NCBI GenBank assembly: GCA_026874595.1
Contig: CM049306.1
Coordinates: forward strand, 43,276,019 to 43,340,018
DNA: 64,000 nucleotides
Source of the DNA: Sipunculus nudus
Lineage: Eukaryota; Annelida; Sipuncula; Golfingiida; Sipunculidae
Direction of reading: 5' to 3'
Below are positions 1 through 64,000 of the stretch, piece by piece. The notes beneath the pieces were generated by a model, which saw only the letters and a program-made list of their open reading frames with translations, was not told the DNA's origin and searched no databases. The position numbers and the translations under genes were made by a program. How positions within the stretch are numbered: position 1 is the first letter of the stretch; each line of letters starts with the position of its first letter.

Positions 1-1157
1 TTCATGACTTTACTATACATAAAATGAGGCACAAGGGCCGGATAAGGATCGCCTAGAGCATGTGGTTGTAATTCCCCCATTGATCAAAATGATTATTAAT
101 ATTAATAGATCACTTAAAGCGAACTGTATTGAATTTCGTCTTTACAACTTCAGAATCTAGTGTCAAAGACAAACTTATTTGGCAGCTAGGATATATTGAG
201 TCGACGACTGATTACAGCTATCGATCGAATTACAGAGGGATGGATAACGTGAGGGATGGAATGTCTCCGAATTTGTGGCTTTGGGCCGTAAAGCATCAGG
301 GGTAACCCCTCTTAATCGGCCAGTGTGTGCCCCTCCTGTACAGAAGCCATTATGGGTATAAACTTCTGTGTTCGAACAGCTGTCCTACTAGCGTTATAAA
401 ATATATTTATTTTCGAACCACATACCCGGGTCGGAAGAGGAGAGAGCCGTGCGTTTTGCCCCTCGACTGTCCATTCAAACTCGATTTTGTTTCTATATTT
501 ATACAAAGCTCAGACTTGGATCTTATTATCTCCACCTATAAATAGGTGAGGATATTTGTTTTTGGCATTCTTCTTATTTTTCTGTTCTTACCCAGGATGT
601 ACCTGTGTATGGTCAAATAACTTTGATTTTTCAGGGTCACGGGGGTTTAAAAAGTGTAAAGTTTCCAGATTTTCAAAGTCACTTTTTCTTCTTATAAATT
701 AAAGTTACAGTAAAATGATTGAAAATACCACAATAAAATCTGGTTCCCAGCATTATAGGGGTAATGCTTTAAAGTGTCGCAAGGTAGGAGTGCAGTAGCA
801 AGTTTTGTAGCGATATATTTATTTTTTTCCCAATATTATTAAATTTGGCCATATATCATTTATTACTTCAGATATCAATTTTAAACAATGACTGTCAGTT
901 AACAAGGATACTTTATTTACTATAATCAGTTATTAAGAGCATCAAAACCTTCTGCGACACGTCACTTCGGTCTACACGCATATTCTAACCGAACTGCAGA
1001 ATTCTCGGAAACAAGGAAAGCTTTGTACAATCAACGGTAACCAAATTTTCAGACCATATATGACCACCGGCTGCAAACAGTTACAGAACATGATATTTAA
1101 ACATTCAAGCGGAAATTGTGCATAGCTGGCTTGCACACAAAATTCTCGCATCTGAAC
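1..1157. other. Left-edge intergenic DNA, nothing recognised
   Basis: AT-rich sequence without a conserved reading frame, tandem repeat or recognisable exon. Two short overlapping ORFs on opposite strands around 312-545 have no family resemblance and look like chance. Confidence 0.5.
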
Positions 1158-1433
1158 GGCTTCTGTGGCTCAGGGGTGGAGTGCAGGACTCAAAGCTGGG
1201 AGATCGTGCGTTCGAATCTCAGCCGAGGCGGTGAGGTTTTTCACGGTCGGCCCCCACCCAGGATGAGCGCTCTGCAGGCTTTATGGGAAGGCTGGGCCCC
1301 ACAGCCGTGTATCACCCACATACGAGTGCGTCTTTGGGGGGTTCCTCGGTGTTATGACCCAGCAATGGGGATTATTATACACCCAGGACCGGCAGGTGCG
1401 GTAGACACCGGGTCTGGGTGACACCAGGATAAA
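1158..1433 (+). mobile_element. tRNA-derived SINE
   Basis: The head resembles a tRNA gene. An A-box-like TGGCTCAGGGG is at 1166-1176, a B-box-like GTTCGAATCTC at 1210-1220, and the roughly 45-bp gap suits an internal pol III promoter. A GC-richer body of about 200 bp follows, ending in an A-rich stretch (gataaaaac) near 1430. The anticodon and T stems do not pair well, so this is not a working tRNA gene. The body is open in one frame for about 100 codons, but this is explained by its composition. The right end touches element E1, so one of the two inserted at or beside the other. The exact ends and the SINE family name are not established. Confidence 0.75.
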
Positions 1434-4061
1434 AACAAGGGACCTATGGGTCACGACGCTCAGCTGTTATATATGATAAAAAAATATTATTTAGAAATGA
1501 GGTACATGCTGGTTTTGTGTGGTAATAAATATAAGCTGTATTATGAGTTGTTGTTGTTTAGCTTATGTATGATTTTGATAGTACCTTTGGAGACAGGGAA
1601 GAGGATTGATTTCATTTATTTTATTAACAAATGGAGTACTACTGTCACACAGATTTTGACTTGGCCATATAACTTATAAGCAGAACATATAATATAAGAG
1701 TTTAACTATTTATTAAAAAAATTACAAATATTGTCCCAAATATAATTTTTAAAAATAATAAGAGAATCATATGATTTTTTAAAATGAAATATAACTGATA
1801 TGATTATTAAAATAATATTAAAGAATATATTCATGAATGCATTCATGAATACATTTTGAAAGTATTTGCACGAGTATTCATATACTTTCATTTTTACCTG
1901 AATTCCCATTCTTTATGCAAGAAATTTTATAATGGAGTACATAATCATATTTGTATTTAAATACAATTACAAAGTATTCGCACCATGTCTGGTATTTATT
2001 CAGTTTTCACCAAACAATGATGCTGAGAATCCAGAATATACAAATTTCACACATTTAAATAATGATCATAAGTACCTGGTTTTATGGCTTTTATTTATAT
2101 TAAAAAATAACTGTAAAAATTCATTTTGGACTAATTTCACATCAATGTACACACTAGACACAGTAGGAATTATAGATTAATATTATCAACTGCATCTTTG
2201 TCTATCATTAATTTACTTCATATAATCCTTAATGATTAGTAATGAATAATATGATTTACTTCTTTATCATTAAAAATGAACTGAAAAATGCCATAGGTGA
2301 CTGCATGGTGTTATTTGGAATATGTGACATTCTACCCATCGATACAAGATTCTTGTATCATCAGTAACTGCAAGTTAATTTCCTGTTATTATAAACTAAC
2401 AAATTCCTTTTCTATTTTTCTTTAATTTGTTATAAAAAAAAATAAAAATTTATTAATTTATTGTTTATTGTTATGTTGTTGGTTAAAACTACTAGATGAG
2501 TTGGGTTGAACACCTGGATCAAATGTGGCTGGCCATAAGCTGCCTGGATTCTCCCCTCAAGCGTGCATAATTTGATGAAAGGTCAACAAGGTCAACATAC
2601 AGGTGACTCAAGAGGGGCTGGAGAGAGCCAAAGTCTGACAGGGTCTCATAAAAAACATTAATAAAAGCTACAATATTTGGCAAATTTCTTTCAGCTTTCT
2701 AAACTAAAAAGCTGAAATCCTTATGTGTGCATGATATGAAAATTATATCAACAGTACTCACGGGAAACAAACGTGCCTTGGTCAAAGTTGGGCAAAATTT
2801 AAGGTACTAATTTTATATTTATACTAATAACTTATAAAATTTTAAAAATTCAGAACTAATTTTGGGTATTCAATTGAATCTTGGTTAAATAATGTTACAT
2901 CCCTGACAAAAAAAATCTCTAGCTTCAGCAATGCCCTTGTTAAGGGAGTAAATATATTTCTTGATTTTTTTACAAAGTGCATTATGTTTGGGCCCATAAC
3001 TTAAAAAAAATACACAATACTGACATCATTTCTGGCATGTGCATAGTGAATGTATAGAAAAATATGTATATTATATATGATCAAAGTCAGATCAGTGGTT
3101 TTGATATTAGGCAGTCTTAAAGTGTAACATTGGGTTTTTAATGGAAAAATGAAGTTTTTTATTGATATCTCGAAGGAATTAAGTCCTAGTGACCCAATTC
3201 TTGGCATGGTAGGGGATTTTGGAAAAATTTAACTGTATGCCAAATTTAAGGAACTTAGAGCTGAAGCTCGGGAGCTGAGCTCAAGCAAACTGCATAACAC
3301 TAGCAATATGTGACATGGTGCTTGAAAACTTGAATAAAAACTACAGTTTTTGATCAACTGGTTTCAAATTTTTGGTGTTAACAGTTGAAATGCTAACAAA
3401 AACATGCTGTGAAAATTAAATCCACAGCAGTTACAGCAAAAAAACGTGCCATGGTCAAAGTTGGGCAAAATTTAAGGTACCAATTTTTTATTTTTGCTAA
3501 TATTTTTAAAAATTTAAAAGATTTTGATCTAATTTTGGGTATACAATTTAATTTTGATTAATAAAAGTAATATAACTGGAAAAAAAGTGCTTAGCTTTAA
3601 CAAGTTTTGTGGTAAGTGATAAAATTTCTTTTCTGATTATTTACAAAATGCATTATGTTTGGGCCCATAACTTTTTTAGATTAAATAATACAGACCTAAT
3701 TTCTGGCATGTACATAGGAATTATATAGATGATTATGTATAGGAAATATGAGGAAAAACAGATGAGTGGTTTTGATATTAGGCAGTCCTAAAGTGTGAAA
3801 ATAGGTTTTTAATAAAAAATTGAGGTTTTTCCTTAATTTCTTAAAGGAATGAAGTCGCAAAGACCCAGTTTTCGGCTTGGTAGGAGATCTTGGGGACATC
3901 TAACATTATGCTGAATTTTGGATTCCTAGGTCTCACGGTTTCAAAACGTGCCACATCTACGGACGGACGAACGGACGGACGGACGGACGGACAGACGGAC
4001 GGACGACGGACAATGGACCACGACTATAGCTCAGATGACTTATAGTCAGCTGAGCTAAAAA
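1434..4061 (-). mobile_element. Large non-autonomous interspersed element, copy E1
   Basis: About 2.6 kb whose reverse complement matches 32391-34810. Read on the minus strand it begins TTTTTAGCTCAGCTGA at about 4061. A hairpin (two AGCTCAG/CTGAGCT arms) and a GTCC-rich run follow at 3960-4015, and it ends at about 1434 with GCTCAGCTG in inverse orientation, then GACCCATAGGTCCCTTGTT. Inside are two diverged direct copies of a module of about 670 bp (about 2770-3210 and 3440-3890). The copies share the phrases GGTCAAAGTTGGGCAAAATT and CATTATGTTTGGGCCCATAA. No transposase or RT is seen; ORFs inside are the repeat read through. Compared with E2 it has roughly 200 extra bp near 2073-2283. Confidence 0.8.
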
Positions 4062-7000
4062 TGATAGAAAGCGAGTGCTACCGCCCTGTCAAGTAGTCCC
4101 GAAACGGAAACTCTGCAGATGTACATACATAGGTTAAGGATTAGATCAGTCAGCATTAAAAAATGGAGGCGGTTATCTCCACCAAAAAAAAAAAATTCTC
4201 GCATCTCCAGGACTGTGTGATAATTTTAACGGTATCATAGACAAGTGAAAACCTATCTGTTTCGGGCTGCATTTTCAAGTTTATAGTTTTGCTCAATCAA
4301 CTATGCCTAAATTAAGTTACATTTATAAGGGGAACATCATGGACTCTTAGCTGAAATTTATAGCATATCCTACCATCATATTTTAATGTTTTTACCTCAA
4401 TGCAATAAAATGTTTTAGATTTCTGAAATTTAAATTTTTTATCATTGTAGGTTTTATCTTCACCTGTATAGGCGCCATTGAGCAGCACTGAGTGCTGGAT
4501 ATTGGCGCGGTATTAAATATATATTATTATTACTATTAACTGGTGGTGCTTATTTAACAAATCCCCCATAAGTATTAATCGGTCAGGAGTCCAGTGCTGA
4601 TGACCGGATATAGTTGACTCGGTTGAAATACAAAGGAGACCACATGTACAGTACATCTGAAATTCTTTAATACATTGAAGATTACAGCATACATGTATAA
4701 TATAGAACAACAAAATAAATGAAAACATACGAGTGGCGGGAGTCCAGAACCATGGTTAATTAGAAAAGTTATACAACGGAAATATCATCCAATTAAACTG
4801 GATAAAGGTGTACAGGAAAGACCAGGCTCTAGACTCGTCAGTTAGGTCATTGGCGTTAGAGTATATACACAGAGATATAAGGACAACTTCCATATGTTCG
4901 TAAAGTAACCTACCCTATTTTTTTTATATTAAAATAGTGACACAAGCACTCCGAAATAACAGTGGACATGAGAAAATCAAACTGGTCTTCGCAGAAATTA
5001 CCTGTTTTAGCGTTTTTTTAATTTGGAAATATTCTGCAAGTGCACAATCAGCACCAAAATAGTTATGTAAACTTAATTCAGAAAAACTGACTTGAAGATA
5101 TAATGAAAAAGCCGAGTACCAAATTACCCTGAATTAGTTGTCATATTTCTATAGAAACAATATTTTAATATTTTAATAAATTTGCTTAACCGTATCTTAT
5201 CACCAGCTGGGTCGGTAATGTACAGATTCTAAAAAAATGTTTTCTTTATGAACATGTTATTTTTCAAACATACACGTATGAAAAATTATGGTCCTTATGA
5301 AAATTTTCTTTTACGCACATACAAGTAAGAGAAATGTTCTTTAAATACACAGGAGAAACATGTTCAGTAATCAGTTTTCTTTTACGCACATAAATGGATA
5401 AATGTGTTCTTGGTGAACAGTTTTTTTTTTTCCAGACAAATACCTAGATGAAATAGGTCCTTTATGAACGCGTCTCTTTCGCACAAATATTTAAAAGACA
5501 AATATAATCTTTACAAGCATTTTCCTTTTCCGGACAAGTGAGTAGGTGAAACCATTTCATTTATTAGCTTTTCTTTCCTACACATATACACATCAGATAA
5601 TGTTCTTAATATGAGAACCATAAAGAAGAGGAAGAGGTTGTATTAAGTAACTGTAACCAAACTTCGAGAAAATGTTTAATTTGAAGGTGTATCACCTACT
5701 AATATAAATGCAACAATTCTACATACAAATGATGGCACGCTTTTCTTATTTTATGAGCATTCTAGCACAACTTAAAAGCTTAGTCTGTAAGCAAAAGAAG
5801 CATTTTTGTATCACATGAAGTAAGTACTACGGATTTTTCAAGTCATGATATGCTACAGTAATAATCGGCGATACAACCATACATGCAGGTTGCTTGTACA
5901 TTCACTGGTACTTCCTAATCCAATGTCAGCTATAATAACAAATAGCTAAGGCCTAAATTCGGATACCAGTTATGCCATCACAGCTCAAGACATAACCGTA
6001 TTCTTATTTCAGCTATGGGGACACAGCTCATGACATAATCATAAAAGCATTTTTAATTAGAAAACAGCTGAAGCTATTTGTGACAAAGCATTAAGAGTTA
6101 GACTAGAACACCATTCATTTGTACAATTGTATATATATCTCCTGGGTACTAATTGTCCAGAAATGCACAAATTTAAAATCACCATATTTTTTTTAAACTT
6201 TTATATTTCTATCATATACCGGCAGGTTTCATTTATCCAGATAACCACATATTAGACCATAGTCTAAGCACTCAACTTCGTCAAAACGTTATGCTTACGG
6301 TAAATTTCATTTTTTATTCAACAAAACATTTAATGAAAAATATTCATGAACTAGACATCTATAAAGGGAATCCTCAGAATAAACAATTAGTTACTGAATT
6401 CACTTTGAGTCAACAGTTTCGATGCAAAGACACGGAGGCACTCAAAGTTCTACATATAGCTATCTGTAAACGCTTATGTTTGGCTTCAGAACGTCATGTA
6501 GCAAGCAACATAACTTTTAACACATGCAAGATGGAAAGTACAATCAAATATACAAATAAAACTCAAAATTCATTTGCATTACATGCAAATATATACTGTA
6601 ACTGAAATGTCAGTGTGCATTCAAACAGAACATTGAATCTAATGTAATCAACTAAGTCCTTTGAAGGGGAAAAACTGGTGTCCTGTCGCAATATGTTTCC
6701 AAAACAGCAATTTAAAGCAATCGTGAAAATGCTTGTACAGTTTATAAACATAATGGTTTCAACCTTCTACAAAATGATGCCAAGAGTGAGTTTCATTATT
6801 TTTCCCACCATGGGTTGATGCTCAATATACTCACTAGTACATTCAAGGGTACCATTCCACATGCTCAGGTTATTGTGTGACACGACATGATCTAACCCCA
6901 AGTTAATCTTATTTTCTCGTCAACATTTCTTTCTCACTGTACCCTTCCCACTTGTGCCAAACACGAACCAACATAAAGCAGTTTGAATTTCAGTGACAGT

Positions 7001-9396
7001 GAACTGCAGGTCATGTAGGAAAAAATGTCAAATAACATATGCTGCTTTTTTTTTTTGAACAACTATGGACTTACATTCAATGTCATTTCTTCAGTGCACA
7101 CTGGACAGGGGATTGAAGTTGTAGAGTTTGCTTAATAAATGTGTGACCATGAAACTGATCTATCTGTTTGCTATCCCTTCATCAAAGCCATGCTGCAGAA
7201 GGGTAATGATCTTTTATCTTCTTCAAAATGTAAATGTTTCTGCAAGGGCTAACATCCATCACATGTTATCCATAACAGGACAACCAATGAGAGAACTTCA
7301 CACTGAAATAAGTCTATCATGTTTCCTTTTGTCACACGTGGTTTTCAGCTTTTTGAAAATGATATTCTTGTAGAAAGGCAGCCTTTGTGTATTTACCTCT
7401 CCTATGGAGACCATGTTTTGTCCCATGGCTGTTTGTGTGTTAGCAGGAATATGCATACTACTGTTCCAATTTCTACAAAACTTATGGAGGTTCAGGGCAT
7501 ACCAGGAAAGACCCAATTAAATTATGGTGAGGATCCGGACAAAAGAACAGATCATACGGTTTGTTAAGCCTTGGAGAAGGCCTTAGCTCTACAGAGTGCC
7601 AGTTCAATTGAAAGTGTTTGTTCACAATTGCAAAAGAAAAGTATTTCAGTGTTATGTACATTTTGTCTGGGGTCAGTCTCATCAAGTAATATCATATATA
7701 TGCACAAACTTCTGCAGAAACCAAAAACAAAATAAACTGCAGAGAATAAACACTGAAAATATTTACAAAATAAATACTTCTTGGATACCACTGGGACTTT
7801 CACATACAGGGATTCTGTAACGTCACAAATTTGATCAAGTGATAGTCACCACACTGTAGAAAACTGATCCTACTTCGGAACATCAAATGCATCATTCTGA
7901 ATATCAAGTTATCATAAACCACAGCCTCCTGGTTCTGAGTAATCAGAACCCTGTATAATATTATAATTCATCTTACCCTTTCAATATGAGACTTATCTTT
8001 ATTATTTTTTCCCCTTCCTGTTCAATCTAACATGCATTATTGCGATCCACTTCCTTCACAATCAGTTCTCCCATTTAATGATATACATATAATTTTCAAA
8101 ACTCTGATGATACACTGAACATTCAAAACGCAAGCTGATTTTTAAAGGGATACTTTGATTTATGCTGTGTGCTGCTCAGATACTTAAGATTCACTTTAAT
8201 TACACTGGCTTAAACTCTTAATTGGTTCAGCAAATATATAAAATTTCACAACTCAAAAGGGACTTAATTAATGTCACAATTTCAATGTTACCCATTTACT
8301 GTAAAAGCAATGTATTCAAAATCATGCAGAATTTAACTGCCTTATCATTACAAAGGAAATAAAGCTTTCAAGGGAAGGTTAAAAAGAAATGGAACTAAAT
8401 GTGAATATCAGTATTTTTCCATTTTACTGAAAAAATGTCACTACAAACAGTTTCCTTATGACTGTATATAGCTTCAATATCAGCCTAGAAAAATGAAATA
8501 TAGTTAATATAACCATGTCAACAGGAACTGGTGCAGAAATATCTTTTGCATATGAAACAGTACACAGCATAATCTAATAAATTTAGTTTTCTAATACTAT
8601 CATCATATAAACCCTGATAATTTCTATGTATGAACTTTAAAAACATAAACTCACACACCATCCCTCAGGCCTTCTGAAATGTTACATATCTATAATTCAC
8701 AATGATAAATGTACATAATTTATATTACATAACTTGTGGGCTATAAAATGACCCAAGCCAATTAGGAAGCAGGAACATTAATTAGCCAAAAGTTAATTAC
8801 ATGTTATTTAAACATTCATGAATGTTATTGTGCTGTGTACAATATTGACAATGTTCGAGCTCCTAACTCAACAGACCATGCAACGCTTATGCACACAGCA
8901 GGGTTCGACATTAACACACAATCAGTTGCCAAGATGTGAATCCTGTAAAAAATACTGAAATTATTAATCCAAGAAAAATCATATTTTAAAGTTAGGACTG
9001 GTAGCCATATAGAGGCTGCAACTGTTTCATTTATTCTCTTTTTATGTAAATGATGTTAGTTCTGATTGAGGAAGAATAACTTTGAACTGCTTTAATACAA
9101 AATTTCTTATCTGTGTACTAATAATATATACTTTTACTGCTGCTTTTGATTATACAAAATAATAAACAAAAGTCATAAATATTAGAGATAACCAAACAAA
9201 AGAGACAACTTAATATTGGATAATCTGCTGTTGTATGTGTCACTGAGTGTGCAATGTTAAACCCTAGACTGTCAATGTCTTGGACATTCCACAATCTGGA
9301 TATACCAAGGGTCTGCTTGGGGAGGGGTCGCCATCTCTCTTCAATGAATGGAATGAGTGCTAGTACAAGTGTCTCTAACATCCGTACACAGTCACT
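4062..9396. other. ARL8 3' flank / possible long 3' UTR
   Basis: No conserved exon is seen. The stretch lies downstream of the ARL8 stop (minus strand) and could hold its 3' UTR; several TTTATT hexamers (AATAAA on the minus strand), for example 9030-9035, are possible poly(A) signals, but none can be chosen by eye. At 4469-4541 a GGCGCGGTATTAAAT stretch followed by ATT repeats looks like the tail of a retroposon. 5230-5600 is a degenerate tandem repeat, listed separately. Short ORFs at 6291-6751 and 7128-7820 overlap on both strands and match nothing I know. Confidence 0.5.
5230..5600. repeat. Degenerate tandem repeat, about 60-bp unit
   Basis: Roughly six diverged copies of a phrase like TTTTCTTTTACGCACAT, then an A-rich part and ATGTTCTTTATGAA. 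The period drifts around 60 bp. It lies in the ARL8 3' flank. No coding periodicity is preserved. Confidence 0.55.
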
Positions 9397-9443
9397 TTAA
9401 TGGCCAGACTTTGAATGCTGTATCAACCACTGCAGTGTGATGT
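9397..9443 (-). CDS. ARL8: ARL8 exon 6 (residues 171-185 and stop)
   Basis: 47 nt encoding [15 protein letters not shown], then TAA at 9399-9397. The acceptor CTTCTTTCAG is strong. It matches the C-terminal helix of ARL8 proteins; the exon is too short to show up as an ORF alone. Confidence 0.95.
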
Positions 9444-12400
9444 CTGAAAGAAGAAAAATATCAACTTTTGAGTACATTAAAACCTGTGTAATAAGACTAC
9501 CCACGGGACTGGCCAAAAGAGGTCTTAATTTGACAAGTGATCATATTAGACAGGTTAGTTATAATCAATATGTAGGTTTTCAGTTCACTCAAGGGTGGTC
9601 TTAATAGACAGGTTGTCTTTCAGACAGGTTCCACTCTATAAAGCAAGAATATTTAACATTTGGCACAAAAAAAATATTTTTTAAAGATGTATACCAAAAC
9701 CTTATGACAAAACAATTTATACTGTGAAATTTATACCTTGAACATGTTAAAGATGCAAAAAGTGCCCCCTCATTGACATTACAAAATACAAGCACAAAAC
9801 ATAATTACAGAACATGTGCAGCCATCTGGTGGAATGAGTTGAATACATAGCTTCTTTAAGCTGAGTAAACCAAGCTGAATACAGACAAGAAAGGGTTAGA
9901 TCCAGCTCCACCTCATAATCATTTAGTTAGGACTGTAGTCAAACATTAATAAATATTAATTTACTATTTAACAAAAAATCAGCCTTCCTAAAATCAGCAC
10001 AATGCGAATTCTGACACAATATGAGCCTATCTTAACATTTATTCATTTGGATATTTAAACACTATGACACCTAAAAGTACAATTTCATTTCTTGTTACAG
10101 TTGTTAGGAAATGTGAAGTCAGACACAAAAAAAAAACTTCAAAGAGAGGTTCTGAGCCAGATAAAACCAGCCAGAGGAGCATTGACCTTGAAGTAATTAG
10201 ATTATGAACTGGTGTTGCATAAATTTAAATTTATAACATATGTGCAGACCTCCTCCAGAAATCTCAATGTTCACCAACAATTTGATAACATTTAGAAGTA
10301 TAAAAATTAAATAATGTTCCTATCTCACTGTAGAGTACGACTGGAAATCGAAGCCACCTAACACTGGTAAAACTTCACCCTGAACAGGACATGTTTCCTA
10401 AACAAATATATATCAGTATCAATTTCTAGTTATTACAATCTGCACAAAACAAAAGCTAATGATTTTTATAATATTGTTCAACTTGTTGTGCAGTTTGTGA
10501 AAATAACATCAAAAGTAGGGGGGGACTGCAGGATGTGATTAAGGCACTGAATTATGTTGCACAGGGTCAATACTTACCAAATACAAACATAACTAATCAG
10601 ATTCTTTCAGAACCTCAGATTCACTCAAGTGTCTAAACCATAGGATAAATCTTTTTGATTTGACAATACCTAGCCCTATGCATGTAAAACGTCAAATGCA
10701 TGGGGCTTGATAAGCAAATGTCCCTCACTTGAATCCTCATTCAATGGAGAGTGCCATAAAACAAGTCCATGGACCTTCCCTTTAAAAACAGAGCTGGGCA
10801 CATTCAAGTGGACTGACTTACCTATATTATCTTTTTCCTTGCATGATATTGAGTAGCAGCATATTTCTCTGTCCTGAATGGCAGAAAGGTTCCTACAAAT
10901 ACAAGGACAGGTGTATATCATGTATCTGTTCAATAGGTAATTAAAATCAGTTACTTTGGGCCTCCCATAAAATAAATGAGCACACATTTCCCACATCAGC
11001 ATGAGAAAAAGACTTGACAGTTCCTAGCTACCATAACTTGAAGAGTGCTTTGCACTTGAGACATGAATATAACCTGGTGTTCTGCACTCCTGACACATGA
11101 AAGATCCATAGGGACATCATATCTACCTGTCCTAATTGTATGAAAGTTATAAACTATTTACCAGCCAAATAATGTGTGGTCTAAAATGCCTGTTTTGTCC
11201 TACACAGCCTGTTGTTGTTTTCCAAAGCACATACTAACCCAGTTTGAAAATGACGAAGTAGCCGTTCAAAATGGAGAGGTATATGGTAAATGTAAAAAAT
11301 CCCGTCTTACACCCGGTTCTGTTTTTAGTATACAAGTATAAAAGTCACAACAAATATATTAGATACATGGTTTTCTATTGGAGTAAGATAAAATAAGACA
11401 CCTCCTTAGATAGGTATGTTTAATTCTCACTACAAGTCGAGAAAGATCATTTAAGGAATCAGTCCCTGATGCTGATATAAAGAGTATGAATAATTTGTAT
11501 TGATGTTATTTTTTCAACTACTAGCATATTACAGGTTCATTATCCCCCCCCCCCCCCTCCCCCAACCAGTTTTGTTCCAAATATTATAGATGTGCTGGAA
11601 TTATAAAATCTGGATACACTGGTATAGCTTCTGATCAATGGCACTGAGAAAGTCACTTTGTGAAATCTGCCAAATAATATCAAATTTCTCAGGATTTATG
11701 GGAAATGACCCCGCTTAGGACACACTTGACACATTACTGACATTTCAAGCCTAAAAACACACAAGTGACAATGATTTAGTGCGTCTAATTTAACACACAG
11801 GTTGCTGTTCTTACATTTGTTCTACTATAACTTTTGAGTTAAAGAGGCTTCATTGAGGGCTTTGCGCTTGCATCACAAATATAACCTAGTGTCCTGTACT
11901 CACGAAATGTGAAAGATCCATAGGGTACATCATATCTATCTGTCCTAATTGTATGAAAGTTATAAACCAGCCAAATAATGTGTAGTCTAAAATTCCTGTT
12001 TTGTCCTACATGGCCTGTTTTGTTTTCCCCAAGCACACACAAACCCAGTTTGAAATATGACAAATTGCCGTTCAAAATGGCAAAGTTTATGGTAAATGCC
12101 AATAATCCTGTCTTACACCCGGTTCCATTTTTAGCATACAGGTTGCACAGACATGACAAATATGTCAGATTACACATGGTTTCCTATTGGAGTAAAATAA
12201 AATAAGACGCCTCCTTTGATAGGTATGTTTAATTCTCACTACAAGTCAAGAGAGATCTTTTAACAGTACTTAAATTTATTCTACGAGATCTTTTGAGTTA
12301 ACAGAACTTACATTTATACTACTAGATCATTTGAGTTAACAGTACTTACATTTATTCTACTAGATCTTTTGAATTAACAGTACTTACATTTATTCTATTA

Positions 12401-15400
12401 GATCTTTTGAGTTAACAGTACTTACATTTATTCTACTAGATCTTTTGAGTTAACAGTACTTACATTTATTCTACTAGATCTTTTGAGTTAACAGTACTTA
12501 CATTTATTCTACTAGATCTTTTGAGTTAACAGTACTTACATTTATTCTACTAGATCTTTTGAATTAACAGTACTTACATTTATTCTACTAGACCTTTTGA
12601 GTTAACAGTACTTACATTTATTCTACTAAATCTTTTGAGTTAACAGGACTTACATTTATTCTACTAGATCTTTTGAGTTAACAGTACTTACATTTATTCT
12701 ACTAGATCTTTTGAGTTAACAGTACTTACATTTATTCTACTAGATCTTTTGAGTTAACAGTACTTGCATTCATTCTACTAGGTCTTCTGAGTTAACAGTA
12801 CTTACATTTATTCTATTAGATCTTAGTTTACAGTACTTACATTTGTTCTATTAGATCTTCTGAGTATACAGTACTTACATTTATTCTACTAGGTCTTCTG
12901 AGTTAACAGTACTTACATTTATTCTACTAGGTCTTCTGAGTTTACAGTACTTACATTTGTTCTTTTAGATCTTCTGAGAATACAGTACTTACATTTGTTC
13001 TATTAGATCTTTCTCATCGAGAGCACCGGGAAGGTCCCGTTTGTTACCTAGGACCAGGATAGGTATCCCCTGCAGCTGGGGTTTGTCCAGCAAATTGTGC
13101 AGTTCATTCCTAGAGGCTTCAATCTTCTCGTGGTCAGCTGCATCAACCATGTATCTGTTCAATAGGTAATTTGAAGTATACAGTAATAAATTTTTACAAC
13201 CTTTCTCATAAACATGTTAGGACAAATTTAGAATTAGATGTCAGACTGGCAGTACTTTGTGAAGAAGATTCATCATTCAAAATTGGACCCAAAAGTAGAC
13301 CTCATTTTGCCAAACTGACTACAATGTTTGGTGTAATAGTATTTGTATATTTACAATCAATCTTGCTATTAACATGCAATTTTAAATAAATTAAATTTTA
13401 AACATAAAAATGCAGTTTTATCATATTGTCTTGTAGTTGAAAAGAAACATCGTACAAATGAGCTGCTTTTCTTTAGAATTAAAAAAATTTGAAAAAAAGA
13501 TTATACATATCTTCAAAATATAAAAATATAACATTTGCCAATTTTACATGAAATAAAAATAAAATATATATTTAGAATGGAGGACCACATAAAAAGTATT
13601 TCTATGTGGATTTTTATACAGGGCTCAAGCAAGGTATGCAACATAAAGTACAATGAATTCATAAAACCACTCCTCAAAAGTAAACATGATGATCGACTAA
13701 TGCACTCGAGGTTAATAGTTAGTACCAGACAAGCATGGCTATGAACATAGATGAATATTGTTATCTTACACAATAGCATTGACTCCTCTGCAGTATCGCT
13801 CCCACATGCTCCTAAATCGAGGCTGACCACCAATATCCCATAACTGAAATAAAAGAACATCAGGCCAGCTGGCAAAATCAACAAGTTTAAGTTCCTCAGG
13901 TGAGTTATGAAACACTTCACATTCAATATAAAATGGTACATATAGGTTATATCAATATTTGATGTGTGCTGAATAAATGTCTTATTCAAGTGCCTGATAT
14001 TATAAAAAATCTTCCTGTCTGGCTTGTACTGAACATTACTTTTTTTATTATATTACCTTTTTTAAACTGCTCAAGGAATCTTTGGGGAACTATTCAGAAT
14101 TTCCCTCATTTTCACAATGAAGCACGTGGCATCAGGCCATTTTTAGCTGGTCTTGTATGCAGATTACGTAATTTTGTTTTGTTCCTATAAACATAAATAT
14201 TCTTTGGGCATTTCAACAAAGACAGATTGCCTTCAGAGCCTTAACTTAAAATAATTGTGAACATAACCATGGTGACAAAATTATCATAGAAGAAGCTTTT
14301 ACTTTTTTCAATTGTGTAAATCAAGTTATATGATTATATCAAGTCTCTGTATTCTTTATGAACTATAAAGGAGGGTCACCAACCTTAATAGTAACATTTC
14401 CTTTTGTAATCTTCCTCATGTTGAAACCAACTGTTGGAATCATATCTTCACTGAACTGGCCAGACTGAAAGGGACAATGGAAACAAAATGTATAAAGAAC
14501 TGTATATTGAGACCTGGCAAGATTCTCATTTACATTGGCATCATTCTCTAACTTATATCTATCAAATCTCAACAGAGCTTGGTAGAGTTCAAAAGAATTT
14601 TTATTGATGATTGATCATGAAATTTCCACTGGTTCTGTAACACTACAATAAATAAATAAAGGTGGTTACAATTTCAAATGGATTTTAACTTATATGACAA
14701 GCTAAAAACTGTTATATGAACTCCTTCATATAGAACAAGGCAAATGTGTTAAATGCATTACTCACACTGGTCAAGTTCTGACACATTTGCATAAAGTTTC
14801 AACTAATGAGCATTAACTTCATCATTAACTTCATCATTGTGCAATATTTATAGTAATACATATATATATATATATATGTAAAGTTACAGATTAAAAATAT
14901 GCTTGTCAATTCAGTCATTTGCATAAAAATCCAAAACAAAATCAAAACATGCTTATTTCACGTGTTTATCTCACCTGCAATTGGCAGAAAAAAATGATTA
15001 ATGACAGACTAATCAGTTCAAGTAGATAACCTAAAATTTATGTCTAATTTACAATTGTCCTCTGAACCAGAGGCAGAAAAAGAAACATTTAACCTATCAG
15101 TGTAACAGGTTATTAGGTCCTAACCATTCACTGGGCAGTACAGACTAAACATAATCTATATGATCTATCCAAAAGCCTGACAGAGGCTGACCAGATCCTG
15201 GACCCGCATGTGCTAGACGAGTGATATATTGTTAGATCTGTGATATATTACTGTCAACGCTGATTGACTGTAATCATACAGCTGTTTACTGACTGATTAA
15301 TGACCAGGTGAACAGTCAGTGTGTTTTGAACCTGGTGCCCTGTTTAATGAGTTCTCTGGCACCTGCACTATGGCATGTCTGATCAATGACATTTACTCAG

Positions 15401-16574
15401 CTAATCTATGTACTTAACATCAAAAAGAAGTTTGTGAAGAAAGTGAAGAGGAAGCAGAAGTTAAGATTTACATGAATATGTAATTTAGATCAAAAGGAAT
15501 GCTAATGAACTCTTCCCATATTTACAGTAGACCTGCTACCCCACTGCTACACAGCAGCATGACCCTATATCAAGGCCAGATATCCTGCCTTTATTTGATT
15601 CTCTGGTCATCTCCTTTATCAAGGCCACTCCTGCAAAAAGGTTGCTTTTATACAGTCCTTGTGATGACCATTTACTAGTGTTTTACATGTTCTGTTTACA
15701 ATAAATTCTCTCTCTGAAACAGAAATTCTCAGCACAAGACTTCAGAAATATATATATACATTTCAAATACCTCATAACACTGCAATAACCAAATAAGCAT
15801 AATATATATAACAGGCTTGGTTCAAGTTATGGGTGTCTGTACTTGAATAATACGTTGTGCAAGTATTTCAAATTTTACATGTACATACACCCTTTTTTCA
15901 TCATATTTTGAGTAGGAGCACAGGGGTCTGTACTTGAGTACAAGTACTTTATTTATTCAATTTTGTTAAATGAGATTTTTACAAGAAAGCAAAAGAAACT
16001 TAATATTATTAACTATTAGATTTTCTCCCTTAAAAATGTTAATTCAAGTGAATTAAACATATTCAAAAATATTTACTAGCCTTACAGTTTATGTATGATT
16101 AATCATGTCAGGCTTATGACAAATATATGTACTATATTACAGAATATAATGAGTATGAAATGTGAGCTACATCTATAGTAATGATACTATTGAGTATTGT
16201 ACGAAAGATTTAGATCTAACAGGAAGAGAAAATACGATAGGGATGACAAGTCTACTTTCGGTACTTCATAATTTGGTAAAATGTTGGAATTTATGTAACA
16301 TATAATGAATTTATATCATAAGTGCTAAAATTGCAATCACTGGCTGCGCAATAACACCAGACCCATGATACAGACTGAAGTATTGTTGGTGAGTCAACTG
16401 GAACAGACCGGGGATGGCCCGGCTGACAAGGAAATCTGTGACGCCTCTTACCGCTATAACATTGACGAAGGTTGTTTTCCCTGAATACTGAAGGCCAACC
16501 AAAGTCAATTCCATCTCTTCTTTCCAGAAGAGACTTTTGAACCAGTCCAGTATTCTCTGGAAGAAAGCTAACAT
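9397..16574 (-). CDS. ARL8: ARL8 (ADP-ribosylation factor-like 8), whole CDS in six exons
   Basis: Join of complement 16452-16574, 14384-14464, 13770-13843, 12993-13154, 10822-10892 and 9397-9443; 558 nt, 185 residues, all phases agree and all introns are GT-AG. ARL8 is a small GTPase that sits on lysosomes; in other animals BORC recruits it and it couples lysosomes to kinesin through SKIP/PLEKHM2. Seen here: an N-terminal amphipathic helix (residues 1-20, rich in F, W and L) instead of the ARF myristoylation glycine; P-loop GLQYSGKT (27-34); switch I Thr52; switch II WDIGGQ (70-75); NKRD (130-133); and the CYSISC motif (159-164). Length matches the family (186 in mammals). The C-terminus ends HSKSGH. 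The start is the only Met giving the conserved helix. Odd points: exon 4 is followed by a minisatellite of its own donor, and intron 4 holds a copy of the exon-4 acceptor. Confidence 0.97.
9478..9642. mobile_element. MITE-like fragment, mariner/pogo-type termini
   Basis: It begins AAAACCTGTGTAATAAGACT. It ends with inverse copies of the same phrase (GGTGGTCTTAATAGACAGG and GACAGGTTCCACTC). Related pieces occur at 50205-50260 and 60153-60300. It lies just inside ARL8 intron 5. The ends are approximate. Confidence 0.5.
10822..10892 (-). CDS. ARL8: ARL8 exon 5 (residues 147-171)
   Basis: 71 nt encoding [17 protein letters not shown] and onward, the fifth guanine-binding loop. The acceptor is GTATTTGTAG and the donor GTAAGT. 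A second possible acceptor, copied from exon 4, sits exactly 33 nt upstream and is in frame. Confidence 0.96.
10919..10942 (-). repeat. 24-bp exact copy of the ARL8 exon-4 acceptor junction
   Basis: Identical to 13148-13171: 17 intronic bases with the acceptor and the first 7 bases of exon 4 (ATACATG). It lies in intron 4 and would splice at 10925, adding 33 nt (11 codons, no stop) to exon 5. Confidence 0.9.
11039..11455. repeat. Intronic duplication, copy A
   Basis: About 420 bp in ARL8 intron 4 matching 11835-12256 in the same orientation. Shared stretches include TGTCCTAATTGTATGAAAGT, CCAGCCAAATAATGTGT and ATAGGTATGTTTAATTCTCA. It differs by several small indels. Confidence 0.85.
11543..11562. 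repeat. Poly-C tract
   Basis: A C homopolymer broken by one T, in ARL8 intron 4 between the two duplicated blocks. Confidence 0.9.
11835..12256. repeat. Intronic duplication, copy B
   Basis: Partner of 11039-11455, about 800 bp away. Its right end runs directly into the splice-site minisatellite, whereas copy A has no array at the matching place. Confidence 0.85.
12253..13010 (-). repeat. 38-bp minisatellite built from the exon-4 5' splice site
   Basis: About 20 tandem units, counting the real junction at 12983-13020. On the minus strand each unit carries AAAGATCTAGTAGAATAAAT, then GTAAGTACTG. This matches the last 20 bases of ARL8 exon 4 and its donor with about two changes. Eighteen units keep GTAAGT, including the true donor. 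Two have lost it (near 12268, GT changed; near 12759, GT to GC). The units nearest the exon keep its exact GAACAAAT spelling, and the farther ones share GAATAAAT, which suggests growth outward from the exon. Confidence 0.95.
12993..13154 (-). CDS. ARL8: ARL8 exon 4 (residues 93-147)
   Basis: 162 nt with the guanine-specificity motif GNKRD (129-133) and ending in KDLIEQ and the first two bases of Met147. The acceptor is TTGAACAG, with a poor pyrimidine tract. The donor GTAAGT (12992-12987) is strong. The last 20 or so exon bases and this donor are repeated in tandem in the intron that follows. Confidence 0.97.
13770..13843 (-). CDS. ARL8: ARL8 exon 3 (residues 69-93)
   Basis: 74 nt encoding [18 protein letters not shown] and onward, with the switch II glutamine at residue 75. 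Acceptor TTATTTCAG, donor GTAAGA; ends two bases into Val93. The longer open frame over this spot (13513-13989) reads the exon in the wrong frame. Confidence 0.96.
14384..14464 (-). CDS. ARL8: ARL8 exon 2 (residues 42-68)
   Basis: 81 nt, phase 0 at both ends. It encodes [18 protein letters not shown] and onward, including switch I Thr52. The acceptor is CTTTCAG and the donor GTTGGT, which is weaker than the others in this gene. Confidence 0.96.
14855..14880. repeat. (TA)n microsatellite
   Basis: A short run of TA repeats in ARL8 intron 1. The rest of intron 1 (14465-16451) shows no exon or recognised element. Confidence 0.8.
16452..16574 (-). CDS. ARL8: ARL8 exon 1 (residues 1-41)
   Basis: Encodes the start Met, the membrane-binding amphipathic helix [17 protein letters not shown] and the P-loop, ending at VNVIA. 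The donor is GTAAGA at 16451-16446 and the exon ends in phase 0. Reading past it gives a non-homologous tail to 16311, which is intron. Confidence 0.97.
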
Positions 16575-17395
16575 GATGTTACTCGGCTACACAAAGATAA
16601 TCGACCGTCTGACGGCAAATTGTTTTCAACCCTAAGTAGACACACAGACAGACAAATCATGTGACTTTGAATCCGCGAAGCATACGGTAGAGTAATCATG
16701 TGACCATAGCAAGTCCCTAATATATGTGACTTTTAAAAAATCGTTTATTTTACACCCTTTGTTTCTTTAATCTCACGCAAATGTTGATTTGTTCATAACC
16801 TTTTCTGATACATAGCACTAAGATAGTCTTATTTTTTTTGTATTTCATATTTTTTTTTCAAATTTTGCAAACAATCGATTTCAATAATAAATACATGTAT
16901 GTTCATTGAATATTTCCTCATCGCTCTCTGAATTATAACATGCACAAAAGGCATATGAATGAATATAGAGGACTATATTTATCAATCTTAGTTATCATTA
17001 AAACTTTTATAATAAAAATCAAGCTTGGTGAAAATATGAGATAAAGGCTGCAATTAAAAGTGTACAATTATATGTTTTTAGATTTCATTAAATGTTACAG
17101 AAATGCTGACAAAAAATCTAGTATACGTTAATTTTTACATTTTAATTTAACAACAGATAAATTTTTAAATTAAACTTTTAATGTAAAAGCATACGTTTCC
17201 ACTGAAATATGTTTATTCTTTTATTTGAAAGTAAAAAAAAATAGTAAGGGTGTCGATATTGATTTAATTCATCTTAAAACGCAATGACTCGTGAACGATT
17301 TTTCCAATTCAGTTAAGTCCCATTTTGTGTGCAGGTTATTTTTGAAGTCGAAACTCCTTTTGGAAGTCATTTTTATCCAAGACACCCGGAATTCC
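16575..17395. other. Shared upstream region between ARL8 and the C3orf18-like gene
   Basis: It holds the ARL8 5' UTR and promoter (left) and probably the start of the divergent plus-strand gene (right). No TATA box can be assigned. Sequence between about 16740 and 17290 is plain AT-rich. Confidence 0.45.
16655..16704 (-). promoter_or_regulatory. Two M-box/E-box motifs upstream of ARL8
   Basis: The 11-mer AATCATGTGAC occurs at 16655-16665 and again at 16694-16704, 39 bp apart and 80-130 bp upstream of the ARL8 start codon. TCATGTGA is the M-box, bound by MITF/TFE-type bHLH-zip factors, which drive lysosomal genes. The motif match is seen; binding is inferred. Confidence 0.5.
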
Positions 17396-17404
17396 CCGGA
17401 AGTG
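17396..17404 (+). promoter_or_regulatory. ETS/GABP-type motif CCGGAAGTG
   Basis: A perfect ETS core in a locally GC- and CpG-richer patch (17385-17430). Such sites mark housekeeping promoters. It is placed to serve the plus-strand gene. Confidence 0.4.
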
Positions 17405-17615
17405 AAAGCTTACATGCGCGGGGCAGATGACAACATCTTGACAGCCCAGTGGTTGCTGAAATGGGTGATTCATTCAGCTGATAACTGTAAACAGAAAATA
17501 ATTACCCCCTGTCGTCTTACGGTTAAAACTGACTACAGGGAAACGGAGGAAAAGCATTCTGATTTCAGCCAGAGTTGCTTGCTACTCAGCAGCACTGGGG
17601 TAGCCCTGTTTACAA
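17405..17615 (+). other. Possible 5' UTR exon of the C3orf18-like gene
   Basis: A GC-richer segment next to the ETS motif, ending at a good donor (TTTACAA/GTGAGT at 17616). The frame open across it does not join in phase to the first coding exon at 24509, so it would be untranslated. Another donor (CATCCG/GTAAGTGG) lies at 18184. No transcript support is available here. Confidence 0.3.
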
Positions 17616-18589
17616 GTGAGTAGCCCCGTTAACTACTCTGTTCGCGCCCATTCCACGTTCATATATTTATGAATGAACTGGTCAAGATAGTATCACTTAT
17701 AAATGCGTGAAATCCTTTGACACCAGCACAAATAAGGAATCGATGCCACCAAAATATGAAGCTTACGGTTCAGTTTAGATGATTTGTTTGAATTTTAATA
17801 CAACTGTAGTATGAAATGTGAATTGCTATAATAATTTTGTGCAGGTTTAATTGTTACTATCCACAGACCATGACATGATTGCTGCATTAGTTACCTCTGG
17901 GTTATATGGTGAATACAAGTTGACAAGAGGAAAATGGCGTTTAACATGTGGTCCGATTGGTATATACCACTGGCGGACTGTGGTTTCAAGTAACCCCATT
18001 TGTCCTATTTGGCGACCTTCGCCTTTATCCACGTCAATGAAAGCACCCAGGGAGCATATAATGGAACCAAGATTACACTAGTGAACAAAGTTGCTTCCAG
18101 TGACAAATAAAATTGAACAAATGTGACATGAAATTCATTATAAATCAGTTTCTGTTTGGTTACTGTGACAACCTAGACATCCGGTAAGTGGACCTTTTGT
18201 TGGGAAACAAAAGGTTTCAGGTTGTTTGCACTACTTGACATCTGGTGATTACCGTTACAAATCCCAGAGGTTACAAATACAGCATTGGACATCAGGGCTT
18301 TGATGTATATTTTATAAGAATAATAAGTGGCATCCAAACCCACAAGCAGTGTGAGTGATCCTTTTGTACAGTATCACCCATCTTCACAGTGTTTCACCAT
18401 GTGCAACCAGCCAATGCAATCATCACTGAAAAGTTAAAACCAGCGGTAGGTGCACAGCAGATACATCCAGGACAGCAGCACCATGCCATCATCCCTGAAA
18501 ATGAAAAAGAACTGTGCAGATATCCCCTGGCATAACTTACAATTAACAAAATATATTGTAGAAACTCTCACTTATAGGTAATCTTAATG

Positions 18590-20365
18590 CTCATGCCCCT
18601 GTCCGTTAACCCTGTTGCATAGTGACACCCAGGACAGCAACCCCAAGCTAGTGTCCCTGTCCATTAATCCTTTTATACAGTTACACCAAGGACAGTTTCC
18701 CTATGCTCATGTCCCTGTCTATAAACCCTGTTGCATAGTTTCACCCAGGACATCATCGCGAAGCTAGTGTCCCTAATCATTAACCCTTTTGCACAGTGAC
18801 ATCAAGGACAGCATAACCATGCTAGTGTCCCTGACCATTAATCCTGTTGCACATTTACACCAAGGACAGCAACCCAAAGCTACATTCCCAGTCCATTAAT
18901 CCTGTTGCACAGTTACACCCAGGACAGCAACCCCACGCTACAGTCCCAGTCCATTTATCTTGTTATACAGTTACACCCATGACAGTATCCCTACGCACAT
19001 GTCCCTGTTGTCAATTAACCCTTTTGCACAGTTATCCACAAGATTCCCTGTCCATTTACCCTGTTGCACAGTTACACCCAGGACAGCCTCCCAAGGTTAG
19101 TGTCCCTGTCAATTAACCCTGTTGCCCATTAACACCCAGGACTGCCTACCCAAGCTAGTGTCCCTGTCGATTAACCCTGTTGCACACTTAAACCCAGGAC
19201 AGCCTCCCCTAGCTAGTGTCCCTGTCTATTAACCCTGTTTCACATTTACACCCAGGACAGCCTCCTGATGCTAGTGTCCCTGTCCATTTACCCTGTTCCA
19301 CAGTTAACCCTAGTACAGCATCCCCAAGCTAGTGTCTCTGTCCATTAACCCCGCTGCTCAGTTACCCCAAGAACAGCCTCCCAATGCTAGTGTCCCTGTC
19401 CATTAACCCTGTTGCACAGTTACACCCAGGACAGCCTCCTGATGCTAGTGTCCCTGACCATTAACCTTGTTCCACAGTTACACCCAGGACAATTCCCAAG
19501 ATAGTGTCCCTGTCCATTAACCCTGTTGCACACGTACAACCAGGACAGCATCCCCAAGCTAGTGGCCCTGTCCATTAATCCTGTAATACAGTTACACCCA
19601 GGACATCATCCCCAAGCTAGTGTCCCTGTCCATGAACCCTAATGCACAGTTACCCCCAGGACATCATCCCCAAGCTAGTGTCCCTGACCATTAACCCTGT
19701 TCCACAGTTACACCCAGGACATCATCCCCAAGCTAGTGTCCCTGTCCATTAACCCTGTTCCACAGTTACACCCAGGACATCATCCCCAAGCTAGTGTCCC
19801 TGTCCATTAACCCTGTTCCACAGTTACACCCAGGACATCATCCCAAAGCTAGTGCCCCTGTCCATTAACCCTGTTCCACAGTTACACCCAGGACATCATC
19901 CCAAAGCCAGTGTCCCTGTCCATAAACCCTGTTCCACAGTTACCCCCAGGATATCATCCCCAAGCTAGTGTCCCTGACCATTAACCTTGTTCCACAGTTA
20001 CACCCAGGACATCATCCCCAAGCTTTTGTCCCTGTCCATCAATCTTGTTCCACAGTTACACCCAGGACATCATCCCCAAGCTAGTGTCCCTGTCCATTAA
20101 CCCTGTTCCACAGTTACACCCAGGACATCATCCCCAAGCTAGTGTCCCTGTCCATTAACCCTGTTCCACAGTTACACCCAGGACATCATCCCCAAGCTAG
20201 TGTCCCTGTCCATTACCCCTGTTCCACAGTTACACCCAGGACATCATCCCCAAGCTAGTGTCCCTGTCCATTAACCCTGTTCCACAGTTACACCCAGGAC
20301 ATCATCCCCAAGCTAGTGTCCCTGTCCATTAACCCTGTTCCACAGTTACACCCAGGACAGTGATA
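18590..20365. repeat. 58-bp minisatellite in intron 1 of the C3orf18-like gene
   Basis: About 30 tandem units of the type AGCTAGTGTCCCTGTCCATT, AACCCTGTTCCACAGTTACA, CCCAGGACATCATCCCCA. The left half (to about 19500) is diverged with indels. The right half (about 19650-20360) is almost uniform at 58 bp, a sign of recent homogenisation there. Confidence 0.95.
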
Positions 20366-21963
20366 GCAACACTGATTGTGTGATGTGCCTTACAGGGCTG
20401 TAATGATTCATGGGTGATATATCACAATATAAAGCCTAATAGTTTATCATCATATATCCCTGCATTAATATGATAATGATTTCTGACCAGCAGCCAAGTG
20501 CCTGTAAGGCAGAAACTTCATCGGCCAGAAATGAGTTAATAGGAATCTGATCAGCAGAAAAACAGGGGAAAAAATTGACTAATTCAGAAACTGTTTTATT
20601 TATACATAGCAACAGCATGGTGAACTTGAATAAAGAAGAGAAATGACTGAGAATCTGAACTCTGATATTACTTACATGTATTGTATCATGTATCATCACG
20701 AGTGAAGTATTGCAGTACATATTGTATCGTGATATAATGTATCATTACAGTTCTGGTTCCCTGTAGTTTGTTATTGCAATCAGGAGTAGGATTTGCTAAG
20801 TAAATATAGAAATATTAATTTCACACAACTGGGGTTACCTGAATAAGTCTTATTGATTTCATGACAACTTAATCAGTGTCTCTGCATGGGGTACTCTGTT
20901 ACAGGGTATTAGTGTTGTCTTGTTGGCCAGCCAGACTGAACATGGTCCATCTGTCTTAGAAAATCTGAGTTGATTTGTTTGAGGTGAAGTAAAGATGATT
21001 TATGTAAATATCGTAGTGTACAGGAGTTCTTTAACATTATAGCTTATTTTAAACCACTTGTTTTTCTTGTTTGTGGATTTTTCCACTCTGCATGTGTTAA
21101 AGTAAAGAAAACCAGGTGATAACATATATGTAATAATTACAAAGATGGACAGTTGTTTGTATTTAGGTATAGTCGCCAGCTTATGGCTAGTGAAGGTAGG
21201 CTTATCATGTCTGTTTGCCTGTCCCCTTGTCTGTCTGTGTGTCCATCAATTTTCTCAGAAATGCCTGAAGGCAAAGTCTATAAACTTTGTCAAAGTTTTT
21301 TGCATGGCCCAGGATTGAAAACTTATTGTTTGCTTTTTATGATAAGGGCCACCAGGGCACATTGCAGCTCAAAAGTATGAATTTCTATATTTATGCAAAA
21401 ATCTCAATTACCATAAACAGTATTACAACTTTTAAGGCTACATCTGAAATTTAGATCCATGGGCTTTCTTTCTGAGGACAAGTCTGCACATTCTGCAGTC
21501 ATCATGGTAACGTATAGTGGGGCAAAAGTTATAAAATGTAAAATATGAATATTTCTTGTTCACTTTTTATGCTAGAAAGGTATAGTTTTAGACATTGGAT
21601 AGCACTTGACAACTTTTTGTTGACACAGTCTTGTCAAATTTCTTAACATTTAGTGTCAAAATGAGAATAAGCAAGATTTCATGAAATTGCTTGAAACTCT
21701 TTCACTTTTAATGCTATAGAAATTTGATTTTCTGCTTTTGGTTGCATGTGATAATTTAAGCTTTCATACACACAGTCTAAGTCTTGTAAAATCTTCATAG
21801 AATATGTTCAGCATCAAACAAGAATAAGCAAGAATATGCAAAGTGGTTGTAACTTGAGCACTGTACCAAGTTTGACTTGATATATACTTTATGGGGTCTA
21901 ATATGCATTTGAAACAGCTTTATGTTTGATTTTAAAGATAGGAGATTTTGCCTGGGATGCAAC

Positions 21964-22436
21964 TTAAAGGTACCCATTCACCTACCTTTTGAAAAAGAAT
22001 TTATGTGATTTCTGGCTTTTTCTGTGTATATATTAATGATCTAAATGTAATTTTGGTTGTGAAAAGTTTGTATAATGCCTTTGTGAAGGATGTATGAACT
22101 TGTTTATCAACAACATGTTTGTAAACACAGCAGTGTTGACAAACAGGAAAAAACCTGTTACATAAGGAGGTAGGTTGCATATATGCTCGGGTAGAAAGGT
22201 CACCTGTTGCAAAACACCATTTGCAAAGCTCTGGCTTCTCTGACTTGTTGCCAGATGCCCTTGATGAATTTGTTTTTTATTATTTTGGCAGGCCCCACAT
22301 ATTATAAAGACATTAATATAAACAAAACAAGTAGCCTGTGTGCAGTGATATCCACATTTTCTTGCATATTTTTATAAAAGCTCCAAGGTATTACCTTTAG
22401 TTAATAAAGGTCAGATAGGTTATTGGGCCCCTTTAA
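21964..22436. mobile_element. MITE-like element, TTAAAGG...CCCCTTTAA termini, copy 1
   Basis: It begins TTAAAGGTACCC and ends GGGCCCCTTTAA, an imperfect inverted terminal repeat. Its interior matches 27078-27473 and 40497-40752. No coding capacity. It sits in intron 1 of the C3orf18-like gene. Confidence 0.65.
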
Positions 22437-22543
22437 AATAGATCCAAGGGCCATGATTTTAATGCAAATTTGAAAATAGGATATACTATTACTGGTGATA
22501 ATTTGTATGACACAAATTTTCACTTACTATTATATTAGATTTA

Positions 22544-22606
22544 TGTATAATATATATATATATATTATTATTATTTTTATTATTATTATTATTATTATGT
22601 ATAATA
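22544..22606. repeat. TA/TAT microsatellite
   Basis: Alternating TA and TAT repeats interrupted by T-rich bases. Confidence 0.85.
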
Positions 22607-23312
22607 ATATAATATTAATGCATAGATGTATGCCACCTGAGGAAGTATAATGAAACCCTGCCCAGGGACCACCACTGTAAATAAACCATTCTGCTATCAT
22701 GACCACAATATTTGGTATATTTGGTCCCAAATTAGCATTTCTTAATTACTTATTTATGTCTAAAATGTCCACCTAATTAACAAAAGAACATTAATTATTA
22801 TCATTTCTTAGTATTACTTTTATTACTTAAATACTGGTTTAATAACTGTGAATCTATAGTCTTTTATACAAGATTTTAATCTGATATTTGTATTAGTTAG
22901 ATTAATATATGTAGTCCTTAGCTTTCCCTGTAAATTACAAGTGTGAATCTCGTGTGTTACTTGGGTTTCACTTGCTCCACTCAGTAACAATCAGTGAGCC
23001 ATATGTCAAAATACAGAGGCTTGACAGCTTAACATGGTTCTTGCATTTATAAGATGATTGATTGATCCATAACACAACTTTCAATTTGCAGTGTTACTAT
23101 AAGGGCACAAAATATTCAACATAATATTCTAGTTCATACAAATATTTGGAAATTATTGTTAAATTAGTTTTTATTATGAGAAAATATGACAGTTTCTTAA
23201 AAGGTGCAGCTTTTGTAGCATTATAACTTGCTGAGAGTCTGTTTCTGTCCTCTATAGATTATAGTTAATGTGAACAGTCTCCTGCTTCATCATTTTATCT
23301 GTCTGCTTGCTT

Positions 23313-24055
23313 TTTAGCTCAGACAATATGCATTAAGCTGAGCTGAAATGATATGTAAGCATCTGTCATCCACCTGTCTGTCTGTCCATCTGTACATTAG
23401 ACTGGCACGTTTTGACACCTTTGAACCTAGAAACCTACAACTAAATACCAAAGTAGGTCAATAAAAAATCTTCATGGAAACCTGAAATGAATCAGTCTCT
23501 GTTACTCATATCCTTTATATGGGGCTAAGTAGCCCCAAGAATAATTAAAAATTTGATACAAAAGCTCCAGTATCTGAATAACTAATGCATTGATCCCCAT
23601 GATATATTGCATGCTTATTGATCATTGAGTGTTTCATCAGTTCCTGCAGACTGGTGGCCATACCTGGATTTTCCTAATTTTACGCATTATTTTCTCTTTT
23701 TTTGAAACCTCCAGATGAAGCAGTCTGGTTGTTAATAGGGCACAAATTGTAACTGTTAGGTCTAGAATCTTCCATCTGTACATCCAGGGAGGTCTGAGGC
23801 AAATCTCCTTGGAAACCTGAAATAATGTTACTGTGACCTATATTCTGCAAGCTGTGTGAAACAACATGATTTTAACACGATTAGTCAGGTGGGCAGAAAT
23901 GGTAGCAGCTTGATGTAGAATAAGGTCACTGTAACCTATATCTAAGGTCTGCAGGTAAAAGGCATCTTTTTTGAGCATCTTGGGAGTCGTGTTACCCATT
24001 GTTCAAGGTTTCCTTAAATTCAGCTGAGCGTCATGGCCCATGGGCCACTTATTTA
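23313..24055 (+). mobile_element. AGCTCAG-family element, copy E3 (short)
   Basis: It begins TTTTTAGCTCAG with a CTGAGCTGA arm soon after and a CTGTCTGTCCATCTG run, and ends TCAGCTGAGCGTCATGGCCC. Both ends match E1/E2, but it is only about 740 bp, so the family varies in length. It lies in intron 1 of the C3orf18-like gene. Confidence 0.6.
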
Positions 24056-24520
24056 TCCTCAAACTGGGTGCACAATAGAGTAAGAAAACTTATGAGGTTG
24101 ATCTTTAGGTAAAATGTTTGGGAATATATTTTTTGTGAACCCCACAACTTTTGAAGTACTTCATATTTTTTCCTCAAATTGTTTCTATCAAGGTGTCACA
24201 CAAGTCTTCTAAGTAAAATCTGAAGGGGGAATCTGAGATTTTAGTGAACCGAATGACTTTTTTTTTCTCTCCAGTATGATACACCAGATTTTTCTACCAT
24301 GTTCTCAGAGAAGTTCAAATACTGGTGACCTTGACCTTCAGGGTCAAATCTGCAGAAATACACAATTTTTGTAAATACTATAACTTTGGAAGTAGCTTGT
24401 AAATTTTTCATCCATGGGAAATACAAATATGTGTTTTGTGACATTTTAGTGAAAGTTTATCATTTTAGCGAATGTTAATGCTGAATTTTTTTCTTTTTAT
24501 TATTCCAGGAGAACCAGCTG

Positions 24521-27772
<3,252 letters not shown>

Positions 27773-29329
27773 CAGTGTTGTGATGCTTAATTTGTCCAGT
27801 GTTTCCCCAGCCCTAGGTCTGGCTCAGTGTGTATGCAACAGTGCAGTGCCAATTTTATTGGATAAAATTAACATCCCAGTTTTTTTTCTGTAAATCGGAA
27901 TGTAGCCGTTAGAATGTAGCACTGGCATCTAGGATGTCAAATAAACACACTGGATGGGGAAGAAGTCGGGTAATTTATTTTATAAATTATTTAATACTTT
28001 TGACAAATTTGTGTTTTTCAGTATTCTGTGTTTACATTTATTAAGTACAGAGGAATAAAAGGATAAAAGATGAGCAAATTGAAAGAATAGAAGATGTTTG
28101 AAATATGTAATTTGTGTTTGAAATATAAAGAATATTTTTATTCATGACTGTTTCATGCTCATGAAGGGTGTACTAGAACGATTTATGAAAATTTGAATTA
28201 TTTTAACATTTTCTTTTTTTTAAATAGTAGTTAGTAATTACGATGATTTTTAACAAAAAAGGGAATATGAACTGAAACCTGTGAGTTAATGTCCAGGTAT
28301 GTGTTCAGGTAAACACATATCCTTGGATAACACCACAATTAGATGTTTCTAGGTAAATGCCAGCTTTGGCTACAAGTGTTTCCACAAGTAGAAGCTACTC
28401 ACAATAGTTCACCCTTTTGCTTGTTAATACCCAAAATATATGTACGCTGCATACAAATATACCTTCATATAACTTGTACAGAAACTTTAACCTGAAAAGA
28501 TCGAAAATATGATTATTATAGACACTTCAATGACATATAAAAAGCACAAAACAACACAGTAGACATGCTTTGTAATCTCTATGTAAACACATCTTTCCCT
28601 TGTCATTTGTATTAGAGGCTTGGGGCTCACCACTTGGTGTTTGTTGAGCAAGAAAGAATGTCATTTTAGACGCCACCTGATGTCAAAATATGAAACTTAC
28701 AGTGATTAACATGTCATCTGGTCTTTTTCCTGATGACCCAGAAATCTACTCTGGTAGATTTTTGCAGTGCTTTCCCAGTCAGATGATGTTGAAACAATGA
28801 TTTGGATGACTTTTTTTTTTCATTTTGACAGTGTCCTGTTGGACAGCATCCATAATAGACATTTTTAAAGTGAGCATTATTTTCAGTTGACAGATGAAAC
28901 CAGCTCCCTTGTCCTGAATATTCAGTACAGAAGCATAACTATGATTTAACTTATTATTGTATATTTGAAAAATGTCCCGTCTTTCTTGGAAATGCCCTTG
29001 AAAACCTGTCTTTTTAGTGTCATCCAAATGAAATAAGCCACATAACTGGTAATTAGCTTTGCTCTTGGGGTCACAGCAAGGAATAAATGGTTCAAAGGTG
29101 AATTACATATGAAAAGATTATGATAAGACAATTACGTAATAACATTCCATTTATGATTGTATCTCAGACTCAGATTCACAGAATCTCATATCAACTGAAT
29201 CTCACATTTGATCTCGTATTTTATTATTTTTTATACCTTTATTTTCTTTTTCAGTATAAATGTAATGTGTTATATACATTTCATTGTGTTCAGATGAATA
29301 CAGTTTTGAGCTTGTAATTCAGTGCTGTC
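27773..29329 (+). other. 3' flank / 3' UTR of the C3orf18-like gene
   Basis: AT-rich with no further exon. Short ORFs at 28779-29317 lie on both strands and match nothing. An AATAAA at 27940-27945 is the first possible poly(A) signal. Confidence 0.5.
27940..27945 (+). terminator. Possible poly(A) signal AATAAA
   Basis: It lies 168 bp after the stop codon of the C3orf18-like gene. Other AATAAA hexamers follow (for example near 28053), so the true site is uncertain. Confidence 0.3.
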
Positions 29330-30100
29330 ATATTTTGAGATTGTGCTGCTTGCTGACATACAGCAGTTATACCTACAGATTTTGAGATTATCTTTATTAA
29401 CTGGCACATTTTGAGACGCGTGTTGTTGCTGACAAGTTTGTTGATAGGTATCACACATTTGGAGAACGGCATTGATGACGCATTGGAGTCTGGCTTCTGA
29501 TAATACATATTTTAATAGGCCTTGGTGACTCATTTGGAGATAGACCATGCTGATACATTTGGAGATATGCAATGCTGACATGTTTGGAGATAGATGTCTT
29601 TGACACTTTTGGATAAAGGTATGATTAGGACATTTGGAGATGGGCATGGTTGATACTTTCAGCATTAGCAATGCTAACACTTTGGGAGATAGGCATTAGT
29701 GGCACTTTTTGAGATAGAGATTGCTGTAACTTTTGGAGATAGGCATTGCTGACACTTTAAGAAATATGCAATGCTGACATGTTTGGAGATGGATGGTGTT
29801 GACAATTTTAAATATAGGCATGACTAGTACACTTTGAGAAAGGCATTGCCAACGCTTTTGGAGACAAGCATTTGCTGACTTGTTTGGAGGTTGACACTGC
29901 TGACACTTTTGGAGATTAATGTACTTTTTGAGATAGGCATGGTTGACACATTCAGAGATAGACAGTGTTAAATGACACAATTAGAATGTGACTTTGCTAG
30001 CTGACAGTTCTATGAGATCAATTATTCTTCCTGACATGTTTGGAGATTTTATGTGCCTGCTGCTTTATATCTTAGAGTGGTATTTCTTTATGACACATTT
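29330..30100. repeat. Degenerate 30-bp tandem repeat
   Basis: About 25 diverged units around GACACTTTTGGAGATAGGCA followed by TTGCT. Because the unit is near 30 bp, the minus strand shows 10-residue periodic ORFs (29270-29980); these are by-products. Confidence 0.8.
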
Positions 30101-30127
30101 GGATTTAGTCTATGCTAGTTGACACAT

Positions 30128-30770
30128 TTCTGTGCCAGATGACACATTTTGAGACTGAGCTGTCTCACATTTTATATATGAGAATGATAGTTCACTGGGA
30201 CAACGTGTGAGACTAGTTTGACTGTGGAGGTTGACACATTTTCAACTCTGCTGAGATTGAGCTGGCTCACATTTTATATATGAGAATGGTAGTTCACTGG
30301 GACAACGTGTGAGACTAGTTTGACTGTGGAGGTTGACACAATTTCAACTCTGCTGAGATTGAGCTGGCTCACATTTTATATATGAGAATGGTAGTTCACT
30401 GGGACACAGTGTGAGACTGTAGTTTGACTGTGGAGGTTGACACATTTCAACTCTGCTGAGATTGAGCTGTCTCACATTTTATATATGAGAATGGTAGTTC
30501 ACTGGGACACAGTGTGAGACTAGTTTGACTGTGGAGGTTGACACATTTCAACTCTGCTGAGATTGAGCTGTCTCACATTTTATATATGAGAATGGTAGTT
30601 CACTGGGACACAGTGTGAGACTGTAGATTGACTGTGGAGGTTGACACATTTTCAACTCTGCTGAGATTGAGCTGTCTCACATTTTATATATGAGAATGGT
30701 AGTTCACTGGGACACAGTGTGAGACTGTAGTTTGACTGTGGAGGTTGACACATTTTCAACTCTGCCAGCT
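30128..30770. repeat. Tandem repeat, about 103-bp unit, six copies
   Basis: Near-identical units each contain CTCACATTTTATATATGAGA, TGGTAGTTCACTGGGACA and TTTGACTGTGGAGGTTGACA. Period 102-105 bp with small indels (AACG or ACAG variants). It directly follows the 30-bp array. Confidence 0.92.
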
Positions 30771-32390
30771 GATGGTAGTTCTGCATAATATATTTTGGGA
30801 TTGTTGATGGCAGCGGACACATTTTTGGATTGTTACAGGTGACACTTTTCAAAAGAAGGGACTATATAAACAACTATCAAATTTTAAGAATAGATAGGTG
30901 TATATTTATGAGATCTGACTGAAATTTTATGCATTGTATATATTTTAAATTTTACAAAAACTGTTAAACCCTCTTTAATATCACAGTACAATCAGGGCAT
31001 TATGCCTAACTTTTTTTGCATTATAGTTCAGTTAATTTGATGTGTATTGGACTTTTAAAAATCCATAGGACAAATTCATAAGGGCAGACATTTGTTGGAA
31101 ATTTGATTCTTTACAACACTGAACAACAGGATTTGATGACTGACAACGAGCCTTGCTGGGGTAACAATTTCACCCAGTCAGATAAATCTGGTCCAACTAC
31201 CAAAGTTACATTTTTTTCAGTATTTCTACCTGACAGGTTGGAAAGTGTCTGATGACTTAGTGAAATTATTCTTTCCAAATATCAAGAAAATAAATATATT
31301 TTTTCTCCAATGCAATCAGTTTCAGGATGGCTTTGATCAGTTTGTCACTCAGTGAGACTTGTGTCTTCTTAAGTGGTACAATTCAGTTATAAAATCATAT
31401 TAGATGGTTGAAAGAAAAATAAAATACTGATAATTGATTATTAACTATTTTAGGTACCTTCCATTGTACCATGGACTATAACTGTGCTGTAATGAATTTT
31501 TCCTAAAATATTGACTTCTGACTTTTATTTCATGCTAAAAGGTCCGGTAACGGCCTGATCATTGACACTTGTTCACTACAAAAGGTTCAGGTTTATTGCT
31601 TATCACTGCTTTTTGTCCCCACCTTTATTTTATCTCTGACTGGATTAGAATTTCATTTTTGGATTATTATGACTTATTTTTATGTGCATACACAATCTTT
31701 TTTTTATCAATTTTGCAAAAAAGCAGTGAAAATATTATGAAAGAAAACTACCAATCATCGGTATAATCAATTTATTAGCAAACCACTTGTATACTTACAG
31801 GTCTCATTAGATGTAATAACTGTTCACATAATTTAGCCATATTTGTCAATACCATAGCAGTATAATGTATTATTTTGTATCACACTGGGTACTCATATTT
31901 TCTAATGTTTATTTTCCTTCATAATACAAGTAAATTATTTTCATATTTTGACAATGTCATGCTGCCATTTAATGGCAGTAGAGATGTAACAGTAGTTTAT
32001 TCCACTTCATTAATAATTCCAATATATTTGTAAAAATGGTGTTTTTGTGCACCTTGTAAATAAGTTTTAAACTTTTTTGCTATAATATGTATATCAACAT
32101 TCCAGATTTTGGACTTTGCCGTGTTGATTTCACATAATAATGTAAAGTTTCAGTCATCATGGCTTTAAATTTGACAAAGAGATCTCAGTTTATATAGGAC
32201 ATATAAAAACTTTAATATAAACCTTGTGTTATGAGTAGATATCACTGAGTATACATGTAGCTTTTACTGTAATATATTGTGTCGCTGATGTTTAAATTTC
32301 CAAAGCACACAGAATTCTGTAGAATCAGATTATGCCAGTAGCAGAATAGTTTCCTGGTATGTTTTTAAATGAAAGTTGAGTTTATTGTCC
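30771..32390. other. Intergenic DNA, nothing recognised
   Basis: AT-rich; no exon, element or array seen. Confidence 0.5.
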
Positions 32391-34810
32391 TTTTTTAGCT
32401 CAGCTGACTATAAGTCATCTGAGCTATAGTCGTGATCCATTGTCCGTCGTCCGTCCGTCTGTCCGTCCGTCCGTCCGTCCGTACATGTGGCACGTTTTGA
32501 AACCGTAAGACCTAGGAATCCAAAATTTGGCATAATGTTAGATGTCCCCAAGATCTCCTACCAAGCCGAAAACTGGGTCTTTTCGACTTCGTTCCTTTGA
32601 GAAATTAAGGAAAAACCTTAATTTTTTATTAAAAACCTATTTTCACACTTCAGGACTGCCTAATATCAAAACCACTCATCTGTTTTTCCTCATATTTACA
32701 ATAAATATTCCTCTATATAGTTCCTATGTACATTCAAGAAATTATGTCTGTATTATATAATTTAAAAAAGTTATGGACCCAAACATAATGCATTTTGTAA
32801 AAAATCAGGAAAGATATTTGATCACTTAACACAAAACATGTTAAAGCTATGGACCTTTTTTCCAGTAATATAACTTTAATTAATCAAAATTAAATTGTAT
32901 ACCCAAAATTAGATATAAATCTTTTAAATTTTTTAAAATATTAATAAAAATAAAAAATTGGTACCTTAAATTTTGGCCAACTTTGACCATGGCACGTTTT
33001 TTTCCTGTAAGTACTGTGGATTTAATTTTCACAGCATGTTTTTGTTAGCTTTTCAACTGTTAACACCAAAAATTTGAAACCAGTTGATCAAATACTGTAG
33101 ATTTTATTCAAGTTTTCAAGCACCATGTAACATTGTTTACATCAAGCTAGTGTTATGCAGTTTGCAAGAGCTCAGCTCCCCAGCTTCAGCTCTTAGTTCC
33201 TTAAATTCGGCATACAGTTAGATGTCTCCAAAATCCCCTACCATGCCAAGAATTTGGTCACTAGGACTTAATACCTTCAAGATATTAATGAAAAACTTCA
33301 TTTTTCATTAAAAACCCATTGTTACACTTCAAGACTGCCTAATATCAAAACCACTGATCTGACTTTAGTCATAAATAATATACATATTTTTCATTCTCTA
33401 TGCACATGCCAGAATGATGTCAGTATTGCGTAATTGTTTTAAGTTATGGGCCCAAACATAATGCTCTTTGTAAAAAATCAAGAAATATATTTACTCCCTT
33501 AACAAGGGGATTGCTGAAGCTAGAGATTTTTTGTCAGGGATGTAACATTATTTAATCAAGATTCAATTGAATACCCAAAATTAGTTATGAATTTTTCAAA
33601 TTTTATAAGTTATTAGTATTAATGTAAAATTAGTAACTTAAATTTTGCCCAACTTTGACCATGGCACGTTTGTTTCCTGTGAACACTGTTGATATAATTT
33701 TCATATCATGCACACATAAGGATTTCAGCTTTTAAGTTTAGAAAGCTGAAAGAAATTGGCCAAAAATTGTAGCTTTTATTAATGTTTTTATGAGACCCTG
33801 TCAGACTTTGGCTCTCTCCAGCCCCTCTCGAGTCACCTGTATATTGACCTTGTTGAACTTTCAGCAAATTATGCATGCTTGAGGCGATGCATACACGGGA
33901 ATCCAGGCAGCTTATGGCCAGCCACAGTTGATCCAGGTGTCCAACCCAACTCATCTAGTAGTTTTAAGCAACTACATAACAATAAACAATAAATTAATAA
34001 ATTTTTATTGGTTTTTTAATAAAAAATTAAAGAAAAATAGAAAAGGAATTTGTTAGTTTATAATAACAGGAAATTAACTTGCAGTTACTGATGATATAAG
34101 AATCTTGTATTGATGGATAGAATGTCATGTATTCCAAATAACACCATGCAGTCACCTATGGTATTTTTCATGATCATTATTTAAATGTGTGAATTTTGTA
34201 TATTCTGGATTCTCAACATCATTGTTTAGTGAAAACTGAATAAACACCAGACATGGTGCGAATACTTTGTAATTGTATTTAAATACGAATATGATTATGT
34301 ACTCCATTATAAAATTTCTTGCATAAAGAATGGGAATTCAGGTAAAAATGAAAGTATATGAATACCAGTGCAAATACTTTCAAAATGTATTCTTGAATGC
34401 ATTCATGAATATATTCTTTAATATTATTTTAATAATCATTTCAGTTATATTTCATTTTAAAAAATCACATGATTCTCTTATTATTTTTAATAAAAATTAT
34501 ATTTGGGACAATATTTGAAATTTTTTTTTAATTAATAGTTAAACCCTTATATTATATATTCTGCTTATAAGTTATATGGCCAAGTCAAAATCTGTGTGAC
34601 AATAGTACTCCATTTGTTAATAAAATAAATGAAATCAATCCTCTTCCCTGTCTCCAACAGTACTATCAAAATCATACATAAGCTAAACAACAACAACTCA
34701 TAATACAGCTTATATTTATTACCACACAAAACCAGCATGTGCCTCATTTCTAAATAATATTTTTTTATCATATATAACAGCTGAGCGTCGTGACCCATAG
34801 GTCCCTTGTT
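32391..34810 (+). mobile_element. Large non-autonomous interspersed element, copy E2
   Basis: Inverted partner of E1. It begins TTTTTAGCTCAGCTGA, forms a hairpin with ATCTGAGCT, has a GTCC run at 32445-32482, two related modules (about 32510-33190 and 33205-33720), and ends CAGCTGAGCGTCGTGACCCA then TAGGTCCCTTGTT. The open frames at 32542, 34330 and 34565 recur in E1 and belong to the repeat. No transposition enzyme is encoded. Confidence 0.82.
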
Positions 34811-36393
34811 TAATGTTTGGTACAATTTCTTTGTTTACTGATGTATGTTTGTTGTTCCTCTTTTCTTTAAAATGAAGTTAATTAATTAACCAATGCTGCA
34901 ATTGTGAATTAAAGCATGCTGCAACAATCTTGTTAATGAAATGAGTAATTTCTAGATATTAATCAGTATTAATATTCAGAATAATAGGTTTAATTTTGGT
35001 TTCTAAGTCATATTTATATTTTTTATAATTAGTTTATTTATTATTTATTTAGTTTGCAGAGGTTATATTATTTCAAGTTTTATGATTTCGAAAATAGTCA
35101 CTTTTATATGATAATATTATATTTATTTTATAGATTATGAATTTTTATGATTTTTCCTTGCCAGTCCAGATTTGGATATTATGTACTATTGCATTTCTGA
35201 TGTAATTATCAACCAAAGATAAAAGTTATATCCAATGTCTTTATTGTACAGTGACTTGATGCAGAATACTGCATTGTAAAGTAGTCCTTGAATCCACAAA
35301 GAGAAATATAATTAAAATAAATGTTAGGTGTGAGGAACTTAAAATAAGATTAAAGTTCTAGATATCTGATGTGAGAATGTGTATTGTTATGAATTGAGTC
35401 TTATCTATTTGTGTGATGATGTTAGGATGTTCAAGATGTATATATGGTAACTTTTACCAAAAAATATTTAAAAATATGAGTACTTTTGTTGGAAGGATAA
35501 GGTTCCAGTGATGTCCATAATGTTGAGGTGGAGTAAGCTCATTTTGCTATAGCTTAGATCCCTTAAATATATATTAAAGGATACACACTGCAAAGGCAGC
35601 CTTTGCAACTGGTATGTGGAAACCTGAGGAGTGTAAATTTTTTTGCAGATCTATCAAGATTTTTAAAAACATAGCAAAATTAACCTAGACATGTTTATGG
35701 GCATGCCAGACATGTACAAGATTTAATATATTAATGTGAATTATAATTATGTGTGATAAACCTTGTCATCATACTGCTGATTATGAAAGATGAAGGAACT
35801 TGCTATGTCTCATTTTTTTTTTTTTTTAGAAAAACCCTCAGTGTTAAGGAAATGTGTTTTAACTGATTTTCCAATTTTGGGATCTGCAGGGAATGCTTAT
35901 GGTGCTATTATGTTACTTTTGTTAATGATTAAAATTAGCATGGTGATGTTGAAATAGATCTAATCCTAATAGTGCATTGATGATGTAAGGGAGACCGTGT
36001 GTAATAACTGTGTCAGAAAAAAAATATGTATGTGGTGTTATACAGGTTAAAACCTCAATCCACAGGTCATGGTTATTCAACTTGCAAAAAGAGCCTCATT
36101 TGAGATTCTCAGGCTTGTTGTTCACACAGAGATTCACTGATTGGTTGTATGATTAGCTGAAGATCAGTGATTGGTTAACAGGATTACCCAAAACTTTTCC
36201 AGAGGAATGAGCATGGAGGGATGAGACCCCATTAGATACTGATATGGATTCTTACTAAAGGCTTTATCAAGAAAGAATGTTTTCCCTTGGTGGATATATG
36301 TACTCTACTGGGACCCGTTGTTATTTAATTTAAATTTTCAAAAGGGTTCTTAACAAGTAACAAAAAGTTGTGAAGTTTTGTCATTTACAAGTA
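34811..36393. other. Intergenic DNA, nothing recognised
   Basis: Very AT-rich, with no exon or repeat array that I can support. Confidence 0.5.
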
Positions 36394-36483
36394 CAGTGAA
36401 ATCTCACAAACACAACCAGCCTAAATGGTCAGGTTAGCGAGGTGGTTGTGTAAGTAGGGTGGTGGTCGGGTGAGAATTCACTG
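36394..36483. mobile_element. 90-bp MITE, Tc1/mariner-like
   Basis: Termini CAGTGAAATCTCAC and GTGAGAATTCACTG are inverted repeats, flanked by TA on each side (36392-36393 and 36484-36485). A second inverted pair (CACAACCAGC and GGTGGTTGTG) lies within. It has no coding capacity. Confidence 0.75.
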
Positions 36484-36797
36484 TATCTTACAAGTGTCAT
36501 ATACCTTTTGAGGAGGTAAAAAATGGATTTAATTGTCTCACATACGACTGTTCATGTACATGGCATATATCATACAAAGTAGGGATGGTCCATGATTGTG
36601 AATTTATATAAGTGACTTTTTTCAATTCTTTAAATAAAGGTCTCCTCTTGCCTACAGAAGTGTGTTAGATAAAAGACATTTGACATTCAGGTCTCCTATT
36701 TAACCATTACCTGTCTGTTTTAGCTGCTTCCAAGTGGTATTCTGATGTATGTATAGTATAGTTCAGTGTAAAATTCAATGTATGATAATGACCATTA

Positions 36798-37088
36798 GGC
36801 CAAAAAAAATAAAAGGTATGGTTTTCAGGCACTGCCAGCGTCAATTTTTTTAAATTTTATTTTCATCTTTCAAGGAGATAAAATAATACAATTTTGATAA
36901 GATTTACTTTGTTATATTGTGTTTTTACCTGTTTAGCAAAATATTCTGTTATTTTCATGCTTTTCCCTGATCATATGACATTTTTATCAAAACACACAAA
37001 AAAGGTAAAAAAAACCAAAATATGGCTAGCCCGCACTGATTTCTGAAAAAAAAAGTGCCTGAGAATCATACCTTTTATTTTTTTGGCC
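36798..37088. mobile_element. PIF/Harbinger-like MITE, copy B
   Basis: Same family as 26425-26734, opposite orientation; flanked by TTA (36795-36797 and 37089-37091). Its termini carry AAAGGTATGG and CCATACC-type inverted repeats with a few changes. Confidence 0.82.
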
Positions 37089-37705
37089 TTAAGTCACTGT
37101 ATTATGTATAGCACAACTTGAATGTAATCTGTGTAATTAGCATATGTAATCACATGTTTATCTGTTATCATGTCAAAGTTGTAATGTTAAAATCCTAGTC
37201 TCTTGCCGGTATCCACTGGGTTTATATCAAAGCCATAGTCAGAGGGCTGTGTATAACAGATCTTACATTAGAATGTATGGCCAAGCATAAAGCCAGTTTC
37301 TGTTTGGTCAAACTGATTCTCAGACCATCTAGAGGTATAACCTTCAACTCAGATGTTTATTTATTTATGATGATCTCAACTGTTTGCAGCAAGCAATTAT
37401 TCATATTTTGGAAAATATTTATATTGTGGTTAATTTTGTAGTATGTTTAGTTTGACCAAGCTAGTATAAATCAGTTTATAGATAAAGTTGGTCATAAACC
37501 ACTGATTTGCTTTACATAATTGTTTTATTTTATTTAAAACATGGTTACAGGGCATTATTTGAAGCTTTTGTGATTATTTGAGGAACTCTAAAAATAAATT
37601 TTTTATGAGACCCATTTTGAATTTATCTTTTTTTTGTAATGGTCAAGTTTGTAAAAGATCAGAATTTCAGTTTAAGAAAGTAAGAGTCCACAAGAGTGCA
37701 TATTA

Positions 37706-37941
37706 GGCAAAAAAAATCAAAGGTATGGTTCTCAGGCACTGCCCGCATCAATTTTAACCCCCCACATCAAATATTTTTATTTTGATTTTCATCTTTCAAG
37801 AAGATAAAATAATACAATTTCGATAAGTTTTCCCTTGTTATATAGTGCTTTTACCTGTTTAGAAAAAAAAATCATGTTATTATCATGCTTTTCCCTGATT
37901 TCTGTAAAAAATGTGCCTCAGAACCATACCTTTTTTATGCC
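37706..37941. mobile_element. PIF/Harbinger-like MITE, copy C (internally deleted)
   Basis: TTA flanks at 37703-37705 and 37942-37944. It has the same termini as copies A and B, but about 60 bp are missing next to the right end. Confidence 0.82.
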
Positions 37942-39862
37942 TTACACCTGTCATTAAATGTCTGATGTATGACCTCATTAAATATGAACAAATATTACTG
38001 AGTATCACATGCAGGTGAAATATTTTGGAGGTTAACATTCTGAGCAAGTTTCATAAAAACCTGTAAAATCCCTCGTAAGATACACACTCCTCCCACTGCA
38101 ATATGCACTTCATTTGTCCCAGACATCCTTTAGTGTAACTGCTGCTTTGTATGGCAAAAAATAATATCACAGTGCACACAAAGCACAGAATTGTAATCAG
38201 ACCACCGATAGTGTGGTATTGCATTGTGCATCCAGCCTAAGGTGCTCTGGTTGGTCTGATGATACCCATTCTGGTATAGGGCCAAGAATCATTGATCAAT
38301 GCATGTTAAATTTAGACTGGATGCACAATTACAACATGATAACAATTCTGTGCTCTTTGCGCCCCCTGGTGTTCCAGCTCAGAAAACTTTGACATACAAA
38401 GCAGCCGTTACACAAAAGGATGTCTGGGATGACTGCAGTGTATAACCACAACATGAGGAGCATAGGTAAGATATTGTAATATAAGATACAGCCAGTCAGG
38501 AGAAGCAGATGCAGTAAACAGCCAATCAGGATCAGGAATAGAGTATGTCCCAGAAAACCAGGGTTGGGTCAAATATGTATTTGCCATTGTACTTGTACTT
38601 AAAAATACCAAACTGTGTTTGTAATTGTGTCCATGATTTTTTATTAGCATTTGTATTTAGTCCCACCATTTGATACATTTTGTGAAATACGGTTAAAAAT
38701 GTTTTCAAGTACAACAAAATTTGTCTTTGTTGACAATGCCACAACTTGGTCAGATCTGATAATGTAAAGTCAGTCAGTTACCAGTAATGATTGGTGGTAT
38801 GCCTCAAAATAATTAGCAGGGTATTTCTCTTGATGCAGAAGTTATTTTATATCACAATATTTCAATAATGGCCAGAAATATGTAAATGGTCATTTTATGT
38901 TTGTATAACATATATCAAAGTTACTATTTATAGCACACAATTGTAAATTATTGCGGAAAATGTAATCAATCATGAATGTTTATGACTGCAAATAAACAGT
39001 GATTTAACCTCAACATATACATTTTCAGCCTGACATAGTCTGCAAATTAGATAAGTAGCACAATACCTGTGTTCAGGTGCCCCTCATGACATTAAAATAG
39101 ATTATATCAAACTGTGAAATTAAACATGCCAGAATTCAGTATGATACCAGTGTACTGCCCAACTCTAATCACCATTAAATTATCTGCCTCCCTCTGTCAG
39201 TCTTACAACTACTAATTTCATGTTGGAGGTGATAATAACTGATACTAAAACATATATATATAACATATGTATATAAAGAACAATAGTTTTTTTATTGTAT
39301 TTATCTATTCTACTTTATTTGACCTCAACCCTGGTAAAGACAAGTGAACTTCTAATAAATTATATGGTCTTTTCAGCTGGATTAATATATAACAACAGGT
39401 GGAAAATTTATATATATATTCTTGAGTATTCACACATTCTTTTATATATAATTTTTAGTGCTAAAGGATATGTTAGCAGCAGTATCAAAGTGGAAACACT
39501 TATGGATTTCCCTTATTGGTTTATATAATGATTATAGATATTTCTAAACTTTTGGAAGGCAAAATAAGAGGTAGAGAATAAGAGTATAGTATTGAAAGTT
39601 GCTAAATAAGGACCATTTGTATCACAGGTTGCCATAGCAACATGTTTAAAGGTTACTGGTAATAGTTGAATATATCTGAACATTCAGTTCCTGTTATTTA
39701 TAAATTGCCTATGGCCATTCTTTCTGGCTTGTATATATTTATATCACCTGTGTTGACCGATGTGCATGACCACAGTACTTCAAAGAAAACAAATAAAAGA
39801 GATTTTTAAAAGTTATATACTTTCTGCTTATTTTTGTTATCCATGTTGCTAACAGCCCAATT
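37942..39862. other. Intergenic DNA, nothing recognised
   Basis: AT-rich. Short ORFs at 38408-38744 and 39295-39528 have no family resemblance. Confidence 0.5.
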
Positions 39863-40480
39863 TTTAGCTCAGCTGATGGAAAGTCATCTGAGCTATACTG
39901 ACTGATCTTAAGCTATTGTCTGCCTCCCTGTCTGTCTATTTATAGGATACAAATCATAAATGCAAGACCCAGGCAATCAAAACTACACATGCTGACAGTT
40001 CCTTATAGGTACTGAGGGGGATATTCAAAATTAGGTCACTGTTACCTACATTCTCTAATTTTAAGGATGAAAACCCATCTTTGAGTACCTCAGAAATGAA
40101 GACCTGTGCTCGTGAAAATTCTTACAAATGGCCAGATGTATGGGTTATCATGAAAATCAGAAGGCTGATTAATCTTCACATGGAGATAGATTCTCTGAGG
40201 ATTCTCGAAATTTTCTGTCTTGAAGATTCTGTCTTGTTGCTTGAAATTGGTCATGGAGAACTTTTACCTAACTGCTGCAGAGACTCGTGAGGTGTCCATC
40301 CTTATGAAAAATACATACTATCCATAGTGCGTAGGATGTTCAAAGGTTACAGAGAAATGTTGGAAATGAGGTCGCTGTAACCTATAAACCGAGTTAAATG
40401 CCAAACAAAATGTCCTAGGGGCAGCAGAAGTATAAGTAGCTGCATATGCATCCTTACCTTTGTTATACCATGTGAGACCT
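39863..40480 (+). mobile_element. AGCTCAG-family element, copy E4 (partial)
   Basis: It begins TTTTTAGCTCAGCTGATGG and AAAGTCATCTGAGCTATA, the same hairpin head as E1/E2, then a GTCTGCC/GTCTGTC run. The characteristic right end is not seen, so the end given is approximate. Confidence 0.5.
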
Positions 40481-40496
40481 GTTTCTAGGGCTAAAA

Positions 40497-40752
40497 TTAA
40501 AGGTGCCCATTCACATACCTTTTGAAAAATAATTTATGTGATCAGACTTCCTCTCTGTATATATTAATGATCTGAAGGTAATTTTGGTTTGGAAAGTTTT
40601 TTTAAGGCCTTCATGGAGGTAGAAAGGTGACTTGTTGCAAAAGGCCAATTGCAAAGATCTGGCTTTTGGACTTGCTGCCAGATGCCCTTGTTGAATTTGT
40701 TTTATTTTGGCAGGCCTGCACATATTATTATAAACATGTTAATATAAACAAA
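40497..40752. mobile_element. MITE-like element, TTAAAGG family, copy 3 (partial)
   Basis: Starts TTAAAGGTGCCCATTCAC as in copy 1, has an internal deletion after AAGGCCTTCATGG, and lacks the right terminus. Confidence 0.6.
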
Positions 40753-41016
40753 ATTCATACACTAGGCCAGAATTTTCATTAATAACTTGTTGGATTGTCC
40801 TGAAACTTGATGTACATTGTACAATAAGGCCTGCTTATATCTTTGCCAAAATCATGATAGAACTTCAATGTTTACTCGACTAGATTGATCAACTTAGTAG
40901 CCACATCACAGGTTGTTTGAAAGGTCTTACGGAAAAAAACACTATATAAGTGAATGATTCAAGCCCTTGGTTGGAAGAAGGTCCTCGGTATGAACGCCAC
41001 TGGTGACTACAAGATC

Positions 41017-41537
41017 AAGGCCTGCCAAAGGTAAATGACTGAAAAAAAGAGTAAGTACTTCAGAAAAAAAAGACTAGACATTTTTTTAAATAAAGAGTGA
41101 AAAAAGAGTAAAATAAGCATCAATTCCCCATTTTTTAACACAGACTGAATAAAGATGTGCTTCGCATAGCACAATTGTATTTATCGGTATATACGTCGGC
41201 ACATATCATTCCCAAAGTCATATACGTGGCACACATCTAAATTCATGAATATCAGGGCATTTTCCACATGTTGTGACACATGCTGCACATTTGCATACAA
41301 AAAAACATGAAATGTCCCATACAAAAAAACATGAAATGTCCCATTCTTGTGCTAACTGGACTTTTAAAGTGGGAAAGAAATAGTATATATTTGAATTCTT
41401 TCATGAAATAAGAGAAAAAAAGAAATCTGCTGTAAAAAAGAGTGAAAAAAGCATAATTAGCATCATTTTTAGGAAATCCTCCAAAAAAAGAGTGACTCTT
41501 TTAAAAAAAGTGATTTGGCAAGCCTGAAATGGTGAAA
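41017..41537. mobile_element. Possible MITE with AGGCYTGCCAAA termini
   Basis: AGGCCTGCCAAA on the left and TTTGGCAAGCCT on the right are inverted. Both are followed inward by A- or T-rich sequence with AAAAAGAGTRA motifs. The interior is AT-rich and non-coding. Confidence 0.45.
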
Positions 41538-42669
41538 TTTTGATATCACCTTACATATTCACTCTGTCTTAATGAAAGTTTTTAACTTTTAGATTATTTA
41601 TTGCCCTGTGCACATAAAACCTGAAATCCAGAAGGCTTAATAATAAAATTTCATTCTGATTGTATGGTTACCTTGATCTCCATTCAGTAGATGGTGCCAC
41701 CAACAGGGCATGGACCTATCCCTAAAAAATATTTAAACAAACATACTAGAATTATTGGCTTTTCGATTCATCAAATATGTAATGAATTTTTCCTTGGGTG
41801 TTCCCCTAATCATCCACAAAAGTTCATAAAAATCCATTTGAAACACACAAAAAACAATGCCTCCTATTAGAGGTATAATTAAAAGAGACCTTTTATATGG
41901 AATAAATTATTATCAGCTGCAAAAATTCTAAAAAAACACCCAGGGCAAGGAATGTTTATGCCTGCAATTAGTAAATTTAGAGGAAGTTTTATATTGCCCA
42001 ATTCTTACTTTATATGTACAGAAAAGAGAGATATGGTCTGACGTGCTCGGTGAGCTAGAGATTTTTTTCCTTAACATGTAAAAGGGGTTCCCATATTTTG
42101 TGGAAATACTATGCAGAGACATGAGTTATTTGCTGTGTGGAGGCATCAAGGTCAACTTGCTCCATTACAGTTTTATTAATGGAGAGGAAGTCTGTGTTTA
42201 TCACAGTCATCAATCAGCTCCTATGGCGCTGTCTGCTATGACAGGGCTGCTGCAGTCAGATATATGTTAACCCCCGGTAACGCTTGATGATAACCGTGAA
42301 AGAAATATAATAACTGCCAGTGGCTTGCACTGCTGTTGCTGAAAAAGAAATGAAGTCATACATCAGTGTAGCAATTCAACAGTCTCCAAAAGAGTAAATT
42401 GCAGGTTGAAATTCAAAAATAAATCATATTTTTGCTTAAATAAAACAAATGCATATATCTTGAAACAGAACCAGTCTTGTTTTTAAAAAATGGATCACAG
42501 AAACCACAGGAACATTTTTACATCACTGCATACCTTAGGGGGGGGAGACATGTTCCTCTGCTGTGTTGTTCATTCTACAGTTGATTTTCTTCTGTCATTT
42601 AAAAATCAGACACTGAAGAGTCACACTTTGTTTTATTGCTTTGGAAATACAAAAAAATGCTTTGTTTAG
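41538..42669. other. Intergenic DNA, nothing recognised
   Basis: A somewhat GC-richer patch at 42130-42310 could be a non-coding exon, but no splice pair or protein match supports it. Confidence 0.4.
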
Positions 42670-44600
42670 CTGCTTTTTCTGGCTGCCATGGAAATGTCAG
42701 AAAGCACGGAGCCATGCTTTGTCGGGCTGCAATGGAAATGTCAGAAAGCAAACAGTCATGCTTTGTCTGGCTGCCATGGAAATGTCAAAAAGCACAGAGC
42801 AATGCTTTGTCTGGCTGCCATGGAAATATCAGAAAGCACAGAGCCATGCTTTGTCTGGCTGCCATGGAAATATCAGAAAGTACAGAGCCATGCATAGTCT
42901 GGCTGCCAGGGAAATAACAGAAAGCACAGAGCAATGCTTTGTCGGGCTGCCATGGAAATATCAGAAAGTACAAAGCCATGCTTTGTCTGGCGGCCATAGA
43001 AATATCAGAAAGCACAGAGCCATGCTTTGTCTGGCTGCCATGGAAATATCAGTAAGCCCAGAGCCATTTTTTGTCTGGCTGCCATGGAAATGTCAGAAAG
43101 CACAGAACCATGCTTTGTCTGGCTGCCATGGAAATGTCAGAAAGAAGAAAGCCATGCTTTTTCTGGCTGCCATGGAAATATCAGTAAGCACAGAGCCATG
43201 CATTGTCTGGCTGCCATGGAAATATCAGAAAGCACAGAGCCATGCTTTGTCTGGCTGCCATGGAAATGTCAAAAAGCAAACAGCCATGCTTTGTCTGGCA
43301 GCAATGGAAATGTCAGAAAGGATAGAGCCATGGTTTGTCTGGCTGCCATGCAAATATCAGAAAGCACAGAGCCATGCTTTGTCTGGCTGCCATGGAAAAA
43401 TCAGAAAACACAGAGCCATTCATAGTCTGGCTGCCAGGGAAATATCAGAGAGCACAGAACCATGCTTTGTCTGGCTGCCATGGAAATGTCAGAAAGAAGA
43501 AGCAATGCTTTATTCTGGCTGCAATGGATATGTCAGAAAGCAAAGAGCCTTGCTTTGTCTGGCAGCCATGGAAATATCAGAAAGCACAGAGCCATGCTTT
43601 GTCTGGCTGCCATGGAAATATCAGAAAGCACAGAGCCATGCTTTATCTGGCTGCCATGGAAATGTCAAAAAGAAGAAAACCATGCTTTTTCTGGCTGCAA
43701 TGGAAATGTCAGAAAGCAGTGAGCCTTGCTTTGTCTGGCTGCCATGGAAATATCAGAAAGCTCAGAGCCATGTTTTGTCTGGCTGCCATGGAAATATCAG
43801 AAAGCACAGAGCCATTCATTGTCTGGCTGCCATGGAAATATCAGAAAGCATAGAGTCATGTTTTGTCTGGCTGCCATGGAAATATCAGAAAGCACAGAGC
43901 CATGCATTGTCTGGCTGCCATGGAAATGTCAAAAAGCAAACAGCCATGCTTTGTCTGGCAGCAATGGAAATGTCAGAAAGGATAGAGCCATGGTTTGTCT
44001 GGCTGCCATGCAAATATCAGAAAGCACAGAGCCATGCTTTGTCTGGCTGCCATGCAAATATCAGAAAGCACAGAGCCATTCATAGACTGGCTGCCAGGGA
44101 AATATCAGAAAGCACAGAGCCATGAATTGTCTGGCTGCCATGGAAATATCAGAAAGCACAGAGCCATGCTTTGTCTAGCTGCCATGGAAATATCAGAAAG
44201 CACAGAGCCATGCTTTGTCTGGCTGCCATGGAAATATCAGAAAGCACAGAGCCATGCTTTGTCTGGCTGCCAGGGAAATATCAGAAAGCATAGAGCCATG
44301 CTTTGTCTGGCTGCCATGGAAATGTCAGAAAGAAGAAAGCCATGCTTTTTCTGGCTGAAATGGAAATGTCAGAAAGCACAGAACCTTGCTTTGTCTGGCT
44401 GCCATGAAAATGTCAGAAAGAAGAAAGCCATGCTTTTTCTGGCTGCAATGGAAATGTCAGAAAGCAAAGAGCCTTGCTTTGTCTCGCTGCCATGGAAATA
44501 TCAGAAAGCACAGAGCCATGCTTTGTCTGGCTGCAATGGAAATATCAGAAAAAAGAAAGCCATGCTTTTTCTGGCTGAAATGGAAATGTTAGAGACCACA
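42670..44600. repeat. 44-bp minisatellite with higher-order structure
   Basis: About 44 units of the type CTTTGTCTGGCTGCCATGGA, AATATCAGAAAGCACAGAGC, CATG. Variant units (AATGTCAGAAAGAAGAAAGC, or GGCAGCAATGG) recur in fixed order: 43261-43440 is nearly the same as 43921-44100, 660 bp (15 units) away. The unit has no stop trinucleotide in any forward frame, so long ORFs (for example 42641-44125, 494 codons) appear in all three frames with a 44-residue period. Confidence 0.95.
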
Positions 44601-47100
44601 TCATATCTTGGTTACCCACCAAGGAAATGTCAGAAATCAGTCTGTGTTCTAAGGTTAAATTTACCAATTTTCACACACTTGTCAGTGGATAGCAGTGATG
44701 ATGACAATAGAGGTTTTCCTTCCTAGAAAAGAAAACCATTGGTGTTATGGATCCAGAATTTGTTTGAAGATTAATAATGTTCAGTAGGGAGAGTGTCAGT
44801 TCAATGATGATTTCAATACAATGGCCAGTCTGCATCTAATGTTAATACATCATGGGGGTAATGCTGCACTGGAACCCCCAGCAAACCCCACCCCCACTCT
44901 CCTTTTCAGAGAAATCTCATGAATCTATGAAAAAAATGTTCATTCATTTTGTCATAACATGATCATGGAAACCCAACATGGAAGTCAAATATTTTATATT
45001 AATTAATTCTACTACCAATATGATATCAGCTGTATGTTATATACATGATAATCAAATTTGGGGGAAAGATGAGACCCTGTAAAAAACTACAAAATTAAAC
45101 AACTGGTAGCTGATAAAAGAGCTGTTTATGTAACACAGCACAAATATATCATGTTCTTTTTTTCTGGCATCATGTCAGGAACCTATATTTCACATGGCAG
45201 ATGACATTATGATTTCCATTAAAAGTTTTTCTGTTTTGGCTGAGATGTCAAATGTATAATAACCAGATGTCTGTGATCCGATGAATAAGTAATGTGACGG
45301 ACACTTTTCCTGTTATATGCATTATCGAGGCAAGTTTTACCCAGACAGCCTTCTGCTTAGCTCGCTAAATCTGAAGGCAGGGATGTTGCTACTAGAGACC
45401 CTAATCTAATCACTCAAACTGACAAACTGACTCAAGATGGATCGTCAGCATGAATGAGCAAACTTTTCCAATAAAATAAGATTTACATATTTCTTTTAGA
45501 CTATAAATCTATATTTTATTTGCTGCAGCCCTTTTACAATTTTGTTGCATTATTACCCCACAGTTATATAAATAATATTTTTCTTAATTTTCTTATTATT
45601 TTCAGTACTAGCGTATATTTCCCATTCTTGCATAGTTCATTCCTGATAGATTGCACTGCAACAGCCTTTTTAATGGGATCTGATCACCTACAAAGCATGT
45701 TGAATAAACACAAAAAATAGCATCTTCTCTTTTAAATAAAATGGTACCTGCCAAAATAATGTGCTGAAACCACTGGCTTACTCCTGTACACAAGTGTTAA
45801 AAAAGTTGACCGTGCCAGATCACTGGTGCAGACATAAACATAGTGTTAAAGCCACCTGTGTTTTCCATTTTCTTTTCAGGCTTATAGCCAGTGTTTCATA
45901 CTGTGAAGATCATGTATAGTCTTGACTTCAGATGTATTAGTCGTCATGCTCTCTGGTATGAAATGTCTCTGAGATCAATCTCCTAGGAGCTCCTTAAGCA
46001 GAAAGTGAATGGTGATGATGACAGTTCTGTGGTTCACATTGCTGATAGACAAATAAATATGCCGTACTCTGTGTTGTTTTACAATCTTTTCTTGCGAGAT
46101 GGTCATGTTTGGACTACTCCTTGTTTGGGATCTGGCACACATGCGCAAATCAAGATCTGGTCACATGGCCTTGTTATGGTAGACAGATTCGCATGGACCA
46201 TGTTTACTCACAAGCAGAACCATAATAAGGTGCTTAACAGCTTAAGGGGGAGGTATTGAGACCATGTACTGGGATGGCTTTGCTGGGAAACTTTGTATAA
46301 TGCAAAACTGAACTGATAGTGTTGAAGAATGTTCCTGATTATGTCCCTTTAACATGCTGTAATGTTATCACAACTAAAATCTTATATGCACCTCTCATTC
46401 TTCTTTACATGAACAAAAACTGCATCATTCAGAATATTTTTATTGATAAAAAAAAGAAATAATAAAAATGATTATGCCTGCACAGTCAGAGAGTACAGGT
46501 GATATGAGAGAATAAAAGTGGGGCATAACATAAATCAACAACCATGCCACATCAACAGTCCGATTGATTCTCCAGTCTACATTCTGTGCATTCTTGTCAT
46601 GTGCATATACTTATTAGTTACATCATTAATTCACTCAGTTCACAACATTTTGTACATAAATTATGGCCATTTACTATTTCTAAAGAAGCATCATGATAAC
46701 ATTCAGTCTCACATTATTCAGCTCAATGCATTAGATGACTATCACTTTTTCTTATACCTCCCACACAAATATTAGGAAAACACACCAATACCACACTCAG
46801 TGTGTGAGCTGAATATTCTCAACTTGTTATACTACATAGCCCATTCCCATTACATGAGTACACAGTAAGTATATCATAGGATACTGATGGTGAAAACTCT
46901 CTCACAAGGAAGCAGTGTTATTTAGGCCACGCACAAAATAAAAAATAATTGTTCTACAGAATGATGCTCCTTTTTTTGTGAATCAAATTTTAGTTTGTAA
47001 GGAATGAACACAAAGTTCTCTGTAATAATGCTTATTTTGTAACCCAGCCACAATCTCTTCAAAATTAATACATGTGTAAATAATAAAAATATTCATTCTT
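44601..47100. other. Intergenic DNA, nothing recognised
   Basis: No conserved exon. ORFs at 45520-45793, 46005-46259 and 46518-46775 are short, and their residues match no family I know. Confidence 0.45.
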
Positions 47101-47400
47101 GGGCATAAAAAAGGTATGGTTCTCAGGGACTTTTTTTAAAAGAAACCAGTACGGGCTTTTTTTGTATGTTTTGATAAGAATGTCATATGATCAGGGAAAA
47201 GCATGAAAATAACATTTATTTTTTGCCAAACAAGTAAAAGCACTATAAAATAAAGAAAATTTATCAAAATTGCATAATTTTATCTTCTTGAAAGATGAAA
47301 ATCCTAATCAAATTTTTGATGCATTTTTTTTTGGGGGGGGGGGGGTGTTAAAATTGATGTGAGTGGTGCCCGAGAACCATACCTTTTATTTTTTTAGGCC
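47101..47400. mobile_element. PIF/Harbinger-like MITE, copy D
   Basis: AAGGTATGGTTCTCAGG on the left and CCGAGAACCATACCTT then TTAGGCC on the right. TTA follows on the right; the left flank is altered (CTT). It contains a poly-G run near 47333-47346. Confidence 0.78.
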
Positions 47401-47403
47401 TTA

Positions 47404-50400
47404 AAGGTATTACAGAATATAATGTGGTGTTCACATGGACCATTTCAAGGTTCAAAGTAACATTTTGAAAATTTAACATAGATCATGATATTTACTATCT
47501 ATTTCAGTCTCACTCCATTATTATTTATTACAATTAATTTTTTCGGTCTGCCCCTAAGTTAGACTGGTACCAAAAGGAAAGTAATTTCTAACCAAACAAA
47601 ATTTTTATCAATCTAGGCTTGATTTAACTTCATACAGGTTTTTTTTCATATGTCTGTGTTTGTAAGATAGTCTATGTCATTTGTTGCTTTAATATATAAT
47701 GACTTTATAGCATTACTCTTATGAACTTTATATAGATCTGTTATAAGCATGAACCTGTGCATTTTTTTCAGCAGTAGATTGTGGTTATGATTCAGAGATC
47801 CATACCCCTTTCCCTCACCCAAACTGACAAAAAAAAAGATACAAAATATTTTGTAACAATTTCTGATGCATAAAGAGTACCCATAAGGTACTTCAGTGAT
47901 TCATATCAACCAAAATGTCTTTAAATCTGATCTGGAGGTGGTTTCAGATGGCTCCCAAAATATTTTGTACATCGTTTGCAGTATTACTAACAAACATGTT
48001 CAAAACCTCCTCTGCAAATAAACAAGTATGACTGCTCTGTGTTTACATGTTGTTCCCAATTGTTTTGGTGCTTCCACAATGTTAGATTATAAGATGCCTA
48101 GAGTAGAGATCAATCTTAAGCCCATGTAAATGCTTAAAAATGTCTTTTGCATGAAAGGAGAATAAAATGAATGTGTGTAATTAAACACAAAGAACAAGAA
48201 TCTACTAATCAGAAATTCGTCATATTCATGTACTTTGAAATGACTTCATGTTTAATGTCTAATGACTGATATCAACTTACATGCAAAGGAAACAATCACA
48301 AACACTCACCTATCAATAAATTTACTTCTTTCAATGTTCACAGATGTAACTTTTTTGCAGCAGGTTTGTGTATGACACGTTGCAAAGTATAATCATGTGA
48401 CATGGGCCAAAAGTATTTTCAGTGCAAACTGATGAAGGCAAAATATTTTTGATGGAATACATAATCTATAATTTGATGTTATCTGTAATCATTAATCTCA
48501 ACAGAGTAAACTTAAAGCTCTTCTCTGTTATTTTGTTTACTTGGTTGTGATATATATTCTTTTGTACTTCACTATGCAAGTTATAAAAGTATGGTTTATA
48601 CTTTAAATTCTTCAATAGAAGACGCGTCTTGTATTAGGCTAACTAAATTGCAAAAGTTTAAACATTTCTTGAAGTCTTAGCGAGTCTTCTATCATGTATT
48701 ATAACATGAATGACATGTGCTGGGTTCGCGCAGAGATGAGTGACCAAAGAGATGAGTCCACATGATTTTAAAATTTTGGGATTATTGCTATTTATATACT
48801 TATAAATCTATTATTTCTTTTATGAACAATGAAACTGAATCTCTAATTTTACAAGAAGAGATCAATGAGAAAGCTTCCAAACAAAAATAAAATTCATGAC
48901 CCTTTTTTATGACATACTGTGCATTTTGTAAAATTCAATGACATTTTGAATACTAAAAGTTTTCACTGCAAATTTCAAGACTTTCAAACAAATTTTAAGA
49001 GTTAAAAAAAAAAAACAGTTCTTCTTTTAATTATAATAAGTGTTTTGTTTTGGAGTTTGTACATTTTTTATTATATATATTAATATACTATGCAATATAT
49101 CTATCAGCTGCATCCATTTAGTAAATTTCAATATTTTTACAGCACATAATGAATACCAAGGAACATCCTGGAGCAGTTTTAACACTCAAACATTCATAAC
49201 AACAAACCTTGCCAGGGTGTAACAATACATCACCATCAAATCATATAAACAAAAGAACAAAGATAGGTATATCACCACACCATAAGAATCCTGTTCACCC
49301 ACCGCACCCCATCAACTGCCAAATCTAACCTAACGAACTAAAACAATGGAGAAATATTTATACTCTATTAATCACATCATACATGCAACAGAAACAAAAG
49401 GTTACACTCCCAAAAAGAGCACTAAACACATTCATTTGTAAAAGTAGTTATACACTTTTAACATGCCAAGTATACATACATACACACATATATATGAACT
49501 GATTTAAATAAGCCTGTTCTCTATGCCACACCCTACAAATTAAAATATAACATGCCTGTAACAACTTCAGAAACTAACAGCTGAACACCAAAAGTCACCC
49601 AGTGTTTGTCTTGTAATAAAACTACATTGTCTACATGATATATTGGTCCGGCTTGGCCAGCACAAAGCTATCATATACAAAGCTGATTATTCAGGTGGCA
49701 TTAAAACCTGCAAGCACTGTGTGCATACCACCCCTATAAAACATGATGCAATTGCGCATCTGGAAACATAAAGTAAAAAAGCAGATACATTTCATACATC
49801 TATTTCATGCATAGCATAATGTCTAACGACTGATGAATATACCATTTTGTATATGGTGAAAAGTTTAAAAGCAAACTATAATGATGATACATGATAGCTA
49901 CGATACAATCCGAGCATGGATGTCTGAATACATGACCCCTGACGCATGCTCTCTCTATCGTAATGTAACATCCGTGTATCTACAATGCATAACCTTCAAT
50001 ACTTTCACAGGGTCCTGCTGCCTCCCATTTTAAACAATGTAGAATCAATAACAAATGGCAGTGTTGAGCGGTATTTATAAGGCACCTCAGCGGTAGTCAC
50101 GTACATCGCCCTGTCATAATCTGGGGCTTAAGGGTCATCAGTAAATGTCAATTTTCAATACAATATTTTCCATTAGATATAAATATGTTAATATCATGTA
50201 CAATGGAAACTGTTTAAAAAGACTACCTGTCTATTAAGACCACCTTTGAATGAACTGGAAACATACACATTTACTTTATTTCATAAATCTAAATTAGCTT
50301 CTCCATCTAGTCATCTCTGAGTAGAATGAGTTCTACAAGAAAATGTCTCAGCTGTTGTTTGGAATATTTTCAGCTTCACTTACTTGTATTCATGTGTATT

Positions 50401-52689
50401 AATTAGCTGATGCCTATGATAATGTTTAGATTATGTCCCGTGAATATTTTGTAACATTTAAATGAAACTATGAAAAACCATCCAGTAAAATCCATGTCTC
50501 CTTAGTCTAGGATTAAGTCTCCATGAAGTAAATGTCTCCATATAGCAACTGATCATGTGTCACTGCAGTAATGATAAAATATTTTATACATATCATATTA
50601 TGAAGTAGCTCAAGATACCAAGCTCAAGTAATGATCAACTCAATATAATATATGATCATGTATTACTGCAGTGATGAACAAAGATTCTCCACAGTGACCA
50701 TGTCTGACAGCACAGCAGTAATAACCAAAGATCAAATTAAATAATCATGTACCACCATAGGGTAGAATCTATTCTATGGCCTATGTTCTTGTATCACAAA
50801 AGTGACTGACCATATATCTCACTGCTGTAAATAACCAGAGTAAATGCAACAATCCAAAAGAAATGAGATTGTTGGATGAGATTATTGGTGGAGTAGATGA
50901 GAAGACTTGATAAAGCAATCTTCAGCAACAGTATTTGTCTTTGTATGCCAGTAGGCCAAGGATCTAGTATACATATTGAAATCATTAATGCACAGTTAAT
51001 ATCGAGTAATATGCCATGTAATGTATATAATATAAAACTTTGCAAGTTCACTTGTTTAAAGTGTGGTTGAGACCTGACCCTTACTGATGACCCCTTTCAA
51101 GTTCTAATAACCTGAAAAAATGCCAGCCTAAAGTTACCTGAAAAGTTTGTGCTTGTTAAACAAAATGCCTGTCACAATCAGTTTTCTACACTTACAAGTC
51201 CTCCAAGACTGGCTTTATAGACTCAGGCTCCTTATATAAGGGGTCTGTCACACAGACCTCACCAGCCAATAATAGTTCATGGAAATGCAGAAAACTGTGT
51301 GTGCCATTTCACAGGATCTGTATCCTCACTGCTTATAATACCACACTGAACTGAATGAGATCATATCTATTTAAATACACAACAACCCATTTGATTTCTT
51401 CTGTAAACTGTACAAAATCATAATAAAATCTTCACACATTTAAATTCATAGATAACTTGAATATTTTTGTTAAAACAGGGAAGAAATAAACATGGGACTG
51501 GTAGATACTAGTTGTTACTTAAAAGTCAAACCATATATACTATTATTAGTAACATATAAACCAAGGATATCGCCATTGCTTATTTAACAGTCTCACACCA
51601 ACTAATACACACTATACTTTACTTAATCTAGCTTCACCTGTCACTTCACTTTTCACATACTAGAATCTAACATACGACCACTAGGTGCCAAATGTTTTCC
51701 TGTGGGAAAGGGTTCTTTGTAAATGGACGGTAGTGTATAAAACAAGTTAACTGAAGATACTATAAAACATGTGAAAGGAATCCTGCATCTTTCTCTGATG
51801 TTAATTTATTTATTTTTTCAAAAACATGTTACATTATGTATCATAACAGGCCAAATGGGATTAATAATTTATCTGTTTATGATAACATGACTGGATGTTG
51901 ATTTTAAATGAATAAAGAGATAACCAATTCATCAAGAAAGCATTTGTTACTTTTGCGTTATGTGACTTTGTAACATTGCGTATGGTAAAGATGAATAAAA
52001 ATTGTAACAAAAAATAAAACAGTAAAAGCAATATTTAACCATTTCATCTCATCTGATGAAACTTAAGAATAGAGTTTTAGCATTTACAGTTTGACTAAAT
52101 AATAATAATTGGCGTAACTTTCAATATTTTACCAAATATAGTTTGGTATGTGGGTGTGACAATAGAGATGAACTCTGATGATGTATGTAAGTCTCTTGAA
52201 ATTCTAAAATTTTACAAAATACAGCAGAATTCTGACAAATTTTGTTCCACATTATAAAATCACATCAAACACCATTATTTCACATTAAACTAATTTTCGA
52301 TCTCATGTAATTATACACTATCTTACAATTATCTAACACATTGTGAATAAACCCATTAGCTAAGGCTCAAACTTTGGCAAAATCAGAACTTCAAATCATA
52401 TCTTATAGCCATTAAATGACTTGAAAAACAAGTTAATTCAAATTTTACATGATTATAAAGGTCTACTAAATTACTGTAAAATATCATCAACTGGTGGACT
52501 AATGACAATAACAGCCGCAGGTCATTATCAGATGACCAACATACATACTTACACGAATTAAATCTTCATCTAAAGTCTGTGTCCAACTTGCTCTCTTACC
52601 TTAAGAAGAGCTAAAGTTTGACTAAAGCACTCACTCAGACACACCATTTGTACATGTATATATAATCATATATACTATGGTATATTGCA
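47404..52689. other. Gene-poor DNA / possible HBP1 3' UTR
   Basis: Downstream of HBP1 on the minus strand. A mariner-type MITE fragment lies at 50205-50260 (CTGTCTATTAAGACCACC). No other exon or array is recognised. Many TTTATT hexamers prevent a choice of poly(A) site. Confidence 0.45.
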
Positions 52690-52782
52690 TCACTCTTCCC
52701 TGCAGGACTGTAAAGCACTGCCAGCACGGTCACTGGACGCATGGATGGAATGTGGGTATTGCAGCAGATTATCAGCTCCTAA
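52690..52782 (-). CDS. HBP1: Candidate last exon of HBP1
   Basis: After the acceptor CCCCTGTGCAG a phase-0 frame reads 30 codons (starting LGADNLLQYPHSIH, ending SCREE) and then TGA. It would directly follow NPSG of the previous exon. Vertebrate HBP1 ends only a few residues after this point with a different sequence, so homology cannot confirm it. The choice rests on phase, splice site and position. Confidence 0.38.
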   Translation of the reverse strand, partial: LGADNLLQYPHSIHASSDRAGSALQSCREE

Positions 52783-53084
52783 CTGCACAGGGGCCATGGA
52801 CTAGGAATCTCCACTCTACAATGGCATAAACAAACACATAGCATGATAGGTAACACTGTCACTAAGAATCTGCACTGTATAAGAATATAAAAGCAGAGAA
52901 TTAGAGGTGACATCATCATTTTCAGGGCCCATGGGCTGGTACAAGTCATGTAGTTAGATAACCCACTGGCCTGACAAACAATTTCAGGACAATAAATAAA
53001 ATGTTTCTTGAAATAATGTGCATGAAACAGCAGAATTGACAGAAGGATAATCTGATTATTATGATTCAATGATCAAGAACAGTC

Positions 53085-53230
53085 CAACAGCCCTCTGGTC
53101 CAACAGCTGTACAACTGTTGGACCAATGGACACTTGGACAGATGTTGGACCAATGAGCAGCAGGATCAATGGGGCGCTGGACCAATGGATTGTTGGGACA
53201 ATGAGCTGCTAGACCAACGGGCTGTCGGAA
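53085..53230. repeat. Short degenerate tandem repeat
   Basis: Repeated TTGGACCAATGRRC phrases about 25-30 bp apart, in the last HBP1 intron or 3' region. Confidence 0.7.
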
Positions 53231-53349
53231 CAAAGATGGGAAATGTATCCAGTAGCAACTGTAAAATTTTTAAACATTTGAGGGAAATATATATTAAACA
53301 AAACTGTATGTAATGCAAGAAACGTGTGGCAGAGAGCCTGCTTTCTTAC

Positions 53350-53494
53350 CCCTGAGGGATTACGTCTCCGCTTCCAACAATCAGGATGAATTTTTTTGTG
53401 CTGCTCTGCTAACACCTTTGCTTTTTGTTCGTATTCTTTTCGGTCATCACCACACATTTTTTTCCACTTGTCACCAAGCATCACACTGATTGCT
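53350..53494 (-). CDS. HBP1: HBP1 exon, second half of HMG box
   Basis: 145 nt encoding AISVMLGDKWKKMCGDDRKE through EQHKKIHPDCWKRRRNPSG, helices 2 and 3 and the basic tail. Acceptor CTATTCCAG; donor GTAAGA in phase 0. Reading on past the donor gives VRKQALCH..., which is intron. Confidence 0.96.
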
Positions 53495-56400
53495 CTGGAA
53501 TAGAAAATAATGATTTACTATTATATGGATGCTTGGAACTATATGATTTGCAAACTTCACTCAAATCTAATGTACTGTCTTATCATGTGTTGTGCTGGTA
53601 ATAGTAATCAAGTATCCGGGTTATTCATACCAAATACTCAAGTCCAAAAAATTTAGACAAGAGAACTGGAATGTGCATGTTGAACATCATATCGGCAGTG
53701 AGTATTTATTCCTTATTTTAGAGCTTTAAATCTTTTTGTCCAATGTTTTGATCAATTAAACAGAGGTCAGGTGACATGCAGTATGTATAACTAAGTTCTT
53801 GTAATAAAAATCCAAATCTAAATTCAAAGGGACCTATATTTACTGCCCAGAAAGAGTATAATGAATGGAATTTCACTCAACATATCTATTAAGCAATCAA
53901 TTTGTATTGGTGAACATACATATCCATATGGTATATATCTGAAAGGTAGTGAAGTCTGAGTCGGGTTATGCTGCTTAAGTACTCTATTCAAAAAAGCTGC
54001 TATCCATCTCAGTACTAACCCCCATTATTGGTGGTTTTGTCCCTCAATGTAAGAGAAGCTACTGAGGATGCCTGAGTGGCAGAAGGAGTCATTTTTAATT
54101 TTTTTTATGAAAATCTTGATGAGGAAACAGTTATTTTCCTTATTAATGATAATGGTTTTACAGGTATTTCATATTTTTAGAAGTGGAAAAAGGAAGGCTT
54201 AGTAATACTCCATGGGATGAAAGGTTTTGTAAATATTGTCTAAGATATGGGGAAGCTGTTTTTGAAGATGAGCATCATTTTATCATGAAATGCCCATTGT
54301 ATACAGACTTGAGAATCAAGTATATTGATGATTTAAGTACATTTACATCTCTGATGGCAGATAATAATGCCCATACAATAAAACAATTAGCAACCTATGT
54401 ACACTATGCCTTTATTAGGAGAGCTGATGAACTGAAAGCTATTATCTAAGTAATCTATTTATTTCACTTACTTATTCATCTGCCAATTAAGAAATAGATA
54501 AACTGTTTTCCATATATGCACTGTACTACTGTTTGTTTTATATGTTCACTTATTTATTATTATTATTATTATTATTATAATTGGTATTATTATTGTTATT
54601 ATTCATGACCTCTAAATGAAATGAAACATGTGATTACAAAATTTCTGCTTGTGTTTAGATATTGCAAACATGGGTTTTTCATACAACATTTTCATACAAG
54701 ATTGTTTTTTAATGCATGTTTTTTTAGTTCATGTTATGCAGTTACATTTTGTTATTGTTGAATTTTTATGATTCTTAACACATGCTCTTTGTGGAACCAT
54801 GGGCCTGAGTCCTTTTATTTCAGAATAAATTTCTATTCATTCATTCATACAGGTATTTCATACCTTTCATTATTGCTGTTTGTTTTAAAATCAGTCACCA
54901 GTCCACACATATATATCTTCTGATGAGTCTGGTTCCAGTGCACAAGGCATAATTTATTGAGTCTTTATATGGTTACTGATAATACATTATGCCATTTGCT
55001 AAGGTATATCACCAACTGTCAGGCCTGTAATTTCAAATTATGGAAGTGTCAGTCCTATCATACCATTTGGTCTAAGGCAAGAGGTGCTTTATACACTAAC
55101 AGGTTAATAATAGGTTGCATTTTACTTTCAATTATAAAACATGATTTGACACCAACAGACCTTTCCTACCACACTAGCAACATCTGTTGGTGATGATTAA
55201 CATTGACAGTTCAGGTCTGCTATCTCAACAAAAACAAAACTATTTGCTACATTTGAAATGATGAAAGTAAATGAATCTTGTCCTATCATTAGTGGTGGGG
55301 TTCCTGTCTGTGTCTGTGACATGTATCTGCTTTTATTTAACAAAACCTGCAATGCTGGCTCAAGGAACCCGAACCCTGCAGACGACCGCTACGTGCAGTG
55401 CGCATGCACGCAGGAAAAAGGTCCATTGCCTGATACTATCTACCTGTTGTCCTTGCCAGGGTACATCTGGTTGTACTCCACACGGAATCTCTTGGCAAAC
55501 AGCATGAAGGCATTCATTGGTCGCTTGGCTTTGTTGGGATCTGTCCCTCTGGCTGGCCTTTTTTTGCTTGGGGAGCCAGGACACGATACTGGACTAAGTT
55601 CCAAGTCACGCTTTTGCTATAAAAGAAGGTTAAATAAACATTCAGCTAGGTGTCTCCAAATTATCAAACATGAACAGGACAGGATAGTTCAAGCAGGTAA
55701 ACATTCCCTTATAGGCACCTCCCTACTATGAACACCTCTCTATTATGGACACTCCAGGTGCAGTTGAAAAGTTGATTCCTAAGTCCATTGCTTCTGTAAT
55801 ACTGGATGCTCTCTATGATGCTACAAATAGGATTGATGGCACTGTAGCTGCACCCTTGTAGGAGATAAGGCCTAACCAACTCCTTCAGTAATGGGAAGTT
55901 CTCTCTTATTGATAAAAACACAGGTCCCAGGAGTGAGGAGATTCTTTTACTTTTCAAATATAGACATTTGAAGAACCTATGAAAATCTTATTAAAACTGT
56001 ACTGATATAATGAAGTGAATATGAAATTTCACACTTTGTATAGAACCTACTCTCTGTTCCTTCATCCAAGTACTATTTAAAGTAAAAAGGAAAATGACTG
56101 TAAATGAAGACTTACTTGTGCCATGCTGCTAAGTGTGAAGACAGCTGATGAGTCCATGGGAGTAAAGTCATAGCTGGAAATAGAGAGCAACATTCATAAT
56201 ACCTGATACAAGGACCTCATGTACAGAATCACTGATGATAACCTCCAGATGCATTAGTTACATTACATTTTTCCAAACTAGTTTCTTTTTTGGAACTTTG
56301 GGCCTGAGGCCTTTGCTTGAATACACTTATTCTATTCTATTCTTTCCAAACTTATTTGATTAACCCATTATTTGCAAAGCTTGCTTTTGCCACATACTGT

Positions 56401-59400
56401 CACCAGGGCACCTGCATATGGTTAGGAAAGTTCCAACCAAAAAAGAAGGTTTTTTCACAAAGTGTTTACTAATAAAACCCTAAACACTTGTTCTCATAGC
56501 TCAGAACAGTCTTGCCATCAGCCAGCATCCTGATGGTCAAATACAGCAAAGGCAGCCTAATCAAGCATCAAGTAAAATGGAAGGAGTTAAATCAAGTGTA
56601 ACATCACATTATAACATGACTTTTGCACAAAGAGAGACAATTCAAGAAAGCTTTCCATATACAATAACACTGTGTATAACCAACATTTCAAGATAATGTA
56701 AGTTAAAATGATAAATATTTACAGTAAATTGTATTTCCTCACTAGATATGGTAAATTAGATATTTTTTTTGTTCTCTTATGAAATTCACACTGAAATATA
56801 TACAATGATATTTTTATTTTAAACAGAACATACATTATCTATTAGAGAATATAGTAAATGATGAAGACAAAAATTGTAAAATCTCAAGCTAATGAATTAT
56901 GCAGTAATTACAGCATTTCCAAATATTTTGAACATACTTATACATGTACTTCACTGTTACCTTTTGAAGCTGTTGAAGACATCTGTGGTGAATGTTGCCT
57001 CTGGGTGGCTGGGTGGTAAACACAGGTCATTCACATCAAGCTCATTACATGGTATGCCATAATGTGATGCTGTCCTGCTGGGGTGAAAGGAAGACCAGCC
57101 TACAACATGAAACAGTATTAGTACTGCATGTCCTGTATTTTTATTTAAACAAGAAATATCCTGGCATTACCATATTTATCTTGTTCTACTGTGGTTAAGA
57201 CAAAGTTGTATTTCTTCTTGAGAAAACTCAGAGATTAGCCCAAGTTTAAATTTGCAAGTGGATCTGTGCATATTTGTGTTTGACATCTGTTAAACATAAG
57301 TAATAATGAAGCATTCACTGGAGGTCAAGGTTCGATGAAGCAGCATTCACTGGTTCAATGCATGAAGTGCTGGAGCTTTATGCATTCATGGAGTGAAGAG
57401 CTTCAGCACACAGAATTTGACATTTGCTGTCTGACATCTGAGTTTTAATCCCTGCATTTTCACTTCTGCCATCTGACAATCAGGTTTCAGTCAAAATGAA
57501 CTGTACCAAATAAATAATAGTGGTCATGTGAAAAATGTTGATGTTGCTGATGAGGAATGAATGAGTCAGGCATTGATAAAGGCAGAGAAATATTACATGA
57601 AGATACTGCAAGGACATTGCTGTGGTGTAAACTAAATGAACCATGTCAAATAAAACACACAATTTCTGGATAGCATTTCTCATGCTGTGTGATTGTTTGA
57701 CTCACCTTTGTCTTTCACAAAGAATGGATGATCTAGCGCACACTCAGTTATCAGCTCAGGCTGACCTGTTATTCCACTGGTGAACCTTAGCCTCATTATA
57801 CGATTAGAATTATTGTCTGTGGGCCGGCATTCTTCTATGTTTAGTAGTCTCAAACCATTTGGGGCATAACTGGAAAGAGCAAAATACAGTGTTAAACATT
57901 AATACTTTATTGCTAAAAAAACAGGCCTCACTTGACTTCAAGAAAACATTAGGGTCATGACGTTATGACTACTGGTATGAAAAAATTCAATAGTGTTGGC
58001 TGTCTAACATATCAGACATTAAAAGATTTTGGAGCAGGTGGTTTAGAATTTACTAAATGAAAATACTACACAGATTTAAATCTGGTACCTGAGGAAAGGG
58101 ACATTTATATGGCAGTGTTCCAATATATCCTATAACCATGCAAAAAAAGGGACATCACTTTAATTGCTAAAGGAGCTAAAAGGGACAGTAAAGTCCTTAC
58201 TGCAGATGTCGAATGTGTGAGAAAGCTCCCCAGGGGATACATTTACTTTATATCTCTTTTCCCTACATTCTCTTTCCTTACCTTGTTTGTATTGTGGTTT
58301 GAGAAGCCTTCTCCTTCAGACACTCTGTATATGATATTTCTTCCACTGACTGCCACTCTGTCCTTGGGCCTGATGTGAACCGTACCCTTGTGCCTGTATG
58401 ATTATATAGTAATCATATATCATTTATTACATAACGCCAAGATGGCAAAAGGTCAATATAGCTGCCAAAAGGTCAACATGATGGCACAATAAATAAATTC
58501 ATGACATTTTAATTAAATGACCACAAGTCATCAACCATGTATGTAGTCACTCATTTTTTTACTTGACATTTACTCACACAATAGGTTGAATTATCAGCAG
58601 CAATATGAACCAGGCATCTCTATATGGAGTTATTTAAAAGTATTTATTGTCAAGGTGCATGATGTGGTTAATTTAAAAAAAAAGTTTATTCATAATTTGG
58701 CTTAAAATTGTACAAGAGGATATTTGTTACCTTTCTATGAACAAGGAAGATCACTGGATAAAAATCTATGCTTTAAAATACCTTTATTGTAACATGCATA
58801 ATATTGAATAATAACCTAAGTATTGTGATACATTTTGTGTCGTCAGACAATCCATCTACTACAGCCAGTAGTACAGGTCTTATTTGTACCAGTATAAAGC
58901 CCCGGCCAGACCAAATGCTGCCCTGCACCACCCAGCACTGTACTGTGAGAAATGTTTGGTACATTTAAATATACTGGACCATCCATACCAAAAGCAGCCC
59001 TGTGTGGTACTGCAAAGCAAAGCTGGAAAAGTTTAACTTTCTCTGCTCTGCAGCACCACAAAAAAGCCCTGCAGCCAATCAAGTATAGTATTGTATTGTA
59101 TTTGCAGTGGTGCATGGGACAGAACAGCATTGGGTGAGACTGGATCTTTAGAAACGTTTGGGTCACCTTTCAGCTGCTGCCTAATACTGACCTTTGATAA
59201 AACACTGCCACACTGCTGTTGGCCATGAGTGGGACCAATTTCCGTTACTGTCAGAATCTTTAGGCGGTGCTGATGGGAAAGGCGAGGATGATGATACTCG
59301 TGATTCACTTTCGTCTCTACAATCATAAGTATAACACAATTAGTAAATATAATCTTAGACCAATTAATCAATCTGATTCGACTCTTAATATGTAACAATA

Positions 59401-62400
59401 ATATACACAGTGAAAAATAATTACACTGCTATAATATGATACCTGCTCATCGGAACACCAGTCAACCATTTGAATTCAGGTTGAAGGCACTGACAGAAAA
59501 CATCAATATATATCTGATAAAAAAAAGTTGCCAGTATTCAGTAATAAATGAACTCCCAGTCTGCAGAAATTTTAATTCTTTGGTTTGACACAAGAAAGGT
59601 ACTTGACTTAATGGATTTCAACATAACAAGTTTCAACTGTATATTCATTATCATATTTACTCTAGAACACTTAACATTAAGAATTTCTCTCAGAAGACCT
59701 AACATTCATTTAGAATAGATAGATTTATACCTGTATATGAAATATTACTTTTAGCTTGACTATCTCAGATATTTCATTTTGTATTAACAATTGTACCTCC
59801 ATAAGACCGACACTGGCAGGTCTGGTATTTTTTCTTGTACAGAGGGTCCTGAACCCTGAGTTACATTCACAGAACTGCCAAGTTGGGTTAGGTAGAAAAG
59901 GGTTATGTAGAATAGAGAGGGTGCTTAAGGAAAGGTATGCTTGTATTTATAAAGTTAAAGAATTGCCAACTTAATGAAGAATCAGGACTGTTGAGCATAT
60001 TCTTACTGGAGGAGAAATGCTGTGTGTGTTCAAATACTTATGGCAAATTATGGCTGCAGGTAAGTATAAGTTAGTGTACACACAGAATAACAAGCAATTT
60101 GCCTGACTGACATACAGGTACTTTATCAGAATCTTTATAAATGTATACATTTATATAGTAAAACCTTGCCTACTGACCACCTCTGCTTAGCGACCACCTG
60201 TTCAAGTCCCGGTTCTTGTTTGCTCTTTATATAAGACCTTGCTTAGAAGATCACCCCGAAAACAAGACCGATCTATTGAGGTCCCATTTGTGGTCGTAAT
60301 TTTTAGGTTTTAGTGAATTTCATAGTGTGAGGATGGACACCTACTTGACAGGGCTGACATTGTCCACTTGCTCTGTGCTCTGGTCATTTTGATGTGGATG
60401 AGATAATGGAAACTGTGGAGGTTTAGCATATGAGTGTAGACTTGATGAGTCAGAGCCACCGGGAGAACTGTAAAGAAATAAATCATATTCTAATATGTAT
60501 TAAATATATATAACATGATGAAAATACTTCAAAATTTAAATTAAACATATTTAAGCACTTTGAGTGTTGCAGTTAACTGATAAATCCCTGTATGATCCAA
60601 CAATATCAGAATCAAAAATATTCTTTTTTTTAACAATTTAACTAAAATTCAGAAATCTTGGTTGCATGTTGTTTCACTGATTAAGATGCTTTCAGCTGAC
60701 ATTCTTTTTCAATTATTTTTAAAGGGACATAATAAGGAGCAAAATTATGCCTATTCTTTCACACTATCAGTTCATTTTTGCTTTAATCAAAAGTTTCCCA
60801 GCAAAACCACCCCAACACACAGTCTCAGTACCTCGTATACGGCTGTTTAACACCTTGTTATGGGTCTACGTGTTGTTAACACAGTCCACGTGTGTCTGTT
60901 TGCCATAACAAGGTCGCGTGACCAGAGGTCTGATTGTGAGCCTTAACAGGAAGTGTTTCAGCCAGCAGGAACCTGTATTATATTTTTTGGGCTTAGTCAG
61001 TCTGGGCACCTCCAGATTGACGTTTTGTGGCCGGTGATGCATGCGCTGTGTTTATGTTGACACCTTTGACGGCGCCAGGTCCACTGTTTTTAACACTTGT
61101 TTACAGGAGTAAGTAAACAGTTTCAAGGCAAATATTTTGGCAGGTACAAATTTATTTTAAAGGGAAGAATCTATTTTTTGTGTTAATTCAACATGCTTTA
61201 TATGTGACTGGGCCCCTTTAATAGGCCTGAACCATCAAATCCTGCACCAGGACTTACTTGTGAAGAAATGACAAGACTGAGAAGAATACTGTTGTTTCCA
61301 TTTTGTTCAAAAGGATTTCAAACTTTATGATATTAACTAAAAGGAAATTATCACAAAAATAAAATTTTCAGGGAAAAGGCTGCATTGTGCAAGTCAAGTC
61401 CAATGGAAAAATACTGCAATTAAAAATTATATCAGATTTTTCCAATTATCTGAAAAGTGAAAAGTAATTTCTACTTGTTCGACATTCACTTTGATTTCTG
61501 TCCAATTGTTATGATTTTTCACAAATATTATTTATTTAAAATATTCAAATTTATATGGAAAGGATATACTCTATGTAAGTTATAGTTTGTCGAGATTGTG
61601 AAAATGGAATCCTCGTGAAACAACAAAAATGTGAAATTGTGAAATTTTAACCTCCCAAATATTAAGCCAACCTCTGTATGTTTATAATGATAACTAATAT
61701 CCATTTTACCATTTAAAGAAAACACTTTCCTAAACAATTTTAAATATCAATAATCTTTCTCTTACATATGAATTAAATGTCAAAGGAGAATACCATTTGT
61801 ACAGCACATGGTAAATAAAATGAATATTTAAAGCATTTCCTACATTTCAAATCTCTGTTAAAATAATACAAAAATTATGTCAATTTTAATAAATTAATGT
61901 CTATGGTGTAGTTTATAAATAAAATCTAGTTTTCTTTGCTTACAATATCATGGTAACAGGCAGAGAGAAATTAAGGATACAATCCATGTCTAATTACTGA
62001 ATTTTTCTTTTTGGCCAATGCTGAAAAAAAAAGTAATATTTTAGATTCTTTAGTTAATAATGATCTGGGATATGGTAGAATATTTTGAGCATATTGAAGG
62101 TTCAACAATACGCTTCTCAACCAAAATTCAATCAGTGGAAACTTTTGTCAAAGAAAAGACAAAAAGGTTTCAAAGTGAAGAAAAACATGCAATAATAGTA
62201 TGTCCTTGTTTTGAAACTGTCATCTTGAGGAAACTGACTATGTTTTTATGTGCATAGATCACACATACCCAAATGTGTGTGATTTTTGTAGGAGAGGACT
62301 CTGTGGTCCTGTGGCAATGATAGCTAGCTGAGTCAGAAGGTTTGGATGCTGTTCTCCTTCGTCCGCTGACTGATCCTCTGATGACATCAGATCCTCACTG

Positions 62401-62491
62401 CTCCCGTGACCCATCAATGCCAGGGGTGGTGGTTTAACCTTGGGATGACTGTCCTCATCAAGCATCTGGCAGGAATCCATTGGTTCTGTAT
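53350..62491 (-). CDS. HBP1: HBP1 (HMG-box transcription factor 1), partial: nine exons
   Basis: Join of complement 62269-62491, 60345-60467, 59192-59316, 58282-58393, 57706-57869, 56961-57099, 56116-56173, 55444-55616 and 53350-53494, 1262 nt with unbroken phase. In vertebrates HBP1 is a nuclear repressor of cell-cycle and Wnt targets that recruits SIN3. Seen in order: LLTQLAIIATGPQSPLLQ, aligning with the vertebrate SIN3 PAH2-binding helix; a Ser-rich linker with SLHSYAKPP; an AXH domain from WPTAVWQCFIKGTRVRFTSG through DHPFFVKDKGWSSFHPSR and DLCLPPSHPEA; the conserved YDFTPMDSSAVFTLSSMA; and an HMG box from KRPMNAFMLFAKRFRVEYNQ to HPDCWKRRR. The 5' exon or exons, with the start codon, are outside the window or not recognised in 62492-64000. 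The gene is convergent with the C3orf18-like gene. Confidence 0.95.
54160..54862 (+). mobile_element. 5'-truncated LINE insertion with target-site duplication
   Basis: The insert is 54174-54848, flanked by the 14-bp direct repeat ACAGGTATTTCATA (54160-54173 and 54849-54862). Its left part keeps the C-terminal coding end of a non-LTR retrotransposon (54183-54449): ERFCKYC, then EDEHHFIMKCPLYTDLRIKY. This is the Cys/His pattern that follows the RT domain. The rest is 3' UTR with a TAT microsatellite (about 54553-54583), GGGCCTGAGTCCTTTTATTT and a (CATT)n tail. It lies in the HBP1 intron between the two HMG-box exons, in antisense orientation. Disabled: RT and endonuclease are absent. Confidence 0.9.
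54183..54449 (+). pseudogene. C-terminal remnant of a LINE reverse-transcriptase ORF
   Basis: 88 codons open to a natural TAA. The residues resemble the RT C-terminal tail of metazoan non-LTR elements (C..C...EDE.HF...CP.Y...R). The 5' part of the ORF was never inserted, so there is no start codon or catalytic core. Confidence 0.8.
55444..55616 (-). CDS. HBP1: HBP1 exon, first half of HMG box
   Basis: 173 nt encoding a basic linker (SPSKKRPARGTDPNKA) and KRPMNAFMLFAKRFRVEYNQ MYPGKDN, helix 1 and part of helix 2 of the HMG box. Acceptor CTTCTTTTATAG, donor GTAGAT. The linker is shorter than in vertebrates. Confidence 0.96.
56116..56173 (-). CDS. HBP1: HBP1 58-nt exon
   Basis: Encodes YDFTPMDSSAVFTLSSMAQ, nearly unchanged from vertebrates. 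Acceptor CTATTTCCAG, donor GTAAGT. Confidence 0.95.
56270..56352 (+). mobile_element. 63-bp LINE tail micro-insertion
   Basis: 56280-56342 carries TTGGAACTTTGGGCCTGAGG, then CCTTTGCTTGAATA and a (TATTC)n tail, the same end as the LINE at 54174-54848. It is flanked by the direct repeat TTTCCAAACT (56270-56279 and 56343-56352). It sits in the HBP1 intron before the YDFTPMD exon on the transcript. Confidence 0.8.
56961..57099 (-). CDS. HBP1: HBP1 AXH exon 4
   Basis: 139 nt encoding WSSFHPSRTASHYGIPCNEL, then DLCLPPSHPEATFTTDVFNS. This closes the AXH fold (HGIPC.E..D.CLPPGHP pattern). Acceptor TGTTGTAG, donor GTAACA. Confidence 0.95.
57706..57869 (-). CDS. HBP1: HBP1 AXH exon 3
   Basis: 164 nt encoding YAPNGLRLLNIEECRP, then ITGQPELITECALDHPFFVK. 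The LDHPF(F/Y)VK(D/N)KGWSSF phrase across this junction is an HBP1 hallmark. Acceptor CTCTTTCCAG, donor GTGAGT. Confidence 0.95.
58282..58393 (-). CDS. HBP1: HBP1 AXH exon 2
   Basis: 112 nt encoding TRVRFTSGPRTEWQSVEEIS and onward. Acceptor CATACAG, donor GTAAGG. Confidence 0.92.
59192..59316 (-). CDS. HBP1: HBP1 exon, start of AXH domain
   Basis: Encodes DESESRVSSSSPFPSAPPKD, then WSHSWPTAVWQCFIKG. The Trp-rich start of the AXH domain is clear. Donor GTCAGT; acceptor ATTGTAG. Confidence 0.92.
60153..60300. mobile_element. Mariner-type MITE fragment
   Basis: AAAACCTTGCCTACTGACCA, CCTCTGCTTAGCGACCACCT and later GACCTTGCTTAGAAGATCAC are the repeated terminus style of the fragments at 9478 and 50205. 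The ends are not defined. Confidence 0.45.
60345..60467 (-). CDS. HBP1: HBP1 linker exon
   Basis: Encodes SPGGSDSSSLHSYAKPPQ and on to STEQVDNVSPVK. SLHSYA(K/R)PP is shared with vertebrate HBP1. Acceptor TTTCTTTACAG. The donor GTAGGT at 60344 joins in phase to 59316, giving SPVKDESESR, which aligns well with the family. Confidence 0.85.
60719..61221. mobile_element. Possible MITE with TTAAAGGG termini
   Basis: TTAAAGGGACAT on the left and GGGCCCCTTTAA on the right are inverted. The ends resemble the 21964 family, but the interior is unrelated and GC-richer (60830-61090). No coding capacity. In the HBP1 intron after the SIN3-segment exon. Confidence 0.5.
62269..62491 (-). CDS. HBP1: HBP1 exon with the SIN3-interacting segment
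   Basis: 223 nt, entered after one base of a codon. It holds TEPMDSCQMLDEDSH, acidic stretches (SSEDLMSSEDQSADEGE) and the amphipathic LLTQLAIIATGPQSPLLQ. Donor GTATGT; acceptor TTTCTTCAG. An in-frame Met occurs early, but the open acceptor and the family's longer N-terminus argue that it is not the start. Confidence 0.9.
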
Positions 62492-64000
62492 CTGAAGAAA
62501 CAATAACATTTAATAGTTTTTTTTGGATTTTTTTTTAGGGGGGGGGGGGGGAGGTTCTAATTATAGACTTTAAGCATTCTAAAGCTTTTTTAGTCTTCTG
62601 ATCAAGAAGAAGATCATTGTACATGAGCTGAGGCAAAAACATAAGTACATTTAAATGACAGATTTTCCCAAAGGATGTCTTGACACTGAAATTACTATAA
62701 CCAAGCTTTTTTCATTTTTTTTTTGCACATTTGTAACTAAATAAGCTACCAAATACAAGTACAGTAGCATCAAACATGCTGAAGGATATCTAAACAATTA
62801 AGACCTTTGACAATTACTCTGGAAAAAATAAGATCTCACACTTGTGTTCTCATGTACTGACCAGACTAACTTCTAATGGGTTGTTCAACAAAACAGTAAA
62901 TGGGCTGTTCCACCCTATGGATATAGCACATACCATTAACAACAGACACACATACCAGGACATTCAATAGGAAGAAAATTTGAAGCATCCGAGAGGCTCA
63001 GGCTAAAATTTTGGGCAGTCCCATCTGAGTTTAGAGCGTCCCAAGGGGAGATGATATGTGTCCAATTTTAAAGGGCTATGTAAAATTGAATCTCATTGGT
63101 ATTTAATGTAACTACCATATCATAATATGATTAGAAATGTGTCATTATATGAATATTTGCTTATAGTGAAATGTAAGCATCAGTTATCAGCATGTTGCTT
63201 ACACAGCTGACAGGCTTGTTTGAGGCAGCCAGTAAAAGTCATTGAATACTACAAGGTCCTAAAGCCATCAAATGCTCAGAACCAAGGGTCGAAAGGAGAT
63301 TCTGAGTGTCAAAGACACCTACCCCTGCATTCCTGAAAGCCCTGACTTACAATATTGTTTTATTTTCTAAACCTTCAGGAGATCATGATAAGAATGCACA
63401 AGTATAGGAATAACTGAAAATTCATATAAGCTACAGGTTGAATTTTTAAAGATCATCTGCAAAATTCCCCAAATCAAAACCTGTACCCTCATGGGGCTCA
63501 TATTTTGTACCTTCTATCAAGTTCTAATCAGTGTCCAAGCCACTGGGCTTTCCATGTAAAAATTTAATAAAAGTGTGTATTTGCTGCTCAATTCTGTCTT
63601 TGGGATCATTCATCTGACTGAAAACAGTGGAATCCTTGAGTCAAATGATGTTTAGAATAATCGTATGATCTTAGTACACCACCATTAAATATATGCAGAA
63701 GCTGCTCCAGAAGGTCTGAACCCCCCTTTTTCATCTGAAGCAACCCTTTTTTTAAGGGTTTCAGACAAATTTTCTGGGCCTGAACACCCCTTTGCCGGAC
63801 CTGGCGACCTTTTTTTTTAGGTTTTTCTTTAGTCCTCCTGGGTTGGAACCCCCTTTTCCTATATCCTGGATCTGCCCCTGATATGTAATGCTGTATTTTG
63901 GCTACAAAGTCCCAAGCAAACCAACTTTATTGATTTGACTATATTCGCTGACTTTACTGGCCATGTTATGCTTGTCAAGTGTTTGCTCAAATGTAAAAAA
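62492..64000. other. HBP1 upstream intron or flank; repeat-like tail at 63710-63880
   Basis: No HBP1 N-terminal exon is recognised. 62538-62552 is a poly-G run. 63710-63880 contains several CCCCTTTTT blocks ending GGATCTGCCCCTG. That style of interspersed repeat is common in invertebrate genomes, but its ends are unclear. Confidence 0.45.

Follow-up and report, generated by a model that had tools for sequence, protein, structure and literature searches.

A minisatellite of splice donors in intron 4 of an ARL8 gene resembles the mirages of amphioxus

Repeats built from an exon junction are a kind that is already known and rarely described. The original report of such "mirages" is said to be that of Canestro et al. 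in 2002. Excerpts of two papers (PMC3087553, PMC3902484) place mirages of amphioxus, a cephalochordate, in Adh3, in the globin genes BflGb6 and BflGb9 and in troponin C, with similar repeats in PGBD5, and state that these mirages do not interfere with regular splicing. For a VNTR in intron 18 of human ABCA7, the excerpted study (PMC5954066) reports that one unit is retained in 2 ± 1% of steady-state transcripts whatever the repeat length, that premature-stop transcripts rise substantially when NMD is blocked with cycloheximide, and that longer arrays go along with lower expression and more skipping of the next exon (exon 19). Tandem duplication at splice junctions is also described for human genes, as variable internal tandem repeats located at exon-intron boundaries (PMC2812944), and as a route of intron gain (PMC4974935).

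We analysed a window of 64,000 nucleotides, within which six placed exons give a 185-aa protein whose top PDB match is ARL8A (E 9.5e-117). ARL8 is single copy in the genome, as far as the search reaches. The exons of the gene model, the true exon-4 donor with its computed U1 pairing, and the array as delimited by TRF and unit comparison are the following.

16574-16452, minus strand: ARL8 exon
14464-14384, minus strand: ARL8 exon
13843-13770, minus strand: ARL8 exon
12993-13154, minus strand: ARL8 exon 4, 162 nt, with phase 2 introns on both sides
12983-12992, minus strand: true ARL8 exon-4 donor, GTAAGTACTG, U1 duplex of -6.8 kcal/mol
12260-12992, minus strand: array of 19 copies of the exon-4/intron-4 junction (38 bp; one of 35 bp)
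10822-10892, minus strand: ARL8 exon 5, 71 nt, splice partner of the exon-4 donor
9443-9397, minus strand: ARL8 exon

The splice-donor minisatellite in ARL8 intron 4 is real. TRF found a period of 38, 19.9 copies and 92% matches (12260-13012), and the minus strand carries 18 GTAAGT, namely the true donor at 12992 and 17 decoys, while the remaining two units read GCAAGT (12767) and TTAAGT (12273); the original prediction of about 20 tandem copies with 17 intact decoys was thus confirmed. Each unit joins ~18-19 bases of the end of exon 4 to ~19 bases of intron, the exonic part being the final ~18 bases of the exon, and in the gene model the whole array lies within one intron. The units share sequence identity with the exon-4/intron-4 junction, in line with the proposal that the array grew from there, and because the part of them that comes from the exon codes for a conserved stretch of ARL8 (EKDLIEQM), copying ran from exon to intron. 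It had further been proposed that the exon's exact spelling is preserved in the units closest to it, which is only loosely true: the copies at 12840 and 12954 match 18/18 and 17/18 of the exon's final bases, but those at 12916 and 12878 match only 15/18, and the distant copy at 12387 again matches 17/18. The spelling AACAAAT is common to the exon, the exon-near units 12954 and 12840 and an orphan unit (see below), and AATAAAT is found in 15 of the 19 copies.

Mirages are recognised by units that span the boundary, splice signals, a concerted interior with diverged edges, regular splicing, and length instability between alleles or cells. In the ARL8 array, ~19 of the 38 nt of a unit are exon-derived, 17 of the 19 copies carry GTAAGT, and the units of the interior, edges excluded, are near-identical while those at the edges have diverged, as judged by unit comparison on one allele. 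Compared with what the excerpts describe for amphioxus, the array shares the tandem repetition of an exon-intron boundary in the manner of a minisatellite, with splice signals in many units, and the homogenised middle with diverged edges; arrays on either the donor or the acceptor side are likewise found both there and in this genome. Its unit length is inside the range stated for Adh3 (10-72 bp), although at 38 bp x 19 its units are shorter and more numerous than those of the globin mirages, which measure 150-160 bp and number 6 and 3 in two BflGb6 haplotypes. The ABCA7 VNTR, as described in its excerpts, also abuts the exon and includes its donor, and use of the next-unit donor there retains one unit, shifts the frame and leads to a premature stop, as decoys would in ARL8. 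It differs in that the ABCA7 repeat starts at the GT, whereas the ARL8 unit also holds ~18 exon bases. The ABCA7 repeat is also GC-rich, with units of 25 bp whose number is polymorphic at about 12 to 427, whereas the ARL8 array is known from one assembly. Tandem duplication of a splice junction alters gene structure both in ARL8 and in the systems of PMC2812944 and PMC4974935, although the duplications in those systems are treated as a source of new introns and the ARL8 copies lie inside an existing one.

Taken together, we consider it quite probable that the array is a mirage, i.e. a minisatellite that arose by tandem duplication across an exon-intron junction, expanded and stayed near neutral, with splicing presumably at the first donor. 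A duplication across the exon-4/intron-4 junction would have given the first units, and ordinary tandem-repeat turnover would then have expanded and homogenised them, a history of growth that is read from one sequence. Alternatively, the array could be an artefact of the assembly, or a satellite dispersed in the genome could have come to lie next to ARL8. The copy number of tandem arrays is open to misassembly; however, 753 bp is short relative to long reads, the units differ among themselves, and an element sits inside the array. A 28-base pattern with up to 3 mismatches gave 21 matches in the 1.43-Gb genome, 20 of which are at ARL8 (the exon and its 19 copies); the other, on contig C14, has 3 mismatches, so that outside ARL8 the genome gave nothing closely matching the unit. 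As far as this search reaches the unit is locus-specific, and a dispersed satellite was rejected on that ground, as the original prediction required; the artefact-or-satellite explanation as a whole is exceedingly improbable. An Rfam search over the window at gathering scores gave no match.

The array is interrupted by an interspersed repeat (repeat comparison), past which one diverged unit remains (sequence comparison).

11843-12259, no strand assigned: 417-bp interspersed repeat within the array, flanked by TTAA at 11839-11842 and 12260-12263
11801-11838, minus strand: orphan array unit past the insertion, 30/38 identical to the TRF consensus in register, with a donor-like GTAAGA at 11814

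Excising the element in silico restored an array unit in register across the TTAA. The array unit is therefore old, because the 417-bp repeat was inserted later and left the orphan on its far side. Measured against the leave-one-out majority of 13 other copies, the ARL8 copy of the element diverges by 11.5%; the orphan diverges by 13% (5/38) from the array majority. For the element, 39 other copies were scored (82-85% identity); TTAA flanks the ARL8 copy on both sides and, as judged by eye, 7 of the 13 other listed copies; in three the left end fell outside the match. By these flanks it is a candidate TTAA-targeting (piggyBac-type) element. We rejected the idea that the array is part of this repeat, since it splits the array and the 13 further copies listed end with no array attached. 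The amphioxus mirages, as described in the excerpts, are not split by a transposable element in this way.

By computed pairing, the U1 duplex energy of 15 of the 19 decoys equals that of the true donor (-6.8). Masking of the decoys by RNA structure was not supported, as the array RNA folds less strongly than its 60 shuffled versions (z +3.0) and the decoys are predicted to be unpaired at 0.31-0.77, compared to 0.60 for the true donor. The donor columns vary less than the other unit columns (0.33 vs 0.94 changes per column), which is uninformative as to purifying selection because equally low values occur in 8 of the 38 overlapping six-column windows, that of the donor among them. All 19 decoy positions were computed to give the identical product, ending in LIEQM-stop after residue 147 (M147-stop), with the stop 105-786 nt upstream of the last exon junction; this upholds the predicted truncation at residue 147 by any decoy.

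Such a stop could make the array a copy-number tuner, in which more decoys yield more M147-stop transcripts and NMD, or a longer array yields more skipping of exon 5. The U1 pairing of the 15 decoys, the NMD-type stop from every decoy, the single-copy state of ARL8 and the length trends of ABCA7 expression and exon 19 skipping (PMC5954066, in excerpt) would all fit. We nevertheless regard tuning as unlikely: the excerpts report that ABCA7 unit retention was independent of length and that its authors did not hold it to be the cause of the lower expression, the amphioxus mirages are reported to leave splicing alone (PMC3087553, PMC3902484, in excerpt), and the same structure is present in several unrelated genes of this genome. 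The published precedents thus appear to speak mostly against copy-number tuning through NMD, with the ABCA7 expression and exon-skipping trend as the exception. A role as U1 snRNP sink, or as a protective U1 platform for the transcript, was suggested by the 17 GTAAGT decoys in one intron, but the genome holds at least 42 equally scoring U1 genes and the nascent-RNA sites of one gene were reasoned to be too few to matter, so that we give this proposal practically no credence.

A third role is suggested by the inner units, AATAAATGTAAGT, in which a poly(A) signal lies one base from the U1 site and might be silenced by U1; loss of U1 would then lead to polyadenylation too early in the transcript, with a stable ARL8 of 147 residues as the product. 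The ARL8 sense strand of the array indeed has 15 AATAAA, 14 of them directly 5' of GTAAGT, compared to none on the opposite strand. However, the signal is missing from the exon, from four copies (12954, 12840, 12767, 12311) and from the orphan unit, and among 15 other junction arrays only L032 has more than one AATAAA (3), with one each in three, which makes a poly(A) guard very unlikely.

The array is most likely a by-product of minisatellite growth that is spliced at its first donor, and it probably leaves splicing mostly undisturbed. Under exon definition the donor closest to the exon-4 acceptor would be its partner, a minor leak to the decoys may give M147-stop transcripts that are cleared by NMD, and the array would be close to neutral. 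Counting against the first-donor reading, duplicated-donor experiments, which usually involve two sites, often favour the intron-proximal copy and would predict decoy use. Moreover, as the 2% for ABCA7 is a steady-state value and an NMD block raises premature-stop transcripts, real decoy use may exceed 2%. ARL8 presents 16 tandem donors of equal U1 pairing and, with further such genes, offers a direct test of first-donor choice.

The array had been treated as a single oddity, a view that did not hold, since the same structure recurs in other genes of the genome. We examined 29 other tandem-GTAAGT minisatellites. Seven were taken from 100 listed of 13,947 GTAAGT places, all within the initial 3 Mb of contig C1, where three places at 2.988-2.994 Mb that have the same unit were treated as a single array; the other 22 came from a AGGTAAGT search, from 100 listed among its 820 places. 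L034 and L055, whose upstream edge lay outside the sequence examined, are included, and L033, L045, L046 and L048 were left out of the homology search because their open frames are <20 aa. Nine of the 29 begin in an exon with protein homology (RAF-like (x2), CNNM, ABC transporter, PKA-RI, 3-hydroxyacyl-CoA dehydrogenase, ARV1, XPD and PH domain), and 7 more were judged by eye to be exon-like without homology. When arrays and controls were treated alike, with the longest open frame searched against Pfam at E <= 0.01, a plausible family was matched by 5 of the 22 upstream peptides (L028, L040, L042, L044, L047). None of 15 mirror controls gave a match at E <= 0.05, and 4 more controls were too short to search. 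The scores of L028, L040, L042 and L047 lie under the Pfam gathering cut-off, L042 being supported by PDB, and a sixth match (G-gamma at 0.01 for L043) was disregarded. The other positives came from steps without controls, i.e. PDB searches (L032, L052, L039) and hand-chosen frames (L029, L039); a PDB search for L037 gave no match. Acceptor junctions with similar arrays were found in MMS19 and a family-X polymerase, among 9 acceptor arrays; the peptide of L061 was too short, which left 8 for the search, and the frame of L065 was hand-chosen.

The junction arrays counted hold 3 to 30 GTAAGT each. Use of the first decoy would give a stop or frame shift in 14 of the 16 junction arrays evaluated, ARL8 included, and stays in frame without a stop in L040 and L041, so arrays that would be harmful under heavy decoy use have not been weeded out. 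The unit length is a multiple of three in 3 of 10 arrays (ARL8 and the nine with homology), and neither count indicates selection for frame-keeping units.

A bolder proposal is that splice junctions, both donors and acceptors, are preferred birthplaces of minisatellites in this genome, through a process linked to transcription or splicing, leaving hundreds of genes with ignored full-strength decoys. Homology placed 3 of 7 GTAAGT arrays at exon edges, and 3 of 9 TTTCAGG arrays were placed there too, two of them through homology and one by eye; these 6 of 16 correspond to p 0.003 at a chance of 10% and 0.08 at 20%; the chance of 3-10% is a rough guess from motif counts in one window, and both samples come from the start of the contig C1 list. 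Against it, neither tandem GTAAGT (13,947 vs 21,499) nor TTTCAGG arrays (4,145 vs 4,943) exceed their reversed patterns genome-wide, and tandem AGGTAAGT shows a slight excess (820 vs 640); we find preferential birth doubtful on balance. If it were true, the genome would be a natural large-scale experiment on how the spliceosome picks one of many identical donors, with essential genes among those that carry decoy arrays. An FMRFamide precursor cluster, a marker of Lophotrochozoa, was found in the genome and suggests a lophotrochozoan animal, while a GFP search was uninformative because its controls gave no signal either. The host of the ARL8 array is thus probably of a different animal group than amphioxus, which would extend mirages, not known from outside amphioxus, to another group, and such junctions call for caution in gene annotation and RNA mapping. 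A second junction copy was also noted by sequence comparison near exon 5 of ARL8.

10919-10942, minus strand: exact 24-bp copy of the exon-4 acceptor region, its AG 33 nt upstream of exon 5 and in frame

The gene model gave ARL8 six exons, read from the minus strand, with a predicted protein of 185 aa whose PDB match was ARL8A/B (best E 9.5e-117). Matches to this protein outside the locus reached at most 39% identity among the 24 reported, so ARL8 appears to be single copy. The features considered here were as follows (window positions):

12993, minus strand: end of ARL8 exon 4 (gene model)
12260-12992, minus strand: array of 19 further junction copies of 38 bp each, one of 35 bp (repeat finding and unit comparison)
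11843-12259: interspersed repeat ("element") of 417 bp adjoining the far end of the array, TTAA on both sides
11801-11838: orphan array unit, in register beyond the element, 30/38 identical to the consensus
10919-10942: 24-bp stretch identical to the exon-4 acceptor region, just upstream of ARL8 exon 5

We confirmed the original prediction of an array of exon-4 donor copies, each of which would truncate ARL8 if used: GTAAGT was present in 17/19 copies, and the phase-2 intron makes every decoy (the donor of an array copy) read ATG TAA, so that its use would give 147 residues and then a stop 105-786 nt upstream of the last exon junction. The U1 duplex energy, calculated with the U1 5' end, which was also seen at locus L025, equalled that of the true donor (-6.8 kcal/mol) in 15/19 decoys and was weaker in the remaining four. 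The proposal that the array acts as a U1 snRNP sink is implausible given the genome's two clusters of U1 snRNA genes (C6:50.26-50.37 Mb and 88.24-88.30 Mb), which hold at least 42 that score equally. Fifteen AATAAA hexamers were also counted on the sense strand of the array (12260-12992), 14 of them immediately 5' of GTAAGT; a C-to-T change in inner units apparently created them. A poly(A)-guard role of the array is possible but unsupported.

The prediction that the unit grew from the junction was likewise borne out, as a 28-base unit pattern (up to three mismatches) occurred at 21 places in the 1.43-Gb genome, 20 of them at the ARL8 locus, and the exonic half of the unit codes a conserved ARL8 segment, which indicates that the intron copies derived from the exon. 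The orphan matched the unit consensus at 30/38 positions, whereas the runner-up in the window, array excluded, scored 24; together with the flanking TTAA, this in-register unit indicates that the element jumped into an already existing array. TTAA was seen by eye on both sides of 7/13 other element copies shown. The ARL8 copy of the element differed by 11.5% from the majority of the 13 others and the orphan by 13% (5/38) from the array majority, so that the array looks old. The inner units stay nearly identical, and unit turnover seems to have continued since the insertion. AACAAAT was found in the orphan, the exon and two units near it, and AATAAAT in 15/19 copies, as would be expected from later amplification of an inner variant. 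The ~410-bp repeat has two copies in the window (11043-11454 and 11843-12259) and 864 first-look candidates genome-wide, of which 40 were scored, the ARL8 copy included; TTAA bounded both sides in about half of the copies inspected.

A second junction of the gene was also copied. The AG of the acceptor copy lies 33 nt upstream of exon 5 with the intervening frame open, making it a possible alternative acceptor that would add 11 residues if used. The exact 24-bp sequence was found at only these two places in the genome, and a third, on C16, had two mismatches. The longest repeat in 100 shuffles (two-base blocks) of the ARL8 gene minus the array was 16; the real sequence also holds a longer repeat, of 30, presumably shared by the two copies of the element.

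Tandem GTAAGT arrays were then sampled from two pattern scans and their upstream edges inspected (n=29), and 9/29 began inside an exon with protein homology:

L028 and L029: Raf-like RBD, successive parts in two exons ~17 kb apart on one strand, E 3.7e-5 and 4.1e-8
L032: CNNM, E 1.3e-12
L039: PH domain, E 0.0012
L040: ABC transporter membrane domain, E 4.5e-6
L042: PKA regulatory subunit I, E 1.1e-25
L044: 3-hydroxyacyl-CoA dehydrogenase, E 9e-6
L047: ARV1, E 0.0013
L052: XPD, E 3e-8

The L028 and L029 exons (C1:421-440 kb) probably belong to one gene; each is followed by its own donor minisatellite, with 35-bp and 54-bp units. Seven more arrays (L036, L037, L041, L043, L053, L054, L056) had exon-like edges without homology. 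Among these, L053 and L056 (C3:73.79 and 73.83 Mb) are related stretches ~37 kb apart that differ at 6/101 bases and lead into donor arrays built of 22-bp units (35 and 20 copies). In a like-for-like Pfam test, 5/22 arrays were positive versus 0/15 mirror controls, four of the five lying below Pfam's curated cut-off; the remaining homology positives came from extra searches run on arrays and not on mirror controls. Judged by sequence, junction arrays in this genome are a class, of which ARL8 is one among several. Acceptor-type arrays can behave similarly: 2/9 sampled TTTCAGG arrays (L065, L067) ended at exons with homology, to MMS19 (E 2.9e-8) and the HHH domain of family-X DNA polymerase (E 6.1e-8), and L066 was exon-like without homology.

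The tandem GTAAGT scan returned 13,947 places with about 7 arrays per 100, which suggests about a thousand arrays and, at 3/7, a few hundred at junctions; this is a rough extrapolation, as the arrays behind it all lie within the initial 3 Mb of a single contig. Neither tandem GTAAGT nor TTTCAGG exceeded the reversed patterns genome-wide, which counts against targeted birth at junctions. Arrays probably arose by tandem duplication across a junction, followed by unequal exchange or slippage. ARL8-type arrays are the kind of repeat named mirages in amphioxus, described as minisatellite-like tandem duplications of either exon-intron boundary; their units are homogenised in the middle and diverged at the edges, and they reportedly leave regular splicing undisturbed (PMC3087553, PMC3902484). 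No report of mirages outside cephalochordates was found in the literature searched, which otherwise yielded the ABCA7 VNTR and tandem repeats at human exon-intron boundaries; this is not proof of absence. The present genome is probably not that of a cephalochordate, judging by its FMRFamide precursor (L069, below).

Unit lengths showed no preference for multiples of three (3/10 units). First-decoy use would give a stop in 8/16 junction arrays evaluated, ARL8 included, and a frameshift in six more, leaving it open and in frame only in L040 and L041 (L032 was not evaluable). Arrays that would be harmful under heavy decoy use have thus not been weeded out, and their persistence fits rare decoy use. 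Exon definition probably directs splicing to the first donor, and NMD would clear the few transcripts that leak to decoys. The human ABCA7 VNTR has the same kind of structure at one gene; there, unit retention was 2 +/- 1% at steady state independent of VNTR length, an NMD block raised premature-stop transcripts, and longer arrays were associated with reduced expression and with more frequent skipping of the following exon (PMC5954066). For ARL8, tuning by copy number is possible but unsupported.

Other large minisatellites in the window lie at 18587-20360 (58-bp units), 29515-30765 (25/50- to 102-bp) and 42671-44587 (44-bp). One further locus, L069 (C14:34780500-34781250), encodes an FMRFamide precursor with many FMRFGKR/FMRFGR repeats, a lophotrochozoan trait.
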